64,000 nucleotides of DNA from Fluviicola chungangensis (GTDB lineage Bacteria > Bacteroidota > Bacteroidia > Flavobacteriales_D > Crocinitomicaceae). This document shows, in pieces, positions 1-64,000 of the stretch (the stretch's first letter is position 1; each line of letters begins with the position of its first letter). The notes under the pieces were generated by a model. The model searched no databases, was not told where the DNA came from, and saw only the letters and a list, made by a program, of their open reading frames with translations. The position numbers and the translations under genes are program-made. Location of the stretch: NCBI RefSeq assembly GCF_007558725.1, contig NZ_VLPL01000003.1, positions 248,001 through 312,000 on the forward strand. The letters are read 5' to 3'.

Positions 1-897
1 GGCAATGACAAAACGGTCCTGGACTTTCATGCGTTTTTCCAGGTTGAAGTAAGCATCCAGGTCCTTTTGAAGTGCCAGGATCTCCGTGCTTTCATCTGTC
101 ACATTTTCATTGATCCAAATCCCCAGTTTTTTTGCATATTCCCAGCGTTTGATCAGTGGAATGTGATCGTCGTGATTTGCATTGTTGAAGCCTTTTCGGG
201 TGATTTGCATGATGCCCTCCAGCAAGGAATAACGAGTCGGTTTGGCAACATATACAATGCATTGCTGCATGTCTTTTTCAACCAGTTTTGTGACCTCATT
301 AATGACTTTATTCGGGTTCTCGAGATACCTTTCTTTGTAATCGTTCAGGCAAATTTTCGGACCATTGTCCAGGACGAATTCCGAACCAATGGTATTCCGG
401 TCTGAATAACTGATCCCAATGCCGGAAATGTAGATCTTTTTGCTCCAGTTAATTGCTTCCAGAGCACCGAAACCCATTCGTATCGGACCTTTTTTCACCG
501 GTTTCAGCCCCCTGATCGGGGTGTCATCCGTAAAACCTTCCCCGAAAATCAGAATGTTCCGCCCCATTTTCAAGGATTGATTTACTTTTTTGAATACATC
601 GGTATTTTTTCCTTTCATATCGCCGCCGTCATGCTGACGATAAATAGGGGTCATATGAGCCGACCAAAGAATGGGTTTCAGCCACCATACAAAGACGTCT
701 GATCGGGTCATAAAGTGAACGATCGGCCGGTTCATCGCCCCGATCATGATCGGGTCCATAAATGAATTCGGGTGATTACTCACATAAATGGTACTTCCGA
801 ATAGTTCTTTGTGTTTGTTTAATACAAGAAAACGTTTGTAAAAGAGTCTGAATGAAATATTTAAAGATATTTTAAGCAAAAAATAAAACGGACGCAT
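1..897 (-). CDS. PlsC-type glycerol-phosphate acyltransferase family protein (3' end cut by window edge)
   Basis: The minus strand is open from an ATG at 897 to base 1, giving 299 codons with no stop, so the C-terminus lies outside the window. The protein starts MRPFYFLLKI and carries NHPNSFMDP at residues 41-49, the histidine/aspartate catalytic motif of the PlsC acyltransferase family in the HX5D form often seen in Bacteroidota. A second conserved block, FGEG at about 118-121 followed by a KKGPIRMGFGA stretch, fits the acyl-acceptor binding motif. These enzymes transfer an acyl chain to a glycerol-phosphate or related hydroxyl in membrane lipid synthesis at the inner membrane; the exact substrate cannot be read from sequence. 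A TAnnTTTG box lies 18 bp upstream of the ATG. Confidence 0.8.
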   Translation of the reverse strand, partial: MRPFYFLLKISLNISFRLFYKRFLVLNKHKELFGSTIYVSNHPNSFMDPIMIGAMNRPIVHFMTRSDVFVWWLKPILWSAHMTPIYRQHDGGDMKGKNTDVFKKVNQSLKMGRNILIFGEGFTDDTPIRGLKPVKKGPIRMGFGALEAINWSKKIYISGIGISYSDRNTIGSEFVLDNGPKICLNDYKERYLENPNKVINEVTKLVEKDMQQCIVYVAKPTRYSLLEGIMQITRKGFNNANHDDHIPLIKRWEYAKKLGIWINENVTDESTEILALQKDLDAYFNLEKRMKVQDRFVIA

Positions 898-914
898 AAC
901 GAGTGTACTTTTTA

Positions 915-922
915 CAAAATTA
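915..922 (-). promoter_or_regulatory. Putative -7 box of the acyltransferase gene
   Basis: On the minus strand this reads TAATTTTG, a full match to the Bacteroidota -7 consensus TAnnTTTG, 18 bp before the ATG at 897. No clear TTTG -33 element sits at the expected distance. Confidence 0.4.
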
Positions 923-986
923 GCAATACTTGAAAATTAGCATTTATTCTTCCGGATTTTGTTCGATCTGCATCCCTCTTCGGTTA

Positions 987-2027
987 TCAGGGTGTTTCTT
1001 CCACCGGCACCGGATTCACTTTTTCATCCTGCTTAAATTCCTTTTCCATATTTCGTTTGTGGCCGAAAATAAACCCTAAACGAATTTCGTGCGAAGTATT
1101 TCCGAATTTCTCGGTAACCCCGTTTCCGAATTCAAAGGAATAAGAGACATTGAAGCGCGCCAATAAGTTTATTCCGAAACCAACTCCGATAGCAGATTGT
1201 CTTCTGTAGGAAAGGCTAACCCATCCCATACGCATGTAGTGCAAACGCATCGCGATATCGTAACTGATGGGGGCGTGTTTCGCGGATTTGAACTGAACGA
1301 TGGGTTCCAGCCCGTAGTTTTTCCCTAAATCGAACCGATAACTAGCCAACATGAAAAGGTGTGGCTGAAACGTACTTTCCGTCGTTATACTGCTCAAACG
1401 CGTTTTGTTGTTAAAGAGCTGGCTTCCGCTTAAACTTACCAGTAAACGGTCATTGTAAACTAGTAAACCGGCTTGTGCATCCAGGTAATTTTGTGAAGCA
1501 GCGATCCCGATATAATTGGCATAAGCCTTATCGTTTGAATTTCCAAGTGTTACCTTGGAATTATCTATTCCGAAATTTGACCAGCCGACGCCCAAACCGA
1601 TCCCTGCATTTAGCTTTTGAGACAAAGGAATATGAACACCGATATTTGCCTTCACGTTGGTTCGTGTAAACGGACCGATGATGTCATTGATAAAAGTCAA
1701 GCCGGCAACTTGTTTGTAGGAAACCGTGCGTTGAGGGGTGCTGTAAAAAGTTTGCCCGATCGAGGAAAGTTCACTCAGCAAGGCTTTCGATTTGCGTTTT
1801 TTGAAACGCACCATGCTTTGAATCCCTGCAAAAGTGGTCATAGGTCTCCCGTCCACTCCGGCATATTGCAACCGATTCCCAACGACCACTTCGGCTACAT
1901 TCATCAATCCGCCTGCTGCCGGATTAATTAAGAATGGCGAAGAAGCTGTCTGGGTAAATTGAATGTCCTGTTGTCCGAAGGTTAATCCTGCAACTGAAAC
2001 ACATGCGATAACGATTATTTTTTTCAT
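987..2027 (-). CDS. PorP/SprF family type IX secretion protein
   Basis: A 346-residue protein with a signal peptide (about residues 1-18, ending at FGQ) and the family hallmark after it: QDIQFTQ, then INPAAGG at about 36-42, then repeated amphipathic strands typical of an outer-membrane barrel. PorP/SprF proteins work with the type IX secretion system; in Flavobacterium johnsoniae SprF is needed to put the adhesin SprB on the surface. The gene starts 12 bp after the stop of the HYR adhesin and is very likely co-transcribed with it, so the adhesin is its probable cargo. The C-terminus ends in a short charged, proline-rich tail (VNPVPVEETP) that a barrel would not need. Confidence 0.88.
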   Translation of the reverse strand: MKKIIVIACVSVAGLTFGQQDIQFTQTASSPFLINPAAGGLMNVAEVVVGNRLQYAGVDGRPMTTFAGIQSMVRFKKRKSKALLSELSSIGQTFYSTPQRTVSYKQVAGLTFINDIIGPFTRTNVKANIGVHIPLSQKLNAGIGLGVGWSNFGIDNSKVTLGNSNDKAYANYIGIAASQNYLDAQAGLLVYNDRLLVSLSGSQLFNNKTRLSSITTESTFQPHLFMLASYRFDLGKNYGLEPIVQFKSAKHAPISYDIAMRLHYMRMGWVSLSYRRQSAIGVGFGINLLARFNVSYSFEFGNGVTEKFGNTSHEIRLGFIFGHKRNMEKEFKQDEKVNPVPVEETP

Positions 2028-2039
2028 GGGTAATAGGGA

Positions 2040-5000
2040 TTAACGGATAATACTGATTGAACCTTTGATTGCTTTAAAATCATTGTTCGGAGATACTATT
2101 TCATAAAAATAAGTCCCGAACGGAAGATCGTCTCCTTTAAAAGTTCCGTCCCATGGTTCTTCATATCCGGTTGATTGGAACACTTTGGATCCCCAACGAT
2201 TGATAATCGTCACTTTGCAATCCGGGTATGTTTCATACAGGTTAGGGATAAGGAACAGGTCATTGTCTCCGTCATGATTCGGTGTGAATACCGTTGGAAT
2301 ATCAAAAGTTGCCTCACCGCAGTTGGTTAACTGGATGCGTAAGGTATCTTGTGTAGCACCACAAAAATCGTGAGTATGTCTGTAAAGAAGGACTAATTCT
2401 CCGGGAGCACCGCCGGTCAATTGCGTATTCGGGTTGTATTTATTGGTCAAGGTGCCCGTACCCGCCAGTTCGATCCAATAGGTTGCCTGATCGCTCCCCG
2501 GTTGATTTCCCTGGAGATTTATCGGTAACTGATTCAAGCAGATCGTGGTATCGGGAGTAAGCACCTGTGCAACAATCGGAGCATAAATGATACTGCTGTC
2601 TACTGTGCTGGGGCAACCGTTGGTTGAAATAGTCCAGTAAATGGTATGATATCCGTCGGGAATAGAAAGAATGGTTGCCACTGGAGCATGAGTATTATTG
2701 AACGTAATCGCGGAATTACTCGACCAGGTTCCCTGGGCTCCTGTTCCCGGATTGTTTCCCTGGATGATGTAATTTGTTGCAGCACAGGCATACATGGAAT
2801 CCTGGAGATTAGCCTGAGGAGGTGGCATATTCACGACAATTCTTACGGTATCTCTTGTAGAGCCACAGGTTGGTGAAGTTACTACCCACTCGAAGGTGTT
2901 TGCACCCAAGGAAAGATTTTGTACAGTGGTTTGTAACGCGTTCGGATTGGTAATGGTTCCACCGCCGGTTAGCATATTCCAGGAACCTGTTCCGGATTGG
3001 ATGGCTTGTGCCTCAATACTTGTTGTGAAGGTATTGCACAGGTAAATCAAACTGTTCGGGATAAAAGCGGTATCAGGATATTGAAGCACCTCCACGGTAA
3101 AAGAACAGCTGCTTGTATTACCTGAAGAATCTTCGATCTGATAGGTTTGCGTTGTTGTCCCAATTGGGAAAATGTCACCCGAAGAAACTCCCGAAAGGTC
3201 TGTCTGTGAAATCGTAAAATAGCAGTTATCCGTTCCGATAGGATTCCCGTAATTAACTAGTGGATTGCAGGTTGAAATATTGTTCGGACACGTAATGGAA
3301 GGTGCCTGGGTCTCGATAATGGTGAAGCTGGTAGCACACGAGGAGGTATTCCCTGCCAAATCGGTTACGGTAATGGTCACAACATGTGTTCCTGAAATTA
3401 AATTCGTTCCCGGAGCCGGTTGTTGGGTTAAAGAATATCCCATACAGTTGTCGCTTACCGTAGCAAAGGATGTCAAGTCAGGAATCAGTGCATAACAGGC
3501 AACTCCGTTGTTGACAGATTGGGCAGGAGGGCAGCTAATGGTCGGATTGATGGATTCGATGGGAATGGTTTGCGTAATGCATGTACCGATATTACCGGAA
3601 GTATCCGTATACGAAATAACAATTCCGACCGGGTTGCTGACAACCGTTCCCGGAAGCGGGTTTTGTGAGAATGTCAACAGGTTGGAAGGAGAACAATTGT
3701 CAACTGCGCTGTGTGTTCCTGCCAGGTTCGGAATGGTCATGGAACACGTTCCTGAAATAGCCAGGCTGGTATCGCTCAAACAGGTAACGATCGGATCCAA
3801 GGTATCAATTGCAGTGATAAAAATAGAACAGCTTCCGATATTTCCGTTTAAATCAACGGCAGTCATTAAAACAGTAATGGAGTCGGAAAACAGCAAAGTA
3901 GCCGGTTTGTCCTGGGCAAATACCAAAGAACTGCTCGCGGTACAATTATCTGTTGCGGAAACCAATGGAACCAGGTCTCCAACCAATGCCAAACACTGGT
4001 TATTCACCGGTATGGAAAGGGTAGCAGGACAGTTGATCACCGGCAGCGTTAAATCCTGGACGGTTAAATTGAACTGACAAACCTGGTCATTTCCTTCCTG
4101 GTCAATTGCCTGGATGGTGATGCTGTGTACACCTGTTGGCAGGGAATTTCCAACTGCCGGACTTTGGTTCAGCAGGAAAACGGTTGAACAATTGTCTGTT
4201 ACGGTAGCTTGGGATGTAAAGCTGGCAATATCATAGGTGCAGCCGTTGTTCGTAGAAACAGTTTGGTTGGCCGGACAGGTGATTTGAGGAGAAATTGTAT
4301 CGAAGAAAAGGATGTGTGTAAAACAGCTTGCAGCGTTTCCCGCCAGGTCCGTCACGGTGACAAATACGTTTTGCGTTGCTGTGATGGTGGTCCCGGCAGC
4401 CGGTGCCTGGTTAAAAACCAGGGATACGGCGGGTGTACATGCTTCATTTACTGTAACGCTTGGAACCAGGTTCGGAACGAGCGCATCGCAGGAAGCAGAT
4501 GCATAGACACTGTCCAAAGCCGGGCAAGTAGGTTTTGGTGCAACGGTATCCAGTACGGTCAGCAGAAAGTTACAACTTGTGTTGTTTCCTGATGGGTCCG
4601 TTGCCTGGAGTGTAATCATGGTATTGGTACTGACCGTTGTTCCTACGGGAGGTGTTTGAACGGTAGAAACTATTCCGCAATTGTCATTAACGGTTGCAAG
4701 TGCTCCAAAATCAGCCAGCGTCAGTTGGCAGAAGAATTCGTCCGTGTAACCGGTTGAAGGGGAAGGACAAGTAATCGTTGGTGGAGTAACATCACCGGAT
4801 ATACCCTGAATCCTGAAATTGTCAATCGCAGGAGCTTTGTTTCCAATATTTGAATCGTTGTATGTGAACCGGAAACCGATCCAGAAAACACTGTTATCAA
4901 AACTGCCCGGGAGCAATTGGTTAAATCCGGTATACGTGGCGTTTGCAACCAGTTGTGTTGAAACAGGTGTCCAGCTTGCTCCGGAATTGGTACTGCAGAC

Positions 5001-5378
5001 CAGTTCCAGGTAATCCAACCCGCTCTCACCCTCTACCTGAATTTCCGCGAGGATCCGGATGGAACTGTAACAGGCAGCATTCACCGGAAGATAAACAATG
5101 GCTGTTTCCGTTCCGGAAGCTGAATTGGCATAACCATAATGCGTAATTCCGGTCGGGGTACAATCATTCGTAACACCGCCTGAAGTAATGTACAATGCCG
5201 AGTTTCCGCCGTTGTTGGTGCAGGATCCCTGGACCCATTGGTTTGGTCCGGTAGTACTCACCGTATTCCAGGAAAATGCGCCTTCAAAATTATCGGTTAT
5301 GAAGGTTGTTTGAGCCAGTAGGTGTGCACTCCATTGCATAAGAACGGCGGACACAAATAGGAGTATCGATTTATTCAT
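2040..5378 (-). CDS. Seven-HYR-domain surface adhesin with T9SS type B (gliding-motility-associated) C-terminal domain
   Basis: An 1112-residue secreted protein. A signal peptide covers about residues 1-22. Residues 24-190 form a jelly-roll-like domain ending in PAIDNFRIQG, as in MAM or carbohydrate-binding modules. Seven HYR/Ig-like modules of about 80 residues follow (about 198-765), each opening with a P-x-I-x-C-P type motif and containing a TDNC and a DxxGN turn. PKD-like modules follow, and the last 90 residues are a CHU_C / type B sorting domain (FTPNHDGDNDLF, NRWGSKVFQS, PFGTYFYEI). Type B cargo leaves through the T9SS and is usually surface-anchored, often with a partner PorP/SprF, which lies directly downstream. 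A role in adhesion or gliding is inference. Confidence 0.88.
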   Translation of the reverse strand: MNKSILLFVSAVLMQWSAHLLAQTTFITDNFEGAFSWNTVSTTGPNQWVQGSCTNNGGNSALYITSGGVTNDCTPTGITHYGYANSASGTETAIVYLPVNAACYSSIRILAEIQVEGESGLDYLELVCSTNSGASWTPVSTQLVANATYTGFNQLLPGSFDNSVFWIGFRFTYNDSNIGNKAPAIDNFRIQGISGDVTPPTITCPSPSTGYTDEFFCQLTLADFGALATVNDNCGIVSTVQTPPVGTTVSTNTMITLQATDPSGNNTSCNFLLTVLDTVAPKPTCPALDSVYASASCDALVPNLVPSVTVNEACTPAVSLVFNQAPAAGTTITATQNVFVTVTDLAGNAASCFTHILFFDTISPQITCPANQTVSTNNGCTYDIASFTSQATVTDNCSTVFLLNQSPAVGNSLPTGVHSITIQAIDQEGNDQVCQFNLTVQDLTLPVINCPATLSIPVNNQCLALVGDLVPLVSATDNCTASSSLVFAQDKPATLLFSDSITVLMTAVDLNGNIGSCSIFITAIDTLDPIVTCLSDTSLAISGTCSMTIPNLAGTHSAVDNCSPSNLLTFSQNPLPGTVVSNPVGIVISYTDTSGNIGTCITQTIPIESINPTISCPPAQSVNNGVACYALIPDLTSFATVSDNCMGYSLTQQPAPGTNLISGTHVVTITVTDLAGNTSSCATSFTIIETQAPSITCPNNISTCNPLVNYGNPIGTDNCYFTISQTDLSGVSSGDIFPIGTTTQTYQIEDSSGNTSSCSFTVEVLQYPDTAFIPNSLIYLCNTFTTSIEAQAIQSGTGSWNMLTGGGTITNPNALQTTVQNLSLGANTFEWVVTSPTCGSTRDTVRIVVNMPPPQANLQDSMYACAATNYIIQGNNPGTGAQGTWSSNSAITFNNTHAPVATILSIPDGYHTIYWTISTNGCPSTVDSSIIYAPIVAQVLTPDTTICLNQLPINLQGNQPGSDQATYWIELAGTGTLTNKYNPNTQLTGGAPGELVLLYRHTHDFCGATQDTLRIQLTNCGEATFDIPTVFTPNHDGDNDLFLIPNLYETYPDCKVTIINRWGSKVFQSTGYEEPWDGTFKGDDLPFGTYFYEIVSPNNDFKAIKGSISIIR
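3085..4785 (-). repeat. Array of seven HYR-module coding repeats
   Basis: Seven consecutive stretches of about 240 bp code for HYR modules. They are clearly related as protein (C-P opening, TDNC, GN turn) but diverged as DNA, so this is an old duplication rather than a recent tandem expansion. Confidence 0.75.
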
Positions 5379-5398
5379 AATTTAAGTTGGACGAGGCC

Positions 5399-5406
5399 CA
5401 AAACTA
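5399..5406 (-). promoter_or_regulatory. Putative -7 box of the HYR adhesin/PorP unit
   Basis: The minus strand reads TAGTTTTG (TAnnTTTG) 21 bp before the adhesin ATG. The -33 region is only T-rich. It lies back-to-back with the purE promoter. Confidence 0.4.
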
Positions 5407-5456
5407 ACAGAAAATTCAATAAAAATAAGGGGAAATACTCCACAATGAGGTAATAG

Positions 5457-5488
5457 TTTTCAACGATGGGGATTAATCGTTAGATTTG
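5457..5488 (+). promoter_or_regulatory. Putative purE promoter
   Basis: TAGATTTG at 5481-5488 matches the -7 consensus TAnnTTTG and lies 18 bp before the purE ATG. A TTTT run at 5457-5460, 20 bp upstream, is a weak -33 element. Confidence 0.45.
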
Positions 5489-5506
5489 CAGACAAAATAA
5501 ACGCAA

Positions 5507-6001
5507 ATGGTTGGAATTATCATGGGCAGCACTTCAGACCTGCCAATTATGCAAGACGCTGCAGATATATTAAAGGAGTTTGGAGTCCCGTATGAGTTAA
5601 CCATTGTTTCTGCTCACAGAACTCCCGAACGGATGTTCGAATACGCAAAAACGGCTTCGGGAAGAGGGATCCAGGTGATCATTGCCGGGGCAGGAGGAGC
5701 AGCACATTTACCGGGGATGACGGCAAGTTTGACTCCGCTTCCGGTAATCGGCGTTCCGATTAAATCAAGTAATTCAATCGACGGCTGGGACAGTTTGTTG
5801 TCCATTGTGCAGATGCCGAACGGGATCCCGGTTGCAACAGTTGCGATTAATGCAGCAAAGAATGCTGGAATTTTAGCGGCAAAGATCTTGGGAGCTACCA
5901 ACCCGGACCTACAAAAAAAATTGAGCGCTTACATGGAATCAATGAAAGAAACCGTGTTGGAAGGTGCAAAGAAAGTAGAGCAGAGCAGTAAGCAAGCGTA
6001 A
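5507..6001 (+). CDS. purE: N5-carboxyaminoimidazole ribonucleotide mutase
   Basis: A 164-residue protein of normal class I PurE length. The start [11 protein letters not shown] and the motif SAHRTPERM are the CAIR-binding signatures; [11 protein letters not shown] and a GVP(I)KSS loop follow. PurE interconverts N5-CAIR and CAIR in de novo purine synthesis in the cytoplasm. It is alone here: purK is not adjacent, and the next gene runs convergently 43 bp away. The ATG at 5507 is supported by the -7 box just upstream. Confidence 0.96.
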
Positions 6002-6044
6002 ATGAAGTACTTTTGCATGCGATTTTTGGCTGGATTTCACCGTA

Positions 6045-7628
6045 TTACCATTTGTTGACATCTGCCTTTGTGACATCTGCGAGGTATTTTTCCGGTATTT
6101 TTCCATTTAACAAACTTCCGGGCTCCAGACTTGGAAATAGTTCCTCATATGTACGTGATCCGTAGAGAGATACTCTCTGGTTTATCAAATCGCGTGTAAT
6201 CTGGTCGCCATGATCAAGTCCTGCTGCACCGATCAGTTCGGCATAAGCCCTTACAGTTTCCCGGTGGAAATTGGCTACTCTGACTTTTTTGTCACCGATA
6301 TTCAGACCAGCAACCAACTGTCGGTTATGAGTTGCTACTCCGGTGGGGCAGGTATTGGAGTTGCATTCCAGAGACTGGATGCATCCTAAAGCGAGCATCA
6401 TTCCTCTTGCTGAGTTTACAGCATCGGCGCCTAAGGCCATTGCTCTTACGATACTGAAACCGGTGATGATCTTTCCCGATCCGATTAATTTGATGTGTTT
6501 CCGGATATTGAACCCGGTGAGTATGTTTTCGACAAAGGCTAATGCATCGAGGAAAGGAACCCCTACATAGTTGCTGAATTCCTGTGGAGCAGCGCCGGTA
6601 CCTCCTTCTCCTCCGTCTACTGTTATGAAATCGGGGTAGGTATCCATTTCGATCATGGCTTTACAGATAGCAATGAATTCACTTTTTTTTCCGATACACA
6701 ATTTGAATCCTACTGGTTTTCCACCGGATTCATTGCGTAAGAGACGGATAAATGTTACCAGTTCTTTCGGTGTGTTGAAAGCGGAGTGGTAGGGTGGGGA
6801 ATAGACAGTAGTAAAAGGTTTAACGTGACGGATTTCGGCAATTTCCCTGGTATTTTTCTTGGCAGGAAGAATTCCTCCGTGTCCGGGTTTGGCTCCCTGT
6901 GAAAGTTTGATCTCAATCATTTTGACCTGTGGCAGGTGTGCGTTTTTCCGGAAGAGTTCCACACTGAAGTTCCCATTCATGTCGCGTGCGCTGAAATACC
7001 CGGTACCAATTTGCCAGATGATGTCGCCGCCGTGTTTGAGGTGGTAGGACGCAATTCCTCCTTCTCCGGTATTGTGCGCAAAACCACCCAGTTTGGCCCC
7101 GCCATTGAGGGCTTCTACCGCTGCAGATGACAATGCGCCGAAACTCATGGCGCTGATATTGAGAATGCTTGCGCTGTAAGGTTGAGTACAATCCTTATTT
7201 CCGATTAAGATGCGGGGATTTTGATTGACTGAGTCGAAGTGTTTGGGTTGTATGCTGTGTGGCATCCATTCATATCCTTCTTTGTAGACATCATTCTGGG
7301 TTCCGAAGGGCATGGAATCTGCTTCATTTTTTGCACGTTCGTAAACAATTGTCCGGTCAAGCCGGCTAATGGGGGTTCCATCTGTATCGCTTTCAATGAA
7401 GTACTGGTATATTTCCGGTCTGAGTGCTTCCATGATCCAGCGCAATCTCCCAATTACAGGAAAGTTTGCCCTTATGGAGTGTTTTTTTTGAAGGAGATCT
7501 ATGTATCCGAGTGCAAAGGGAACCATTAAAACGCCGAGAATGTACCACCACCCTGTCCAGAAAAAATATCCGGCTACCGAGAGTGCTGCGGTTATTAAGC
7601 TACTTGCAATAATGAATTTGGTTCTCAC
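6045..7628 (-). CDS. Membrane-anchored FMN-binding glutamate synthase family protein
   Basis: A 527-residue protein with a GTG start. Two hydrophobic segments at about residues 5-45 precede the glutamate-synthase central/FMN domain: GALSSAAVEALNGGAKLGGF, the FMN-site run VDGGEGGTGAAPQEF, GSGKIITGFSI, and CNSNTCPTG, the cysteine cluster that holds the 3Fe-4S centre in GltB-type proteins. It lacks the N-terminal glutaminase and the C-terminal GXGXG domain, so it is the stand-alone archaeal GltB2-like form, common in Bacteroidota and of unsettled physiological function. The transmembrane N-terminus suggests it is tethered to the inner membrane. It is convergent with purE. No GltD-like partner lies nearby. 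Confidence 0.85.
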   Translation of the reverse strand: MRTKFIIASSLITAALSVAGYFFWTGWWYILGVLMVPFALGYIDLLQKKHSIRANFPVIGRLRWIMEALRPEIYQYFIESDTDGTPISRLDRTIVYERAKNEADSMPFGTQNDVYKEGYEWMPHSIQPKHFDSVNQNPRILIGNKDCTQPYSASILNISAMSFGALSSAAVEALNGGAKLGGFAHNTGEGGIASYHLKHGGDIIWQIGTGYFSARDMNGNFSVELFRKNAHLPQVKMIEIKLSQGAKPGHGGILPAKKNTREIAEIRHVKPFTTVYSPPYHSAFNTPKELVTFIRLLRNESGGKPVGFKLCIGKKSEFIAICKAMIEMDTYPDFITVDGGEGGTGAAPQEFSNYVGVPFLDALAFVENILTGFNIRKHIKLIGSGKIITGFSIVRAMALGADAVNSARGMMLALGCIQSLECNSNTCPTGVATHNRQLVAGLNIGDKKVRVANFHRETVRAYAELIGAAGLDHGDQITRDLINQRVSLYGSRTYEELFPSLEPGSLLNGKIPEKYLADVTKADVNKW

Positions 7629-7791
7629 GAGAGGAAGTTTTAAAAACTACTTTCGTAAGGTAATGTTTTAAATTGTTTAAGGGGGATCCGGTTTGTTAAA
7701 AAACAATATAAACTAGTTGTTGCAAATGACTAAGTGGCGGCTTATAGTTCGTATAAGTATCACACTTGTGCCATAATTCTCCTATCGTATA

Positions 7792-9084
7792 TTACCTGTA
7801 AATCAAATATTTTTGCCGGATCTTCAAAAACGCTTGAATCCCTGTTTTCCAGGTTTCCTTGATTTCTTTTGCTTTCAGCCCGGCTTTCAGTTGTGCCCGA
7901 AGTTGGGTTGTTCCTGCCAGGCGGTCGAAAAAATTGCGTTGATTGATGAAGTCCAAACTGTCGCCCAATTGATCGCGTGCGTTAATCAACCAGTTCAGGT
8001 TGATCTCATACATGCGTTTGTTCTGACTGGCCCTTAAATCATAGCCGTTGCAGGTGCGGTTCTGCCACAAGGGATCTTTGGCCCCGGTGGTAGGCATGGG
8101 AACAAATGTGAACCCGCTGTTCCGGAAATTCGGATGACCATATAGTTCAAAGGGACGTTCTGTTCCCCTTCCGACACTTACAGTGGTAGCTTCAAATAAA
8201 CACAAACTCGGATACAAATTAATTGCCAGATCTGTCCGGAGATTCGGGGAAGGCGGGATCGCGATCTCAAATTTCGTTTTGTGCGTGTAATTGCGGCATG
8301 GAACAATGTACATCTGGCAAGTCACATTGTTTTGAAGCCAAAATTCACCGTTGATCATCAAGGCATATTCCCCGATGGTCATCCCGTAAACGATCGGTAC
8401 CGGGTGCATCCCGATGAAAGAAGTTTGATCTTTTTCCAAAACCGGCCCGTCAACATAATGTGCATTCGGGTTTGGACGGTCCAGCACAATCAATGTTTTA
8501 TTGTTTTCGGCACAGGCTTCCATGACGTAATGCAGCGTTGAAATGTAGGTGTAAAAACGAACACCCACGTCCTGGATATCAAATAATACCAGGTCAACAT
8601 CCCACAATTGGTCCGCTCGGGGTTTTTTATTGCTTCCATAAAGGGAGATGATCGGTAAGCCGGTAACAGGGTCTGTGTGGCTCCAAACTTTTTCACCTGC
8701 ATCAGCGGTTCCTCTGAATCCATGTTCAGGCGCAAAGACCTTTTGTATTTGGATACCCAGAGACAGTAAAGTATCCACCAAATGAATGGTGCCCAGCAGA
8801 GAAGATTGGTTTGCCACAATCGCTATCCTTTTGCCTCTTAACGAGTCCAGGTACAGGTCCATCCGGGCATTGCCAAGTTGCAGGTTGGGCATTTTTTCTA
8901 TGCCATATGCATCATACCGGATTTCATCGTCAATGGGTTGTATTACAGGATATTCCTTTGTTTTATCCAGGTTCTTGTCCGTTGTAACAGTTGGAAGAGA
9001 CTTTTTGTTCAGGGTACATGAAACCAGGAAAAGCAAAATAATACTTTTCAACGCCAAAAGCTTTATGTACTTTCGTATTCGCAT
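7792..9084 (-). CDS. DUF1343 lipoprotein, NamZ-like exo-beta-N-acetylmuramidase
   Basis: A 430-residue protein read from the ATG at 9084. A lipoprotein signal peptide ends in LVSC (Cys23), so the mature protein should be lipid-anchored in the periplasm. The DUF1343 core is clear: KRIAIVANQSSLL, FAPEHGFRGTADAGE, LVLFDIQDVGVRFYTY, LDRPNP and SVGRGTERPFE. This family was defined as exo-lytic N-acetylmuramidases (NamZ) in Bacillus and Tannerella, which remove MurNAc from muropeptide sugars in cell-wall recycling. A TTG two codons upstream is a poorer start. The ATG overlaps, head to head, the ATG of the divergent permease gene, so its promoter must lie inside that gene. Confidence 0.88.
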   Translation of the reverse strand: MRIRKYIKLLALKSIILLFLVSCTLNKKSLPTVTTDKNLDKTKEYPVIQPIDDEIRYDAYGIEKMPNLQLGNARMDLYLDSLRGKRIAIVANQSSLLGTIHLVDTLLSLGIQIQKVFAPEHGFRGTADAGEKVWSHTDPVTGLPIISLYGSNKKPRADQLWDVDLVLFDIQDVGVRFYTYISTLHYVMEACAENNKTLIVLDRPNPNAHYVDGPVLEKDQTSFIGMHPVPIVYGMTIGEYALMINGEFWLQNNVTCQMYIVPCRNYTHKTKFEIAIPPSPNLRTDLAINLYPSLCLFEATTVSVGRGTERPFELYGHPNFRNSGFTFVPMPTTGAKDPLWQNRTCNGYDLRASQNKRMYEINLNWLINARDQLGDSLDFINQRNFFDRLAGTTQLRAQLKAGLKAKEIKETWKTGIQAFLKIRQKYLIYR

Positions 9085-10789
9085 GAGCAATAATTGGAAT
9101 TATATCTATTTCATCGCTAAAAAACTTCAACGTAAACAATTGGTTACGGATGATTCATTGCAAGGCAATAAAAAAGCAGCAAAACCAATTACTAGAATTG
9201 CTATTTTGAGTATTTCGCTGGCAATGATCGTAAACATCGTTACAATTGCAGTGGTTGAAGGATTCCAACAAGAAGTGAGCCGTAAAGTTATAGGTTTTGG
9301 TTCACATATCTCTATCCAGAAGTCAGGAGAAATTTCTTTAATGGAATCAGCGCCCTTAATGAAGAGTAAAAAATTGGAAGAAACCCTGGCTCGGATCGAG
9401 GGTGTAACCCATGTTCAATCAGTTGCTTATAAGCCTGCATTGCTTCAATCCAGAGGAGGAGAAACGCAAAAAGAGATCCTGGGAGTTGTTTTAAAAGGTG
9501 TTGATAAAAATTACGATTGGTCGTTTTTCAAGACGTATCTGAAAGAAGGAAAACTTCCTGATTTTACAGATCCTGCTTCAACAGAAGTACTTATTTCAAA
9601 ACGAATTGCTGCCGACTTGCACTACCAGTTAGGCGACACCATTAACGCTTATTTCGTAAAACAAAAGCCCATTCAGCGTCAATTCCGGATTGTTGGGATT
9701 TATGAAACCGGGTTGGAGGATTTTGATAAAGAACTGGTTTTTTGCTACCTGCCACAGGTCCAGCAACTGAATGACTGGGGAATCAGTGCGGAACTGATCG
9801 TAGAGGATTCACTTTATTTTGGAAATTTAATTTTACGTGCACAGGTTTCGGGAGGGAATGGCAATTACCGTTACGACTGGGGGGAAGGCTATGAAAATAC
9901 GCCTGTTATTGCAATCTATCCGCAAAAAGACACCACAATCCGGCTCATTGTAGCAGATTACTGGACTTTCCTGGATGAACCAACCGGAAGTCCGGATAAC
10001 CCGAAAAGTGAGACAGCCATTCCGGATACTACTTGGTTACAAATCAAAGTGAAGGGCGATAAACTGAGTACAAGCCCCTTTTCCATGGACTCGGAAGGGA
10101 ATTTGAAAAAGCATTTCCTGAGTCAGGATGGCCTTCATTATGAAGTGAAAGCAGGAGCAAAAACAGTAGACCTGGAGTTTTTCCCCGGACACGGTTCATA
10201 TCAGGAATATGTGGGATCGTATGAATTGAGCGTGGCTGATTTTTCAGACATCGAAAACCAAAAAAAGAACATTGAAAAAGCGGTGGAATTCAACCCGGAT
10301 TTCAGGCAGCAGGTGAAAGTGAACAGCATCAAGGACAATCAGCATGATTTGTTTGTTTGGTTGAGTTTTTTGGATGTGAACCTGGCAATCATCCTGGTAC
10401 TCATGTTAATTATCGGAATTGTAAATATGGGATCTGCTTTGTTGGTATTGATCCTGGTTCGTACTAATTTCATTGGAATTTTAAAGGCAATGGGTGCAAA
10501 TAACCTGTTTATACGGAAGGTGTTTATGATCCATACCGGACAACTGATCCTCAAAGGCATGATCTGGGGAAATGTCATTGGAATAGGACTTTGCTGGCTT
10601 CAATATCAGTTCCATATTATTCCTTTGGATCCGAAAGTGTATTATTTGAATACCGTTCCGATTGAATTCAGCATCTGGAAAATAGGGGCGTTAAACGTCA
10701 TAACATTGGGTGTTTGTTTGTTGGCACTTTTCATTCCTTCTTTGTTGATTAGCAGAATCAATCCGGCAAAATCAATCCGGTTTAAATAA
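9083..10789 (+). CDS. LolC/LolE-like ABC transporter permease with an inserted periplasmic domain
   Basis: A 568-residue MacB/FtsX-type permease from the ATG at 9083. One membrane segment lies at about residues 36-60, a periplasmic MacB-like domain follows, and three membrane segments fill about 428-560; the end RINPAKSIRFK is typical of Bacteroidota permeases next to LolD-type ATPases. The family moves lipoproteins from the inner membrane to the LolA chaperone. Family members are usually about 400 residues; this one carries about 140 extra residues (about 235-378) between DKELVFCYLPQVQQLNDW and YELSVADFSDI, and the insert contains a PKD/SprB-like motif (SGGNGNYRYDWGEG). An in-frame ATG at 9065 is a possible alternative start. 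No ATPase gene is adjacent. Confidence 0.85.
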   Translation: MSNNWNYIYFIAKKLQRKQLVTDDSLQGNKKAAKPITRIAILSISLAMIVNIVTIAVVEGFQQEVSRKVIGFGSHISIQKSGEISLMESAPLMKSKKLEETLARIEGVTHVQSVAYKPALLQSRGGETQKEILGVVLKGVDKNYDWSFFKTYLKEGKLPDFTDPASTEVLISKRIAADLHYQLGDTINAYFVKQKPIQRQFRIVGIYETGLEDFDKELVFCYLPQVQQLNDWGISAELIVEDSLYFGNLILRAQVSGGNGNYRYDWGEGYENTPVIAIYPQKDTTIRLIVADYWTFLDEPTGSPDNPKSETAIPDTTWLQIKVKGDKLSTSPFSMDSEGNLKKHFLSQDGLHYEVKAGAKTVDLEFFPGHGSYQEYVGSYELSVADFSDIENQKKNIEKAVEFNPDFRQQVKVNSIKDNQHDLFVWLSFLDVNLAIILVLMLIIGIVNMGSALLVLILVRTNFIGILKAMGANNLFIRKVFMIHTGQLILKGMIWGNVIGIGLCWLQYQFHIIPLDPKVYYLNTVPIEFSIWKIGALNVITLGVCLLALFIPSLLISRINPAKSIRFK

Positions 10790-10824
10790 CCCGTTTAATC
10801 GATAATTCACCCATTTCCCGATAA

Positions 10825-10859
10825 TTTGATTCCTGAGCAGCGATAATTCCTTATTTTTG
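10825..10859 (+). promoter_or_regulatory. Putative promoter of the barrel/waaA pair
   Basis: TTTG at 10825-10828 and TATTTTTG at 10852-10859 (TAnnTTTG) are 23 bp apart, slightly longer than ideal. The box overlaps the TTG codon at 10857, which argues that translation starts at the ATG at 10875. Confidence 0.45.
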
Positions 10860-10874
10860 AGTGACTTTAAAAAC

Positions 10875-11633
10875 ATGAGAAATTCTTTTTTATTTGCTTT
10901 TTTGATCTGTTTCGGTTTCCAGGGATTGAGCCAGAGAAATGTTCGCGACAGTGCAATTGCAACTCCATGGATTGCGCTTCACTATGGGTTGAATGCACCG
11001 GGTGGAGATTTAAAGGAACGCTTCGGAACAATCAACCATGTGGGAGCAATGGCCGGCTATAAAACTTCCAGGAATTGGGTTTATGGACTGGATGGAAATT
11101 TCATGTTTGGCAACCAGGTGAAAACTTCCGGGATGTTTGCCAACCTGATTGATTCTCATGGCTACATCAATGATGTGAACGGAGATGTGGCAATCGTGGT
11201 GGTGAATATGCGTGGCTTCAATGCAAATGTAATGGTCGGCAAAGTGTTTCCGGTGCTTAGTCCGAATAAAAACTCCGGATTGTATGTCCATGCCGGATTG
11301 GGGTACATGCAATATAAAATCCGTGTGGAAACACAAGATCAGGTTGTTCCCACCCTGGAATTAAAATACAGAAAAGGTTACGACCGCTATACTACCGGAT
11401 TGAACTTCCACCAATTTGCTGGATATGCCTTTATGGCTAACCAGGGATTTGTGAACTTCTATGCAGGATTTTATATCCAGGAAGGGTTAACATATAATAG
11501 AAGAGATATCTTTTTTGATCAGCCGGATGTGCCGGTTTCTAAAGCACAAAGATTAGATTTACAATATGGATTCAAAGTCGGTTGGTTTGTTCCTGTTTAC
11601 AAGCGCAAACCGAAAGACTATTATTTTGAGTAA
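10875..11633 (+). CDS. Predicted outer-membrane beta-barrel protein
   Basis: A 252-residue protein from the ATG at 10875. A signal peptide ends near FQGLSQ (about residue 20). The rest alternates short amphipathic strands with Gly/Asn/Asp turns (GLNAPGGDL, AMAGYKTSRNWVYGLDGNFMFG, GLYVHAGLGYMQYKIRV, LDLQYGFKVGWFVPV), the look of an 8- to 12-strand outer-membrane barrel. No named family is recognised. Its stop directly abuts the waaA ATG (TAAATG), so the two are translated from one message, which hints at a role in outer-membrane or LPS biogenesis; that is inference. Confidence 0.6.
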   Translation: MRNSFLFAFLICFGFQGLSQRNVRDSAIATPWIALHYGLNAPGGDLKERFGTINHVGAMAGYKTSRNWVYGLDGNFMFGNQVKTSGMFANLIDSHGYINDVNGDVAIVVVNMRGFNANVMVGKVFPVLSPNKNSGLYVHAGLGYMQYKIRVETQDQVVPTLELKYRKGYDRYTTGLNFHQFAGYAFMANQGFVNFYAGFYIQEGLTYNRRDIFFDQPDVPVSKAQRLDLQYGFKVGWFVPVYKRKPKDYYFE

Positions 11634-12839
11634 ATGAGATTATTCTATGGATTTGGTATTCGGGCGTTTTATGCGGTAATGTGGCTCGCTTCCTGGTTTC
11701 ATCCCAAAGCAAAGAAATGGATTCTTGGAAGACGGATTCCATTAAAGACATTTCATGTACCGGCCAACAAACAGGTTGTTTGGTTCCACTGTGCCTCTCT
11801 GGGAGAATTTGACCAGGGACTTCCTGTGATGAATGCTTATAAGGAAGCTCATCCCGAATCGTTTCTGATTGTTACCTTTTTCAGTCCTTCGGGAATGGAG
11901 TTTTATCAGAAAAGGGAGCACCAGGTAGATTTGGCACTTTATCTGCCGCTGGACACAAAAATCAAAGCACGTAAATTCGTTGATCATTTCCATCCGAAAA
12001 TGGTGTTTTTTGTGAAGTATGAGTTTTGGTACAATCATCTGAAATGTGCCCGAAGAAAGGGGGCGAAGATTTATGGCGTCAGCAGTTTGTTCAGGCCGGG
12101 GCATCGCTTCTTTAAATGGTACGGTGGATTTTTCCGGAAAGCGTTGCGTTTGTTTGATCATTTTTACGCCCAGGATCAGCGTTCGAAAGAGCTGTTGAAC
12201 AGCATTGGCATTGACCAGGTTACCGTTACCGGTGACACGCGCTACGATCGGATGATTGCAGTAAAAGAACGAAGCCGGGAAAATGAGATTATTCGCAGTT
12301 TTGTGGAAGAAAAACCGGTGCTTATTTTGGGGAGCTCCTGGACTATTGATGAAGAAATCCTAATCCCTGCTTTATTTGAACTCCGGCAGAAATTCAAGAT
12401 CATCATCGCACCGCATGATATTTCAGAGAAGCACATCGAACAAATTTCAGCGGAATTTGATTATGAAGTGGAACGCTATACAGAGTTTCAAAATTTAGGC
12501 GGAGATATTTTAATTCTGGATACAATAGGTCAATTGACCAATGCATATCAGTACGCGGATCTGGCATATGTCGGCGGTGGATTTACAGGAAAATTACACA
12601 ACATTCTCGAACCGGGCGCTTTTGGCATTCCCATTTTTTTCGGACCGAAATTTGCACGTTTCCCTGAAGCTCAGCTATTCCTTGATCACGAAGTGGCGTT
12701 TACGATTGAAGATAGTTTCAGTTTTGAAAAAGCCGTGGAGGAAGCGCTCGGAAAAAGGGCTCTGATCAATGAAAGATTGGCAGAGATCTTTGCAAGGAAC
12801 CAGGGAGCAGCGAAGAAGATTATTAGCTCTTTAAATTAG
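11634..12839 (+). CDS. waaA: 3-deoxy-D-manno-octulosonic acid (Kdo) transferase
   Basis: A 401-residue GT30 enzyme of normal length. Diagnostic motifs are FHCASLGEFDQG, FFSPSGMEFYQKR, the FFVKYEFWYN block (E of the active site), GVSSLFRPGHRFFKW, VTGDTRYDRM and the C-terminal YVGGGFTGKLHNILEPGAFG. WaaA adds Kdo from CMP-Kdo to lipid A precursor on the cytoplasmic face of the inner membrane. An N-terminal hydrophobic stretch (FYAVMWLASWF) is the expected membrane anchor. It follows the barrel gene with no gap. A hairpin lies just past the stop. Confidence 0.93.
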   Translation: MRLFYGFGIRAFYAVMWLASWFHPKAKKWILGRRIPLKTFHVPANKQVVWFHCASLGEFDQGLPVMNAYKEAHPESFLIVTFFSPSGMEFYQKREHQVDLALYLPLDTKIKARKFVDHFHPKMVFFVKYEFWYNHLKCARRKGAKIYGVSSLFRPGHRFFKWYGGFFRKALRLFDHFYAQDQRSKELLNSIGIDQVTVTGDTRYDRMIAVKERSRENEIIRSFVEEKPVLILGSSWTIDEEILIPALFELRQKFKIIIAPHDISEKHIEQISAEFDYEVERYTEFQNLGGDILILDTIGQLTNAYQYADLAYVGGGFTGKLHNILEPGAFGIPIFFGPKFARFPEAQLFLDHEVAFTIEDSFSFEKAVEEALGKRALINERLAEIFARNQGAAKKIISSLN

Positions 12840-12841
12840 TT

Positions 12842-12873
12842 TTTCCACTTTTTGGCAATGAAAAAGGTGGAAA
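12842..12873. terminator. Bidirectional hairpin between waaA and the LOG-family gene
   Basis: TTTCCAC plus TTTTT pairs with AAAAA plus GGTGGAAA around a 7-nt loop, with a single unpaired base. It sits between two convergent genes and carries U or A runs on both strands. Confidence 0.6.
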
Positions 12874-12880
12874 TCATTGC

Positions 12881-13564
12881 TTAGAAGTTCGGGCTCAGAT
12901 CATGTGTTTTGTAGAAGTCATCCACATATTTCACCGCTTCGTCTGCCGTATCCACAACGGTTAAAAAACGCATATCGTCTGGAGAAATATTGTGTTCTTT
13001 TTCAAGCATTATTTTTTGGACCCATTCCACCAATCCGCTCCAGTATTCCTTACCCACAAGTACTACCGGCCGTTTGGTGATTTTCTTCGTCTGGATCAAC
13101 GTGATTGCTTCGAACAATTCGTCCATCGTGCCGAAACCTCCCGGCAGCACCACAAATCCCTGGGAATATTTTACAAAGATCACCTTGCGCACAAAGAAGT
13201 AATCAAAGCTCAAATTGCTTTCCCGGTCAATGTACTTATTGTGAAACTGTTCAAAAGGCAGGTCAATGTTCAATCCGACAGATTTTCCACCTCCTTTTTG
13301 TGCCCCTTTATTTCCGGCTTCCATAATACCTGGTCCGCCACCGGTGATAATTCCATATCCCGCTTTGGCAAGCTTTTCAGAAATTTCGACGCTCAATTGG
13401 TAATATTTATTCTCTTCTTTGGTCCTGGCAGATCCAAAAACAGAAATACATGGACCAATGCGTGCCATGCGTTCATACCCCTCGACAAATTCAGACATAA
13501 TCTTAAAAATTGCCCAGCTGTCGTTTGTCTTTATTTCGTTCCAGTCCTTGCGTATTGCGTTCAT
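12881..13564 (-). CDS. LOG-family (TIGR00730) nucleoside 5'-monophosphate phosphoribohydrolase
   Basis: A 227-residue Rossmann-fold protein. GGGPGIMEAGNKGA and PGGFGTMDELFEAITLIQTKK are the two signature motifs; the second (PGGxGTxxE) is catalytic in LOG (lonely guy) enzymes, which release a base from nucleoside monophosphates, including cytokinin riboside 5'-phosphates. In bacteria the physiological substrate is usually unknown, although AMP hydrolysis has been shown for relatives. The length matches the longer Bacteroidota LOG subgroup. It is convergent with waaA and divergent from the adhesin gene downstream. Confidence 0.87.
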   Translation of the reverse strand: MNAIRKDWNEIKTNDSWAIFKIMSEFVEGYERMARIGPCISVFGSARTKEENKYYQLSVEISEKLAKAGYGIITGGGPGIMEAGNKGAQKGGGKSVGLNIDLPFEQFHNKYIDRESNLSFDYFFVRKVIFVKYSQGFVVLPGGFGTMDELFEAITLIQTKKITKRPVVLVGKEYWSGLVEWVQKIMLEKEHNISPDDMRFLTVVDTADEAVKYVDDFYKTHDLSPNF

Positions 13565-13948
13565 TTGATTGCTTTAAAGTAGCAAAAGTGCTATTCCAGT
13601 AAAAATAGAGCTCTTGAGTAAGTTTAAAGTAAGTCGGATTTATTAATTATGAACGGAGCATCGTTTATAAGGCAAAATCGTTCTAAAATTCAACAAAAAA
13701 ATAAAAGAAATACGATTGAACTACTTAACTAGTTAAACTATTGATTTACAACTGTTTAAAATAGAACAGTTTTCGATTGATTTAGCCTTTTACAAGACGA
13801 TTCATTAAATTTTATCGTTAAAAATTTGGATGACGTTAAATTTTTTCATAATGTTGATTACCTTAATTACGACTATTTGCACCCTTAAACTTCACAGTTT
13901 ATAACATCCGGTAAGATACGAGTAAAAAAGGCATTAAAAACTATAAAT
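13565..13948. other. Divergent intergenic region, AT-rich
   Basis: This 384-bp stretch separates the LOG gene from the large adhesin gene. It is strongly AT-rich and holds the likely adhesin promoter at 13825-13856. No coding frame or stable RNA is visible. Short inverted matches such as ACTGTTTAAAATAGAACAGT (13748-13767) may be operator-like but are not diagnostic. Confidence 0.5.
13825..13856 (+). promoter_or_regulatory. Putative promoter of the large adhesin operon
   Basis: TTTG at 13825-13828, then 20 bp, then TAATGTTG at 13849-13856 (7 of 8 informative and spacer positions compatible with TAnnTTTG; one T to G change). It would leave a leader of about 90 nt before the ATG at 13949. Confidence 0.45.
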
Positions 13949-16900
13949 ATGACCGTTATTCACTCGAACCGAGCTGGGATTGTTATGTCCCTACTGTTTA
14001 GCTCCCTTTTCGTTACAACCTCGATGGCGCAATGTCCCGGATCAAACACCGGATATGTCAACGCTCAAGTTAGCGTAAACAGTGCCGCAGGAGGAACAGA
14101 TCCCTGGAATAATCCCGGTAACGCATTAACAGACAATAACAGCTACGCAACCATGTCAAATGCGGCGCTGTTAATCGGTGGAACTGTCAGGAGTTCCAAT
14201 TTCCTCGTACTTAGAAATCTGAATCTGAATATTCCGATCAATGCCCAGATTTGCGGAGTACAGGTAGAAATCCGGAAAGCGAGTTCGGATAATACCTCCT
14301 CAAACTGGACAAGGGATTTAGACATTCGTTTATTGAAGAACAACCAGATTACGGGTACCAACCATGCAAATACAGGTGTCAACTGGCCAACCTCCGAAAC
14401 GGCATTCACTTACGGTACCAATGCCGATCTTTGGGGAACAACCCTGAATGGGATGGAAGTAAGCAACAATGGTTTTGGTGTGGCAATAGCAATCGAATCC
14501 CGGGCGGCAGGGTTGCTTCTTCCAACGGTCATTTCTTACATCGATGCTGTTCGCATCCGGGTGTATTACTATGTTCCGTTAAGCGATTCGGACAATGATG
14601 GAATTCAGGATGTTGCAGATATTGACTGGGACGGGGATGGTGTAGCAAACAATGCAGAACTATTACCCTGTACCGCCACATCGACTTTGCCTCTAACGGC
14701 GCAATCCGATCCTACGTTGTATTTCCCGACGATATCAGGCGTGTGGGAAAATACCATTACGCGAAATACCTCCGGTGCGGGAATCGTTAATTTTAATATT
14801 TCAGAGAATTTCTCAGCCGTTTCCGGTCTGGAAATTTATACGGAACAAGATGTGGCTACTGCAGCTGACCAGTCCATCCAGGTCATGCGATTCAGTCAAC
14901 CGGTTAGTAATTTATCGTTCAAATTGCAGGATATTGATATAGCTGCCGGGCAATTCCAGGATAGAATTACGGTAAATGCCTATTCATTCGGCCAATTGTA
15001 CCAGCTTACAGCTACAGATTATACGATTGGGACCGGCAACTTCAATATGTTTAACGGGAACAATCAATTCCTTGGGTTGGTTGCAATGGACAATACCGAA
15101 CTGAACGGAACGATTACACTAAACATTCCGGTTTTGGTTGACTCCGTTCGGTTTGTATATGACAATTTGGACCCGGGCCTGGGAAATCAGGGATACGGAA
15201 TCGGAGAAATTAAATTCTGCTCGCCGCTCGCTTCTTCTCAGGACTTTGACAACGATGGAAAACCGGATTGGAAAGACCAGGATTCGGATAACGATGGAAT
15301 CCTGGATTTACATGAATACCAAACTTCTGCAGGATTTATTCCCCCGACAGGATCGGATTCGGATGGTGACGGATTAGATAATGCATATGACACAAGTACC
15401 GGAGGAACATTGATCGTGCCGGTTAACACCGATGGAACCGATAATCCCGATTACATTGATCTGGATTCGGATAATGACGGATTTTCGGATCAACTGGAAG
15501 GGAACGATGCGGACCACAATTGTGTGGCTGATTTCAACCTGGTAAATATTGATACCGACAATGACGGATTAGATAACGCGTACGATCCGGATAATGGCGG
15601 TACAACTGCACCAAGACAGGACACAGACGGGGACGGACTTCCCGATTGGAGAGAGAATACGGTTCCGACAACTGCAGCTGCAGGGAATGACCAAAGTGGT
15701 TGTGCCACAACGTATACCATGGCAGCCAATGTTCCGGTTTCCGGACAGGGATATTGGTCGGTTGCATCCGGTGCAGGTTCATTTTCGAATATTCATGCAG
15801 CAAATGCCACTGTATCGGGATTGAATACCGGAGTAAATACATACACCTGGTTTATTTATACGGATGGATGTCATGCTTCTTCAGATCAGATTTCCATTAA
15901 TCAAAGTACTCCTATTTCAACACCAAGTGCTTTAAACAACGGACCTTTATGTGAAGGAACTACTTTGAACCTGACTACACCAACCGTTTCGGGAGCAAGT
16001 TATCAATGGTCCGGTCCGAATAGCTTTACGAGTTCCCTGCAAAACCCGTCCATACCGAATATTACGAGTGCAGATGCCGGATTATACAGTGTAACACTTT
16101 CTGTTGCGGGATGCAGTTCTGCTGCGGGAACTACCTCCGTAATGGTCAATCCTGCTCCGGTCGCGCCGACAGTTTCAAGTAATTCACCTATTTGCCAGGG
16201 ATCTCCGATTAACTTAACGGCACCATTGGTCTCAGGCGCAACGTATCAATGGTCCGGACCGGGAAGTTTTAGTTCTTCAGCACAAAATCCAACCATTGCG
16301 TCCGCAGCTTTAAGTGATGCGGGAATTTATTCCCTGCAAATTACAGTTGGCGGATGTTCTTCAACAAATACAAGTACTGCGAACGTAATAGTGAATCCGA
16401 CCCCAACCGCTGCAACGGCTTCAAGCAATTCACCTGTTTGTGAAAATGCATCCATTAACTTAGCAGCAACTGCTGTTTCAGGGGCAACGTATCAATGGAC
16501 CGGACCAAACGCTTTCTCAAGTACAGATCAAAACCCGGTTATCCCGAATGCACAGGCAGTAAATGCAGGATCTTATTCCGTAATAACAAGTGTAAACGGA
16601 TGTTCTTCAACAGCAAATTCAACTTCGGTTGTCATTAATCCAAGTCCTGTAATTGCTTTAGGAACAGTTACAAATCCAACCACCTGTTCTTCAACAGACG
16701 GAAGTATCCAGGTAACTGGTGCTGCGACTGGGAATTTATCCTGGACAGGCACTGCTTCCGGAATTCAGATGGGAGTAACACTTCCGGCTACAATCCCGAA
16801 TTTGGGTTCGGGAGCTTACAACATTACTTTAACAGCCGCTTCGGGCTGTACATCAAATACGTTAGTGCAAACCCTCACTGGACCAAGTGCACCGGCAACT

Positions 16901-19624
16901 CCGATAATTACTCCGGGAGGGCCAACTTCATTCTGTTCCGGAGGTTCAGTTACTTTGACATCATCCGCAGCGGGTACCTACTTGTGGTCGACCGGAGAAA
17001 CTACGCAATCTATTTCGGTTTCAACTAGCGGTTCCTATTCCGTAACTGTCGGAAATGGTTCCGGATGTGTTGCGGCATCAGCTCCAACAATGGTTACAGT
17101 AAATCCTTCACCAAGTGTACCGGTAATTGTAGCTGGTGGACCGACTACTTTCTGTACGGGTGGATCTGTAACACTGACCTCTTCTGCTCCTTCGGGGAAT
17201 ACCTGGTCTACAACAGAAACAACCAGTTCAATTACTGGTTCTACTTCAGGGACATATACGGTAACTGTTTCAAACGGAACGTGCAGCTCAACAAGCGCCG
17301 GAACAACGGTAACGGTGACTGCACCACCGGCAACCCCGACCATTACACCCGGAGGACCAACAACCTTCTGTGCCGGTGGATCTGTAACATTAACGTCTTC
17401 TGCTCCTTCCGGAAATGCCTGGTCGACCGGAGAAACAACGAATTCAATTACTGTTTCAGCATCGGGCTCATACACGGTAAGTGTGGGTGGAGGAAGCTGT
17501 ATGGCTACCAGCGCACCGGCAACAATTACGGTAAATCCGACCCCGGTAGCAACGATTACACCAGGAGGACCGACATCCTTCTGCGCCGGAGGATCGGTCA
17601 CATTAACAGCTTCTTCCGGGGGAAGTTACCTGTGGTCAACCGGGGAAACCACTCAATCCATTACTGCTTCAACTTCCGGGTCATACACCGTAACGGTAAC
17701 GACCAGTGGATGCACAGCGACAAGTTCACCGACAACAGTAACCGTGAGCACGATTCCTTCGCCGCCAACAGTTACACCAAGCGGTCCCACGACATTCTGT
17801 TTGGGTGATTCGGTTACATTGACTTCTTCACCCGGAGGATCATACATGTGGTCGAATGGGCAGACGACACAAGCAATAACCGTATTCAATTCCGGATCTT
17901 ATACGGTAACGATTACAACAAGCGGTTGCTCGGCTTCCAGCGCTTCAACAGCAGTGATTGTAAATCCTACGCCAACAACTCCGACAATTACAGTGGTTGG
18001 TCCGACAAACTTCTGTGCGGGTGATTCGGTACAACTCGTTTCGTCTTCAGCTTCCGGCTATTTGTGGTCCGATGGGGAAACTACGCAAACCATTTGGGTA
18101 AATGCACCGGGAACCTTTACGGTAAGTGTTTCGAATGGAGTATGCAGTTCCCAACCGTCTTCTCCTGTTACACTAACCATGGTTGATTGCAATATCGATA
18201 CGGATGGAGACGGGTTAACAGATTTTGATGAAGTGACAAATACCGGAACAGATCCGAACAATCCGGATACGGACGGTGATGGCTACGGTGATGGGGATGA
18301 GGTGAATTTCGGATCCGATCCGTTGAATCCGTGTGACCCGAATCCTGCCAACCCGGTTTGCGACCAGGATGGGGATGGCTTGACGAATGCAGAAGAAGCA
18401 AGTGCAGGAACTGATCCAACGAATCCGGATACGGATGGTGATGGTGTTTTGGACGGAGAAGAAGTTCATGGAGTGGATGATCCATCAACACCATATGTGG
18501 TGACGGGAATCTCTGATCCCTTAGACTCATGTGACCCGATCAATACAAGTCCGGCCTGTGATTCGGATGGTGACGGATTGAATAACGGTGACGAAGCAAC
18601 AAACGGAACCGATCCGAATAATCCGGATACAGACGGTGATGGATTCAATGACGGATATGAAGTAAACAACAATTCGGATCCTTTGGACCCATGTGACCCG
18701 AATACCACGAGTGCATCTTGTGATGTAGATGGAGACGGATTAACAAACGGAGAAGAAGCAACAAACGGAACCAATCCGAATAACCCGGATACAGACGGTG
18801 ACGGTGTGTTAGACGGAGAAGAGGTTCATGGAGTGGACGATCCGTCGACACCTTATGTTCCAACGGGAACTTCTAATCCGCTTGACCCATGCGATCCGCT
18901 TCCTACAAGTGTTGCATGTGACGGCGATGGAGATGGCGTTTCAGATGGGGATGAAGCTACCAACGGAACCAATCCGAATAACCCGGATACGGACGGCGAC
19001 GGAGTGACTGACGGGGAAGAGGTTCATGGAACAGACGATCCATCTACACCATATGTACCTACAGGAACTTCAGATCCTTTGGATCCGTGTGATCCGCTTC
19101 CGACGAGTGTTGCTTGTGATGGCGATGGAGACGGCGTTTCAGATGATGATGAAGCAACGAATGGCACTAATCCGAATGATCCGGATACGGATGGTGACGG
19201 AGTGACTGACGGAGAAGAAGTCCATGGAGTGGATGATCCTTCGACACCTTATGTTCCGACCGGTACTTCCGACCCGCTGGACCCATGTGATCCGCTACCG
19301 GATTCACCGGCATGTAAGTCTGGTGGAAACGGTGAACCTGGTATCGTTGTTCCGGAAGGATTTTCTCCGAACGGTGATGGTTCGAACGAAACACTCATTA
19401 TTGCCGACCTGGATAAATACCCGGATAACACATTTACGGTGTTCAATCGCTGGGGAGTACAAGTCTATAAGGCAAGTCCATACAAGAACGACTGGAACGG
19501 AACGGATCAAGGTAAAATGGCACTCGGAAAAGATGTATTGCCGGAAGGTACTTACTTCTACCTGCTTGATTTGGGCTTGGGTCAGGATAAAATAGTTAAG
19601 GGCTACATCTACATAACAAGATAA
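13949..19624 (+). CDS. Giant repeat adhesin with Ig-like and thrombospondin type 3 repeats and a T9SS type B C-terminal domain
   Basis: A 1891-residue secreted protein. Signal peptide about 1-27. A beta-sandwich domain (about 30-205) is followed by one calcium-type TSP3 motif (DSDNDGIQD), a second sandwich domain (about 250-425) and more TSP3 motifs (430-570). From about 652 to 1410 come three Ig-like modules ([10 protein letters not shown] type), one SprB-like module, and six close modules opening [14 protein letters not shown]. Residues 1410-1790 are six TSP3 units ([11 protein letters not shown]), and about 1793-1891 is a CHU_C/type B sorting domain ([24 protein letters not shown]). TSP3 repeats bind many calcium ions and stiffen such stalks. 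It heads a probable operon with PorP/SprF and an OmpA protein; adhesion or gliding is the inferred role. Confidence 0.88.
16890..18180 (+). repeat. Six tandem GGPTxFCxGGSVTL-type modules
   Basis: Six modules of about 70-72 codons each repeat the pattern P-x-GGPT-x-FC-x-GG-S-VTL, a LWSTGETT segment and SGSYTVTV. They are similar enough at DNA level (shared runs such as GGAGGATCGGTCACATTAAC variants) to be prone to slippage or recombination. Confidence 0.75.
18190..19312 (+). repeat. Thrombospondin type 3 repeat array with near-identical 198-bp units
   Basis: Six TSP3 units of 54-66 codons lie in tandem. The last three are 66 codons (198 bp) each and almost identical: the phrase coding DGDGDGVSD recurs at about 18920 and 19118, exactly 198 bp apart. 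Their likeness points to recent duplication or gene conversion, and copy number may vary between strains. Confidence 0.8.
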
Positions 19625-19626
19625 GA

Positions 19627-19671
19627 GAAAGCGAAGCTTTCGATCGAATCAGCTTACAAGTTACAAGCTGA
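19627..19671 (+). other. Two intercistronic hairpins
   Basis: GAAAGC-gaa-GCTTTC (19627-19641) and TCAGCTT-(9 nt)-AAGCTGA (19649-19671) follow the adhesin stop. Neither has a U tract, so they look like RNA-stability or attenuation structures inside the operon rather than a full terminator. Confidence 0.4.
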
Positions 19672-19716
19672 TGCACGGAGAAAACAAAAGCAAATTCTCA
19701 CAAAAAAAGAGAAAAA

Positions 19717-20649
19717 ATGAAAAATAGATTCATACTCATAGCATTGATTAGTTTAGGTGTAAACCAATCACATGCACAGCAACAAGCAGCATATACGCAT
19801 TATATGTACAATACGCTCGTGATAAATCCGGCATACGCAGGAAGCAGGGACGCACTCACATTTACGGCATTGGGAAGATTTCAATGGGTCGGATTTAAAG
19901 GTGCACCTACCACACAAACGTTTACGGTTCATACACCGATCGCTAAAAAGAATATCGGTCTTGGGTTGAGTTTTATGAACGATAAAATCGGTCCGACAAA
20001 TAACACGGCGGTAAACGTCGATTTTGCTTATCGGCTGAGGCTTTCGGAAAAAGCACGTTTGTGTTTCGGGATCAATGGCGGATTTAACAGTTTTTCTGCA
20101 GATGTAAATTCCCTGACACTGGCAGATCCGTCGGATGCAGCGTTTATGGAAAACAGAAGGGGGAAAATGATCCCGAGTTTGGGTGCCGGAATTTATTTCC
20201 AAATGCCGAATTTTTATGTAGGGGCATCTGTCCCTTCTATCTTGGAAAACAGCCTGTTCGCAACCGGAACGAGTAACTCGATGGATATTTCGAAAGAAAG
20301 AAGACATTACTACTTTGTTGCAGGCGCCGTATTCGCCATTTCACCATCTGTGAAGTTCAAACCGACGGTGTTGGGTAAGCTGGTGCAAAATGCTCCCTTC
20401 CAGATCGATGTTACCGGAACATTCATGCTGAGAAATTTGATCGATCTTGGAATCATGTACCGAACCGGTGACGGAGTCGGCGCATTGGTTGGTGTGCATA
20501 TTTCCAAACAACTGCTCTTCGGCTATTCTTTCGATTGGTCGACTGGAGTCCGAACCGGAAAATTTAACGGGGGAAGTCACGAGATTATGTTACGATATGA
20601 TCTGCTATTTAACAACGATGAGAAAATTAAGTCACCTAGATACTTCTAA
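19717..20649 (+). CDS. PorP/SprF family type IX secretion protein
   Basis: A 310-residue protein with a signal peptide (cleavage near SHAQQQ, about residue 21). The family signature QQAAYTHYMYNTLVINPAYAGSRD is followed by barrel-like strands and the ending GSHEIMLRYDL. PorP/SprF proteins help T9SS type B cargo reach or stay on the cell surface. It lies 92 bp after the giant adhesin and 1 bp before the OmpA-family gene. It is clearly the same family as the protein at 987-2027 but only distantly similar, so each probably serves its own adhesin. Confidence 0.92.
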   Translation: MKNRFILIALISLGVNQSHAQQQAAYTHYMYNTLVINPAYAGSRDALTFTALGRFQWVGFKGAPTTQTFTVHTPIAKKNIGLGLSFMNDKIGPTNNTAVNVDFAYRLRLSEKARLCFGINGGFNSFSADVNSLTLADPSDAAFMENRRGKMIPSLGAGIYFQMPNFYVGASVPSILENSLFATGTSNSMDISKERRHYYFVAGAVFAISPSVKFKPTVLGKLVQNAPFQIDVTGTFMLRNLIDLGIMYRTGDGVGALVGVHISKQLLFGYSFDWSTGVRTGKFNGGSHEIMLRYDLLFNNDEKIKSPRYF

Positions 20650-20650
20650 T

Positions 20651-22855
20651 ATGAAAAGAACCATACTATTTGCTGTTTCATGCTTCGTGATAAGTTGGGT
20701 GACAGCGCAGGAAAAGAACGAAATAATCGGTACCGGTCAATTAAATGATTTCGATTATTTTGCATCGGTCAGTACACTTGAAAAAGTAAAAGACAAAGAT
20801 GCCGGTGTACTTCGTAAACTGGCAGTGGGATATGATATGATCGGGAACTACGCAAACGCAGAAGCATGCTATGCCGCTATTTGTAAACGCGCAGACCGTA
20901 TTCCGGACGATCACTTGCAATATGCACGTATGTTGATGAAGAATCAAAAATATACGGAAGCGGAGGCGCAATTGAGAATTTATTCGGAATTGAATCCGAA
21001 GGACAGTGAAATGGATCGTTTTAAATTGTTGAACGAATCATTGACCAAGTTTTCTACTCAGGGAGTTGCTATAAAGGTCCAAAATGCTCCGTTCAATACG
21101 GAACAAGAGGATTTTGGACCGGCAATCCACAATGGGAAATTGTATTTCACTTCATCGCGGAGAAAGAGTGAGGCGGTGAACAGGACCTGGCTGGGGAACC
21201 GGTTGTCCTTTCTGGATTTGTATACGGCAGATATCAATCCTTCGGATAATAACATATCCAATATTCAAGCCATCAAAAACAAGAAGGTAAACAAGAAATA
21301 CCACGAAGGCCCGGTAGCCTTTTCACCGGATGGAAAACAGGCTTTTATTACCCGGAATAATTATACGGAAAAGGCGGTGGACGGGACAAGGCATTTTTCC
21401 TTGTTTGTTTCCAACCTGGAAGGAGCAACCTGGTCTGAACCTGTACCGATTGTTTTTAACAGTACAGATTATAGCGTAGGACATGCCACCCTTTCTCCGG
21501 ATGGAAAAACCTTGTTTTTTGCTTCTGATATGCCCGGTGGAAAAGGAGGAGTGGATATTTACCGTTCCAAATGGCAGGACGGGAATTGGTCTGTTCCGGA
21601 AAACATGGCTTCGATCAATACGAGCGGTGATGAAATGTTTCCGTTTTTCCATGAATCAGGGGTTTTCTTTTTCTCCTCCGATGGCTATGCAGGTTATGGA
21701 GGGTTGGATATCTTTGTGGGACAATACAAAGATGACGACATCAAACAAACCCGGAATGTAGGTGCACCGTTCAATTCTTCAGGAGATGATTTCTCCGTGT
21801 GGATGAACAAAGACGCCAAATCAGGAATGTTCTCTTCGAACAGAGCCGGAGGGAAAGGGAACGATGATTTGTATACCTATACCATGGACAAACCATTCAC
21901 CTTTTCACGGATAATTAAAATTACCGTGAAGGATGAGAAAGGGAATAAGCTGACAGGTGTTCAGATCAACTTAAAAGATGCTTCGGGTAAAGATCTTGGA
22001 ACACTCACATCTGATGAAAATGCGGAAGCAAAATATGAAACACCCGAAACCGGTTCTTTTAATTTCGCCGGATCGAAAAAGGACTACTTTGAAGCGGGCG
22101 GAAGTGTCGCGGTAACTGACGAATCTCCGGAGATGTTAGTTGCTGAACTGGTCCTGGAAAAAGATCCGGGGTTCATGCTTTTGGTACAGGTGTTGGATAA
22201 AAAATCGAGTGCCGCTCTGGATAGCGTAAAGGTGACACTGATCAATAACATGACCGGCAAGGAAGAAGGTGTTTTCTATACCAATAAAGATGGTCAGATC
22301 AAACGACCGATCTATGACAAGAAGTTAAATGACCGCGTTTCTTACAACATCCGCCTGGAGAAAAAAGGGTATTTACCGAAAGGAACAACTTATAACAAAG
22401 AGCTGACTGCTCCGGGAGTTTACGATGTTTCGAAAGATCTTCCCCTGAAGCTGGAAAAAATGGAAGTAGGAACGGATCTGGCAAAAGCAATCGATCTGAA
22501 ACCAATTTACTTTGATTTGGCAAAATACAACATTCGTCCGGATGCAGCATTAGAGTTGGATAAGATCGTAGCAATCATGAACGAGTTCCCGACCATGGTG
22601 GTTGAATTGGGGTCTCACACGGATTGCAGGGGAACGGCGGCGAAGAACCTGGAGCTTTCCCAAAAAAGAGCAGATGCTTCGGCAGAATACATCAAAGCTC
22701 GTATTAAAGATCCTTGGAGAATTTCCGGAAAAGGGTACGGAGAATCAAAAATAATCAATGGTTGTACCTGCGAAGGACCGAAAAAACAACCGAAGTATAC
22801 CGAAGCGCAACATGCAGTGAATCGTAGAACAGAATTCCTGGTAGTGAAGATTTAA
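20651..22855 (+). CDS. OmpA-family protein with TPR, beta-propeller (PD40) and carboxypeptidase-regulatory-like domains
   Basis: Read from the ATG at 20651, 1 bp after the PorP/SprF stop, giving 734 residues; an upstream in-frame extension would overlap that gene by 200 bp and is rejected. Signal peptide about 1-19. TPR-like helices (about 35-130) lead into PD40/WD40-like blades (about 140-420, e.g. PVAFSPDGKQAFI, HATLSPDGKTLFFASD), two CarboxypepD-reg-like modules (about 421-500 and 507-600), and an OmpA peptidoglycan-binding domain (about 614-734; YFDLAKYNIRPDAALELD, ELGSHTDCRG). It matches the PorE/SprE-neighbour type seen with PorP in T9SS loci and may tie the secreted adhesin complex to peptidoglycan. 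Confidence 0.9.
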   Translation: MKRTILFAVSCFVISWVTAQEKNEIIGTGQLNDFDYFASVSTLEKVKDKDAGVLRKLAVGYDMIGNYANAEACYAAICKRADRIPDDHLQYARMLMKNQKYTEAEAQLRIYSELNPKDSEMDRFKLLNESLTKFSTQGVAIKVQNAPFNTEQEDFGPAIHNGKLYFTSSRRKSEAVNRTWLGNRLSFLDLYTADINPSDNNISNIQAIKNKKVNKKYHEGPVAFSPDGKQAFITRNNYTEKAVDGTRHFSLFVSNLEGATWSEPVPIVFNSTDYSVGHATLSPDGKTLFFASDMPGGKGGVDIYRSKWQDGNWSVPENMASINTSGDEMFPFFHESGVFFFSSDGYAGYGGLDIFVGQYKDDDIKQTRNVGAPFNSSGDDFSVWMNKDAKSGMFSSNRAGGKGNDDLYTYTMDKPFTFSRIIKITVKDEKGNKLTGVQINLKDASGKDLGTLTSDENAEAKYETPETGSFNFAGSKKDYFEAGGSVAVTDESPEMLVAELVLEKDPGFMLLVQVLDKKSSAALDSVKVTLINNMTGKEEGVFYTNKDGQIKRPIYDKKLNDRVSYNIRLEKKGYLPKGTTYNKELTAPGVYDVSKDLPLKLEKMEVGTDLAKAIDLKPIYFDLAKYNIRPDAALELDKIVAIMNEFPTMVVELGSHTDCRGTAAKNLELSQKRADASAEYIKARIKDPWRISGKGYGESKIINGCTCEGPKKQPKYTEAQHAVNRRTEFLVVKI

Positions 22856-22888
22856 CATTGGTGTCAAAGACAAGGTTTAATTAATAGG

Positions 22889-22921
22889 AGCCCCTTCGAA
22901 TCGTATTCGGAGGGGCTTTTT
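22889..22921 (+). terminator. Rho-independent terminator of the adhesin-PorP-OmpA operon
   Basis: AGCCCCTTCGAAT and ATTCGGAGGGGCT form a 13-bp stem (one G-U pair) around a 3-nt loop, followed by a T run. It lies 33 bp after the OmpA-family stop. Confidence 0.9.
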
Positions 22922-23194
22922 CATTGGATCCCTTGTTTTTATGTGTCGTAGCCTGAAGTTTTTTCATTCGAAAGCGACTCGAAATAGTTAAAAATTAGTT
23001 GAATAATTAAATAAATGTAAACTTTAAAACAAAAATTGCGAACGAATTGTGAATTTATTACTGGTTGAAGCGAATTAGTTTATTAACATCTATTCACCTG
23101 ATAATCAATTAGTTAATCAATTTTAGATTGATTTGATGCTTCGTTAAATCAGTTTGTTTTCCGGGTTATCTTTACATTCAGATTCAACATACCC

Positions 23195-23225
23195 TTGTGA
23201 GGGTATATTTAATATATTATATTTC
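23195..23225 (+). promoter_or_regulatory. Possible promoter of a small RNA
   Basis: TTG at 23195-23197, then 20 bp, then TATATTTC at 23218-23225, one base off TAnnTTTG. Spacing is as expected for the Bacteroidota vegetative sigma factor. The TTG overlaps the loop of the hairpin at 23189-23206. Confidence 0.35.
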
Positions 23226-23231
23226 GCTAAA

Positions 23232-23425
23232 GATCCCTAAAAAGGGGTTTTATATAGGGAGTGATTTTGATTTGTTACAACTGCACAAATCAATAAAAAA
23301 GATATCGAGTAACATGCTGCTCACAACATGAAATATGCGTTGCTCAAAAGATGCTCTTACGCAAGAGTTAGTTAGGTTAAGTTGTAGTAGAGAAGCCCAT
23401 CGAACATTATTCGATGGGCTTCTTT
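23232..23425 (+). ncRNA. Candidate small non-coding RNA
   Basis: Between the possible promoter at 23195-23225 and the terminator-like hairpin at 23392-23422 lies about 190 nt with no convincing reading frame but several pairings: CCCT-aaaa-AGGG near 23235, CTCTT-acgc-AAGAG at 23354-23367, and the final 13-bp stem. No known RNA family (tmRNA, 6S, SRP, RNase P) is recognised. This is inference from layout only. Confidence 0.3.
23392..23425 (+). terminator. Strong hairpin terminator
   Basis: GAAGCCCATCGAA and TTCGATGGGCTTC form a perfect 13-bp stem with a 5-nt loop, followed by TTTAC on the plus strand. It may also serve uvrA on the minus strand, although that side lacks a U run. Confidence 0.75.
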
Positions 23426-23485
23426 ACATATATAGATTGGTTTCTAACACAAGTCTCCCGGTCCTCTTAGTTTGCAATTTATATT

Positions 23486-26332
23486 TTAGTTCTTCAATCC
23501 TTTTCGCAACTTCTCCATATGCTCCATCTCCATTTTCAGGTATTTGGCTGTATGGGAAACGTCTGTATATTTTTTAATGATTTCTTCCGGAGTTCCGGTG
23601 CAGACAATATTTCCGCCACCACGACCACCTTCCGGACCAACGTCAATAATATGATCAGCGACCTTTACAATGTCCAGGTTGTGTTCAATCACCAAAACCG
23701 TATTTCCGTCATCTACCAGGCGCTGCAATACTTCGATCAGCATACGGATATCTTCAAAATGCAACCCGGTACTCGGTTCGTCCAGGATGTAAATCGTATT
23801 TCCTGTTCCGCGTTTGGTTAGTTCACCTGCCAGTTTGATACGCTGCGCCTCACCACCGCTTACGGTTGTGGAAGGCTGTCCCAATTTGATATAACCCAAT
23901 CCGACCGAGTTTAAAGTTTCCAGTACCCGGTGAATCTTCGGAACATTTTCGAAGAAAACAACGGCGTCTTCAATCGTCATTTCCAATACATCATTGATGG
24001 ATTTTCCTTTGTAACGTACTTCCAATGTTTCGCGGTTGTAGCGTTTTCCGTTACAGGTTTCGCATTCCACGTATACATCCGGGAGGAAGTTCATCTCGAT
24101 CACCTTCAATCCGCCTCCGCCACAGGTATCACAGCGTCCGCCTGCTACGTTGAAGGAGAATCTTCCGGCTTTGTACCCGCGGATTTGTGCCTCCGGAAGT
24201 GCTGCAAACAAGGAACGGATCTCCGTGAATACATTCGTATAGGTTGCCGGATTACTGCGCGGAGTTCTTCCGATCGGACTTTGGTCGATCTCAATTACTT
24301 TATCCAAATGCTCCAGTCCTTCAATTTTCTTGTAAGGCATGGGTTTCTTCACTCCATTGTAAATATGTGCATTCAGAATAGGATAAAGCGTATGGTTGAT
24401 CAGGGTAGATTTTCCGCTTCCCGAAACACCGGTTACACAGGTCAGTGTTCCCAACGGGATCGTCAGATCTGCGTTTTTCAAGTTGTTCCCTGAAGCACCT
24501 TTTAATACCAGCTTCTTCCCGTTCCCTTTCCGGCGTTTTTTCGGAATTTCAATTTCCAGTTCGCCTTTCAAATATTTCGTAGTGATAGAATCTTTGGATA
24601 CCAGCTCGTTGAATGGCGCTGCATTCACAATTTCGCCGCCATGGACACCCGCTCCCGGGCCGATATCGACTACAAAATCCGCAGCTTCCATCATTTCCCG
24701 GTCGTGCTCAACGACGATGACCGAATTTCCGCCGTCACGTAACCGTTTCAGGGAGTTGATCAGGCGTGTATTGTCCCGTTGATGTAGTCCGATACTGGGT
24801 TCGTCCAAAATATACAGTACGTTCATCAGTTCAGATCCTATTTGAGTAGCTAACCGGATGCGTTGTGCTTCTCCGCCCGACAAACTTCTTGCGGAACGAT
24901 GCAGGGTCAGGTATTCCAGCCCGACTTCCAAAATGAATCGCACACGTGCACGGATTTCTTTCAGAATTTCCGTTCCGATAACCTGCTGTTCGCTGTTTAA
25001 TGAATCTTCGATGTTTTCCAGCCAAAGAGCCAGTTCCTGGATGTCTAGTGTAGCCACTTCTCCCAGTGTTTTTTCATTCACTTTGAAATGAAGTGCTTCT
25101 TTTTTCAGGCGTGCTCCATGACATTCCGGGCAGGTAATTTTATTCATAAAACTTTGTGCCCATCGTTGGATTCCTGCTGTACTTTCTTCCGCATGACGAG
25201 CCATAAAGTTCCCGAGTCCTTCAAATTGAATGGTTGCCTCTTTGCCGCTTTGCTCTAATCCTTCGTTTCCGTTTAGGATCACATGGATCAGGTCATCGGG
25301 AAGGTCTTCGATAGGAGTGTTAATGGTATATCCTTCCTGTTGGAGAAAGGATTCAATGCGATCAAAGAACCAGTTACGTTTGTATTCTCCAATGGGAGCC
25401 AGTCCCCCTTTTTTGATGCTTAATTTCGGATTTGGAATGACCTTTTCGCGATCGATCTCAGAAATTTCTCCTAATCCGACACAGGTAGGGCAAGCTCCAT
25501 AGGGTGAATTGAATGAAAATAGGTTCGGTTCCGGTTCCGGGTAGGAGATACCGGTTGTAGGACACATGAGCAGGCGTGAAAAATGACGCACCTGGTTTGT
25601 CTCAAAATCCTGGATCATCATACTTTTCCCACCATGTTTCATGGCGGTTGTAATGGCGTCGTATAATCGTTTGCGGTCATCCGCTTTTACCTGGATCCGG
25701 TCAATAACAATCTCAATATCGTGGATTTTATAACGGTCCAAACGCATTCCTTTGGTAATCTCCTGGATTTCTCCGTCGATCCGGACTTTGGAGTAACCCA
25801 TTTTGCCGATCTGTTCGAATAATTCCCTGTAATGCCCCTTTCGGCCTTTGATCTTGGGAGCAAGGATCAGTACTTTCTTTCCGTCGAATTGCCCGATGAT
25901 CAAATCGGTGATCTGGTCATCCGAATATTTGACCATTTGTTCTCCTGTTTCGTAGGAGTATGCTGTTCCGATCCGTGCATAAAGCAAACGCATGAAATCG
26001 TAAATTTCAGTAATGGTGCCGACCGTAGACCGCGGACTTCTGGAAACTGTTTTTTGTTCGATCGAGATCACGGGACTCAAACCGTTGATTTTATCCACAT
26101 CGGGGCGTTCCATTCCGCCGAGGAACTGTCTGGCGTAAGATGAGAAGGTTTCAATATACCTGCGCTGGCCTTCAGCGAAAATCGTATCGAATGCAAGTGA
26201 AGATTTCCCGCTTCCGCTTAAACCTGTAAAAACAACGAGTTTGTCTCTGGGGATTTCTAAATGGATGTCTTTTAAATTGTGTTCTCTGGCTCCGTAGACT
26301 TCAATTGTTTTTGTTTGTTCGTCAAAACTCAT
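23486..26332 (-). CDS. uvrA: Excinuclease ABC subunit A
   Basis: A 948-residue UvrA of standard length. Two ABC ATPase modules: Walker A GLSGSGKS at 37-44 and [10 protein letters not shown] in the second half, each with an ABC signature ([13 protein letters not shown] and [13 protein letters not shown]) and a Walker B followed by [10 protein letters not shown] or [10 protein letters not shown]. The zinc modules show CPTT...CPTC, CPEC and CDTCGGGG...CETCNG. UvrA scans DNA for bulky lesions and loads UvrB in nucleotide-excision repair. It is monocistronic here. No Bacteroidota promoter box is clear upstream of the ATG at 26332. Confidence 0.97.
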
Positions 26333-26395
26333 GTCAGAATATGTATAATCTTTATTTTAATATATTTTGATTCAAATAGTTCAAGAGGTTGAAAG

Positions 26396-26413
26396 TCCCG
26401 ATAGCTATCGGGA
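26396..26413. repeat. 18-bp perfect palindrome TCCCGATAGCTATCGGGA
   Basis: A perfect loop-less palindrome in the gap between uvrA and the lytic transglycosylase gene. From memory, CCGATAGCTATCGG-type palindromes recur between genes in many Bacteroidota; only this copy was found in the window. Confidence 0.7.
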
Positions 26414-26510
26414 TCAAAAGTTTAATGGTATCTGAACCTTTTAATTTTAAACCTGTTCCCGTTCTTGCTGAAAAATTTCAAGTCATCTGTCTTTTGCCTA
26501 AACGCTAAAA

Positions 26511-27437
26511 TTATTTGTACGCACCATAAGGTTTCAGATTTTCGGAGGCCGCAGGTAAAAGAAGGGTGAATTTCGCTCCTTTTTTAACGGTCAATTTGGT
26601 CGTCTTTAACCAAGGGTTTAATTTACGAAGAATTTTAATATTAATGCCCTGGTCATTTGCCCAAAGTGCCAGGTTCGGAATACTTTCTTCAACAATTACT
26701 TTTTGAATATGAAACGGCTCGTACAATTCCATTTTTTCGGGATAGAATCCGTAAGCTTCCGGGTTTTCGTAAATTAATTTCGTAGCCAAAAGCCGGAAAA
26801 CATACCTTCCCGTTTCACTGTTTTGATACGTGTCGAAATAATGCTCGGTTTTTTGCCACTCCATATCTTCGATGACGCCGCCAACACCACGGTTATAAGC
26901 TGCTGTGGTCATTACCCAATCGTTTAGTGTCCGGTAGGCATCTTTTAAATAGCGACAAGCGGCTCGGGTACTTTTTTCAATGTTCAAACGTTCGTCGATT
27001 TCCGCATTCATCTCCAGGTTATACAATTTGGCTGTTGCGGGCATAAATTGCCAGAATCCCTGAGCACCGACCGGTGAAACGGCTTGCTGCAAATTACTTT
27101 CAATAATTGCCAGGTATTTAAAATCATCCGGAACGCCTTCTTCTTTCAGGATACGTTCAATTTCGGGGAAATAGCGATGTGCCCTTTTGATCGCCCCGAT
27201 CCACGCACTCTGGTAATAAGCTGTTATGAGTACTTCCCGGTCCAAACGTTCACGCAAGTCTTCGTCCTGCAGGTTGATCGTTGTACCTGCAAACTCCATA
27301 CTTTGCGGCAGATCCGGGAAAATAACGGCGGATGAGGCAAGCACTTCCTTGTGCTTAGCCTCTTTTTTACGTTCTATTGTTTCGCTCCGGCAGGAAGCCA
27401 AAAGCCCAACAATGAATAAAAGGAATATCTTGTTCAT
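26511..27437 (-). CDS. MltD-like lytic transglycosylase lipoprotein
   Basis: A 308-residue protein with a lipoprotein signal (LLASC, Cys16). The SLT domain shows FKYLAIIESNLQQ (the E in IIES is the catalytic acid), SPVGAQGFWQFMPATA, and TTAAYNRGVGGV. It cleaves the MurNAc-GlcNAc bond of peptidoglycan to leave a 1,6-anhydro end. The C-terminus (ESIPNLALWANDQGINIKILRKLNPWL) is a LysM-like peptidoglycan-binding segment, as in MltD. The gene follows the polysaccharide cluster by 34 bp but has its own -7 box, so it may be only partly co-transcribed. Confidence 0.87.
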   Translation of the reverse strand: MNKIFLLFIVGLLASCRSETIERKKEAKHKEVLASSAVIFPDLPQSMEFAGTTINLQDEDLRERLDREVLITAYYQSAWIGAIKRAHRYFPEIERILKEEGVPDDFKYLAIIESNLQQAVSPVGAQGFWQFMPATAKLYNLEMNAEIDERLNIEKSTRAACRYLKDAYRTLNDWVMTTAAYNRGVGGVIEDMEWQKTEHYFDTYQNSETGRYVFRLLATKLIYENPEAYGFYPEKMELYEPFHIQKVIVEESIPNLALWANDQGINIKILRKLNPWLKTTKLTVKKGAKFTLLLPAASENLKPYGAYK

Positions 27438-27457
27438 GCCATGCAGTTAAAGCACTG

Positions 27458-27465
27458 CAAAATTA
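27458..27465 (-). promoter_or_regulatory. Putative -7 box of the lytic transglycosylase gene
   Basis: The minus strand reads TAATTTTG (TAnnTTTG) in the 34-bp gap, 20 bp before the ATG. A weak TTAT lies about 19 bp further upstream. Confidence 0.4.
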
Positions 27466-27471
27466 AGCAAT

Positions 27472-28536
27472 CTACCTCTTGTGAATAAGTGTGTTACGGT
27501 ATAAAACGAAAAATACAGCAAAAAAGTAGCTTGTGAGGAAGAAGGACATCCACGGATTGCCCATTTTTGCAAATACCACCGCAAGAATTGTAACCAAGGT
27601 CGCCATGAGTCCGATCCCAAGAAAAACGATCCAGACCTGCCGGTCGTTCAAGCCGGAATAAACCAAATGGTGTGTTGTATGATCTTTTCCGCCGACCATC
27701 GGAGATTTTCCTTTTCTCAAACGGTTGATCACAACAGTCAGCGTATCCGAAATAGCGGGAGTAAAAGCAATCAGGGTTATGGCGCCTCCCGTTAAGGGAT
27801 TCAAATGCGTATTGTTCCCGATATTCCACAATTCATGAATCGAAAAGAAAGCAACAAATAATCCGATAAACTGGCTTCCCGCATCACCCATAAATAATTT
27901 CGAAGGGTAAATGTTGTAGCCCAGGAAACCGATGATTGCACCGATCTGAATGAGCATCGTCAGTGTCCAGATGTTCATGTTCCAGTCAAAAAGAATAATG
28001 TTGCTTGCCAAACAGGAAATCAGCAGGAACAACGCAGTAGTTCCGGTAATTCCATCCATATTGTCGAGCATGTTCAGGGAGTTCATCATGGCTACTACCC
28101 ATGTTATTGTGATAAAGGCATTGACCCAATAAATTCCGGTCAGTTCGATCATGTTGTGCGTATAGATGAAGATCACCCCGCACAGAATCTGTACAAATAA
28201 TTTGATAAAAGGTCTGGTATTATATGCATCATCTGCAAGCCCCATAATGAAGGAAATGGTTGCTGCTGTCATCAATCCGACAAATTGCCGGTTTTGAAAG
28301 ATGTTTTCATTGCTGAAAATGATGGAGTAGGCAACTGTTCCGAAAAAGAAGGCAACAAAAAAACCGATTCCTCCCAAAGAGGGTTTCGATTCATTTGCCC
28401 AACGAACGGTTACATCATTCTTGTTCCGGATTCCCAGGCTTTGAGAAAAACGTAAAAGGATTCCGTTAGAGACGTAACTCATGATAATTCCCATAATCAG
28501 GAACCCTATACAAGCCAAAGTTATTTCGTACGTCAT
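27472..28536 (-). CDS. WecA/MraY-family undecaprenyl-phosphate sugar-1-phosphate transferase
   Basis: A 354-residue polytopic membrane protein with about ten hydrophobic segments. Conserved blocks are FIMGLADDAYNT (the DD pair near residue 100), NMLDNMDGITGTT, MGDAGSQFIGL and the HH-type loop GGKDHTTHH. These residues coordinate magnesium and the nucleotide sugar. The enzyme moves a GlcNAc-1-P-like sugar onto undecaprenyl phosphate and so starts a surface polysaccharide. It ends the minus-strand polysaccharide gene run, 6 bp after rfbC. The exact sugar is not readable. Confidence 0.9.
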   Translation of the reverse strand: MTYEITLACIGFLIMGIIMSYVSNGILLRFSQSLGIRNKNDVTVRWANESKPSLGGIGFFVAFFFGTVAYSIIFSNENIFQNRQFVGLMTAATISFIMGLADDAYNTRPFIKLFVQILCGVIFIYTHNMIELTGIYWVNAFITITWVVAMMNSLNMLDNMDGITGTTALFLLISCLASNIILFDWNMNIWTLTMLIQIGAIIGFLGYNIYPSKLFMGDAGSQFIGLFVAFFSIHELWNIGNNTHLNPLTGGAITLIAFTPAISDTLTVVINRLRKGKSPMVGGKDHTTHHLVYSGLNDRQVWIVFLGIGLMATLVTILAVVFAKMGNPWMSFFLTSYFFAVFFVLYRNTLIHKR

Positions 28537-28542
28537 CTCAAC

Positions 28543-29091
28543 TTATTCAAATGGAGTTTTAAAATCTGCCAGGAGGATTCCCGAAGTATCTTTTGCAGAT
28601 AAGATCGGATGTGGTTCTCCCCAATGAATGTTTAACGCCGGATCATTCCAAAGGATGCTTCCCTCGCTGGAAGGATGATACCAGTTGGTGCATTTATATT
28701 GAAAGATAGTGTCGTCTTCCAGGGTCAAAAATCCGTGTGCGAAACCCTCCGGAATATATGCCTGGGTTTTGTTTTCTTCACTTAAAATAAAAGAAACGTG
28801 CTGACCATACGTGGGAGAGTGTTTGCGAATATCCAAAGCAACGTCGAGTACTTTTCCTTTAATCACCCGGATCAATTTCCCCTGCGCATGCGGAGGAGCC
28901 TGAAAATGCAAACCCCGCAGTACTCCTTTGGAAGATAAGGATTCATTGTCCTGCACGAAAGAAATTTCAGAACCGATAAAATCATTGAATTTCTTCTGAT
29001 GGAAGGACTCAAAGAAATATCCCCTGTCATCTCCAAAAATAGTGGGTTGTATCAATATTACATCAGCAATTGCTGTACGTTTAAATTCCAT
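28543..29091 (-). CDS. rfbC: dTDP-4-dehydrorhamnose 3,5-epimerase
   Basis: A 182-residue cupin enzyme of normal length. It shows the LRGLHFQ motif with the catalytic histidine, IRVIKGKVLDVALDIR, YIPEGFAHGF, and the YKCTNWYHPSSEGSILWNDP block with the catalytic tyrosine. It makes dTDP-4-keto-L-rhamnose. Its ATG directly follows the stop of the tyrosine-kinase gene. The partner rfbB lies far away at 49964; rfbA and rfbD are not in this window. Confidence 0.93.
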   Translation of the reverse strand: MEFKRTAIADVILIQPTIFGDDRGYFFESFHQKKFNDFIGSEISFVQDNESLSSKGVLRGLHFQAPPHAQGKLIRVIKGKVLDVALDIRKHSPTYGQHVSFILSEENKTQAYIPEGFAHGFLTLEDDTIFQYKCTNWYHPSSEGSILWNDPALNIHWGEPHPILSAKDTSGILLADFKTPFE

Positions 29092-31449
29092 TTAATTGTT
29101 TTTTTTCTTCTTTTTATCCTCCTCATCGTAATAGCCATATCCATAACCGTAGCCATATCCATAACCATATTTTCCTTTGAAGGCTTTTGTACCGTTTAAA
29201 ATAATGTTCAGATGTGTGATTTGGTTCATTTCAAATAATTCGCGCACTCTTCCGGCAAAAATACGCTTGGAATAATGTGCTTTGAAGATATAGATCGGAA
29301 CATCAGCCTTTGCCAGGATCTGTACACCGTCTGTTACCAGGCCGACCGGAGGATTATCAATGATTACTACATCGTATGCTGCTTTCAAAGCATCCAGGAT
29401 CTCAAAGAACGAATCACTTAAAATCAATTCCGAAGGATTGGGAGGAATAGGTCCTGCGCTGATAAAATCGAGGTTTTCAATTTCGGAATGGCGGATACAT
29501 TCTTCCAGTGTGGCTTGTTTGATAATCAGATTGCTGATCCCTTTATCATTGGAAACATTTAGTCCCAAGTGAACTTTTGGTTTCCTTAAATCCAGGTCAA
29601 TCACGATCGTTCTCTTTCCTGAAAGTGCAATAATTCCCGCAAGGTTCAAGGCTACGAAGGTTTTTCCTTCTCCCGAAATAGAGGACGAAATAGCGATGAC
29701 CCGTGCGTTTGCATTGATAAAACTGAGGTTCGTCCGGATGTTGCGCATGGATTCGGCCAAAATGGATTTCGGACTGGTATGGATCATCAACTGGCTGAAT
29801 TCGGAACTCTCTTTCAATTGCGGAATATTTCCCAGGATCGTTACTTTGTCAGGTAATAGGTGTTTCAGGTCTTCAATCGTATTGATCTCATTGAAAGTAA
29901 TGTACTTGAAGAACAGGAAGGCAAATCCAAAAGTGAATCCTACAAAAACAAAACCTGCATAAACCAGTTTGCGATTCGGGCTGACCGGAACCGTATTGAA
30001 AGAAGCCTCGTTCAATATCCGGTTGCTGGAAGTGTATCCCGCATTTGAAATCGAATACATGACTTTCTTCTCAGTAAGCAGGGTATAGTACTTTTCATTT
30101 AGGTCCTGCAATGATTTCAACCGGTTGTATTCCATTTTTTTCTGCGGAAGTTTCAGGTATTCACCTTCGATTAACCCGATTTTTCCATTGATTGTACTGA
30201 TTTGTGACCGGATGCGTTCCTGGATAACCTCCACGCTTCTCCTGATGGATTGGACCTTGGACTGGATGCGTGAATTCAGATTTTTTAATTCCGAATTATT
30301 TTCAGAAACATTGGTGAGAAGTTCTTCCTTTCTTTCCAGTAAGGTATTCAGGTCCGTAATTTGTTTGGTCAGGGATAATTCATAGCTTTTCCCCAGCATT
30401 TCCGGAATCAGGCGGTAAATATCCAGGCGATTAGGTTCCAGTTTCAGTTTTGAATGCACCGTTTTCAGTGTAGCCAATTCATTCTCCAGTTCGAAAAGCA
30501 TATCCTGGAATTTATCCATGTTTTCAGTCAGCGAGCCGTTGGTGTTTTCCGGATCTGTCAGACGTGTTTTGCGCTGGAAATCTGTCAGGCTGTCTTTTGA
30601 ATCTTTTAATTCACCCGAAATAGAATCCAACTGCAACTGGATAAAGGAAAGAATGTTATCCGCACTCTTTCGCTTCATTTCCTCATCGTAATTGAAAAAA
30701 GTGGTAGCTACCGATTGAATGATGTCTTTGCACAAATCGGGATTATTTCCGCTGTAGCGAAGTTCAATCGTTTTTGCATTGATATCGATCGGGTTCACTT
30801 CCAGGTTGGTGATCAGCCTGGACGCCAGTGTTTTTTGATTGTTAAAGGTAAAGTAAAGCCGGTTTGCCTCATCGTCCTGCTTGAGAATATTCCAGTTTTC
30901 CACTTTAAAAGCAATGTCAAAATGCCTGGTGTGAATGGTTTTATTTATCTCGGAGGTTTTTGAGTAGGTTTGACCATTTAATACATAAGTAAGTTTCACC
31001 CTGCGATTGTCGGTCGTTTCTACTCCGATCGGTACATCACACAAACTGCTGTCGCGCAGCGCATACGGAAGTACAGTGAAGGTGCTTTGATGGTATTTTT
31101 CCTCTGTTAGTATTTTTCCTTCCGCAAAGATCGAAACATTCATGTTCATTTTTGAAATAGCCATTTCGAACAGCAATTGTGATCGGAGTAATTCTATTTC
31201 AGAGGAAATGTCATCTATCTTATTGATATTGTCGAGTTCCAGTAATTCCTTTGCCTGATCTTTTTCAACCAGCTGAATGACCATGGTAGAATCATAAACA
31301 GGTTTGGTGTATCTCAGGTAAAAAAAAGCGACGCCGAGAAAAAACAGGATTAATAGCAAAACCCACCACCAGTAGCGGCGCAGAACTACATTCACAATGA
31401 TCGGATTGTAATCCTTGTTGATAAATATGGATGAGTTTGAACTATTCAC
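29092..31449 (-). CDS. Wzc-like polysaccharide co-polymerase and tyrosine autokinase (BY-kinase)
   Basis: A 785-residue inner-membrane protein with a GTG start. Two membrane segments (about 31-48 and 493-515) flank a long periplasmic Wzz domain with coiled-coil helices. The cytoplasmic kinase shows Walker A SISGEGKT (about 586-593), Walker A' IVIDLDLRKP and Walker B VVIIDNPPVG. The C-terminus is a strict Gly-Tyr alternation (six GY steps), then DEED, five Lys and two Asn; this is the tyrosine cluster that is autophosphorylated. BY-kinases control chain length and export with the outer-membrane Wza. The export gene lies 1 bp upstream. The CpsB-like phosphatase at 51025 is a likely counterpart. 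Confidence 0.93.
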   Translation of the reverse strand: MNSSNSSIFINKDYNPIIVNVVLRRYWWWVLLLILFFLGVAFFYLRYTKPVYDSTMVIQLVEKDQAKELLELDNINKIDDISSEIELLRSQLLFEMAISKMNMNVSIFAEGKILTEEKYHQSTFTVLPYALRDSSLCDVPIGVETTDNRRVKLTYVLNGQTYSKTSEINKTIHTRHFDIAFKVENWNILKQDDEANRLYFTFNNQKTLASRLITNLEVNPIDINAKTIELRYSGNNPDLCKDIIQSVATTFFNYDEEMKRKSADNILSFIQLQLDSISGELKDSKDSLTDFQRKTRLTDPENTNGSLTENMDKFQDMLFELENELATLKTVHSKLKLEPNRLDIYRLIPEMLGKSYELSLTKQITDLNTLLERKEELLTNVSENNSELKNLNSRIQSKVQSIRRSVEVIQERIRSQISTINGKIGLIEGEYLKLPQKKMEYNRLKSLQDLNEKYYTLLTEKKVMYSISNAGYTSSNRILNEASFNTVPVSPNRKLVYAGFVFVGFTFGFAFLFFKYITFNEINTIEDLKHLLPDKVTILGNIPQLKESSEFSQLMIHTSPKSILAESMRNIRTNLSFINANARVIAISSSISGEGKTFVALNLAGIIALSGKRTIVIDLDLRKPKVHLGLNVSNDKGISNLIIKQATLEECIRHSEIENLDFISAGPIPPNPSELILSDSFFEILDALKAAYDVVIIDNPPVGLVTDGVQILAKADVPIYIFKAHYSKRIFAGRVRELFEMNQITHLNIILNGTKAFKGKYGYGYGYGYGYGYYDEEDKKKKKNN
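29131..29170 (-). repeat. Hexanucleotide (GGNTAY) repeat coding the Gly-Tyr tail
   Basis: About six successive GGNTAY hexamers code the C-terminal Gly-Tyr run of the tyrosine kinase. Third-position variation (TAT/TAC, GGT/GGA/GGC) suggests selection on the protein, although slippage could change the tyrosine count. Confidence 0.7.
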
Positions 31450-31450
31450 G

Positions 31451-32221
31451 CTATTTCAATGTTGAGAGTACGGTAATTATGACCAGGGCACTTGAAACCA
31501 GGGAAACAATCGGCGCCACGATCTTTAGTGATTCCTGTCCGACCTGTTCTTTCGGTTCAATGTAAATGTAATCGTTGGCCTGGATGATCATATCGGCATA
31601 TTGAAGGTTCTCTATTTTCGACAGATCGACCACGTACATGGTGCGCACATTATTGACAACCCGCATAATTTTGACCTTGCTGGCCTTCCCCCGCTCGGCA
31701 ATTCCACCGGCAAGTGCAATAGCCTCCATGAGGGTCGTATTATTGTTTTGCAGGGGGATGACCTTTGCGGTGCTCCCGTTCCCGGGAAATACGATCACGC
31801 GCTGGTTCGTCAGTTTTACCTGGACAAAAGGTTTGTTGTAACCGTTTTTCTGTTCAAATAATTTTGCCAGTGTGTCTTCACATTGTTTGACGGTGAATCC
31901 TGCAACGAGCGTCGATCCGAGGATAGGTAAATCAGCTTTTCCGTCGGGCCTTACCACGTACTCAATTTCTGCCTTTGCAATGGCTTCCTTGTTCATTCCT
32001 GCCATTTCGTTCACAATGCGCTCGCCTTCGTTGGTATACAGCATAAACGTGAATTTATCGTCCCTGGAGATTTGATATTCCGCCGAAGGCTTCAAAGGAA
32101 TACTGTCCCTGACTTCTTTCACTCCTTTGGGAGTTCGGAACATGAGATTACTGTTGATCCCACAGGATTGGAACAGGAATAAACCGGCCAACAAGGAAAA
32201 CAACACTCCTTTATTTTGCAT
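31451..32221 (-). CDS. Wza-like polysaccharide export lipoprotein
   Basis: A 256-residue protein from the ATG at 32221; a TTG six codons upstream would give 29 bp of overlap with the previous gene instead of 11. A lipoprotein signal ends in LFQSC. The Poly_export domain (AEYQISRDDKFTFMLYTNEG, VRPDGKADLPILGSTLVAGFTVKQCEDTLAKLF) and an SLBB-type domain (VIVFPGNGST..., LAGGIAERGKASKVKIMRV) follow. A hydrophobic helix closes the protein (SLVSSALVIITVLSTLK), matching the C-terminal outer-membrane helix of Wza. It forms the export channel together with the tyrosine kinase encoded next. Confidence 0.92.
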   Translation of the reverse strand: MQNKGVLFSLLAGLFLFQSCGINSNLMFRTPKGVKEVRDSIPLKPSAEYQISRDDKFTFMLYTNEGERIVNEMAGMNKEAIAKAEIEYVVRPDGKADLPILGSTLVAGFTVKQCEDTLAKLFEQKNGYNKPFVQVKLTNQRVIVFPGNGSTAKVIPLQNNNTTLMEAIALAGGIAERGKASKVKIMRVVNNVRTMYVVDLSKIENLQYADMIIQANDYIYIEPKEQVGQESLKIVAPIVSLVSSALVIITVLSTLK

Positions 32222-33389
32222 TTTTTCTAGTCTTTTCAATTAGTTCTGCGTAATAATCTTCCATATTTTTCACCAAAGTAGTGTAATGGAATTTATCTCT
32301 TACGAAGTTCCAGCCATTTTGTGACATTTTCGAGCGAATTTCTTTATTTTCGATCAATAATTGTAATTTTTCACCGAATGATTTTGCGTCGTTTTTGGGT
32401 ACGACGAAACCGGTTTCACCTTCTGCCAAAATATCCTTCACGCCTCCCACGTCCGTTGAGATGACAGGAATACCGCTTGCCTGGGCTTCGATTAAACTGA
32501 CTGGTGTTCCTTCATTGTCCGAACTCAAGCAGATGATGTCCATTCCTGCGTTAAAGGTTGCGATATCTATAATCCAGCTGGTTAGTTCAACCTTTACACC
32601 ATATGTATCTTCCAATTCCTTTGCCCGTTGTTCGATGGATGCTTTTTCCTGTCCGTCTCCTACAATGAAATAGCGCGCTTTGATTCCTTTCGCAGCAAGT
32701 AATTGAATAACATCCAGGAATAGGACATGGTTTTTGATCGGAGCTAATCTTCCCACAATTGCCACAGCAATTTCTTCGTCACCGAGATTCCATTTTTGCC
32801 GCGTTTCCATTCTTTTTTCGGGTAAGTTCTCTTGGAATTTACTCAAATCGAAACCCAGTGGAATGACTTTGATTTTATCCGGGCTGCAAATCCCATGAAC
32901 AGCGCTCAGTTCTTCTTTCTGCATGGGACTGATTGCGACGATTCCGGTGGAAATTTTTGCCAATCTGCGTTCAATGACTTTATAGATCCAGGTTTTTGTC
33001 CGGCCAAAATAGGAATGAAAGACGTGACCGTGAAAGGTATGCACGATCACGGGAACGCCACATGCTTTTGCTGCTTTCCTGCCCAGTGCTCCTGCTTTTG
33101 CTGCATGGGTATGTACGATGTCGGGCTGAAACTCCCGGATGATTTGTTTGATTTTTCGATAAGCCTCCCGATCCGAGCGAAAATTGGGAATGCGTTTCAT
33201 CTCGGGAATTAACAAGGGGTTTACCCCATAATTTTCCGGAATGTGCAGGGAATCCGATTCGTCTTTTTCAGGTAAACCGCCAACCAACAAAGTCTCATAG
33301 TCTTCCGAGATGAATTTCGTTAAGAAAGTAGCATTATAGGTTGGGCCACCGATATTGAATCGATTGATGATTCGCAGCACTTTTGGCAT
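32211..33389 (-). CDS. Family 4 (GT-B) glycosyltransferase
   Basis: A 392-residue cytoplasmic glycosyltransferase. The N-terminal half has INRFNIGGPTYNATFL and DIVHTHAAKAGALGR; the C-terminal half has AIVGRLAPIKNH, VGDGQEK and CLSSDNEGTPVSLIEAQASGIPVISTDVGG split over about residues 275-310, where EGTPVSLIEA is the nucleotide-sugar motif (EX7E). Sugar donor and acceptor are unknown. It is the first gene of the minus-strand polysaccharide run and overlaps the export gene by 11 bp. A -7 box lies upstream at 33426-33433. Confidence 0.9.
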   Translation of the reverse strand: MPKVLRIINRFNIGGPTYNATFLTKFISEDYETLLVGGLPEKDESDSLHIPENYGVNPLLIPEMKRIPNFRSDREAYRKIKQIIREFQPDIVHTHAAKAGALGRKAAKACGVPVIVHTFHGHVFHSYFGRTKTWIYKVIERRLAKISTGIVAISPMQKEELSAVHGICSPDKIKVIPLGFDLSKFQENLPEKRMETRQKWNLGDEEIAVAIVGRLAPIKNHVLFLDVIQLLAAKGIKARYFIVGDGQEKASIEQRAKELEDTYGVKVELTSWIIDIATFNAGMDIICLSSDNEGTPVSLIEAQASGIPVISTDVGGVKDILAEGETGFVVPKNDAKSFGEKLQLLIENKEIRSKMSQNGWNFVRDKFHYTTLVKNMEDYYAELIEKTRKNAK

Positions 33390-33425
33390 TATTCCTGAAT
33401 TGTTATTTTTTTATAAGAACTGTTG

Positions 33426-33433
33426 CAAAAGTA
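33426..33433 (-). promoter_or_regulatory. Putative -7 box of the minus-strand polysaccharide operon
   Basis: The minus strand reads TACTTTTG (TAnnTTTG), 37 bp before the glycosyltransferase ATG. The -33 side is T-rich without a clear TTTG. Confidence 0.45.
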
Positions 33434-33563
33434 CGGAAAATCTAACTGAAAAGCGTGTAAAATGTTCACTGGAACCCACTATACGGAAACTTTCCTGATC
33501 GAACTGTTCAAAAGTTTTTAAGTGGCAGAAATTTTGCAAGGAGAGAAAGCAGAACTTTATGGT

Positions 33564-35045
33564 ATGATTCATTTCAAGCTGATGTTACGCGTTTTTTCGA
33601 TCGGATTAATCGTCTTTTTTGCAGGGAATTTCAGTTTTTCTCAGAATTCGATTCAAACAGCAATCGATGCGTTTTCTTCCAATGCCTACTTTGCAAATGC
33701 ATCCGTAAGTTTCATGGCAATGGATTGTGCTACGGGCCAGGTTTTGGCCGCCAAAAATCCTTCGCTGGCCCTTCCGCCGGCTTCTACTACCAAGCTCTTC
33801 ACAACTGCTACGGCATTTCAGTTGCTGGGAAAGAATTATGCCCCTCAAACGCGGATTTACCTGGATGGAGAATTATCTAAAGAAGGAGTGCTCAACGGAA
33901 ATTTATGGATCAGGGGCGGCGGAGATGTGGCGCTTGGAAGCCGTTATTACAATGGTAATGGAAGAGAAGATGAATTCCTTGAAAAATGGGTGGACACGCT
34001 GGTGAAACTCGGGATCAGGAAAATCAATGGGGCCATTGTCGCCGATGCTTCGGAATTCGGTTACGAAGGAGCACCTGACGGCTGGAATTGGGGAGATATG
34101 GGAAATTATTACGGAGCAGGAGCATCCGGACTTCCGATTTATGATAATATGTTGCGTTATCATTTCCAGGTAGGAACTAAAAGCGGGCTAAAAACGAATT
34201 TTCTTGGAACAACTCCGGTTGTGGAAGGATTAAAATATGCCAATTATATTCAAACAGGTGGTTCGGGTGACAATTCGTATATCTACGGAGCTCCGTATTC
34301 TATGGACCGTTTCGGAACGGGAACACTGGGAGCCGGCTTGGGAAGATTTACCGTAAAGGGAAGTTTGCCCGATCCGGAATTGACGTTTTCACAGGAATTT
34401 ACACGCGTAATGAAATCCAGGGGGATTGAGGTGAAAGAACCGGCGCTTTCAGCACGGAATTTAAGCATCCTTTCAGCGACTTCGCGGTACGCAGGCATGA
34501 GATTATTCTTCACCCATAAGGGGAAAACCCTGAATTCCATTGCCTGGTGGACGAATATGAAATCCGTGAATTTATTTGCGGAAGAAGTGCTTTGCTGGAT
34601 AGGGTATGGAACTTCCGGAAACGGATCGATAGACAACAGCATTGCGCGGATGATGAATTATTGGTCTGGCAAAATCAATACGATCGGACTTTACATTACC
34701 GACGGTTCAGGTTTATCGAGAAGTAATGCGATTTCTGCCGGTCATTTTTGTGAAATGCTGAAATACATGTCGACGGCCAAAGAATTTGATGCTTTTTATG
34801 CGACTTTACCGGTTGCGGGAGTTTCCGGAACGCTTTCTTCTGTTTGCAGGAATCAGCCGGGAGAAGGGAAGATCCATGCAAAGAGCGGAACAATGAAACG
34901 GATCAAGGCTTATTCGGGGTATGCAGAAACAAAGTCCGGTAAAAAAGTGTGTTTTTCACTGATCATCAATAACTTCAACTGCTCTTCAGAGTATACGGTG
35001 GAACAAATGGAGAAGGTCTTCAACGCGATGGTTTTGTCGGAATAA
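33564..35045 (+). CDS. dacB: D-alanyl-D-alanine carboxypeptidase/endopeptidase (PBP4 type)
   Basis: A 493-residue protein from the ATG at 33564 (a GTG at 33522 is the alternative). Signal peptide ends near FSFSQ. All three penicillin-binding motifs are present: SxxK as STTK (about residue 74), SxN as SVN (about 333, KSVNLFAEE) and KSG (about 438, HAKSGTMKRIKAYSGYAE). The large insert between the first two motifs is the PBP4 (peptidase S13) hallmark. It trims or cleaves peptidoglycan cross-links in the periplasm. It stands between the two arms of the polysaccharide locus and is probably unrelated to sugar synthesis. Confidence 0.9.
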   Translation: MIHFKLMLRVFSIGLIVFFAGNFSFSQNSIQTAIDAFSSNAYFANASVSFMAMDCATGQVLAAKNPSLALPPASTTKLFTTATAFQLLGKNYAPQTRIYLDGELSKEGVLNGNLWIRGGGDVALGSRYYNGNGREDEFLEKWVDTLVKLGIRKINGAIVADASEFGYEGAPDGWNWGDMGNYYGAGASGLPIYDNMLRYHFQVGTKSGLKTNFLGTTPVVEGLKYANYIQTGGSGDNSYIYGAPYSMDRFGTGTLGAGLGRFTVKGSLPDPELTFSQEFTRVMKSRGIEVKEPALSARNLSILSATSRYAGMRLFFTHKGKTLNSIAWWTNMKSVNLFAEEVLCWIGYGTSGNGSIDNSIARMMNYWSGKINTIGLYITDGSGLSRSNAISAGHFCEMLKYMSTAKEFDAFYATLPVAGVSGTLSSVCRNQPGEGKIHAKSGTMKRIKAYSGYAETKSGKKVCFSLIINNFNCSSEYTVEQMEKVFNAMVLSE

Positions 35046-35081
35046 CACTGGTTTTAATTGTGTTAAAGGAACGATATTCGG

Positions 35082-35154
35082 GTTTCCCTCCTTGAGTAGA
35101 AGGACCCGCACTGCAGGTGATCTTACAAAGGTTAGTGCAGTAAAGGGAGGAAAC
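35082..35154 (+). other. Imperfect stem-loop element after dacB
   Basis: GTTTCC and TCCTT (35082-35093) pair with the AAGGGA-type and GGAAAC segment at 35144-35154, enclosing an inner ACTGCA / TGCAGT pair (35110-35115 with 35136-35141). It has no U tract. It may be the 3' end of the dacB message or an RNA switch, but nothing more can be said. Confidence 0.35.
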
Positions 35155-35164
35155 TTTAATTGCC

Positions 35165-35195
35165 TTTCTTCAATTCACCGCTTTTATTAATTTTG
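35165..35195 (+). promoter_or_regulatory. Putative promoter of the plus-strand sugar-nucleotide operon
   Basis: TAATTTTG at 35188-35195 fully matches TAnnTTTG; TTTC at 35165-35168 lies 19 bp upstream as a weak -33 element. The leader to the start at 35237 is about 35 nt. Confidence 0.5.
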
Positions 35196-35236
35196 TAGGA
35201 ATAGACTATTTTAAGTAATCTCCATAGATTAAACAC

Positions 35237-36370
35237 GTGAAAAAAATACAAATGGTTGACCTGGCTACCCAGTACCAGGCAATAAAATCCGATATAGACT
35301 CAGCAATTCAGGAAGTTTTAGATTCGTCTGTTTTTATTGGCGGACCTGTGGTTCAGCGGTTTCAAAAATCATTGGAAGCGTATTTGAGTGTAAAGCACGT
35401 GATCCCTTGTGCCAACGGCACGGATGCCTTGCAAATCGCAATGATGGCTTTGGGACTGAAACCTGGCGACGAAGTGATTACGCCTTCATTTACTTACATT
35501 GCAACTACGGAAGTTATTGCATTATTGGGTTTAACACCGGTTTTTGTAGATGTTGATCCAAAGACTTTTTGCCTGGATCCGTCAAAGATCGAAGCGGCGG
35601 TTACACCGAAAACAAAAGCAATCGTCCCGGTTCATTTATACGGTCAAGCTTCTGATATGGATGCCATTATGGAGATTGCCCGGAAGCATCGTTTATTCGT
35701 GATCGAAGACAATGCCCAGGGAATCGGATCCGATTATTATTCAAAAGACGGGGAAACAAGAAAGCTCGGAACGATCGGAGATATTGGATGTACCAGCTTT
35801 TTCCCTTCAAAAAATCTGGGTTGTTACGGAGATGGCGGGGCTATTTTCACAAATAATGATGCATTGGCAGAACAGTTGAGAATGGTCGCTAATCACGGTC
35901 AGAAAGTAAAATACCGGCACGATGTAGTAGGTTGTAACTCCAGGCTGGATGCCATTCAAGCGGCAATCTTAAATGTAAAACTTCCCAAACTGGACGAATA
36001 TGTTGCTGCCCGAATCAAGGTGGCTGATTTTTATGACCGTGTTTTGGGCGCATCAGATAAAATTGAAACGCCTTACAGAGATGGGAAATCCAAACATGTT
36101 TTTCATCAGTATACCGTTCAATTGAAAGGTGTTGACAGAGATGCGCTGCAAGCGTACTTGGCTTCAAAGGAAATTCCTTCGATGATCTATTATCCTGCTC
36201 CGGCGCATAAACAAGGGATGTTTAAATCTTTCAATCTGGGCGATTTGGACCTTCCGGTAACAGAAGAATTAACGAAACATGTAATCTCTTTTCCTATTCA
36301 TACAGAAATGACAGAAGAACAGCAGGCATTTATTTGTTCTGAAATTCTTCATTTCGTAAACGCTAACTGA
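35237..36370 (+). CDS. DegT/DnrJ/EryC1 (WbpE-like) sugar-nucleotide aminotransferase
   Basis: A 377-residue PLP enzyme with a GTG start (an ATG 15 bp downstream would also serve). Motifs: FIGGPVVQRFQKSLEAYL, CANGTDALQIAMMALG, TPSFTYIATTEVI, VHLYGQ, VIEDNAQGIG and SFFPSKNLGCYGDGGA, where the lysine binds PLP. Closest recalled family is WbpE, which aminates C3 of UDP-2-acetamido-3-keto-glucuronate. WbpD-, WbpB- and WbpA-like genes lie downstream at 38700-41796, which supports this over a plain 4-aminotransferase. Confidence 0.85.
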   Translation: MKKIQMVDLATQYQAIKSDIDSAIQEVLDSSVFIGGPVVQRFQKSLEAYLSVKHVIPCANGTDALQIAMMALGLKPGDEVITPSFTYIATTEVIALLGLTPVFVDVDPKTFCLDPSKIEAAVTPKTKAIVPVHLYGQASDMDAIMEIARKHRLFVIEDNAQGIGSDYYSKDGETRKLGTIGDIGCTSFFPSKNLGCYGDGGAIFTNNDALAEQLRMVANHGQKVKYRHDVVGCNSRLDAIQAAILNVKLPKLDEYVAARIKVADFYDRVLGASDKIETPYRDGKSKHVFHQYTVQLKGVDRDALQAYLASKEIPSMIYYPAPAHKQGMFKSFNLGDLDLPVTEELTKHVISFPIHTEMTEEQQAFICSEILHFVNAN

Positions 36371-36372
36371 TC

Positions 36373-37689
36373 ATGAAGAAAATTGCTGTAGTTGGAACCG
36401 GCTATGTAGGTTTGGTAACCGGGACCTGTTTTGCCGAAACAGGAAACCAGGTTATCTGTGTAGACATCGATAGTAAAAAAGTAGCACGTATGCGCAACGG
36501 GGAGGTCCCGATTTACGAGCCGCACCTGGATGTGCTTTTCGAACGCAATATTAAAGCAAATCGCTTGTCCTTTACCACGGACCTGGAAGCAGGTATCCAA
36601 GATGCTGAGATAATCTTTCTGGCTCTACCGACTCCTCCGGGGGAAGATGGTTCGGCAGATCTGAGATACATCTTAGGTGTAGCAGACGAACTCGGCAAGT
36701 TATTAAAAGATTACAAGGTTATTGTAGATAAAAGCACGGTTCCGGTTGGAACAGCTGAGAAAGTACATGCGGCTATTGCAAAACACGCGACCGTTGATTT
36801 TGACGTGGTTTCCAACCCGGAATTCTTAAGAGAAGGGTTTGCGGTAGACGATTTCATGAAACCTGACAGGGTCGTTTTGGGAACCTCTTCGGAGCGGGCG
36901 GAACAAATCATGGAACAATTATACAAACCATTCGTCCGCCAGGGAAATCCGATCATTTTTATGGACGAGAAATCAGCTGAGTTAACGAAATATGCTGCAA
37001 ATGCATTTTTGGCCACCAAGATTACATTCATGAATGAAATAGCCAATTTCTGTGAACTGGTAGGAGCAGATGTAGACAAAGTCCGCATTGGGATCGGGTC
37101 CGATGAGCGCATCGGGAAGCGTTTCCTGTTTCCGGGAATCGGATATGGGGGCTCTTGTTTCCCGAAAGATGTTCAGGCATTGGTCAATTCAGGGCTTGAA
37201 AATAACTATTCGTTCGGGATCATTCAGGCAGTAATGGAAGTAAACGAATCTCAAAAAACGATTCTTTTCCCGAAAATGAAGAATTTTTTCAGGGGAGATC
37301 TTTCGGGCAAGAAAATTGCTCTGTGGGGCTTGGCTTTCAAACCGGATACGGATGACATCCGGGAAGCACCGGCTTTGTATATGATTGATGCTTTAGTTAA
37401 AGCAGGAGCAAACATCACGGCCTATGATCCGGAAGCAATGGAAAACGTGAAAGGAGTTGTTGGTGACAGCATCTCATTTGCAGAGAATGAATACGACGCA
37501 CTGAAGGATGCAGATGCCTTGCTCATTTGCACCGAATGGGGTGTTTTCAGAAACCCGGACTTTGATAAAATGAAGTCTCTGATGAAAGATTCCGTTATCT
37601 TCGACGGAAGAAACCTGTTCGAGATTTCTGAAATGAATAAGAACGGGTTCTATTACAGTTCAATTGGCAGGTCCATAGTATCAAAATAA
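36373..37689 (+). CDS. ugd: UDP-glucose 6-dehydrogenase
   Basis: A 438-residue enzyme with the N-terminal NAD motif [19 protein letters not shown], the [17 protein letters not shown] block, the catalytic cysteine in [12 protein letters not shown] and the C-terminal [20 protein letters not shown]. It oxidises UDP-glucose to UDP-glucuronate. It follows the aminotransferase by 2 bp and precedes the decarboxylase by 1 bp, so UDP-glucuronate is likely fed straight to UDP-xylose. The TuaD/Ugd-type C-site sequence separates it from the WbpA-like enzyme at 40495. Confidence 0.92.
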
Positions 37690-37690
37690 T

Positions 37691-38689
37691 ATGAATACAG
37701 GGAGAAAACGCATATTGATTACCGGTGCAGCCGGATTTTTGGGATCGCATTTATGTGATCGCTTTATCAAGGACGATTATCACGTGATCGCGATGGATAA
37801 TCTCATCACAGGACGACTGAAGAACATTGAACATTTGTTCCGGCTGGAGAATTTTGAATTCTACCACCACGACGTCTGCAAGTTCATCCATGTTCCCGGG
37901 AATTTGGATTATATCCTGCATTTTGCTTCACCTGCCAGCCCAATTGATTATTTAAAAATACCGATTCAGACCCTGAAAGTAGGGTCTTTGGGGATTCACA
38001 ATTGTTTGGGATTGGCCAGGGTAAAACATGCGCGCGTATTGATTGCAAGTACATCCGAAATTTATGGCGATCCGACGGTGCATCCGCAAACGGAAGACTA
38101 TTGGGGAAATGTGAATCCGGTAGGACCAAGGGGTGTTTACGACGAAGCGAAGCGTTTCCAGGAAGCCATTACGATGGCCTACCATACCTTTCACGGAGTT
38201 GAAACGCGGATTGTCCGCATATTTAATACTTATGGACCGCGCATGCGGTTGAACGACGGTCGTGTACTTCCCGCATTTATCGGGCAGGCATTGCGTGGTG
38301 AAGACCTGACCGTTTTTGGAGATGGTTCCCAAACGCGTTCGTTTTGTTACGTAGACGATTTAGTGGAAGGAATTGTGCGTTTGCTGCATAGCAACTGTGC
38401 TGATCCGGTGAATATCGGTAACCCGGATGAGATTACCATCAGCCAGTTTGCCGAAGAGATCATCAAATTGACCGGAACTACGCAGAAGGTCATTTACAAA
38501 GATCTTCCTGTAGACGACCCGAAACAACGTCAGCCGGACATTACCAAAGCACGGAAACTGTTGGATTGGGAACCGAAAATTGACCGGGCAGAAGGTTTGA
38601 AACGGACGTATGCGTATTTTAAGAGTTTAACCAAGGAGGAATTGTACCAATCGGATCACATTGATTTTGAGAAGTACATCGTTCGATAA
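37691..38689 (+). CDS. UDP-glucuronate decarboxylase (UDP-xylose synthase)
   Basis: A 332-residue extended [17 protein letters not shown] is the NAD-binding motif; [36 protein letters not shown] and [10 protein letters not shown] (YxxxK) mark the UXS family, as do [17 protein letters not shown] and [15 protein letters not shown]. It turns UDP-glucuronate into UDP-xylose in the cytoplasm, using the product of the dehydrogenase just upstream. This predicts xylose, or a sugar made from it, in the surface polysaccharide. Confidence 0.92.
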
Positions 38690-38699
38690 ATCCAACGAA

Positions 38700-39272
38700 A
38701 TGACAACCTATTTTGCACACGAAACAGCGGTAGTTGATCCCGGCTGTATCATTGGTGAAGGAACCAAGATCTGGCACTTTTCGCATATCATGCCGAATTG
38801 TGTGATCGGAGAACGCTGTAACATCGGTCAAAACGTCGTGGTTTCCCCGGAAGTGATTTTGGGAAACAATGTGAAAATCCAGAACAATGTTTCCATCTAC
38901 ACGGGAGTCATTTGTGAAGACGATGTATTCCTGGGGCCATCGATGGTTTTTACGAATGTCATGAATCCGCGTTCGGCTGTAAACCGGAGAGATCAGTATT
39001 CCCGGACGGTTGTACGGAAAGGTGCTTCCATCGGGGCAAATGCAACGATCGTTTGCGGAAATGATATCGGGGAATATGCCTTTATCGGTGCCGGATCCGT
39101 TGTAACGAAAGAAGTTCCGGCGTATGCCCTGGTTGTAGGGAATCCTGCGCGACAGATCGGATGGATGAGTGCTTTTGGTCACCGCTTGACTTTCGATGAA
39201 AACGGTTTTGCGGTTTGTCCGGAAAGCAATGAGCGCTACCAGTTGACGGATAACCGCGTGAAGGCAATTTGA
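38700..39272 (+). CDS. WbpD-like left-handed-beta-helix N-acetyltransferase
   Basis: A 190-residue protein from the ATG at 38700, 10 bp after the decarboxylase. It is built of hexapeptide repeats ([44 protein letters not shown]), forming the left-handed beta helix of LpxA-like acetyltransferases; [13 protein letters not shown] and [26 protein letters not shown] close it. WbpD acetylates the 3-amino group of UDP-GlcNAc(3NH2)A. The C-terminal segment ([12 protein letters not shown]) is a common extension in this family. A 36-bp palindrome follows the gene. Confidence 0.88.
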
Positions 39273-39287
39273 TTATAAATACACCAG

Positions 39288-39323
39288 ACCAGTAGGGGTG
39301 TAAAATTTTACACCCCTACTGGT
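39288..39323. terminator. 36-bp perfect loop-less palindrome, probable transcription terminator
   Basis: The two 18-base halves (ACCAGTAGGGGTGTAAAA and TTTTACACCCCTACTGGT) are exact reverse complements. It lies 15 bp after the acetyltransferase stop and is followed by TTAATAG, so it may end the first sugar operon. It could equally be a mobile intergenic palindrome. Confidence 0.6.
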
Positions 39324-39428
39324 TTAATAGCGCCCCTGGCGGTTATCGGTTTTTTGCCGGATTGCGTGCATTGAACGGAAGCGATTTCCGAATTTGCCTG
39401 ATACCACTTTATTCCAAGCAATTTTAAT

Positions 39429-39436
39429 TACTTTTG
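39429..39436 (+). promoter_or_regulatory. Putative -7 box of the WbpB/WbpA-like pair
   Basis: TACTTTTG fits TAnnTTTG and lies 40 bp before the ATG at 39477. The -33 element is poor (TTTA about 17 bp upstream). Confidence 0.4.
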
Positions 39437-39476
39437 GGCTTTGAAAATACCAGTCGATAACAGAGCATTATATAAT

Positions 39477-40517
39477 ATGATACCAGAAAACCAAAAAGTA
39501 AAGTTTGCCATTCTTGGGGCCGGACATATCGGGAAAAGACATGCTGAAATGGTGAGGAGAGACCCGGAAGCTGAACTGGTTGCAATGGTGGATGTTCGTT
39601 CCATGGAAGCATGTGCAGCTACAGATTTCAATGTTCCTTTCTTTGTTACGTTGGATGAATTACTGGCTTCGGGTATTGAGTTTGATGTCTTGAATGTATG
39701 TACTCCGAACGGATTGCATGCGGAACAAGCTTTGGCAGGACTCGAAAATAAAAAGCATGTGGTGGTGGAAAAACCGATGGGTTTAACGAAAGACCAGTGC
39801 GAAAAAGTCATCTTTAAATCCTTGCAGCAGTCCAAGCATGTTTTTTGTGTGATGCAAAACCGCTATTCTCCTCCGAGTGAATGGATCAAGAACCTGATCG
39901 AAAGCGGAACATTAGGAGACATCTTTATGGTCCAGTTGAATTGCTACTGGAACCGCGATGAACGTTATTACAAAGCAGGTGGCTGGAAAGGGACCAAGGA
40001 CCTGGACGGCGGGACTTTGTTTACACAGTTTTCCCATTTCATAGACATCATGTATTGGTTGTTCGGGGATATCGACCATATTCAGGGGAAATTTGCGGAT
40101 TTCACGCACAAAGATTCCACTGATTTTGAAGATTCGGGATTTGTGAGCTTTGATTTTGTAAACGGTGGAATGGGATGTATCAATTATTCAACTGCCGTGG
40201 CAGATCGCAACCTGGAAAGTTCCATGACTATCATCGGAAGGAACGGAAGCGTGAAAATCGGCGGGCAGTATATGAACGAAGTGGAAGTGTGCAACATTCC
40301 GGGATATGAAATGCCCGAACTGGCACCTACTAATCCCGGAAATGATTACGGAGCTTACAAAGGTTCCGCGGCAAATCATCATTATGTAATCACCAACGTG
40401 ATTGACACTTTGAAAGGAAGAACTTCTGCTACCACCAATGCTTTGGAAGGGTTGAAAGTGGTAGAGATTATTGAACGCATTTATAAGGTAAGAAATGAGC
40501 AGCTTAATTTACAATAA
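39477..40517 (+). CDS. Gfo/Idh/MocA oxidoreductase (WbpB-like)
   Basis: A 346-residue protein from the ATG at 39477; an in-frame TTG at 39441 lies nearly on top of the -7 box and is less likely. The Rossmann motif AILGAGHIGKRHAEMV, the VEKPMG motif (about 97-102) and the VMQNRYSPPSEWI block fit the family. WbpB oxidises C3 of UDP-GlcNAcA to the 3-keto form, which the WbpE-like enzyme then aminates. It overlaps the WbpA-like gene by 23 bp, showing translational coupling. Confidence 0.86.
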   Translation: MIPENQKVKFAILGAGHIGKRHAEMVRRDPEAELVAMVDVRSMEACAATDFNVPFFVTLDELLASGIEFDVLNVCTPNGLHAEQALAGLENKKHVVVEKPMGLTKDQCEKVIFKSLQQSKHVFCVMQNRYSPPSEWIKNLIESGTLGDIFMVQLNCYWNRDERYYKAGGWKGTKDLDGGTLFTQFSHFIDIMYWLFGDIDHIQGKFADFTHKDSTDFEDSGFVSFDFVNGGMGCINYSTAVADRNLESSMTIIGRNGSVKIGGQYMNEVEVCNIPGYEMPELAPTNPGNDYGAYKGSAANHHYVITNVIDTLKGRTSATTNALEGLKVVEIIERIYKVRNEQLNLQ

Positions 40518-41796
40518 ATTAGTAGCAAAAGAAGCGAAACTGGCAGTGATCGGTTTGGGATATGTCGGACTTCCGATTGCATTGGAATTTGCAAAGAAGA
40601 TCCGGGTGGTTGGGTTTGATATCAACCAGGGGAGAGTTGACATGATGCGCAACAAAAAAGATCCGAGCAACGAATTGGAAACCACTGCCTTTGATGGTTG
40701 TGATATTCATTTCACCTCCGACATCAATGATCTGAAAGACGTTCAATTCTACATTGTGGCAGTTCCTACTCCGATTGATGATGCAAACCTTCCGGATCTG
40801 AGACCGCTTTTGGGAGCTTCCAAAACAGTTGCCCAGGTATTGAAAAAAGGAGATTACGTGGTGTTCGAATCAACCGTTTATCCCGGATGTACGGAAGAAG
40901 ACTGTATCCCGGTTTTGGAAGAAATCTCCGGGTTGAAATTCAAAGCAGATTTCAAAGTGGGTTATTCACCGGAGCGAATTAATCCGGGAGACAAGGAACA
41001 CACACTTCAAAATGTAGTGAAAGTCGTTTCCGGATGCTGTGAAGAATCCCTGGAAGAAATAGCAAAGACTTACGAGTTGGTGGTAGGTGCCGGAGTTCAC
41101 CGTGCCACTTCCATCAAAGTGGCTGAAGCTGCCAAAATCATTGAAAATACGCAGCGTGACGTCAATATTGCCTTGATCAACGAATTGTCGATCATCTTTA
41201 ATCGCTTGGGGATCAATACTTACGATGTCCTGGAAGCTGCGGGTACCAAATGGAATTTCCTGCGGTTTTCCCCTGGTTTGGTGGGCGGACACTGCATTGG
41301 AGTCGATCCGTACTACCTGACACACAAGGCACAGCAAGCAGGATATCATGCGAAGATCATCAACAGCGGCCGTTATGTGAATGATTCCATGGGCTTTTAC
41401 ATCGGGAAACAAACAGTGAAGAAAATCATCGCTCAGGGAAAACACATCCAGGAGGCGAAAGTATTGGTAATGGGAGCGACTTTCAAAGAAGATGTTTCCG
41501 ACATCCGAAATTCCAAGGTCATTGATGTGGTGAATGAGCTGAAATCTTTCCAGGTAAAGGTAGATTTGGTCGATCCGCATGCGTCTTCCGGCGAAATGGA
41601 ACACGAGTACGGAGTCGGTTTGGTCGAAATCGGGAAAAATTACGATGCAATTATTGTTGCGGTTAATCATAAGAACTACAAGAACCTGGATGAAACCTAT
41701 TTCAAATCTTTGATGAAGGACAATCAGGGTGTTTTTGTTGATATAAAGGGAATTTATAAAGGAAAAATCAAAGACCTGGAATATTGGAGTTTGTAG
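40495..41796 (+). CDS. Nucleotide sugar 6-dehydrogenase (WbpA-like, UDP-GlcNAc type)
   Basis: A 433-residue enzyme. It shows VIGLGYVGLPIALEFAKK, VAVPTPIDDANLPDL, STVYPGCTEEDC and the active-site cysteine in GLVGGHCIGVDPYYLTHKAQ. This form, with GGHCIGVDPYYL, is typical of WbpA/TviB-like dehydrogenases acting on UDP-GlcNAc, distinct from the Ugd at 36373 (GGSCFPKD). It supplies UDP-GlcNAcA for the WbpB, WbpE and WbpD steps. A terminator hairpin lies 57 bp past the stop. Confidence 0.88.
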   Translation: MSSLIYNKLVAKEAKLAVIGLGYVGLPIALEFAKKIRVVGFDINQGRVDMMRNKKDPSNELETTAFDGCDIHFTSDINDLKDVQFYIVAVPTPIDDANLPDLRPLLGASKTVAQVLKKGDYVVFESTVYPGCTEEDCIPVLEEISGLKFKADFKVGYSPERINPGDKEHTLQNVVKVVSGCCEESLEEIAKTYELVVGAGVHRATSIKVAEAAKIIENTQRDVNIALINELSIIFNRLGINTYDVLEAAGTKWNFLRFSPGLVGGHCIGVDPYYLTHKAQQAGYHAKIINSGRYVNDSMGFYIGKQTVKKIIAQGKHIQEAKVLVMGATFKEDVSDIRNSKVIDVVNELKSFQVKVDLVDPHASSGEMEHEYGVGLVEIGKNYDAIIVAVNHKNYKNLDETYFKSLMKDNQGVFVDIKGIYKGKIKDLEYWSL

Positions 41797-41853
41797 CGGA
41801 TCTAACAGGTTCAAATGTGATTTTGGTCCGGTGAACAGTTCTGATGTTAAAAT

Positions 41854-41880
41854 AAAAACGGCTTGTCCGTTTTTTTGTTT
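41854..41880 (+). terminator. Rho-independent terminator of the sugar-nucleotide operon
   Basis: AAAAACGG pairs with CCGTTTTT around a 5-nt loop and runs into a T tract. It also abuts the direct repeat at 41878-41899, which controls the next gene. Confidence 0.8.
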
Positions 41881-41899
41881 TGTCCCGCTTTTGTCCCGC
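41878..41899 (+). promoter_or_regulatory. Tandem 11-bp direct repeat, candidate operator A
   Basis: TTTTGTCCCGC occurs twice in a row with no gap, so the copies are one helical turn apart, followed by CTAAT. It ends 21 bp before a perfect -7 box and 57 bp before the start codon, where an activator would sit. A near copy lies upstream of the other cargo gene at 46201-46220. Confidence 0.6.
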
Positions 41900-41920
41900 T
41901 AATTTAAAGCAACGTTCATC

Positions 41921-41928
41921 TACTTTTG
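41921..41928 (+). promoter_or_regulatory. Putative -7 box of the first cargo gene
   Basis: TACTTTTG fully matches TAnnTTTG. There is no TTTG at the -33 position; the direct repeat ends there instead, which suggests an activator-dependent promoter. Confidence 0.5.
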
Positions 41929-41955
41929 GAGTTTATACTTTAAAGGTACAGAACA

Positions 41956-44301
41956 ATGAAATTCCCAAAATGCACTTATTTGGTTAAACTCGGGTTTTTA
42001 ATTCCGCTGGTCCTTGCTTTCAATGGCCTGTCTCAGTGCAGCGGAATGATTACTCCAGTTAATCTGGGGCCGGATACCACCTTGTGTACCGGGCAGACCA
42101 TCACACTGAATGCGTCAACAACGGGCCCATACGATTCGTACAAATGGAATAACAACTCCACAGCCGCGACCCGGTTTGTTACCAGTGCAGGAACCTACAG
42201 TGTAAAAGTAGGAAAGCTTGGAAGCAACCTGATCGTAAACGGTGATTTTGAATCAGGCAATACCGGCTTTACAACCGGTTATACCATTGGAACAGGTGGA
42301 AGCTGGGGTTTGCTATCTTTGGCAGGAACATATCTCGTTACAACCAACCCGTCACTTGCTCACAGCAATTTTATGTCCTGTACAGATCATACGGCAGCAC
42401 CCGGAACGCAAATGATGGTGGTAAATGGTGCTGGAACAGCAGGAACCAATGTGTGGTGCCAAACCGTGGCAGTGGATGGAAACACTGATTACCAGTTCAG
42501 TGCCTGGGCTTCCAATGCCTTGAATAATCCAAGCGTTGCACAGTTGCAGTTCTCGATCAACGGTTCACCGATCGGGACGGTGTTTTCAACCCAAACAATC
42601 GGCTGTTCCTGGCAGCAATTTTTTCAAACCTGGAATTCCGGACTGAACAGCTCTGCGCAAATTTGTGTATTGAGCCAGAACCTGATCGATGATGGAAATG
42701 ACTTCATGCTGGACGACCTTAGCTTTAAACCGATTTGCTATTCTTACGATACCGTGGTGGTTACATACAGTACGTTCCCTTCTGTGAACCTGGGAGCGGA
42801 TACGACCATTTGTGAAGGTTCCATGCTGGTTTTGGATGCACAAAATCCGGGTTGTACTTACCTCTGGGATGATGGTACAACGAACCAAACCCTGGATGTT
42901 ACTGCCACGGGAACGTACCAGGTAACGGTGAAAAATGCAGCTCAATGTGCCAAAACGGATGCGATCACCGTTACAGTTGAGAATCAGAAACATGCCGGAA
43001 ACGACAGTTTGGCGGTTTGGTGTGAAACCAATGGAGTTGTGAATCTGAACAACCTGCTTTCTGCGGGAAGCACCGCGGGAGGAAGCTGGACGGATTTGAA
43101 TAATGGCCTGGGAACGAATTTAACTTCGGGCGGACAATTGACCGTAAACGGAGCAATCGGTTCGAACCAACTGGAATACGTGGTGTTCGGAACCTATTGT
43201 CCGAATGATACCAGCCGCTTCCAAATCAAAGTAAACAGTCAGCCCATAGGAGTTAACCCGACCAGTCTGCATCTGTGCAATTCCTCCGGATCAACAGTGG
43301 ATTTGGATCAGTATACCACGGGAGCATTCCAGACATTGGCATCGTATTGGACAGAGACTTCAGGATTTCCGACCAATCAGTTTGACGCTGCAACAGGCGT
43401 GTTGGACTTGTCTCTTTTGGCTAATGGGAATTACGAGTTTGCTTACGTTTTACCCGCAGACACCCTGTGTGTGAATGATACGGTAAAAGTGACGATTCAG
43501 ATTACTGAAAATCCCATTATTGCTTTTTCGTCGGATGTGGTCAAAGGATGTTTTCCTCTGGACGTTCAGTTTCTGAATGAAAGTACGGCAAATCCGGGTT
43601 CCATTGTTGCGTGGGATTTGGGAGATGGTACCCTTTCTTCAAATAACTCGATTGTCACCCATCAGTATACCGGAATTGATTGTTTCGATGTAACGCTAAC
43701 CATTACAGCGGATAATTTGTGTACGACCAGCAAGACGATCCCGGATATGATTTGTGTGGATCCATTACCCGTTGCCAGCTTTAATTACAATCCGCAACAA
43801 GTTTTTTCCATTGATCCGACTACTAATTTTGAGAACACTTCTTCATTCAACGATCAGAATCTCTGGAGTTTTGATGATGGTACGACTTCTGACCAGGTAA
43901 GCCCGACACACCAGTTTCCTATCGGGCAGATCGGGAACTACCATGTGGAATTGATCGTGATCTCTGATCAGGGTTGCCGGGATACCACTTACCGGATCGT
44001 TGTTGTGAGAGACCAGATGATCTTCTACGTTCCGAATACGTTTACTCCGGACGGAGACGAGCACAACCATATTTTCCTTCCAATCATGACCGCCGGATTT
44101 TCCCCTGCAAGTTACGAGTTCTATGTTTACAACCGCTGGGGAGAATTGCTCTTTGAGTCGAGAGACACACAAGTGGGTTGGGATGGCACTTACGCCGGTG
44201 GAATGTCCCAAACAGGATTGTATACCTGGATCATTCGTTTCAAAGACGATGATAACGACGAAAAATTTGAATTTTCGGGGCATGTAAATTTGATGAAGTA
44301 G
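41956..44301 (+). CDS. Secreted T9SS type B protein with Ig-like, carbohydrate-binding-like and PKD domains
   Basis: A 781-residue protein with a signal peptide ending near GLSQC (residues 1-25). An Ig-like module opens with GPDTTLCTGQTITLNAS (about 35-85). Residues 92-265 look like a CBM4/9-type sandwich (LIVNGDFESGNTGF to DFMLDDLSF). Another Ig-like module (GADTTICEGSMLVLDA) follows, then two PKD domains (about 515-690; WDLGDGTLSS, WSFDDGTTS) and a CHU_C/type B sorting domain (VPNTFTPDGDEHNH, YNRWGELLFES). It should be exported by the T9SS to the surface. Its upstream region carries operator-like repeat A, shared with the gene at 46287. Ligand and role are unknown. Confidence 0.85.
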   Translation: MKFPKCTYLVKLGFLIPLVLAFNGLSQCSGMITPVNLGPDTTLCTGQTITLNASTTGPYDSYKWNNNSTAATRFVTSAGTYSVKVGKLGSNLIVNGDFESGNTGFTTGYTIGTGGSWGLLSLAGTYLVTTNPSLAHSNFMSCTDHTAAPGTQMMVVNGAGTAGTNVWCQTVAVDGNTDYQFSAWASNALNNPSVAQLQFSINGSPIGTVFSTQTIGCSWQQFFQTWNSGLNSSAQICVLSQNLIDDGNDFMLDDLSFKPICYSYDTVVVTYSTFPSVNLGADTTICEGSMLVLDAQNPGCTYLWDDGTTNQTLDVTATGTYQVTVKNAAQCAKTDAITVTVENQKHAGNDSLAVWCETNGVVNLNNLLSAGSTAGGSWTDLNNGLGTNLTSGGQLTVNGAIGSNQLEYVVFGTYCPNDTSRFQIKVNSQPIGVNPTSLHLCNSSGSTVDLDQYTTGAFQTLASYWTETSGFPTNQFDAATGVLDLSLLANGNYEFAYVLPADTLCVNDTVKVTIQITENPIIAFSSDVVKGCFPLDVQFLNESTANPGSIVAWDLGDGTLSSNNSIVTHQYTGIDCFDVTLTITADNLCTTSKTIPDMICVDPLPVASFNYNPQQVFSIDPTTNFENTSSFNDQNLWSFDDGTTSDQVSPTHQFPIGQIGNYHVELIVISDQGCRDTTYRIVVVRDQMIFYVPNTFTPDGDEHNHIFLPIMTAGFSPASYEFYVYNRWGELLFESRDTQVGWDGTYAGGMSQTGLYTWIIRFKDDDNDEKFEFSGHVNLMK

Positions 44302-44461
44302 GAACTTTCAGCCCAAATACCGGGAAGATTACTCAACGATTACTACAGCAAACTCAAAGCTGAAAGGAAAGAAGGTTGCCCCGGAACAAGCATTCTTGGC
44401 GCGAACAGTGCTTTCATTAGTGTTGCATTGCTTACAGCCTGCGGAAGTGAAGTTCTCCCTG

Positions 44462-44493
44462 TTTTTCTCTAAGGAGGAAATAGGTTACATTTG
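44462..44493 (+). promoter_or_regulatory. Putative promoter of the TPR/HTH regulator gene
   Basis: TTTTT at 44462-44466, 19 bp, then TACATTTG at 44486-44493, a full -7 match. It gives a short leader of about 20 nt before the TTG start at 44520. Confidence 0.5.
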
Positions 44494-44519
44494 TACAGTT
44501 ACCCCTAGAAGAAAACACG

Positions 44520-46148
44520 TTGAAACAAATTTGCTATCACTTAATTCCCATAATCGTTGCTTGCGTTTTGAGTCCTTTCTCCTTCGGAGGGATGTTGAAC
44601 TCAGAGCGGGGAATAGCAAAAATTATTTCAGAAAACGAACATAAGGGGACTTCCTTTATTCAACTGTTTGAAAATTACCAGCAGGCAGATTTTTCAAGCC
44701 CTGCAGAATGGAACCGGTTCCTGAAAAAATTGTGTAAAGAGGACAAAATTACGGAACGGGCAGATTACCCTGAATTGTGTTATGTTATTGGCCGGCGGTT
44801 ATCCGATGGGCAGAAGTACCGGGAAGCCTATTATTTTTTATACGTCACGTTGCGGGAAGAAACGGATGTTTATACTTCTCAAAAACCCTATCTCGCTCTT
44901 TTTCACGAAACATTAGGTCAATTATACTATTTCTTCAGAAGGTACGATCTCTCGGAAAAGCATTTGAAAATTTCCTTGCATCGCTCCCATGTTTCAGAGG
45001 AAAGTAAGATCAAATTATACAATACGCTGAGTTTGATCTACCGGGATAAACTGGACAATAAAACTTCCGAATGGTATTTGCGAAAAGCATACAAACAGGC
45101 TGTAAAATTAAAAGATGAAACCTGGATGGGGATCTTGTCGGGAAACCTGGGATATATTGCGTTGTCAAAAAAGGAGAACGCAAAGGCAAGAAAGCTGATC
45201 CAGTTTGATTATGAAGTCAGTGCCAAGAGCAATCAGACCAATAGTCAGATTAATGCGCTGGCTTTGTTGATTGAGTTGGACCTGATGGAGAACAAACTGG
45301 CACAATCGACCCGGAAGATGAAACTATTTGACAGTCTGATGAAGCATGAGACAAACCCTCAGTTGTGGGGAACGTTTTACCAAACTAAAATTAATTATTA
45401 CGAGAAACTGGGCCGGTATGAGATGGCCCTGAAAAGTTTCCGGAAATTCATTTCCTACAAGGAAATCAACGATGAAAAAAGGCAATTTATCAATATACAG
45501 AACGCCGAATTCCAAATCGAGTTTGAACGAAAGCAGGGAGAAAATACCATTTACAAGGAAAAGAAGAAAACAGACGACCTGATTATCTCGGGCTTGTTTG
45601 TCATCTGCCTTATTTTAGGATTGACCAGTTTCATTATTATCAAGCAAATTCAGCGTAAGCGGAAACAGGATAAAGAACTATTGACCCTGCGTGCCCAGAA
45701 AATGGAGGATGAGCTTCATGCGACAGAACGGGAAATGCGCGCTTTGCTTTCAACCATGTTTGATAAAAACAAAGTTATCTTCGAATTACAGGAGCAGGTT
45801 GAATCCTTTGAAAAAAATCAACATTCCAAAACGGATTCGGAGAAAGAGGCGATGCTGAATGATCTGCAGTCTTTTTCATTATTGACAGAAACCGATTGGA
45901 TCGAGTTCAAGCGTTTGTTTGAAAAATTAAATCCGGGATTTTTTGGTTTCTTCCAGGATAACTTTCCGGAGATAACGGCAGCTGAAATCCGTTTGGCGGC
46001 ATTAATTAAGTTGAATTTATCGAATTTGGAGATGGCCCGGACCCTTGCAATTTCTCCCGACTCCGTGAGAAAGACCAATCTGCGTCTTCGCAAAAAGCTG
46101 AACATTGAATCCCTGGACGACTTGACGCGGTTTATCAAGGCTATTTAG
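44520..46148 (+). CDS. Membrane-anchored TPR / LuxR-type HTH transcriptional regulator
   Basis: A 542-residue protein with a TTG start; the next methionine comes only after the signal-like segment (IIVACVLSPFSFG). Residues about 60-330 are TPR-like helix pairs (YREAYYFLYVTL, YLRKAYKQAVKL, YEMALKSFRKFI). One membrane helix (about 354-374, GLFVICLILGLTSFIII) is followed by a coiled coil and a C-terminal HTH (about 486-535, AAEIRLAALIKLNLSNLEMA, then ISPDSVRKTNLRLRKKL). The layout predicts a periplasmic TPR sensor joined to a cytoplasmic DNA-binding domain, a class frequent in Bacteroidota. It sits between two T9SS cargo genes with matching upstream repeats and is their best candidate regulator; that link is inference. 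Confidence 0.82.
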   Translation: MKQICYHLIPIIVACVLSPFSFGGMLNSERGIAKIISENEHKGTSFIQLFENYQQADFSSPAEWNRFLKKLCKEDKITERADYPELCYVIGRRLSDGQKYREAYYFLYVTLREETDVYTSQKPYLALFHETLGQLYYFFRRYDLSEKHLKISLHRSHVSEESKIKLYNTLSLIYRDKLDNKTSEWYLRKAYKQAVKLKDETWMGILSGNLGYIALSKKENAKARKLIQFDYEVSAKSNQTNSQINALALLIELDLMENKLAQSTRKMKLFDSLMKHETNPQLWGTFYQTKINYYEKLGRYEMALKSFRKFISYKEINDEKRQFINIQNAEFQIEFERKQGENTIYKEKKKTDDLIISGLFVICLILGLTSFIIIKQIQRKRKQDKELLTLRAQKMEDELHATEREMRALLSTMFDKNKVIFELQEQVESFEKNQHSKTDSEKEAMLNDLQSFSLLTETDWIEFKRLFEKLNPGFFGFFQDNFPEITAAEIRLAALIKLNLSNLEMARTLAISPDSVRKTNLRLRKKLNIESLDDLTRFIKAI

Positions 46149-46200
46149 TGTAATTTATCATGCTTGAAAGCTCAACCGTTAAGCATTTCACAGAATATTG

Positions 46201-46220
46201 TTTGTCCCCTTTTTGTCTCA
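46201..46220 (+). promoter_or_regulatory. Tandem repeat, candidate operator B
   Basis: TTTGTCCC and TTTTGTCTC recur 11 bp apart and are followed by CTAAT. Aligned with operator A (41878-41903), 21 of 26 positions agree. It lies 67 bp before the start codon at 46287; a loose -7 box TAAGTTAG is at 46253-46260, one helical turn further away than in copy A. Confidence 0.55.
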
Positions 46221-46286
46221 CTAATCATTTAGTAAAAACAGTGCGTTCTTCATAAGTTAGCCTAAAAATAAACTTATCATAATCTT

Positions 46287-49200
46287 ATGAAGAAACTTAC
46301 AACTTTCAAAATGAGGAATCGATCGGCTTCCAGAAATCTCGTGTTGGGATTGATGCTATCGATGGGTTCTTTGTTGGCCTTTGGTCAAACAATTACCACC
46401 TCCATTGGAACCGGGACAAATACCAGTTCAAATATTCCGATTACTTCTTACTATGGTTATTCTTATTCTCAGCAAATTTACCTGGCATCTGAAATGGATC
46501 CGGGAGTTCAGGGACAACTGAATAGCATCACCAAGATTCGTTTTTATTATGCTTCCGGGTCGGTGACAAATTCGGATAACTGGACAATTTATATGGGAAG
46601 TACGAATCAAACAAGTTTTTCTTCCAATACAAACTGGATTCCTTCGACTGCTATGAGCCAGGTGTTTTCCGGAACAGTTACTTTTCCGGCAGCCGGAAAC
46701 TGGATGGAAATTACACTAACAACCCCATTCCAGTGGAATGGGCTTAGCAACGTTGTTATTGCGGTAGATGAGAACCAAGGAAGTTATTCTGCTTCTGACG
46801 GATATTGGAGGTCTCAATCAACTTCAGGAACACGCGCAATCTTTTACAGAAATGATAGTACGAATCCGGATCCTGCTTCACCTCCAACTGCAACCGGTTT
46901 AATCTCGGCAGTTTCCCAGGTTCAAATCGTGCATGAATTAGCTCCGGCTTGTTCCGCAGCTCCGGATCACGCTACTGCCGTTAGCTCTGTTTCTACTATT
47001 TGTTCGAACAGTCCGACACCTGTAAATTTATCCATTACAGGATCTACTTTTGCAACGGGATTGGGTTATCAATGGCAGTACAATGATGGTTCAGGATGGG
47101 TTGATTATCCCGCAGGAACGACTCAGGATTTCTCTGTTTTTCCACAACAAACTGTAAACGTTCATTTGATTACAACATGTATTGCTACCGGCGATGAAGA
47201 TATTTCGGAGGAAGCTTCGATCAGTGTAAATCCTGCACCGACTGTTGCTGCAGACAATGCAGCATTGGCATATTGTTCCGGATCTCCGGCACAAGTAGTT
47301 GCTACAGGTGCATCCACTTATGCCTGGTCGCCTGCCACCGGATTGAACGTAACAAACAACGATACCGTTATTGCGAACCCTACAAACTCCACTGTTTATA
47401 GTGTTGTAGGAACAGATATCATGGGATGTAAAGATACCGCCATGGTTACCATTACTCCGATAAACAAAATTACACGTACAGCAACTTACTCACCGACCAC
47501 ACTTTGTACACCGGGGACTGCTGTAACAGTTACAGCAACTGCTGCTCCTGCTACCATCTTCGGAGGAGGAGCTTACGAGTACAAGTTTATGGATGCAAAC
47601 GGAGCTGTTCTGCAAGATTGGAGTGCTTCCAGCACGTACAATTTCACTCCTGCTGCTGACAGCATTTACAAAATATATGCTGATTTCAGATCAAACACGT
47701 GCCCGGATGCAATTGATTCCATTTCGACTTCCATTGTTGTTGGATTCGGTGCAAACGTTGCAGTGGTAGATTATGATTGTATTAACTTAGGTGGTACGGT
47801 TACTTTGAGCTCTATTTTCGGTCAAACCAATACGGAGACTGTTTACACGAACCCATTTGCTGCTCCTACAGATGTTACAGCAGGGATCGTTACCTTAGGT
47901 GGAAGTGCTGCAATTACTGCGGGAAGAGCAGTTTTGACTCCTTCTGCAACGGGCATCAACGGTTCATTGACAATCAACGATCCGGCTTTCCATACCGGAT
48001 TGAATAACGCGATGACTGTTTCCTTTAAAATGACAGCAGACCAACCGATCAACAATTATGGTACCGGAGGTGCTGACGGGATTTCTTATTCTTTCGGGAA
48101 CGACGTGACTGCGACCGGAAATCAAAACGGAACGGGGTCTAAATTGAGACTTTCTTTCGATGCGAATGACAACAGCCCGAACATTGCGGGAATCTATTTA
48201 GGGTATAACGTAACGGGGACACTTTCGCCTGCAGGTGCAGGAACGTTGATCCATGTAGGGAATATCGCTTTGTGGAAATTGAAGCAGGACGTGCCGGTTG
48301 TATTGACAATTGATCCGAACGGAAAAGCTAGTTTGACTGTTGACGGAACAACTGTATTTGAGAACGTTCAAATGCCGGCAGCATACATGAATGCAAACAC
48401 TGCAGGTTGGAAACACGTATTCGGTGCTGCAACCGGTGGTGATGCGATGAGACAAGCGATTAAAGATGTGTTGATCACAGCTCCTTCTTTGGATTTTGCA
48501 TTTGTTCCTGCAACTACAACTCCAACTGCATGGGGGTCTGCAAGTACATTTACGAATGTTCAGCCTGGAACATACGATGTATGGATCAGCAGTAACGGAT
48601 CTGCTTCTTGTGCGAAGAAAATCGAGACTGTGGAGATCGTAAATACCAATCCATTGGTTTTACTTGGAAACGACACGACCATCTGTGAAGGAGAATCATT
48701 GACTTTGGATGCAGGGAATGCAGGAGCGACTTATGTGTGGAGTAACTCTCAAATCACCACTCAAACACGCATAGTTACACAGCCAGGTCCATACGTAGTA
48801 AATGTAACTGCACCTAACGGATGTGTCGGGGTTGGTTCTATCAATGTGGATGTAATGGGAGCTCCAACAGCTTCGACGATCTATGTTCAAAACAACATGC
48901 CGACGTATACATTCACTATTTTGAACCCACAAAATGCGAACCAGTATTCCTGGGATTTCGGTGACGGGACAACAATTGCAAACGCACCGGGAACAGTATC
49001 TCATACGTATTTGACAGCAGGTCCGAGACAAGTATCCGTTACTTTGACCAATGAATGTGGTACGGAAACGGTCATTGCAACAGTAGTGGTAACAAGTACT
49101 GCAGGTCTTGAAACAAATGCAATCGATGGATTGAACGTATACCCGAACCCTGCTAACGAGTTCGTAACGGTTGAATTGCCGTCTGCAACACAAGCTATCG

Positions 49201-49355
49201 GTTCCCTATTCACTATGGCCGGATCTTTGGTCAGAACGATCGACAGTTTTACAGCTAAAACAGAAGTATCGGTTGCTGACCTGACACCGGGAGTATATTT
49301 CTTACACATTCAAAGTGAGGATAAAACGAGTGTGATCAAGTTAGTAGTGGAATAA
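46287..49355 (+). CDS. Secreted T9SS type A protein with lectin-like and PKD domains
   Basis: A 1022-residue protein. Signal peptide to about residue 33 (LLAFGQ). Residues 35-225 form a sandwich domain found in Bacteroidota surface proteins (SQQIYLASEM, VVIAVDENQGSY). Ig-like modules follow; about 498-735 resemble an L-type lectin/LamG fold (VSFKMTADQPINNYG, GGADGISYSFG, LTIDPNGKASLTVDG). A GNDTTICEGESLTLDAG module, a PKD domain (YSWDFGDGTT) and a type A sorting domain end it (LNVYPNPANEFVTVEL, LTPGVYFLHIQSED). It should be T9SS-exported and may bind glycans. Operator-like repeat B is upstream; a strong terminator follows. Confidence 0.87.
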   Translation: MKKLTTFKMRNRSASRNLVLGLMLSMGSLLAFGQTITTSIGTGTNTSSNIPITSYYGYSYSQQIYLASEMDPGVQGQLNSITKIRFYYASGSVTNSDNWTIYMGSTNQTSFSSNTNWIPSTAMSQVFSGTVTFPAAGNWMEITLTTPFQWNGLSNVVIAVDENQGSYSASDGYWRSQSTSGTRAIFYRNDSTNPDPASPPTATGLISAVSQVQIVHELAPACSAAPDHATAVSSVSTICSNSPTPVNLSITGSTFATGLGYQWQYNDGSGWVDYPAGTTQDFSVFPQQTVNVHLITTCIATGDEDISEEASISVNPAPTVAADNAALAYCSGSPAQVVATGASTYAWSPATGLNVTNNDTVIANPTNSTVYSVVGTDIMGCKDTAMVTITPINKITRTATYSPTTLCTPGTAVTVTATAAPATIFGGGAYEYKFMDANGAVLQDWSASSTYNFTPAADSIYKIYADFRSNTCPDAIDSISTSIVVGFGANVAVVDYDCINLGGTVTLSSIFGQTNTETVYTNPFAAPTDVTAGIVTLGGSAAITAGRAVLTPSATGINGSLTINDPAFHTGLNNAMTVSFKMTADQPINNYGTGGADGISYSFGNDVTATGNQNGTGSKLRLSFDANDNSPNIAGIYLGYNVTGTLSPAGAGTLIHVGNIALWKLKQDVPVVLTIDPNGKASLTVDGTTVFENVQMPAAYMNANTAGWKHVFGAATGGDAMRQAIKDVLITAPSLDFAFVPATTTPTAWGSASTFTNVQPGTYDVWISSNGSASCAKKIETVEIVNTNPLVLLGNDTTICEGESLTLDAGNAGATYVWSNSQITTQTRIVTQPGPYVVNVTAPNGCVGVGSINVDVMGAPTASTIYVQNNMPTYTFTILNPQNANQYSWDFGDGTTIANAPGTVSHTYLTAGPRQVSVTLTNECGTETVIATVVVTSTAGLETNAIDGLNVYPNPANEFVTVELPSATQAIGSLFTMAGSLVRTIDSFTAKTEVSVADLTPGVYFLHIQSEDKTSVIKLVVE

Positions 49356-49432
49356 TAAACGAATTAAACGCAATTATCGAATTAATGTAGTAATTGTTCG
49401 GTAATTTTTTAGGTATAATCTCAGTTTAGAAG

Positions 49433-49462
49433 GGTGGTTTGTCTCGGCAGACCACCTTTTTT
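49433..49462 (+). terminator. Rho-independent terminator of the second cargo gene
   Basis: GGTGGTTTGT pairs with GCAGACCACC (two G-U pairs) around a 4-nt loop, followed by six T. Confidence 0.88.
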
Positions 49463-49492
49463 GTTGGTAGTGTTATCAATAATCACCTGAGT

Positions 49493-49785
49493 ATGAATTG
49501 CCACTATTGTAACGAACGCTGTATCCGAAAAGGAAAACAAAAGACTGTTTATTTCAACCTTACTTTTATCTGATGCAAAACAAATCACAACAGACAAGCT
49601 GAATATCTACAAAGAACTCATACCAATCCAGAATGCATTCAACCAAAAACAGAGGGATCAATCACATCGAACGGCAAAACCTCACTTTAAGAACGCACAT
49701 AAAGCGTCTGAACCGACGAACGATTTGTTATTCGAAATCACTAGCCATGTTGCTGGCTGTTGTGAAGATTTATTTTTGGGGATAA
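49493..49785 (+). pseudogene. Remnant of an IS1-family transposase (InsA/InsB)
   Basis: An ATG at 49493 opens MNCHYCNERCIRKGKQK, the cysteine-rich zinc-finger start of IS1 InsA, and stops after about 25 codons. Further on, the frame TTDKLNIYKELIP (about 49590-49630), then after a frameshift HSTKNRGINHIER and TLRTHIKRLNRRT with YFWG-stop at 49785 reproduce the C-terminal half of InsB. The catalytic centre between them is deleted. It is a non-functional footprint between the cargo gene and rfbB. No clear terminal inverted repeats or target duplication were identified. Confidence 0.78.
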
Positions 49786-49963
49786 TTCTCAATCGTGAGA
49801 AATCGGGTAGTTTTTGGTGGTTTTGATTGGTGATAAATTCGTGGCACGAGTCGTTACTAAAGCAGACTTCCAGTCGCTATCGTCTTCAAGACGCGCGCCA
49901 GCTTTATTTATGTGCTTATCCTCGCGCTCATTCTCATTCTGATTTGTTATTTTTACTTCTTGT

Positions 49964-51022
49964 ATGACAACACAAAAACAGATACTGGTAACAGGCGGCG
50001 CAGGATTCATCGGATCGCATGTGGTTCGCCTGTTGGTAAACAACTATCCGGCTTACCAAATCATCACGTTTGATTCCTTGACGTATGCAGGAAACCTGTC
50101 CAATTTGAAGGACGTAATGGATGCAAAAAATCACACTTTTTTCAAAGGGGATATTACTTCTGAGCAGGATGTGAAAGCGGCATTTGAACAGCATCAGATC
50201 ACAGATGTGATCCATTTGGCTGCAGAATCGCATGTGGACCGTTCCATTGAAGGGCCGATGGAATTTGTGCATACCAATGTGGTGGGTACCGTCAACCTCA
50301 TGAACCAGGCAAGGGCTTCCTGGAAAGAATTGGACGGACACATTTTTTACCATGTTTCCACCGATGAAGTATTCGGATCGTTGGGCGATGAAGGATTTTT
50401 TACGGAAACAACACCGTATGATCCGAGAAGCCCGTATTCTGCCTCCAAAGCTGCTTCCGACCACTTTGTTTCTGCCTATTATCATACGTACGGTTTCCCG
50501 GTGAAACGGTCGAATTGTTCCAATAATTACGGTAGCAACCATCATCCGGAAAAACTCATCCCGTTGATGATCAATAATATCCTGAACAAAAAACCATTGC
50601 CGGTTTACGGGGAAGGAATCAATGTACGGGATTGGTTGTGGGTAGAAGATCATGCACGGGCAATTGACGTGATCTTTCACCACGGAGAAATCGGGTGTAA
50701 CTACAACATCGGTGGCTGGAATGAGTGGCGAAACATTGACCTGATCCACGAGCTCTGTAAAATCATGGACGAAGAACTGGAACGAAAACCCGGGGAAAGT
50801 GCCGAACTGATTACGTATGTAAAAGACCGTGCGGGACACGATTTGCGTTATGCCATCGACGCAACCAAATTGTTCGATGAATTGGGCTGGAAGCCAAGTA
50901 TTACCTTTGAGGAAGGTCTTAGAAATACGGTGATCTGGTACCTCAATAACCAGGATTGGGTCAAAGAAGTAACCTCCGGAGCATACCAGGATTATTACAA
51001 AAACATGTATAACCAGCGCTAA
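49964..51022 (+). CDS. rfbB: dTDP-glucose 4,6-dehydratase
   Basis: A 352-residue extended SDR of normal length. It shows VTGGAGFIGSHVVRLL, HLAAESHVDRSIEGP, HVSTDEVFGSLG, the YSASKAASDHFV motif (YxxxK) and RSNCSNNYGSNHHPEKLIP. It converts dTDP-glucose to dTDP-4-keto-6-deoxyglucose, the substrate of the RfbC epimerase at 28543. The pathway is thus split across the window, and rfbA and rfbD must lie elsewhere. It is 2 bp from the phosphatase gene. Confidence 0.95.
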   Translation: MTTQKQILVTGGAGFIGSHVVRLLVNNYPAYQIITFDSLTYAGNLSNLKDVMDAKNHTFFKGDITSEQDVKAAFEQHQITDVIHLAAESHVDRSIEGPMEFVHTNVVGTVNLMNQARASWKELDGHIFYHVSTDEVFGSLGDEGFFTETTPYDPRSPYSASKAASDHFVSAYYHTYGFPVKRSNCSNNYGSNHHPEKLIPLMINNILNKKPLPVYGEGINVRDWLWVEDHARAIDVIFHHGEIGCNYNIGGWNEWRNIDLIHELCKIMDEELERKPGESAELITYVKDRAGHDLRYAIDATKLFDELGWKPSITFEEGLRNTVIWYLNNQDWVKEVTSGAYQDYYKNMYNQR

Positions 51023-51024
51023 GA

Positions 51025-51768
51025 ATGGGATTATTCGACATGTTTAACCGGCAGAAAAAAGAAGCTGTCGATTTGGGGGGAACGTTGCTTGTTGATATTC
51101 ATAGTCACCTGCTTCCTGGGATTGATGATGGTGCGCCAACGATGGATCATACGATCGGAATGCTCCGAAAGTTTGAAGAATTGGGGTATCAAAAACTGAT
51201 CTTCACACCACATATCTTGTCGGGGGTGTATGATAACACTTCTGAGATTATTTTGCAAAAACTTGATGAAGTCCGGTATGTAAGCCGGGAATTGGGGTTA
51301 AACCTGGTCCTGGAGGCCTCGGCAGAATATTATTTCGATGAAACCCTGTTTGAACGGGTCCGCCAAAAGGATTTATTGCCTTTTCACGGAAATCACATTC
51401 TCTTTGAATTCTCCTTCAGGAATCAACCCTCTCAAATCGAAGACATCGTTTTTAGCTTGAAATCAGCCGGTTATCAGCCGGTTTTAGCCCATTTTGAGCG
51501 GTACATGTATTTTCATCCGTCGATTGAGGTTGCACTATCCCTGCGTGAACGGGGTTGTTATATCCAGGTCAACCTGAATTCCTTTACCGGTCATTACGGC
51601 CCGGATGTGAAGAACCAGGCGATCCGCTTACTGAAAGCCGGATTGATCGATATCCTGGGAAGTGATTGCCACCGGATCCAGCACCTGGAATTGTTGGAAA
51701 GCTCACTGAAAGAATCGGTTTTTCATCAATTACTGGAATTAAAAGTCAAAAACCCGTTGTTTCTTTAA
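51025..51768 (+). CDS. CpsB/CapC-family (PHP-type) tyrosine-protein phosphatase
   Basis: A 247-residue protein with PHP metal-binding motifs: DIHSHLLPGIDDGA near residue 24, FTPHI at about 60, EFSF near 130 and DCHRI at about 215. CpsB/YwqE-type enzymes are manganese-dependent phosphatases that remove phosphate from BY-kinases. The Wzc-like kinase at 29092-31449 is the obvious partner, although its gene is 20 kb away. It is translationally linked to rfbB (2 bp). Confidence 0.88.
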   Translation: MGLFDMFNRQKKEAVDLGGTLLVDIHSHLLPGIDDGAPTMDHTIGMLRKFEELGYQKLIFTPHILSGVYDNTSEIILQKLDEVRYVSRELGLNLVLEASAEYYFDETLFERVRQKDLLPFHGNHILFEFSFRNQPSQIEDIVFSLKSAGYQPVLAHFERYMYFHPSIEVALSLRERGCYIQVNLNSFTGHYGPDVKNQAIRLLKAGLIDILGSDCHRIQHLELLESSLKESVFHQLLELKVKNPLFL

Positions 51769-51949
51769 GCCGCATCAGTTTATTTCCTCACAAATGCGCA
51801 AATAAAATGCTCGCCTGCCGGTCCCGCTATTGAAATTAACGTTCTGATAGAATGACTCTAGAGTTAATTTTGAGGAAAAAGGCGACCGGTAAAAGGAATT
51901 ATATACTTAACACAGGTAACTTCTGAAACCGATTATTTTTGAAAAGTAG

Positions 51950-52075
51950 TGTCCCAGAATATAGGTGATAAACAATTTTTCACGCAGATAATATATAATC
52001 AAAATCTGCGCTCCGACCATGTCGGAGTCCATATAATCTGCGTGCTCTAAAAAAAATCACCTAAACTTTAGGACA
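51950..52075. mobile_element. MITE-like 126-bp nested palindrome
   Basis: The 20-bp ends (TGTCCCAGAATATAGGTGAT at 51950 and the reverse complement of 52056-52075) match at 16 of 20 positions. Inside lie CACGCAGAT/ATCTGCGTG (51981-51989, 52036-52044) and a central perfect hairpin CTCCGAC-CAT-GTCGGAG (52011-52027). No coding capacity. The structure fits a non-autonomous transposable element; no target-site duplication is clear. Confidence 0.5.
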
Positions 52076-52114
52076 ATGCGTTTTGAAAAATATTCTCTAA
52101 TAATTTAAGTGACC

Positions 52115-52283
52115 ATTTTTTCACAGATGCACTGATTATCTGTGGCGCATACCAGTCGCCACTTAAGCGAGTGCGTTGCGCCTTTGCTGAAGCTCTTGCC
52201 TTTGTGTAGCCCCTTCGGCAGAGCAAGGTCAGCGTAAGCATTAGCCGAGTAGTTAATCTGGGCATTTGCGGGAAAGATAACGA
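52115..52283. repeat. Degenerate intergenic repeat segment
   Basis: CACAGAT-(9 nt)-ATCTGTG at about 52130 is followed by a GC-richer block with GCTGA...TCAGC and CTTGC...GCAAG inverted pairs and the phrase GGCATTTGCGGGAAAG. Such CAGAT / CATTTGCGGG phrases recall intergenic repeats common in Bacteroidota; related wording (GCTGATTTCGCTGATGGC) occurs at 63373. Confidence 0.4.
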
Positions 52284-52366
52284 ATGCCTGCCTGTAGCTA
52301 CTGAAAATTATGAATAACCCGGGTCTTTTTTAAGGCAGATGATTAATGGTCAATTGTTAAAATTTC

Positions 52367-52398
52367 TTTGGAAAGTTCGTTTTTTTAAGTTAATTTTT
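52367..52398 (+). promoter_or_regulatory. Putative promoter of the membrane-YceI fusion gene
   Basis: TTTG at 52367-52370, exactly 20 bp, then TAATTTTT at 52391-52398 (last base off consensus). It lies inside an upstream in-frame extension and so places the real start at 52441 or 52465. Confidence 0.55.
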
Positions 52399-52440
52399 CA
52401 CTTGGCCGCGAAAACGATCGGGCAATTCCAAGTTGGAATA

Positions 52441-54006
52441 ATGACTACACTTAAAAGCACCGCTATGGAAAATTACCTGGGAATGGGCGTTGGAATAATT
52501 GCAATCATCAGCGCCTTTTTAGTGCGTTCCGCATTTCTTTTTAAAACTTCACTGTGCATCGCCATCATTTGTTTGACTGTGGTTTTGACCAATGGATTTG
52601 AAAACGATCCTTCATTGGAACTGATTTGTTTTACATTGATCGGAATGATTGCCTTGGGGTATGTGATTTCCCTGCTTCCGGAAAAAATCAGGAGCATTGC
52701 ACCTTATTTTGTCGGCATGCTGGCTTTAATCCCGATCGGAGCCAAAGCAAATTACCAGGGATTCGAAGTGAACTGGACATTTGAAGTTGCCGCATTTGCA
52801 ATTATTGGGTCCATTATTCCGTTGTTTGCCAAAATAAAGGATTGGTTTGCGGAACGGTGGTTCGGTGCGAATAAGGTGGAATTCAGTACGGCGGTCTCAT
52901 TGGTTTACCTGGGGATTTTTGTCTTTGTGGCTTCGTTCATGGTTTCCACATTCGGGGTGATCTTGCTGGCAACAGGATATTTTGCAGCCAATTTGGCTTT
53001 GCGCTCAAACAATGGCTTGCAATTGAGTATATTGCTTTTCGCAGTTTCCTGGATTTTCTTTTCCTTAAATGCGCTGGAAATACCGGATTCCCTTCTGAAA
53101 GGGAACTTATGGATGGGGATTTTGGCCGGTTTGGGGTCGCTTTGGGCATGCAAATCGATTCGAAGTGAAAAAGCACGCATTTTTCTGAGTTTATTCCTTC
53201 CACTGGTGATCATCGGCGTATTGGTAAGTTTCGGATTAATCAATGAGAATTTTGGGGGAATGCCGACCTACCTGGGAGCAATCATCGGTTCTTCTTTGGC
53301 GCTTGCTCTCATTGAACAGCCGGAGGCAGAAAAACCTTTCCAGGGAATGTTGCTGCCACTTATTTTGATCGGTTTTACATTTCCTACGGCTACCTGTCTT
53401 CGGCGTGAAAAATTGGAAGTTGAGACCTTGTTGGCAAAATCGGATGAATTAACCGGCCAGCCGGCTAAGAAAAAGGATGTGATGGACATGCCGGCAATTG
53501 CACTGACTGATGGTGATGCCGGAGCATGGGAAAGTATAGCTGCCAATTCAAAACTGGAGTTTGAAGTAGGTCCGGCTGCCAGTAGAACATCTGGTGCGAT
53601 TAAAGATTTCACAGTTGATATTCAGTTGGATAAAGCTGGGGTTCTGGAAAATTTGAATGTGGAAATGAAAAGCGCGAGCTTGACAACTTTCAATGACATC
53701 CGGGATGAATCGGTATTGGGTGATGAGTTTATTGAAAGTGAAAAGTATCCGAAAATAACCTTCCGGTCGAAGAAAATTGAGAAAATAGGGGAAGATTATA
53801 AAATTACCGGCGACCTGAAATTTGTCGGTGCAAAAGTGGAAACGGTCTTGAACCTGCGCTTTGTGTCGAAAGTAGAGAAAGATGGAAGTGAAATCCTGGT
53901 ATTTGTTGGTAAAACGGTGGTCGACAGAACCAAGCACAACATGACTTCCGATTCCAAGATCGGGGATTTGGTGGATGTAACGTTTGAAGTTGCCGTAGCC
54001 CGTTAA
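52441..54006 (+). CDS. Polytopic membrane protein fused to a C-terminal YceI-like domain
   Basis: Read from the ATG at 52441 (521 residues; an ATG at 52465 is possible). Residues about 10-345 contain roughly ten hydrophobic segments (GMGVGIIAIISAFLV, LICFTLIGMIALGYVI, FLSLFLPLVIIGVLVSF, LLPLILIGFTF) with no family recognised. Residues about 355-521 match YceI: SKLEFEVGPAASRTSG, LTTFNDIRDESVLGDEFIES, KYPKITFRSKKI, DLKFVGAKV, VDRTKHNM and VDVTFEVAVAR. YceI proteins are normally secreted lipocalin-like proteins that bind isoprenoids such as polyprenyl quinones. Here the domain would face the periplasm at the end of a membrane protein, suggesting handling of a membrane isoprenoid. That function is inference. 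Confidence 0.75.
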   Translation: MTTLKSTAMENYLGMGVGIIAIISAFLVRSAFLFKTSLCIAIICLTVVLTNGFENDPSLELICFTLIGMIALGYVISLLPEKIRSIAPYFVGMLALIPIGAKANYQGFEVNWTFEVAAFAIIGSIIPLFAKIKDWFAERWFGANKVEFSTAVSLVYLGIFVFVASFMVSTFGVILLATGYFAANLALRSNNGLQLSILLFAVSWIFFSLNALEIPDSLLKGNLWMGILAGLGSLWACKSIRSEKARIFLSLFLPLVIIGVLVSFGLINENFGGMPTYLGAIIGSSLALALIEQPEAEKPFQGMLLPLILIGFTFPTATCLRREKLEVETLLAKSDELTGQPAKKKDVMDMPAIALTDGDAGAWESIAANSKLEFEVGPAASRTSGAIKDFTVDIQLDKAGVLENLNVEMKSASLTTFNDIRDESVLGDEFIESEKYPKITFRSKKIEKIGEDYKITGDLKFVGAKVETVLNLRFVSKVEKDGSEILVFVGKTVVDRTKHNMTSDSKIGDLVDVTFEVAVAR

Positions 54007-54062
54007 GATAGATTTTGCAGATTCACTCGGATTGTAAAGACAGAAAGTTGTATTTTTCGCTC

Positions 54063-54938
54063 GTGAAAGTGCTTCTTTTCTGTCTTTTTTCGTTGGCCTT
54101 CGGTGTTTCTGCACAACTTCCGGATACGACCTGGAATAAGCGTTCTTACTGGGTAGGCGGGACCGACCTGGTATTGGGAGGTGGAAGCGTTGTCTTACTT
54201 TCTGCTGTTTGGTACCAGGAATACCCTAAATCCAAATTTCATGCCTTCAATGATTCCAATGAATGGTTGTACATGGACAAATTGGGACATGCATATACCT
54301 CTTATAAATTGTCAACGGTTAATTATGCTGCCTGGCGCTGGGCACGGATGCCGAAGAAGAAAGCCGTTTTGGTTTCAGGTGGAATTGCCTGGACTTACCA
54401 GTTTTCGGTAGAGATCCTGGATGGGTTCAGTGCCGAATGGGGATTTTCCTGGGCAGATCTGACAGCAAATACGGCCGGAGTAGGTTTATTCATCGGTCAG
54501 CAATTAGGTTGGGACGAACAGCGTTTCCAGCTCAAATTCGGATACAAACCATCGCCTTATGCGGCAATTCGCCCGAATACACTGGGTTCTTCTTTCTCCG
54601 AACGCTTATTAAAGGACTACAATGCACAAAGCTACTGGTTGTGTGTAGCCCCCGGCACTTTTCTCAAAGAATCAACATTTCCGAAATGGATCCAAATCGG
54701 TTTTGGATATAGCATCGATGCGAAACTGAACGGAGATTTAAACACCTATACGGACGTAAATACGGGGAAGACCTATTTCGCACGGTCAGAATATGCCCTT
54801 TCATTGGATATAGACTGGTCGCAACTTCCCATCAAAAAACCGTGGTTAAAAAAAGTATTGAAACCTTTGAATGCGATTAAAATACCTTTTCCTGCTGTGT
54901 TTTGGAGGAATGGGGTGTGTTATTTCGGGATGTTTTAA
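54063..54938 (+). CDS. DUF2279 family predicted periplasmic/outer-membrane protein
   Basis: A 291-residue reading from the GTG at 54063, which starts a clean signal peptide (KVLLFCLFSLAFGVSAQ); a TTG at 54015 would add a charged, cysteine-containing tail and is unlikely. DUF2279 features: MDKLGHAYTSYKLS, VSGGIAWTYQFSVEILDGFSAEWGFSWADLTANTAG, split over about residues 75-150. The C-terminal half is rich in alternating strands and ends CYFGMF. The function of the family is unknown. It may be co-transcribed with the preceding YceI fusion (57 bp). Confidence 0.75.
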   Translation: MKVLLFCLFSLAFGVSAQLPDTTWNKRSYWVGGTDLVLGGGSVVLLSAVWYQEYPKSKFHAFNDSNEWLYMDKLGHAYTSYKLSTVNYAAWRWARMPKKKAVLVSGGIAWTYQFSVEILDGFSAEWGFSWADLTANTAGVGLFIGQQLGWDEQRFQLKFGYKPSPYAAIRPNTLGSSFSERLLKDYNAQSYWLCVAPGTFLKESTFPKWIQIGFGYSIDAKLNGDLNTYTDVNTGKTYFARSEYALSLDIDWSQLPIKKPWLKKVLKPLNAIKIPFPAVFWRNGVCYFGMF

Positions 54939-55025
54939 TTACTTTTCGGTAAGTGGTGTCCTGTTTTCTCAAACGGGTTAAACTATCGGGACTCGCGTGC
55001 ATCTAAATGTTACAAACGAACACAC

Positions 55026-56270
55026 ATGAAAATTATCTTCTCATTCATTCTGATTTTCCCTTTATTTCTTACCGCTCAATATTCGGATCCGAATGTAGGT
55101 AAACCAACTTCCGGTTATGGGTCGGACGGAACGTATACGGTTGCTTCCGAGGCCTTTAATAATGACCATTACAATGGGGAGAACATCGTGATTTATCACC
55201 CGCAGGAAATTACCACACCGGTCCCGACGATTTTCTATTCACATGGTTACGGCGGGAACAATCCCGTTTACATCAAAGGATTGACTGATTTTGTCGCGAA
55301 AAAGGGATATGCGCTGGTATTCGTTCCTTACCAAACGCTGGGAGTCACAGTTCCGGATCGTTATGCCAATTTGCTGGAAGGATTCCGCAAAGCAGCACGC
55401 GATTATCCGGACATCATTGATACCACTCGTGCAGCTTTCATGGGACATTCTTTTGGCGGCGGAGCTTCATTCGGGAACGCATTCACCTGTTTTACAGAGA
55501 ATAATTGGGGAAGTAACGGAAGATTCATCTATGTTTCTGCAGAATGGTATTCCTACAACATCAACCAGAACGATTTGCAGAGCTTTCCTTCGGATGTGAA
55601 ACTGGTGACGGAGATTTACGAAAGCGATTCCACGAATGATCACCGGTTGGCAGCAGACATTTTCCGCAATATTTCCATTTCAAATGCAGAGAAGGATTTC
55701 CTGGTCCTTCAAAGAGATACGGTAAATGGATATGTTTACCCGGCAGATCACAACACACCGAATACGGTGATTGCATTGAATGCACACGATTATTACGGAA
55801 TTTACCGCATACTCGATGCCTTGGCAGATTATACCTGGAATGGAAATATGGCGGCGAAGGACGTTTGCCTTGGAAATGGTTCGTCTGCCCAAGTCACACT
55901 TCCTGGCGGATTGAAACCGATGCTTCAGACCGATGCTCCATACATTACGCGGCCAATGTCGAGTTACCAGTTTCCATGTGACTCAACGATCAATTTGCGA
56001 ATTGCTTACTGTGAACCTTTGAATGGAATTTCCGAAAATGAACGGAATTCAATAAACATTTACCCGAATCCTTTTCAGTCGGATTTTGTGCTTAAAACAA
56101 CGATTGAACTAACTGAAATTCATGTATTTGATGTGCTTGGACACGAATTGCCGGTAAACGTGCAAAAGGTAGCTTCGGGTTATTCTTTTGAAGCACAATA
56201 TTTGAAAGAAGGTGTTTACTTTGTACAAACCAATGTGGGAGTTGTACAACTGATCAAAAATGGAAAATAA
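55026..56270 (+). CDS. Secreted alpha/beta hydrolase with T9SS type A sorting domain
   Basis: A 414-residue protein with a signal peptide (1-17, FLTAQ). The hydrolase core has FYSHGYGGNNPVYI (oxyanion region), the nucleophile elbow GHSFGGGASFG with its serine at about 140, and YPADHNTPNTV with the likely catalytic histidine. About 335-414 form a type A sorting domain (INIYPNPFQSDFVLKT, LKEGVYFVQTN). The fold recalls dienelactone-hydrolase/chlorophyllase and polyester-hydrolase-like families, but the substrate is unknown. It would be secreted through the T9SS. The last 11 bp overlap the next gene. Confidence 0.8.
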   Translation: MKIIFSFILIFPLFLTAQYSDPNVGKPTSGYGSDGTYTVASEAFNNDHYNGENIVIYHPQEITTPVPTIFYSHGYGGNNPVYIKGLTDFVAKKGYALVFVPYQTLGVTVPDRYANLLEGFRKAARDYPDIIDTTRAAFMGHSFGGGASFGNAFTCFTENNWGSNGRFIYVSAEWYSYNINQNDLQSFPSDVKLVTEIYESDSTNDHRLAADIFRNISISNAEKDFLVLQRDTVNGYVYPADHNTPNTVIALNAHDYYGIYRILDALADYTWNGNMAAKDVCLGNGSSAQVTLPGGLKPMLQTDAPYITRPMSSYQFPCDSTINLRIAYCEPLNGISENERNSINIYPNPFQSDFVLKTTIELTEIHVFDVLGHELPVNVQKVASGYSFEAQYLKEGVYFVQTNVGVVQLIKNGK

Positions 56271-57093
56271 GCATATTCAAATCGAGTGCCCGAACGGAAC
56301 CATACGGGGAAATTTCACTTCTTGCGGTACAGACTCTCCGCTGGTATTGATGGCTTGCGGGCACAATGGGTTTTATCATTTCGGGATGTTCCCCACGATT
56401 CAACGACTTCTTGCTGAAAAAGGCATTTCTTCCGTTGCATTTAATTACACGCATTGTGGTATTTCAGATGACGGGGATTATTTCAATGACCTGGAAGGAT
56501 ATAAAGCGAATTGTCGCAGACTGGAAGTGGAGGATCTGACTTTTATGGCAAAAGAGATTGCAACGAATCCGCTCTTCCACAAACCGGATCATTTATTCCT
56601 TCTGGGACATAGCATGGGTGGTTTTTCGGTCGTATTTGCTTCAAAAACTATTCAAAATTCGGGGATCGAACTTGCTGGAATTATTTTATTGAATGCGCTG
56701 CGGACATTGGATGTGCGAACCCCCGAGATCATGGAAGAATGGAAGGCGAATGGGGTTTATTTCCGGTCCAATATGCGCACCAAACAAGAACTGCCTCAGG
56801 GTCCTGAGTTTTTAGCGGAAACGTTGGCGAGTGGTACAACCTGGAATATGCAGCCAATTGTGGAGAAACTGACCATTCCGTGTTTTGTTGCTCATGCAGT
56901 AGACGACGAGTCAGTTCCTTTTGAGCATGGACGTACGATTTTTTCCTGGGTGTATAAAAACAATTCCCAAAATGCGTTTTTACCGATCCCGAATGCGGGA
57001 CATACGCTGAATACGACACATCCGATGAAACGTGATTCGGAAGAGTTACGCTTTTTTTGTGAACAGGTGGTGAATTGGATTGAAAATTTATAA
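56260..57093 (+). CDS. Cytoplasmic alpha/beta hydrolase
   Basis: A 277-residue protein without signal peptide. It shows MACGHNGFYHFG near the N-terminus, the nucleophile elbow FLLGHSMGGFSVVFASK (Ser about 113), AHAVDDESVPFEHG with the likely catalytic Asp, and NAGHTLNTTHPM with the likely His. Substrate unknown. Its start lies inside the last codons of the secreted hydrolase, so the two are translated together; the proteins are only distantly alike, so this is not a simple tandem duplication. A palindromic terminator follows. Confidence 0.8.
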   Translation: MENKHIQIECPNGTIRGNFTSCGTDSPLVLMACGHNGFYHFGMFPTIQRLLAEKGISSVAFNYTHCGISDDGDYFNDLEGYKANCRRLEVEDLTFMAKEIATNPLFHKPDHLFLLGHSMGGFSVVFASKTIQNSGIELAGIILLNALRTLDVRTPEIMEEWKANGVYFRSNMRTKQELPQGPEFLAETLASGTTWNMQPIVEKLTIPCFVAHAVDDESVPFEHGRTIFSWVYKNNSQNAFLPIPNAGHTLNTTHPMKRDSEELRFFCEQVVNWIENL

Positions 57094-57094
57094 T

Positions 57095-57128
57095 CCTGTG
57101 TGCACGCGATTAATCGCGTGCACACAGG
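57095..57128. terminator. 34-bp perfect palindrome between convergent genes
   Basis: The halves CCTGTGTGCACGCGATT and AATCGCGTGCACACAGG are exact reverse complements with no loop. It sits between a plus-strand hydrolase and minus-strand fabF and is a likely bidirectional terminator, but it lacks U tracts and could instead be an intergenic repeat. Confidence 0.55.
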
Positions 57129-57140
57129 CGGCATCTGTTT

Positions 57141-58382
57141 TTATATTTTCTTGAAGATCACCGTAGCAATGTGTCCGCCGAATCCGAAGGTGTTGCTCAT
57201 TGCATAACGAATCTCTTTGGATTTTCCTTTTGCCAGCGGGAAATCATACAGGTCCTTGAATTCCGGTTCTATTTCTGTTGTATTGATCGTTGGAGGAACA
57301 ACGGAGTCCTGAATTCCAAGAATACATGCGATGGCTTCCACGGCTCCCGCAGCTCCCAGCAAGTGTCCGGTCATGGATTTCGTTCCGGAAACACTCAGTG
57401 ATTGTCTTTCACCGAACACCCGTTTCAATGCGATCAATTCGCTGTTGTCTCCTTGCGCAGTAGAAGTGGCGTGCATATTCACATAATCGATCTGGTCCGG
57501 TGTAATTTCCGCATCGCGCAGAGCTTCTTCCATTCCCAGAACGGCACCGTCACCTTCCGGGTGAGTTCCTGTTAAGTGGTAAGCATCAGCCGCCATTCCG
57601 CCGCCGACAACCTCCGCATAGATCTTTGCGCCGCGCGCTACCGCATGTTCATATTCTTCCAGGATAATGGCTCCTGCACCTTCTCCCATCACAAATCCGT
57701 CGCGCGTTACGTCGAATGGGCGGGAAGCTGTTTCAGGGGAATCATTGCGTTTGGACAAAGCTTGGGCAGAAGAGAATCCGCCGATTGCGGCTTCGTTTAT
57801 CGCTGCTTCAGATCCTCCGGTGATGATCATGTTTGCTTTTCCCCACTTGATGTAGTTAAAGGCATCAATCATCGCCGTATTGGAAGTAGCACAAGCGGAA
57901 ACCGCGCAGTAATTGATTCCGCGCAAACCGTATTCCATGGAAATAATTCCGGAAGCGATATCCACCAGGATCCGTGGGATAAAGAACGGTGTGAAGCGCG
58001 GAGTTCCGTCACCAGCACAGTATTCCTTCATCTGGTCCTGGAATGTTTGGATTCCCCCGTTTCCGGATCCCCAAATCACGCCGATACGGTCGCGGTTCAA
58101 TTCTTCAAAGTTGATTCCGGCATCAGCAACTGCTTCGCGCACGGAAACCAGGGCATATTGAGAGAACGGATCGTATTTCCGGATTTCCTTTACATCAAAA
58201 TGATCTGCCGGATTGTATCCTTTCACTTCGCAAGCAAAAGTTGTTTTGAATTTGGAGGTGTCAAATTTGGTAATTGGTGCTGCACCGCTTTTACCTGCTT
58301 TCATGTTGTTCCAAAAATCCGGAACGTTATTCCCGATGGGTGTAAGGGCTCCCAAACCGGTAATTACAACTCTTCTTGTCAT
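57141..58382 (-). CDS. fabF: 3-oxoacyl-[acyl-carrier-protein] synthase II
   Basis: A 413-residue condensing enzyme of normal length. It starts RRVVITGLGALTPIGNN; the active-site cysteine is in AVSACATSNTAMIDAF, and the two histidines in MHATSTAQGDN and KSMTGHLLGAAGAVEA; it ends AMSNTFGFGGHIATVIFK. FabF extends acyl-ACP with malonyl-ACP in fatty-acid synthesis. The acpP gene, often its neighbour, is not present downstream, and it appears monocistronic. A perfect -7 box lies upstream at 58439-58446. Confidence 0.96.
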   Translation of the reverse strand: MTRRVVITGLGALTPIGNNVPDFWNNMKAGKSGAAPITKFDTSKFKTTFACEVKGYNPADHFDVKEIRKYDPFSQYALVSVREAVADAGINFEELNRDRIGVIWGSGNGGIQTFQDQMKEYCAGDGTPRFTPFFIPRILVDIASGIISMEYGLRGINYCAVSACATSNTAMIDAFNYIKWGKANMIITGGSEAAINEAAIGGFSSAQALSKRNDSPETASRPFDVTRDGFVMGEGAGAIILEEYEHAVARGAKIYAEVVGGGMAADAYHLTGTHPEGDGAVLGMEEALRDAEITPDQIDYVNMHATSTAQGDNSELIALKRVFGERQSLSVSGTKSMTGHLLGAAGAVEAIACILGIQDSVVPPTINTTEIEPEFKDLYDFPLAKGKSKEIRYAMSNTFGFGGHIATVIFKKI

Positions 58383-58438
58383 AATATAAAGTTTCGATTA
58401 ATAATTGCGAATCCGATAAGATGATCGATCCTGCGTTG

Positions 58439-58446
58439 CAAATTTA
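58439..58446 (-). promoter_or_regulatory. Putative fabF -7 box
   Basis: The minus strand reads TAAATTTG (TAnnTTTG), 57 bp before the fabF ATG. Nearby TTTTGAAC and TTTGAAC runs provide TTTG words but at 15 and 24 bp rather than 19-21. Confidence 0.45.
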
Positions 58447-58476
58447 AATGCTAAAGGGGTTCAAAACGTTCAAAGC

Positions 58477-58506
58477 GTTCAAAAAGTTTAAATTGAACTT
58501 TTGAAC
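58477..58506 (-). terminator. AU-rich hairpin after the suf operon
   Basis: GTTCAAAAGTT and AACTTTTTGAAC (minus strand) pair with one bulge, 20 bp past the DUF59 stop. The arms are part of short GTTCAAA direct repeats (58459-58485). Confidence 0.45.
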
Positions 58507-58526
58507 ATTTCAACTTTGAACTGGTT

Positions 58527-58832
58527 TTATAAAAAACCCAGTTCGAGTTTTGCTTCTTCGCTCATCATATCTTTGTCCCAAGGCGGATCAAATACAATAT
58601 TGACATGTGCTTCAGTAACTCCTTCCACACTTTCAACTTTTTCTTTGACATCTTTTGGAAGCGATTCAGCGACCGGGCAATTCGGAGAAGTCAGGGTCAT
58701 ATCGATTTCCACTACTCCTTCTTTGGAGATCCGGACTTCATAAATCAATCCCAATTCGTAAATATCCACCGGGATTTCCGGGTCGAATATGGTTTTTAGG
58801 ATTTCTACTATTTTATCTTCTAAATGTTCCAT
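58527..58832 (-). CDS. DUF59/MIP18-family iron-sulfur assembly protein (SufT/PaaD-like)
   Basis: A 101-residue protein of the standard single-domain length. FDPEIPVDIYELGLIY is the family motif, followed by MTLTSPNCPVAESLPKDV with the conserved cysteine, and FDPPWDKDMM near the end. Members help mature Fe-S proteins with the SUF machinery. It is the last gene of the sufS-sufE-DUF59 run, 1 bp after sufE. The scaffold genes sufBCD are not in this window. Confidence 0.92.
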   Translation of the reverse strand: MEHLEDKIVEILKTIFDPEIPVDIYELGLIYEVRISKEGVVEIDMTLTSPNCPVAESLPKDVKEKVESVEGVTEAHVNIVFDPPWDKDMMSEEAKLELGFL

Positions 58833-58833
58833 G

Positions 58834-59250
58834 CTATTTTGGGATTGCGGACAATGCCAATAATTTGATTTTTTTTACCATGCTCAGTAAACCATTCGCG
58901 CGTGTCGGTGAAAGATGTTCCTGTAGTCCGATGTCTGATATGAAATGAAGATCGCTTTTCACCACGTCTTCCGGTTTTTCGTTATCCAGTACCCGGATCA
59001 ATAAACCGATAATTCCTTTGGTAATGATTGCATCCGAGTCTGCGGTTAATTGAAGTTTGTCGTTTTCGATTGTTGCGTCGAGCCAAACCCTGCTTTGGCA
59101 GCCTTCAATCAAGCGATCATCCGTTTTTTTTCCGGGATCGATTAAGGGAAGTTCTTTTCCAAGCTCAATGATGTATTCGTATTTCTCCATCCAGTCATCG
59201 TAGATGGCAAATTCGTCAATGATTTCTTGTTGTTTTTGTTCTATTGTCAT
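58834..59250 (-). CDS. sufE: SufE family sulfur acceptor
   Basis: A 138-residue protein. It shows DDWMEKYEYIIELGKELP and the IEGCQSRVWL loop with the persulfide-accepting cysteine (about residue 50), then DAIITKGIIGLLIRVL. SufE takes sulfane sulfur from SufS and passes it to the scaffold. It lies between sufS (57 bp upstream) and the DUF59 gene. Confidence 0.93.
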   Translation of the reverse strand: MTIEQKQQEIIDEFAIYDDWMEKYEYIIELGKELPLIDPGKKTDDRLIEGCQSRVWLDATIENDKLQLTADSDAIITKGIIGLLIRVLDNEKPEDVVKSDLHFISDIGLQEHLSPTRANGLLSMVKKIKLLALSAIPK

Positions 59251-59307
59251 AATCTGTCAAATTGTCCCGGCGCTGGCGCCAGGTCTTCGAAAGCAGTGCT
59301 TTCTCTT

Positions 59308-60543
59308 CTAACCCAGCATGGAAATACTTTTCTCCACTGCAGCTATAAATTGGTCAATTTCTTCCCGTGTGTTGTAAAATGCGAATGAAGCACGAACCGT
59401 TCCCGGAACCTGGTAAAAGTCCATCAAGGGCTGTGTACAATGATGTCCGGTTCTGACAGCGATTCCTTGTTTGTCCAGCAGTGTTCCGATGTCAAACGGA
59501 TGAATTCCATCCACGGCAAAAGAAACTACGGAAGTTTTGTTTTTTGCTGTTCCTATCAATTTGATATTTTCAAAGGTTTCCAGCATTTCCTGGGCGTATT
59601 CCGTCAGTTCGCGTTCGTATTCTTCCAGTTCTTTCGGGTTGAATTGGTCCAGGTAATTCAAAGCCGTTCCCAAACAAATCCCACCTGCAATATGAGGAGT
59701 TCCCGCTTCAAATTTGAAGGGCAGTTCGTTATATGTTGTGCGTTCGAAAGTTACTTTTGCGATCATGTCTCCGCCCCCCTGGTAAGGAGGCATTTCATCC
59801 AAAATGGATTCTCTTCCGTATAAAACTCCGATCCCGGTGGGACCGAAAACTTTGTGCCCGGAGAACACGAAAAAGTCGCAGTTCATCGCTGTAACGTCCA
59901 CTTTCGTATGTTGTACGCTTTGCGCACCGTCGATCAGTACTTTTGCTCCCACGGCGTGCGCAGATTCAATGATCTGTTCCACCGGGTTGATCGTTCCCAA
60001 ACTGTTTGAAATGTGAGTAACCGCAACCAGTTTCGTTTTGGAAGAAAGCATGTTCTGGTATTCTTCCATCAGTAATTCGCCCCGTTTATTGATCGGGATG
60101 ACTTTCAACACCAGTTTTTTGCGTTCGGCGAGCATTTGCCAGGGAACGATATTGGAGTGGTGTTCCATGGCAGAAATGATGATCTCATCTCCGGCACTCA
60201 GCAATTCGCCAAACGAACTGGCAACCAGGTTGATTCCATCGGTTGTTCCTTTGGTAAAAATAATTTCCTCTTTTTTCCCGGCGTTGATGAAACGGCGGAT
60301 GATCTCTCTCGCTTCCTCGTATTCATTGGTTGCTTTCTGGCTCAAGTGATGGACTCCACGGTGAATATTCGCGTTGTCCATGCTGTAATATTGGTTGATA
60401 GCATCCAAAACCATCTGCGGTTTTTGGGATGTTGCTCCGTTATCGAAATAGATGAGGTTCTTTCCGTATACCTGTTGGCGCAATGCAGGGAAGTCCTGAC
60501 GAATCTCACGCACACTGAATTTTCTTTTTGATGGATTTTCCAT
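59308..60543 (-). CDS. sufS: Cysteine desulfurase, SufS type
   Basis: A 411-residue PLP enzyme of group II. It has YFDNGATSQKPQ, HRGVHHLSQKATNEYE, SAMEHHSNIVPWQ, the PLP lysine in FSGHKVFGPTGIG, and the catalytic cysteine in VRTGHHCTQPLM. It removes sulfur from cysteine for Fe-S assembly in the cytoplasm. It leads the small suf operon, and a perfect -7 box lies 5 bp upstream of its ATG. It is divergent from the lipoprotein/sigma operon. Confidence 0.95.
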   Translation of the reverse strand: MENPSKRKFSVREIRQDFPALRQQVYGKNLIYFDNGATSQKPQMVLDAINQYYSMDNANIHRGVHHLSQKATNEYEEAREIIRRFINAGKKEEIIFTKGTTDGINLVASSFGELLSAGDEIIISAMEHHSNIVPWQMLAERKKLVLKVIPINKRGELLMEEYQNMLSSKTKLVAVTHISNSLGTINPVEQIIESAHAVGAKVLIDGAQSVQHTKVDVTAMNCDFFVFSGHKVFGPTGIGVLYGRESILDEMPPYQGGGDMIAKVTFERTTYNELPFKFEAGTPHIAGGICLGTALNYLDQFNPKELEEYERELTEYAQEMLETFENIKLIGTAKNKTSVVSFAVDGIHPFDIGTLLDKQGIAVRTGHHCTQPLMDFYQVPGTVRASFAFYNTREEIDQFIAAVEKSISMLG

Positions 60544-60547
60544 AGTA

Positions 60548-60555
60548 CAAAGATA
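60548..60555 (-). promoter_or_regulatory. Putative sufS -7 box
   Basis: The minus strand reads TATCTTTG (TAnnTTTG) just before the sufS ATG, implying a very short leader. The -33 element is not clear. Confidence 0.45.
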
Positions 60556-60642
60556 GTTATAATGCTATTTGTAATCCTTCTAAATAAGATTAATTTCCAA
60601 CCTTTTTATTTTAGCTGTATCTTAGCAGTAAATGGATTACAA

Positions 60643-61311
60643 ATGAGGGCATTATACCTACTATTGATATTGGTTGTTTTGGGTTCAGGTTGTGAGAAAT
60701 ATAACTTGAAACAACCGGCGTATATGGCTGTAAACTGGAGATTTGCGAATACCAGCAATGCTCAGGGCAATTACAGCATTACGAATGGGTACTTTTACTC
60801 CAAGTCCTTTGTTATTTCAGGTACCCGTGAAAAAGGATCTCCGGTTGAAATCACAAAAGATTTGCCGGATCAACTCAATAAGATTCAATTTTCGACCCAA
60901 AATGACTTGGGGATTTCCCTGGATGTTCCGATGGGTGATTATACGGAATTTACTTTGAAAACCTTACTGGATAAATCAAATATACCGTGTTTGAAATTAG
61001 AAGGAACGTATACCAAAGGGAACCTGGTTTACCCGATGAGAATAGAATGGAACAACCTGGATGAGTTGGATTTCAAGGTGCAAAACCCATTCTTCCTGAA
61101 AAAGAAAAAGAATTACAAGATTTTCATTGGATTTGATGTGAGTAAGCTGTTGAATATTGCCAACACCTTTCTTCAGTCTCCACCCATTTCGGTTGAAGAC
61201 GGAGTTGAAAAGGTAGTTCTTAATGGACCCAATAATCCTAATGGTGGTGGACAAATGTATGCTGCAATCACAGCACAACTACCAAATGCATTGGTAATAA
61301 CAGTCGAATAA
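60643..61311 (+). CDS. Hypothetical lipoprotein
   Basis: A 222-residue protein from the ATG at 60643; an upstream in-frame ATG at 60562 would spoil the signal peptide. The signal ends in LGSGC (Cys17). The rest is beta-rich with no recognised domain (MAVNWRFANTSNAQGNYSI, PLKIEWNN-like and LKKKKNYKIFIGFDVSKLL segments) and could be a small substrate-binding or structural lipoprotein. Its stop overlaps the sigma-factor start (TAATG), so it is co-expressed with the sigma/anti-sigma pair and may be their sensor partner or first target. Confidence 0.6.
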   Translation: MRALYLLLILVVLGSGCEKYNLKQPAYMAVNWRFANTSNAQGNYSITNGYFYSKSFVISGTREKGSPVEITKDLPDQLNKIQFSTQNDLGISLDVPMGDYTEFTLKTLLDKSNIPCLKLEGTYTKGNLVYPMRIEWNNLDELDFKVQNPFFLKKKKNYKIFIGFDVSKLLNIANTFLQSPPISVEDGVEKVVLNGPNNPNGGGQMYAAITAQLPNALVITVE

Positions 61312-61829
61312 TGTCTGCAGAATACAAAGATATCATCGAAGGCTGTGCAAATTGGGAACGATCTGCACAGGAACGTTTGTATCGGTTGTTCTCCAAGGAT
61401 TTGTTCAAGGTGTGTAAATTGTACGGCGCGGATACGCAGGATGCAGAGGACATGCTGCACGATGCCTACATGCACATTTATAAAAACATCGGTTCCTATA
61501 CTTTTACCGGGTCATTCGAAGGCTGGCTGCGCAGAGTTACCGTAAATTGCTGCCTTCAGACATTGCGTAAAAGAAAGAACTTCGCCCAATTGGGTGATGT
61601 TCCTTTTATAGACCAGGAGGAAAGCGAACTGGAAACAGGAATTCCGTTTGCAAAAGTACTGGAAGAGATCAATCTGTTGCCTACCAAAGCAGGACTGGTA
61701 CTCAAATTATATGCACTCGAGGGATGGTCACATTCCGAGATCGCAGAAGAACTGGAAATTTCGGTTGGAACTTCCAAGTCACAATTAAACTATGCACGTT
61801 CGGTGCTCAAACAAAAACTGGTGTCTTAA
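61311..61829 (+). CDS. ECF-type RNA polymerase sigma factor
   Basis: A 172-residue sigma-70 family protein. Region 2 shows LYRLFSKDLFKVCKLYGADTQDAEDMLHDAYMHIY split over about residues 18-55 and the region 2.4 part FEGWLRRVTVNCCLQTLRK; region 4 has YALEGWSHSEIAEELEISVGTSKSQLNYARSVLK with its HTH (about 133-165). It lacks region 3 and so is an extracytoplasmic-function sigma factor. Its start overlaps the lipoprotein stop by one base, and the anti-sigma-like gene follows after 3 bp, the usual arrangement. Confidence 0.92.
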   Translation: MSAEYKDIIEGCANWERSAQERLYRLFSKDLFKVCKLYGADTQDAEDMLHDAYMHIYKNIGSYTFTGSFEGWLRRVTVNCCLQTLRKRKNFAQLGDVPFIDQEESELETGIPFAKVLEEINLLPTKAGLVLKLYALEGWSHSEIAEELEISVGTSKSQLNYARSVLKQKLVS

Positions 61830-61832
61830 TTC

Positions 61833-63188
61833 ATGTCTTTAGAAAAACGAAATACAAACCGGGAGTTCAAAACGCTTCAAAAATCCTTTGAGAATTGGGA
61901 GACAGGGGAACCGTCTGCTGATCTGTGGGAGAATTTGGAGGCGGATTTGGCTGTTTCTGCTGTTTGGGACCGTTTGGACGAAACCCTGGAAGCAAACGGA
62001 AGTTCTGCGGACAAGGCATTGGTGGAATCGTACGAAAACTGGTCACCGAATACATCCGGAGACGGGTGGTCGCGTTTGGAAGAACAGCTTTCCAGGGAAC
62101 GCGTTTGGACCCGATTGAATACAACATTAAGTTACCCGGTTACAACCCGTATTCCATGGATGAAAATGGCGGCAGCTTCTGTGTTGTTTATTTTCCTTGC
62201 ATTCTATACGGATTACCAGTTTACATCGAACAGGGAGTCGTCCAATTTTGCCGGTGTGACTTCAACTGAAAGCACTTCAAATTCAACCGGAAATAACAAT
62301 CGAGCTATTGCATCTGTAAATGGAACACATGCGGTTTTCAATAAAGGAATGAATGCACTTCCTAAACAAGGAAATGCTCAGAAACTGATGGCTGCTGCAA
62401 ACAACAAGCAAACGAACAGTCCGAATGGTTTAGGGAATCCGGAACAAACCAACGGAAATCAGAATAATGTACTGATCGCAAATGCGAATGACAATAACCG
62501 TGGAACTGAAACGACTTCTTCAAATACAGTAAGTGAAGAGAACACAACTGCAAACGATCTGGCTTCATTGGATGAACTTCCTGCAAGAGCACCGGGAACA
62601 ATTTCTGAGCCAGGTGTGATCGGGGATTTTGACTTCCTTCCGTTCCAGGCGCCATTCAAACCGCGATTCAGTGTACTGGTTGGTGGACAATTCTCCTTTA
62701 TCAATGAGAAAAACCGCGATGCATTCTCCAGCTCACTTCCTTCTATGGGAATTGCAGCAGATGCACAATACCATGCATACCTGAGAAAGTGGCGATTTAC
62801 ACAGGATCTTGGATTCAGCCAGTATGCGCAATCCAATGGAAGTTATGTGAATGGACGTTATACGAATTCAAGCCAAAAACTGAATACGATCCACCTGATG
62901 TCTTCTGTGGGATACACTTTCAAAGGAGTGACTTTTTATGGTGGAATTGCTGTCAATCGGTTGTTGAACGGATATGAAGAGAACAGAACAGCGATTACCA
63001 ACGTGTATAATTCGAAGAAACTACAGATCGGTGCGATGGCCGGAGTGGATTATCATTTCACGCCATTCCGGAATAAAACGGCATTGGGCTTAGGCGTTCA
63101 ATACCAGTTTGTTTCCAGGCTGAAAAGTGAGAATACGGTATTCAATGACATACAAGGGGTGAAGCTCCAGTTAAAATATTCATTTTAG
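61833..63188 (+). CDS. Anti-sigma-like membrane protein with a C-terminal beta-barrel-like domain
   Basis: A 451-residue protein. Residues 1-108 are cytoplasmic and contain two copies of one motif (14-52 and 62-99: ENW..., LxxLxxxLxxxxVWxRLxxTL). One membrane helix follows (about 110-127, MAAASVLFIFLAFYTDY), then a long Asn/Ser/Thr-rich linker (about 130-270). Residues about 285-451 look like an outer-membrane barrel (FSVLVGGQFSFI, GVTFYGGIAVNRLL, ALGLGVQYQFVSRLKS) ending KLQLKYSF with a terminal Phe. The gene lies 3 bp after an ECF sigma gene, so the N-terminus is a probable anti-sigma domain. If the barrel truly inserts, the protein would span the envelope; whether it is processed is unknown. 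Confidence 0.7.
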   Translation: MSLEKRNTNREFKTLQKSFENWETGEPSADLWENLEADLAVSAVWDRLDETLEANGSSADKALVESYENWSPNTSGDGWSRLEEQLSRERVWTRLNTTLSYPVTTRIPWMKMAAASVLFIFLAFYTDYQFTSNRESSNFAGVTSTESTSNSTGNNNRAIASVNGTHAVFNKGMNALPKQGNAQKLMAAANNKQTNSPNGLGNPEQTNGNQNNVLIANANDNNRGTETTSSNTVSEENTTANDLASLDELPARAPGTISEPGVIGDFDFLPFQAPFKPRFSVLVGGQFSFINEKNRDAFSSSLPSMGIAADAQYHAYLRKWRFTQDLGFSQYAQSNGSYVNGRYTNSSQKLNTIHLMSSVGYTFKGVTFYGGIAVNRLLNGYEENRTAITNVYNSKKLQIGAMAGVDYHFTPFRNKTALGLGVQYQFVSRLKSENTVFNDIQGVKLQLKYSF

Positions 63189-63566
63189 TTTCCAACCTTT
63201 CAAAATGAAATGCATCTAAGGGGTAAGAAAGATATTTATTTCGTTGTCAACTTCTCCAAAGGAGTTTGAAAAATTACTACAGCTCAAAGCGATAACGAAA
63301 TAGTCGAGGCAAGGTAGAACTGGCTTGAACAAAAGTCCCGCGTAAGTGGGACTTTTTTGTTTCCCCATTTATCTCCCGCTGATTTCGCTGATGGCGCGGA
63401 TTTTTTTACCACAAATGCAAATATCAATGACACCTAATGGTCGCTGTAATTTCAATTTGATTGATTTTTTGATTTGCATTTCAGGTGATTAAAAAATAAT
63501 TTGGTTTAAAAGTGTTTTTCTCACATTTGTTAGTATATTCATAGCCAGAAACTTAATGCTATTCAC
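63189..63566. other. Intergenic region with a terminator and AT-rich promoter DNA
   Basis: This 378-bp stretch contains the terminator at 63331-63358, a CGCTGATTTCGCTGATGGC direct-repeat phrase at 63373, and AT-rich DNA before the last gene. TTTG at 63500-63503 and CACATTTG at 63522-63529 (18 bp apart) are a weak promoter candidate. A 19-codon frame (about 63210-63269) has no support. Confidence 0.5.
63331..63358 (+). terminator. Rho-independent terminator of the sigma/anti-sigma operon
   Basis: AAAAGTCCC and GGGACTTTT form a 9-bp stem with an 8-nt loop, followed by T residues. Confidence 0.85.
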
Positions 63567-64000
63567 ATGAGAACAACTATTCTAGCAACCTTGCTATTCC
63601 TTCTTGGATTTTCCAATTTTTCGTACACCCAAAACATAGACAGTGTTTTCTACTATAATGAAGATGGAACTAAAAGTTGGTGGTACTTGCAACCGGATGT
63701 TTTATTATTTAGATGTCAAAATGATAGTGCATACACAGGCTGGATCGATACGGTGGTGATTGATGAATTAAATTTCGGTTTTGACGATTTAGAGAATTTC
63801 AACGAGATTTTACTCAACAGCAATGCCACGCTTCAAGACTTTATGGATTTGAAAGACTCGATTATCAATTCCGGGCAGTTTAGTATTTTTGCTCCAGTTT
63901 TGACGCAATATCCCTATGATCAGAATGTGCAGCAATTGTATTACCGAACGGATGACCAGGTGTTGGTCACGTTTCACGATCCCTTAATTGACTCGCTAAC
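63567..64000 (+). CDS. Secreted protein of unknown function (3' end cut by window edge)
   Basis: The ATG at 63567 opens MRTTILATLLFLLGFSNFSYTQ, split here as a signal peptide of about 20 residues, and the frame stays open to the window end (144 codons). The mature start is VFYYNEDGTKSWWYLQPD, with later VLVTFHDPLIDSL. This recalls N-terminal propeptide regions of Bacteroidota secreted subtilisin-like proteases, but the catalytic domain would lie beyond the edge, so this is only a suggestion. Confidence 0.6.
   Translation, partial: MRTTILATLLFLLGFSNFSYTQNIDSVFYYNEDGTKSWWYLQPDVLLFRCQNDSAYTGWIDTVVIDELNFGFDDLENFNEILLNSNATLQDFMDLKDSIINSGQFSIFAPVLTQYPYDQNVQQLYYRTDDQVLVTFHDPLIDSL

Follow-up and report, generated by a model that had tools for sequence, protein, structure and literature searches.

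The window (the whole stretch of 64,000 nucleotides analysed here, from the 4,269,709-base, or 4.27 Mb, genome of the freshwater bacterium Fluviicola chungangensis) carries on its forward strand a gene for a TPR/HTH regulator, placed between two genes for T9SS cargo proteins that we refer to as cargo B and cargo A, after the type of their sorting domains (Table 1). This arrangement, put forward in an earlier sequence-only reading of the DNA, holds up well: both sorting domains exceed their curated cut-offs, with 41.9 bits against 35 for cargo B (TIGR04131, type B) and 42.4 bits against 23 for cargo A (TIGR04183, type A). Across the genome at least 150 domains of type A (150 scored among 238 candidates) and 43 of type B lie over cut-off. 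A nucleotide-sugar dehydrogenase gene precedes cargo B. At default thresholds no tRNA genes were found in the window and no Rfam families within positions 38000-50000, and the RNA structure of the two cargo leaders is unremarkable (z -1.4 and -1.0).

Table 1. Features of the locus, in positions of the window
Feature	Position	Strand	Remarks
Terminator-like hairpin	41854..41874	+	3' of the upstream sugar-dehydrogenase gene; T run abuts first repeat
Tandem operator of cargo B	41878..41903	+	TTTTGTCCCGCTTTTGTCCCGCTAAT; TTGTC at 41880-41884 and 41891-41895, 11-bp step
-7 box of cargo B	41921..41928	+	TACTTTTG; perfect; 25 bp after second TTGTC
Cargo B gene	41956..44301	+	781 aa; Ig/PKD-like domains, type B T9SS sorting domain
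-7 box of regulator gene	44486..44493	+	TACATTTG; perfect; without tandem operator
Regulator gene	44520..46148	+	542 aa; between cargo B and cargo A
Lys518 codon	46071..46073	+	recognition-helix residue covarying with base after TTGTC
Tandem operator of cargo A	46200..46225	+	GTTTGTCCCCTTTTTGTCTCACTAAT; TTGTC at 46202-46206 and 46213-46217, 11-bp step
-7-like box of cargo A	46253..46260	+	TAAGTTAG; 5/6 match, weaker; 35 bp after second TTGTC
Cargo A gene	46287..49355	+	1022 aa; multi-domain beta-sandwich, L-type-lectin-like domain, type A T9SS sorting domain

The cargo proteins and the regulator

Both cargo proteins are probably secreted T9SS surface proteins, with adhesin as their likely role. 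Cargo B has PKD/Ig-like domains together with a weak match to a carbohydrate-binding module (CBM_4_9, E 0.012). In the predicted model of cargo A (pLDDT 83.2; pTM 0.46, such that the domain arrangement is uncertain) one domain resembles the lectin domains of ERGIC-53 and Emp46p (Foldseek, TMt 0.61-0.68), and the model also matches SraP, YwfG and the Aureispira grappling-hook protein; Pfam gave no lectin match in cargo A. The cargo B proteins of the window and of genome G007 (782 aa) are without the N-terminal ~390 aa of their counterparts in seven other Fluviicola (1171-1177 aa), with residue 30 aligning to residue 421-425 in the six longer homologues compared.

The sequence-only reading described the regulator as a membrane TPR/HTH protein, and a TPR domain, a single membrane helix and a C-terminal HTH are indeed matched or predicted. 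Its predicted layout runs from a signal-peptide-like segment through a TPR superhelix (residues 28-297), a membrane helix (about 355-374) and a coiled-coil to a LuxR-like HTH (457-541). The AlphaFold model (mean pLDDT 85.7) contains the TPR superhelix, with TPR-like helices to residue 297, then a long helix (300-432) that runs through the hydrophobic stretch at about 355-374, and finally the HTH helices at 487-497, 502-509, 513-526 and 532-541. In fold searches the TPR part is closest to RapI, LGN, NprR and MalT domain III, several of which bind peptides; the match lists were filled by the TPR part and are therefore silent on the HTH. The latter does not reach the Pfam GerE gathering score (18.4 against 23.5 bits), and a GerE match at E<=1 is seen in 13 of 17 relatives (best 9.8e-5); when its sequence is compared with solved structures, a designed protein comes first (E 6e-4) and the best natural HTH is that of EsrB, of LuxR type (E 0.13). 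The sole NCBIfam match at E<=0.001 is to the BT3442 family (NF053779, residues 196-533), where a score of 25.6 bits against a cut-off of 940 marks the regulator as a distant relative and not a member.

The tandem repeat and its promoter geometry

Upstream of both cargo genes lies the same tandem repeat, as first proposed from the sequence: the two copies are identical at 21 of 26 positions, where the best score elsewhere in the window is at most 18/26, and share the 11-bp step, with 60 bp (cargo B) and 69 bp (cargo A) between the end of the second TTGTC and the ATG. A single half-site, TTTTGTCYC, is not rare (three in the window against 2.3 expected). The genome-wide search that had been suggested for the two-copy motif finds TTTGTCYC-N3-TTTGTCYC without mismatch at only two places in 4.27 Mb, those before the two cargo genes that flank the regulator. 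Allowing up to two mismatches gives five places, against 15 for the reversed control, and each of the three extra places needs two mismatches, which leaves the exact pair as the informative one. The repeats are genuine and exceed what chance would give.

An orthologous regulator is present in nine of the 14 genomes of the genus sample (the window's own and eight at 71-85% identity); three of the remainder have divergent regulators (36-39%), and the last two lack one at that level. Among cultured relatives, Brumimicrobium glaciale, B. mesophilum and Lishizhenia tianjinensis also possess a version of it. In all nine, cargo B, regulator and cargo A follow one another in this order, three genomes having a second, tandem cargo A, and in all nine a step-11 pair of TTGTC stands before both A and B, as the proposal would require of relatives. 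Both TTGTC cores are invariant in every one of the nine aligned rows; over their whole length the alignments are unchanged in 47 of 162 and 60 of 157 columns. A 433-aa ORF, equal to the window's dehydrogenase by length only, precedes cargo B in eight of the nine (the contig of L047 stops there), and the hairpin is found in six of the nine rows, the window counted. It is absent from L051-L053, which still hold the repeat ahead of cargo B; a terminator artefact is thereby ruled out.

Two further features of these loci may be recorded. One is the stretch TTTAGTAAAA (46228-46237), which follows the cargo A operator, occupies about -37 to -28 and is invariant in the nine genomes. In L049, L051 and L052 a further gene of 723-725 aa with a type-B-like end follows the tandem second cargo A, and the tandem operator is absent from the 140 bases before it.

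Across the Crocinitomicaceae, TTGTC-N6-TTGTC stands before T9SS cargo genes. In a set of 40 regulator loci (487,721 bases in all, with some loci duplicating a single record) two TTGTC are spaced by 11 bp 62 times, and by any other step from 6 to 59 at most six times. Out of 56 sites found, seven were dropped (inside a gene, with no gene, or at >200 bp), and the 49 retained lie at a median of 68 bp from the ATG, 42 of them at 47-78 bp. Scanning the last 130 residues of 43 downstream genes (E<=0.001) gave 29 matches to type A and 15 to type B; the gene at L072 matched both, and all 43 are thus covered provided that this is the sole overlap. The scan left out L047 A, two L054 genes (frames broken, draft contigs) and the regulator gene of L058, counted the L076 gene once for its two sites and treated L160 apart; ten downstream genes checked singly had a sorting-domain match in every case. 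In some promoters there are three TTGTC-like sites in 11-bp steps and not two (L072:4902-5094; L076:8442-8468).

Sites unlinked to a regulator also precede T9SS cargo (L142, L143/L160, L144 and L152, and in other families L203 and L205). Among 20 off-module loci, a T9SS gene lies downstream in L142, L143, L144 and L152, and the other 16, judged from ORF ends alone, offer no clear support. The description of the module as 'self-contained' is therefore apt for the window's genome but not for other genera, which place the same operator before unlinked T9SS cargo too.

For the promoter geometry, the 49 retained sites and three unlinked ones (L142-L144) were grouped by 55% identity in the 60 bases that follow them, reducing 52 sites to 32 clusters. 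A sigma-A -7 box (>=5/6 matches) lies 34-36 bp after the second TTGTC in 21 of these, against a mean of 1.26 and a maximum of five in 2000 shuffles; in two more clusters it lies at 24-26 bp, and in nine at neither distance. The cargo-B sites of Fluviicola have their box 24-25 bp downstream in nine of nine cases, such that the box distances for B and A differ by 10 bp, one helical turn, B being the nearer. From these distances the operator would cover about -63 to -48 (A) and -53 to -38 (B). The perfect -7 box claimed before cargo B is indeed there, but the placing of the repeat in the '-33 place' was mistaken, for it sits further upstream, its last TTTG ending 27 bp ahead of the box at 41921 and 37 bp ahead of that at 46253, spacers that rule out a conserved -33 box. 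A TTG at normal -33 spacing (17-23 bp) occurs in only one of the 23 clusters that have a -7 box, which likewise argues that the repeat is not a -33 box. Measured against a sigma-A promoter, the two cargo promoters carry the -7 element TAnnTTTG (perfect in B, 5/6 in A), and the TTG/TTTG near -33 is missing from all but one of the 23 clusters. The sections of PMC9723704 that treat this element place TAnnTTTG at -12 to -5 in Flavobacterium psychrophilum, and F. johnsoniae promoters are described, in the promoter sections of PMC7366714, as generally having no recognisable -33 motif; the missing -33 therefore does not prove activator dependence. Boxes like that of the window's regulator gene, TACATTTG, are seen upstream of the regulator in L046, L049 and L052.

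Association and covariation of operator and regulator

Within 240 genomes of the family, the regulator (E<=1e-35) occurs in 25, the motif TTGTCYYNNNTTTGTCYY in 45 and both in 21, giving a Fisher p of 4e-14 against 6e-4 for the reversed control; the control's value probably reflects genome size, and both overstate independence, since genomes and sites are related. Genomes with the regulator hold 47 motif matches against 14 for the control, and in those without it the matches are at chance level (29 against 40). Seen from the regulator, the fetched locus contains a retained pair for 27 of the 29 scanned, for L055 at cargo B only, and for L062 and L086 it contains none; the scan left out L185, the 30th regulator in the tree.

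The operator letters appear to change together with the regulator's DNA-reading helix (SVRKTNLRLRKK in the window), the base after TTGTC being C or T with Lys and G with Arg. Regulators with a Lys518-type residue have a base other than G in 80 of 82 half-sites and G in two; Arg-type regulators have G in nine of 12. On the tree the Lys/Arg label needs three changes, two of them forced by well-supported branches. A GG-type operator, TTGTCGGNNNTTTGTCGG, looked for in the 240 genomes after the Lys/Arg pattern had been seen, occurs in exactly three (four matches against one for the control), and these three, G001, G008 and G012, are the genomes that hold one Arg-type clade. One of the four matches is newly found and unlinked: in G012 a perfect -7 box follows it at 34 bp, and then comes a T9SS gene of type A, whose ATG lies 51 bp downstream of the site and only nine bases after the box. 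The other two Arg-type regulators, in G020 and G051, have C/G and G/G sites (TTGTCCGACC-TTTGTCGG and TTGTCGTGTG-TTTGTCGT) that the GG pattern does not match; Arg-type L058 has one C/G site and another, ahead of its own gene, that is C/T.

In G001 and G008 the ortholog is accompanied by a paralogous regulator that has a GG-type operator of its own and a T9SS cargo of ~995 aa, which looks like a second, 'insulated' switch; in G012 the GG/Arg-type regulator occurs without the ortholog (loci L060, L061 and L056).

Beyond the family, the composite pattern shows no overall enrichment in 395 genomes of the phylum (eight matches in seven genomes, against nine for the control). Four of the eight (L198, L199, L200 and L201) have a TPR-HTH gene within 1 kb, against a background of 1.4% of bases that is rough, being taken from 20 other loci; two others (L203 and L205) precede T9SS cargo, that of L204 is 2.8 kb from a TPR-HTH gene, and that of L202 has none near in its locus. 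No T9SS domain is matched in the genes that follow the sites in L198, L199 and L200. The regulator of L198, a single case, has Gln at the residue in question and A after TTGTC in both half-sites. Among 19 Flavobacterium loci with relatives of the G762 regulator, three carry the step-11 pair, one of them the seed itself, and the two closest orthologs (68% and 67%) are without it on the side examined, so that the operator code is patchy in this genus. With this patchiness and no enrichment in the phylum, a general code is a possibility and not a result.

A proposed joint switch and its alternatives

The module is real and conserved. Its operator is kept and has a fixed geometry, it is placed exclusively at this locus in the window's genome, and it goes with the regulator in occurrence and in its recognition helix; conservation, exclusivity of the exact pair, co-occurrence and covariation together lend strong support to the original pairing of the regulator with an operator before each of two flanking T9SS cargo genes. 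We propose, with a probability of roughly 0.8, that the TPR/HTH protein is a membrane-spanning one-component activator which jointly switches the two adhesin-like genes from the tandem operator. The periplasmic TPR superhelix would sense a signal, perhaps a peptide, and two subunits of the cytoplasmic LuxR-like HTH would bind TTGTC-N6-TTGTC directly, both on the same face of the helix; the bound regulator could then recruit sigma-A RNA polymerase to the -7 box, which lies 35 bp further on at cargo A and 25 bp at cargo B, and both flanking surface proteins would be switched together.

Repression by the same protein from the same operator seems to us improbable: regulators can act either way, and at cargo B no more than 25 bp separate the site from its -7 box, but at most sites the repeat stands clear of the box by 34-36 (or 24-25) bp and in helix phase, the usual geometry of an activator. 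We consider it less probable again, indeed very unlikely, that the repeat is bound by some other, unlinked regulator or by an alternative sigma factor, the TPR/HTH gene being a bystander. In its favour, the ECF factor SigP switches on T9SS genes in Porphyromonas, as stated in the relevant part of PMC5005315; set against this, motif and regulator co-occur across the 240 genomes, the operator covaries with the recognition helix, half of the eight phylum matches have a TPR/HTH gene within 1 kb where the rough background is 1.4%, and the -7 box is of sigma-A type. A chance or low-complexity likeness of T-rich promoter DNA, aided by the T run of the hairpin that abuts the first copy, might be suspected from the chance-level frequency of half-sites in the window and from a two-mismatch pair no commoner than its control, but is negligible given two exact pairs only in 4.27 Mb, their retention in nine of nine genomes (three without the hairpin), the sharpness of step and -7 distance, and the confinement of the GG-type operator to three Arg-clade genomes among 240.

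The closest known counterparts of the regulator include the Rap/NprR (RNPP) peptide sensors and MalT of E. coli, a cytoplasmic protein that combines TPR, a LuxR-type HTH and an ATPase domain and acts on direct-repeat operators; unlike MalT, the present regulator has a membrane helix and no matched ATPase domain. The SusR-like regulators of Bacteroides (BT3705 and paralogs) are, by the description in the relevant sections of PMC3878776, membrane one-component activators with a periplasmic sensor and a cytoplasmic DNA-binding domain, whose predicted operators are direct repeats with both sites on one DNA face. The likeness to our module lies in the predicted membrane layout and the operator; the difference is that SusR sites are 67 or 77 bp apart and serve polysaccharide utilisation, whereas here the step is 11 bp, outside the SusR-like spacing, and the genes are T9SS cargo. 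PorXY-SigP shares with it transcriptional control in the T9SS world, but SigP is, in the same portion of PMC5005315, a sigma factor of the ECF group that acts on genes of the T9SS, where here a local regulator would act on individual cargo genes with boxes of sigma-A type. We found no description of this module in the open-licence PMC literature, and the regulation of T9SS found there, in the portions of text that deal with it, concerns the secretion machinery (SigP) and not a local switch for individual cargo genes.

Sequence alone has yielded a local regulator with its operator, a promoter geometry and a candidate residue for specificity, each directly testable; were the code to extend to many Bacteroidota TPR-HTH genes, the targets of a little-characterised class of regulators would become predictable. 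In its widest form, which we regard as speculative and rather doubtful, a large undescribed class of membrane TPR-HTH regulators in Bacteroidota might share a single operator code, two TTGTC one turn from each other and 35 bp ahead of a sigma-A -7 box, with Lys for C/T, Arg for G and perhaps Gln for A setting specificity, and a Rap-like periplasmic TPR domain might listen to peptides, possibly fragments from T9SS secretion, so that adhesin genes would follow secretion or kin signals.

One database record deserves mention: CP034120.1 (L070), titled Glaciecola amylolytica, holds the module at 74% identity; Glaciecola is a proteobacterial genus name, and the title looks mislabelled.
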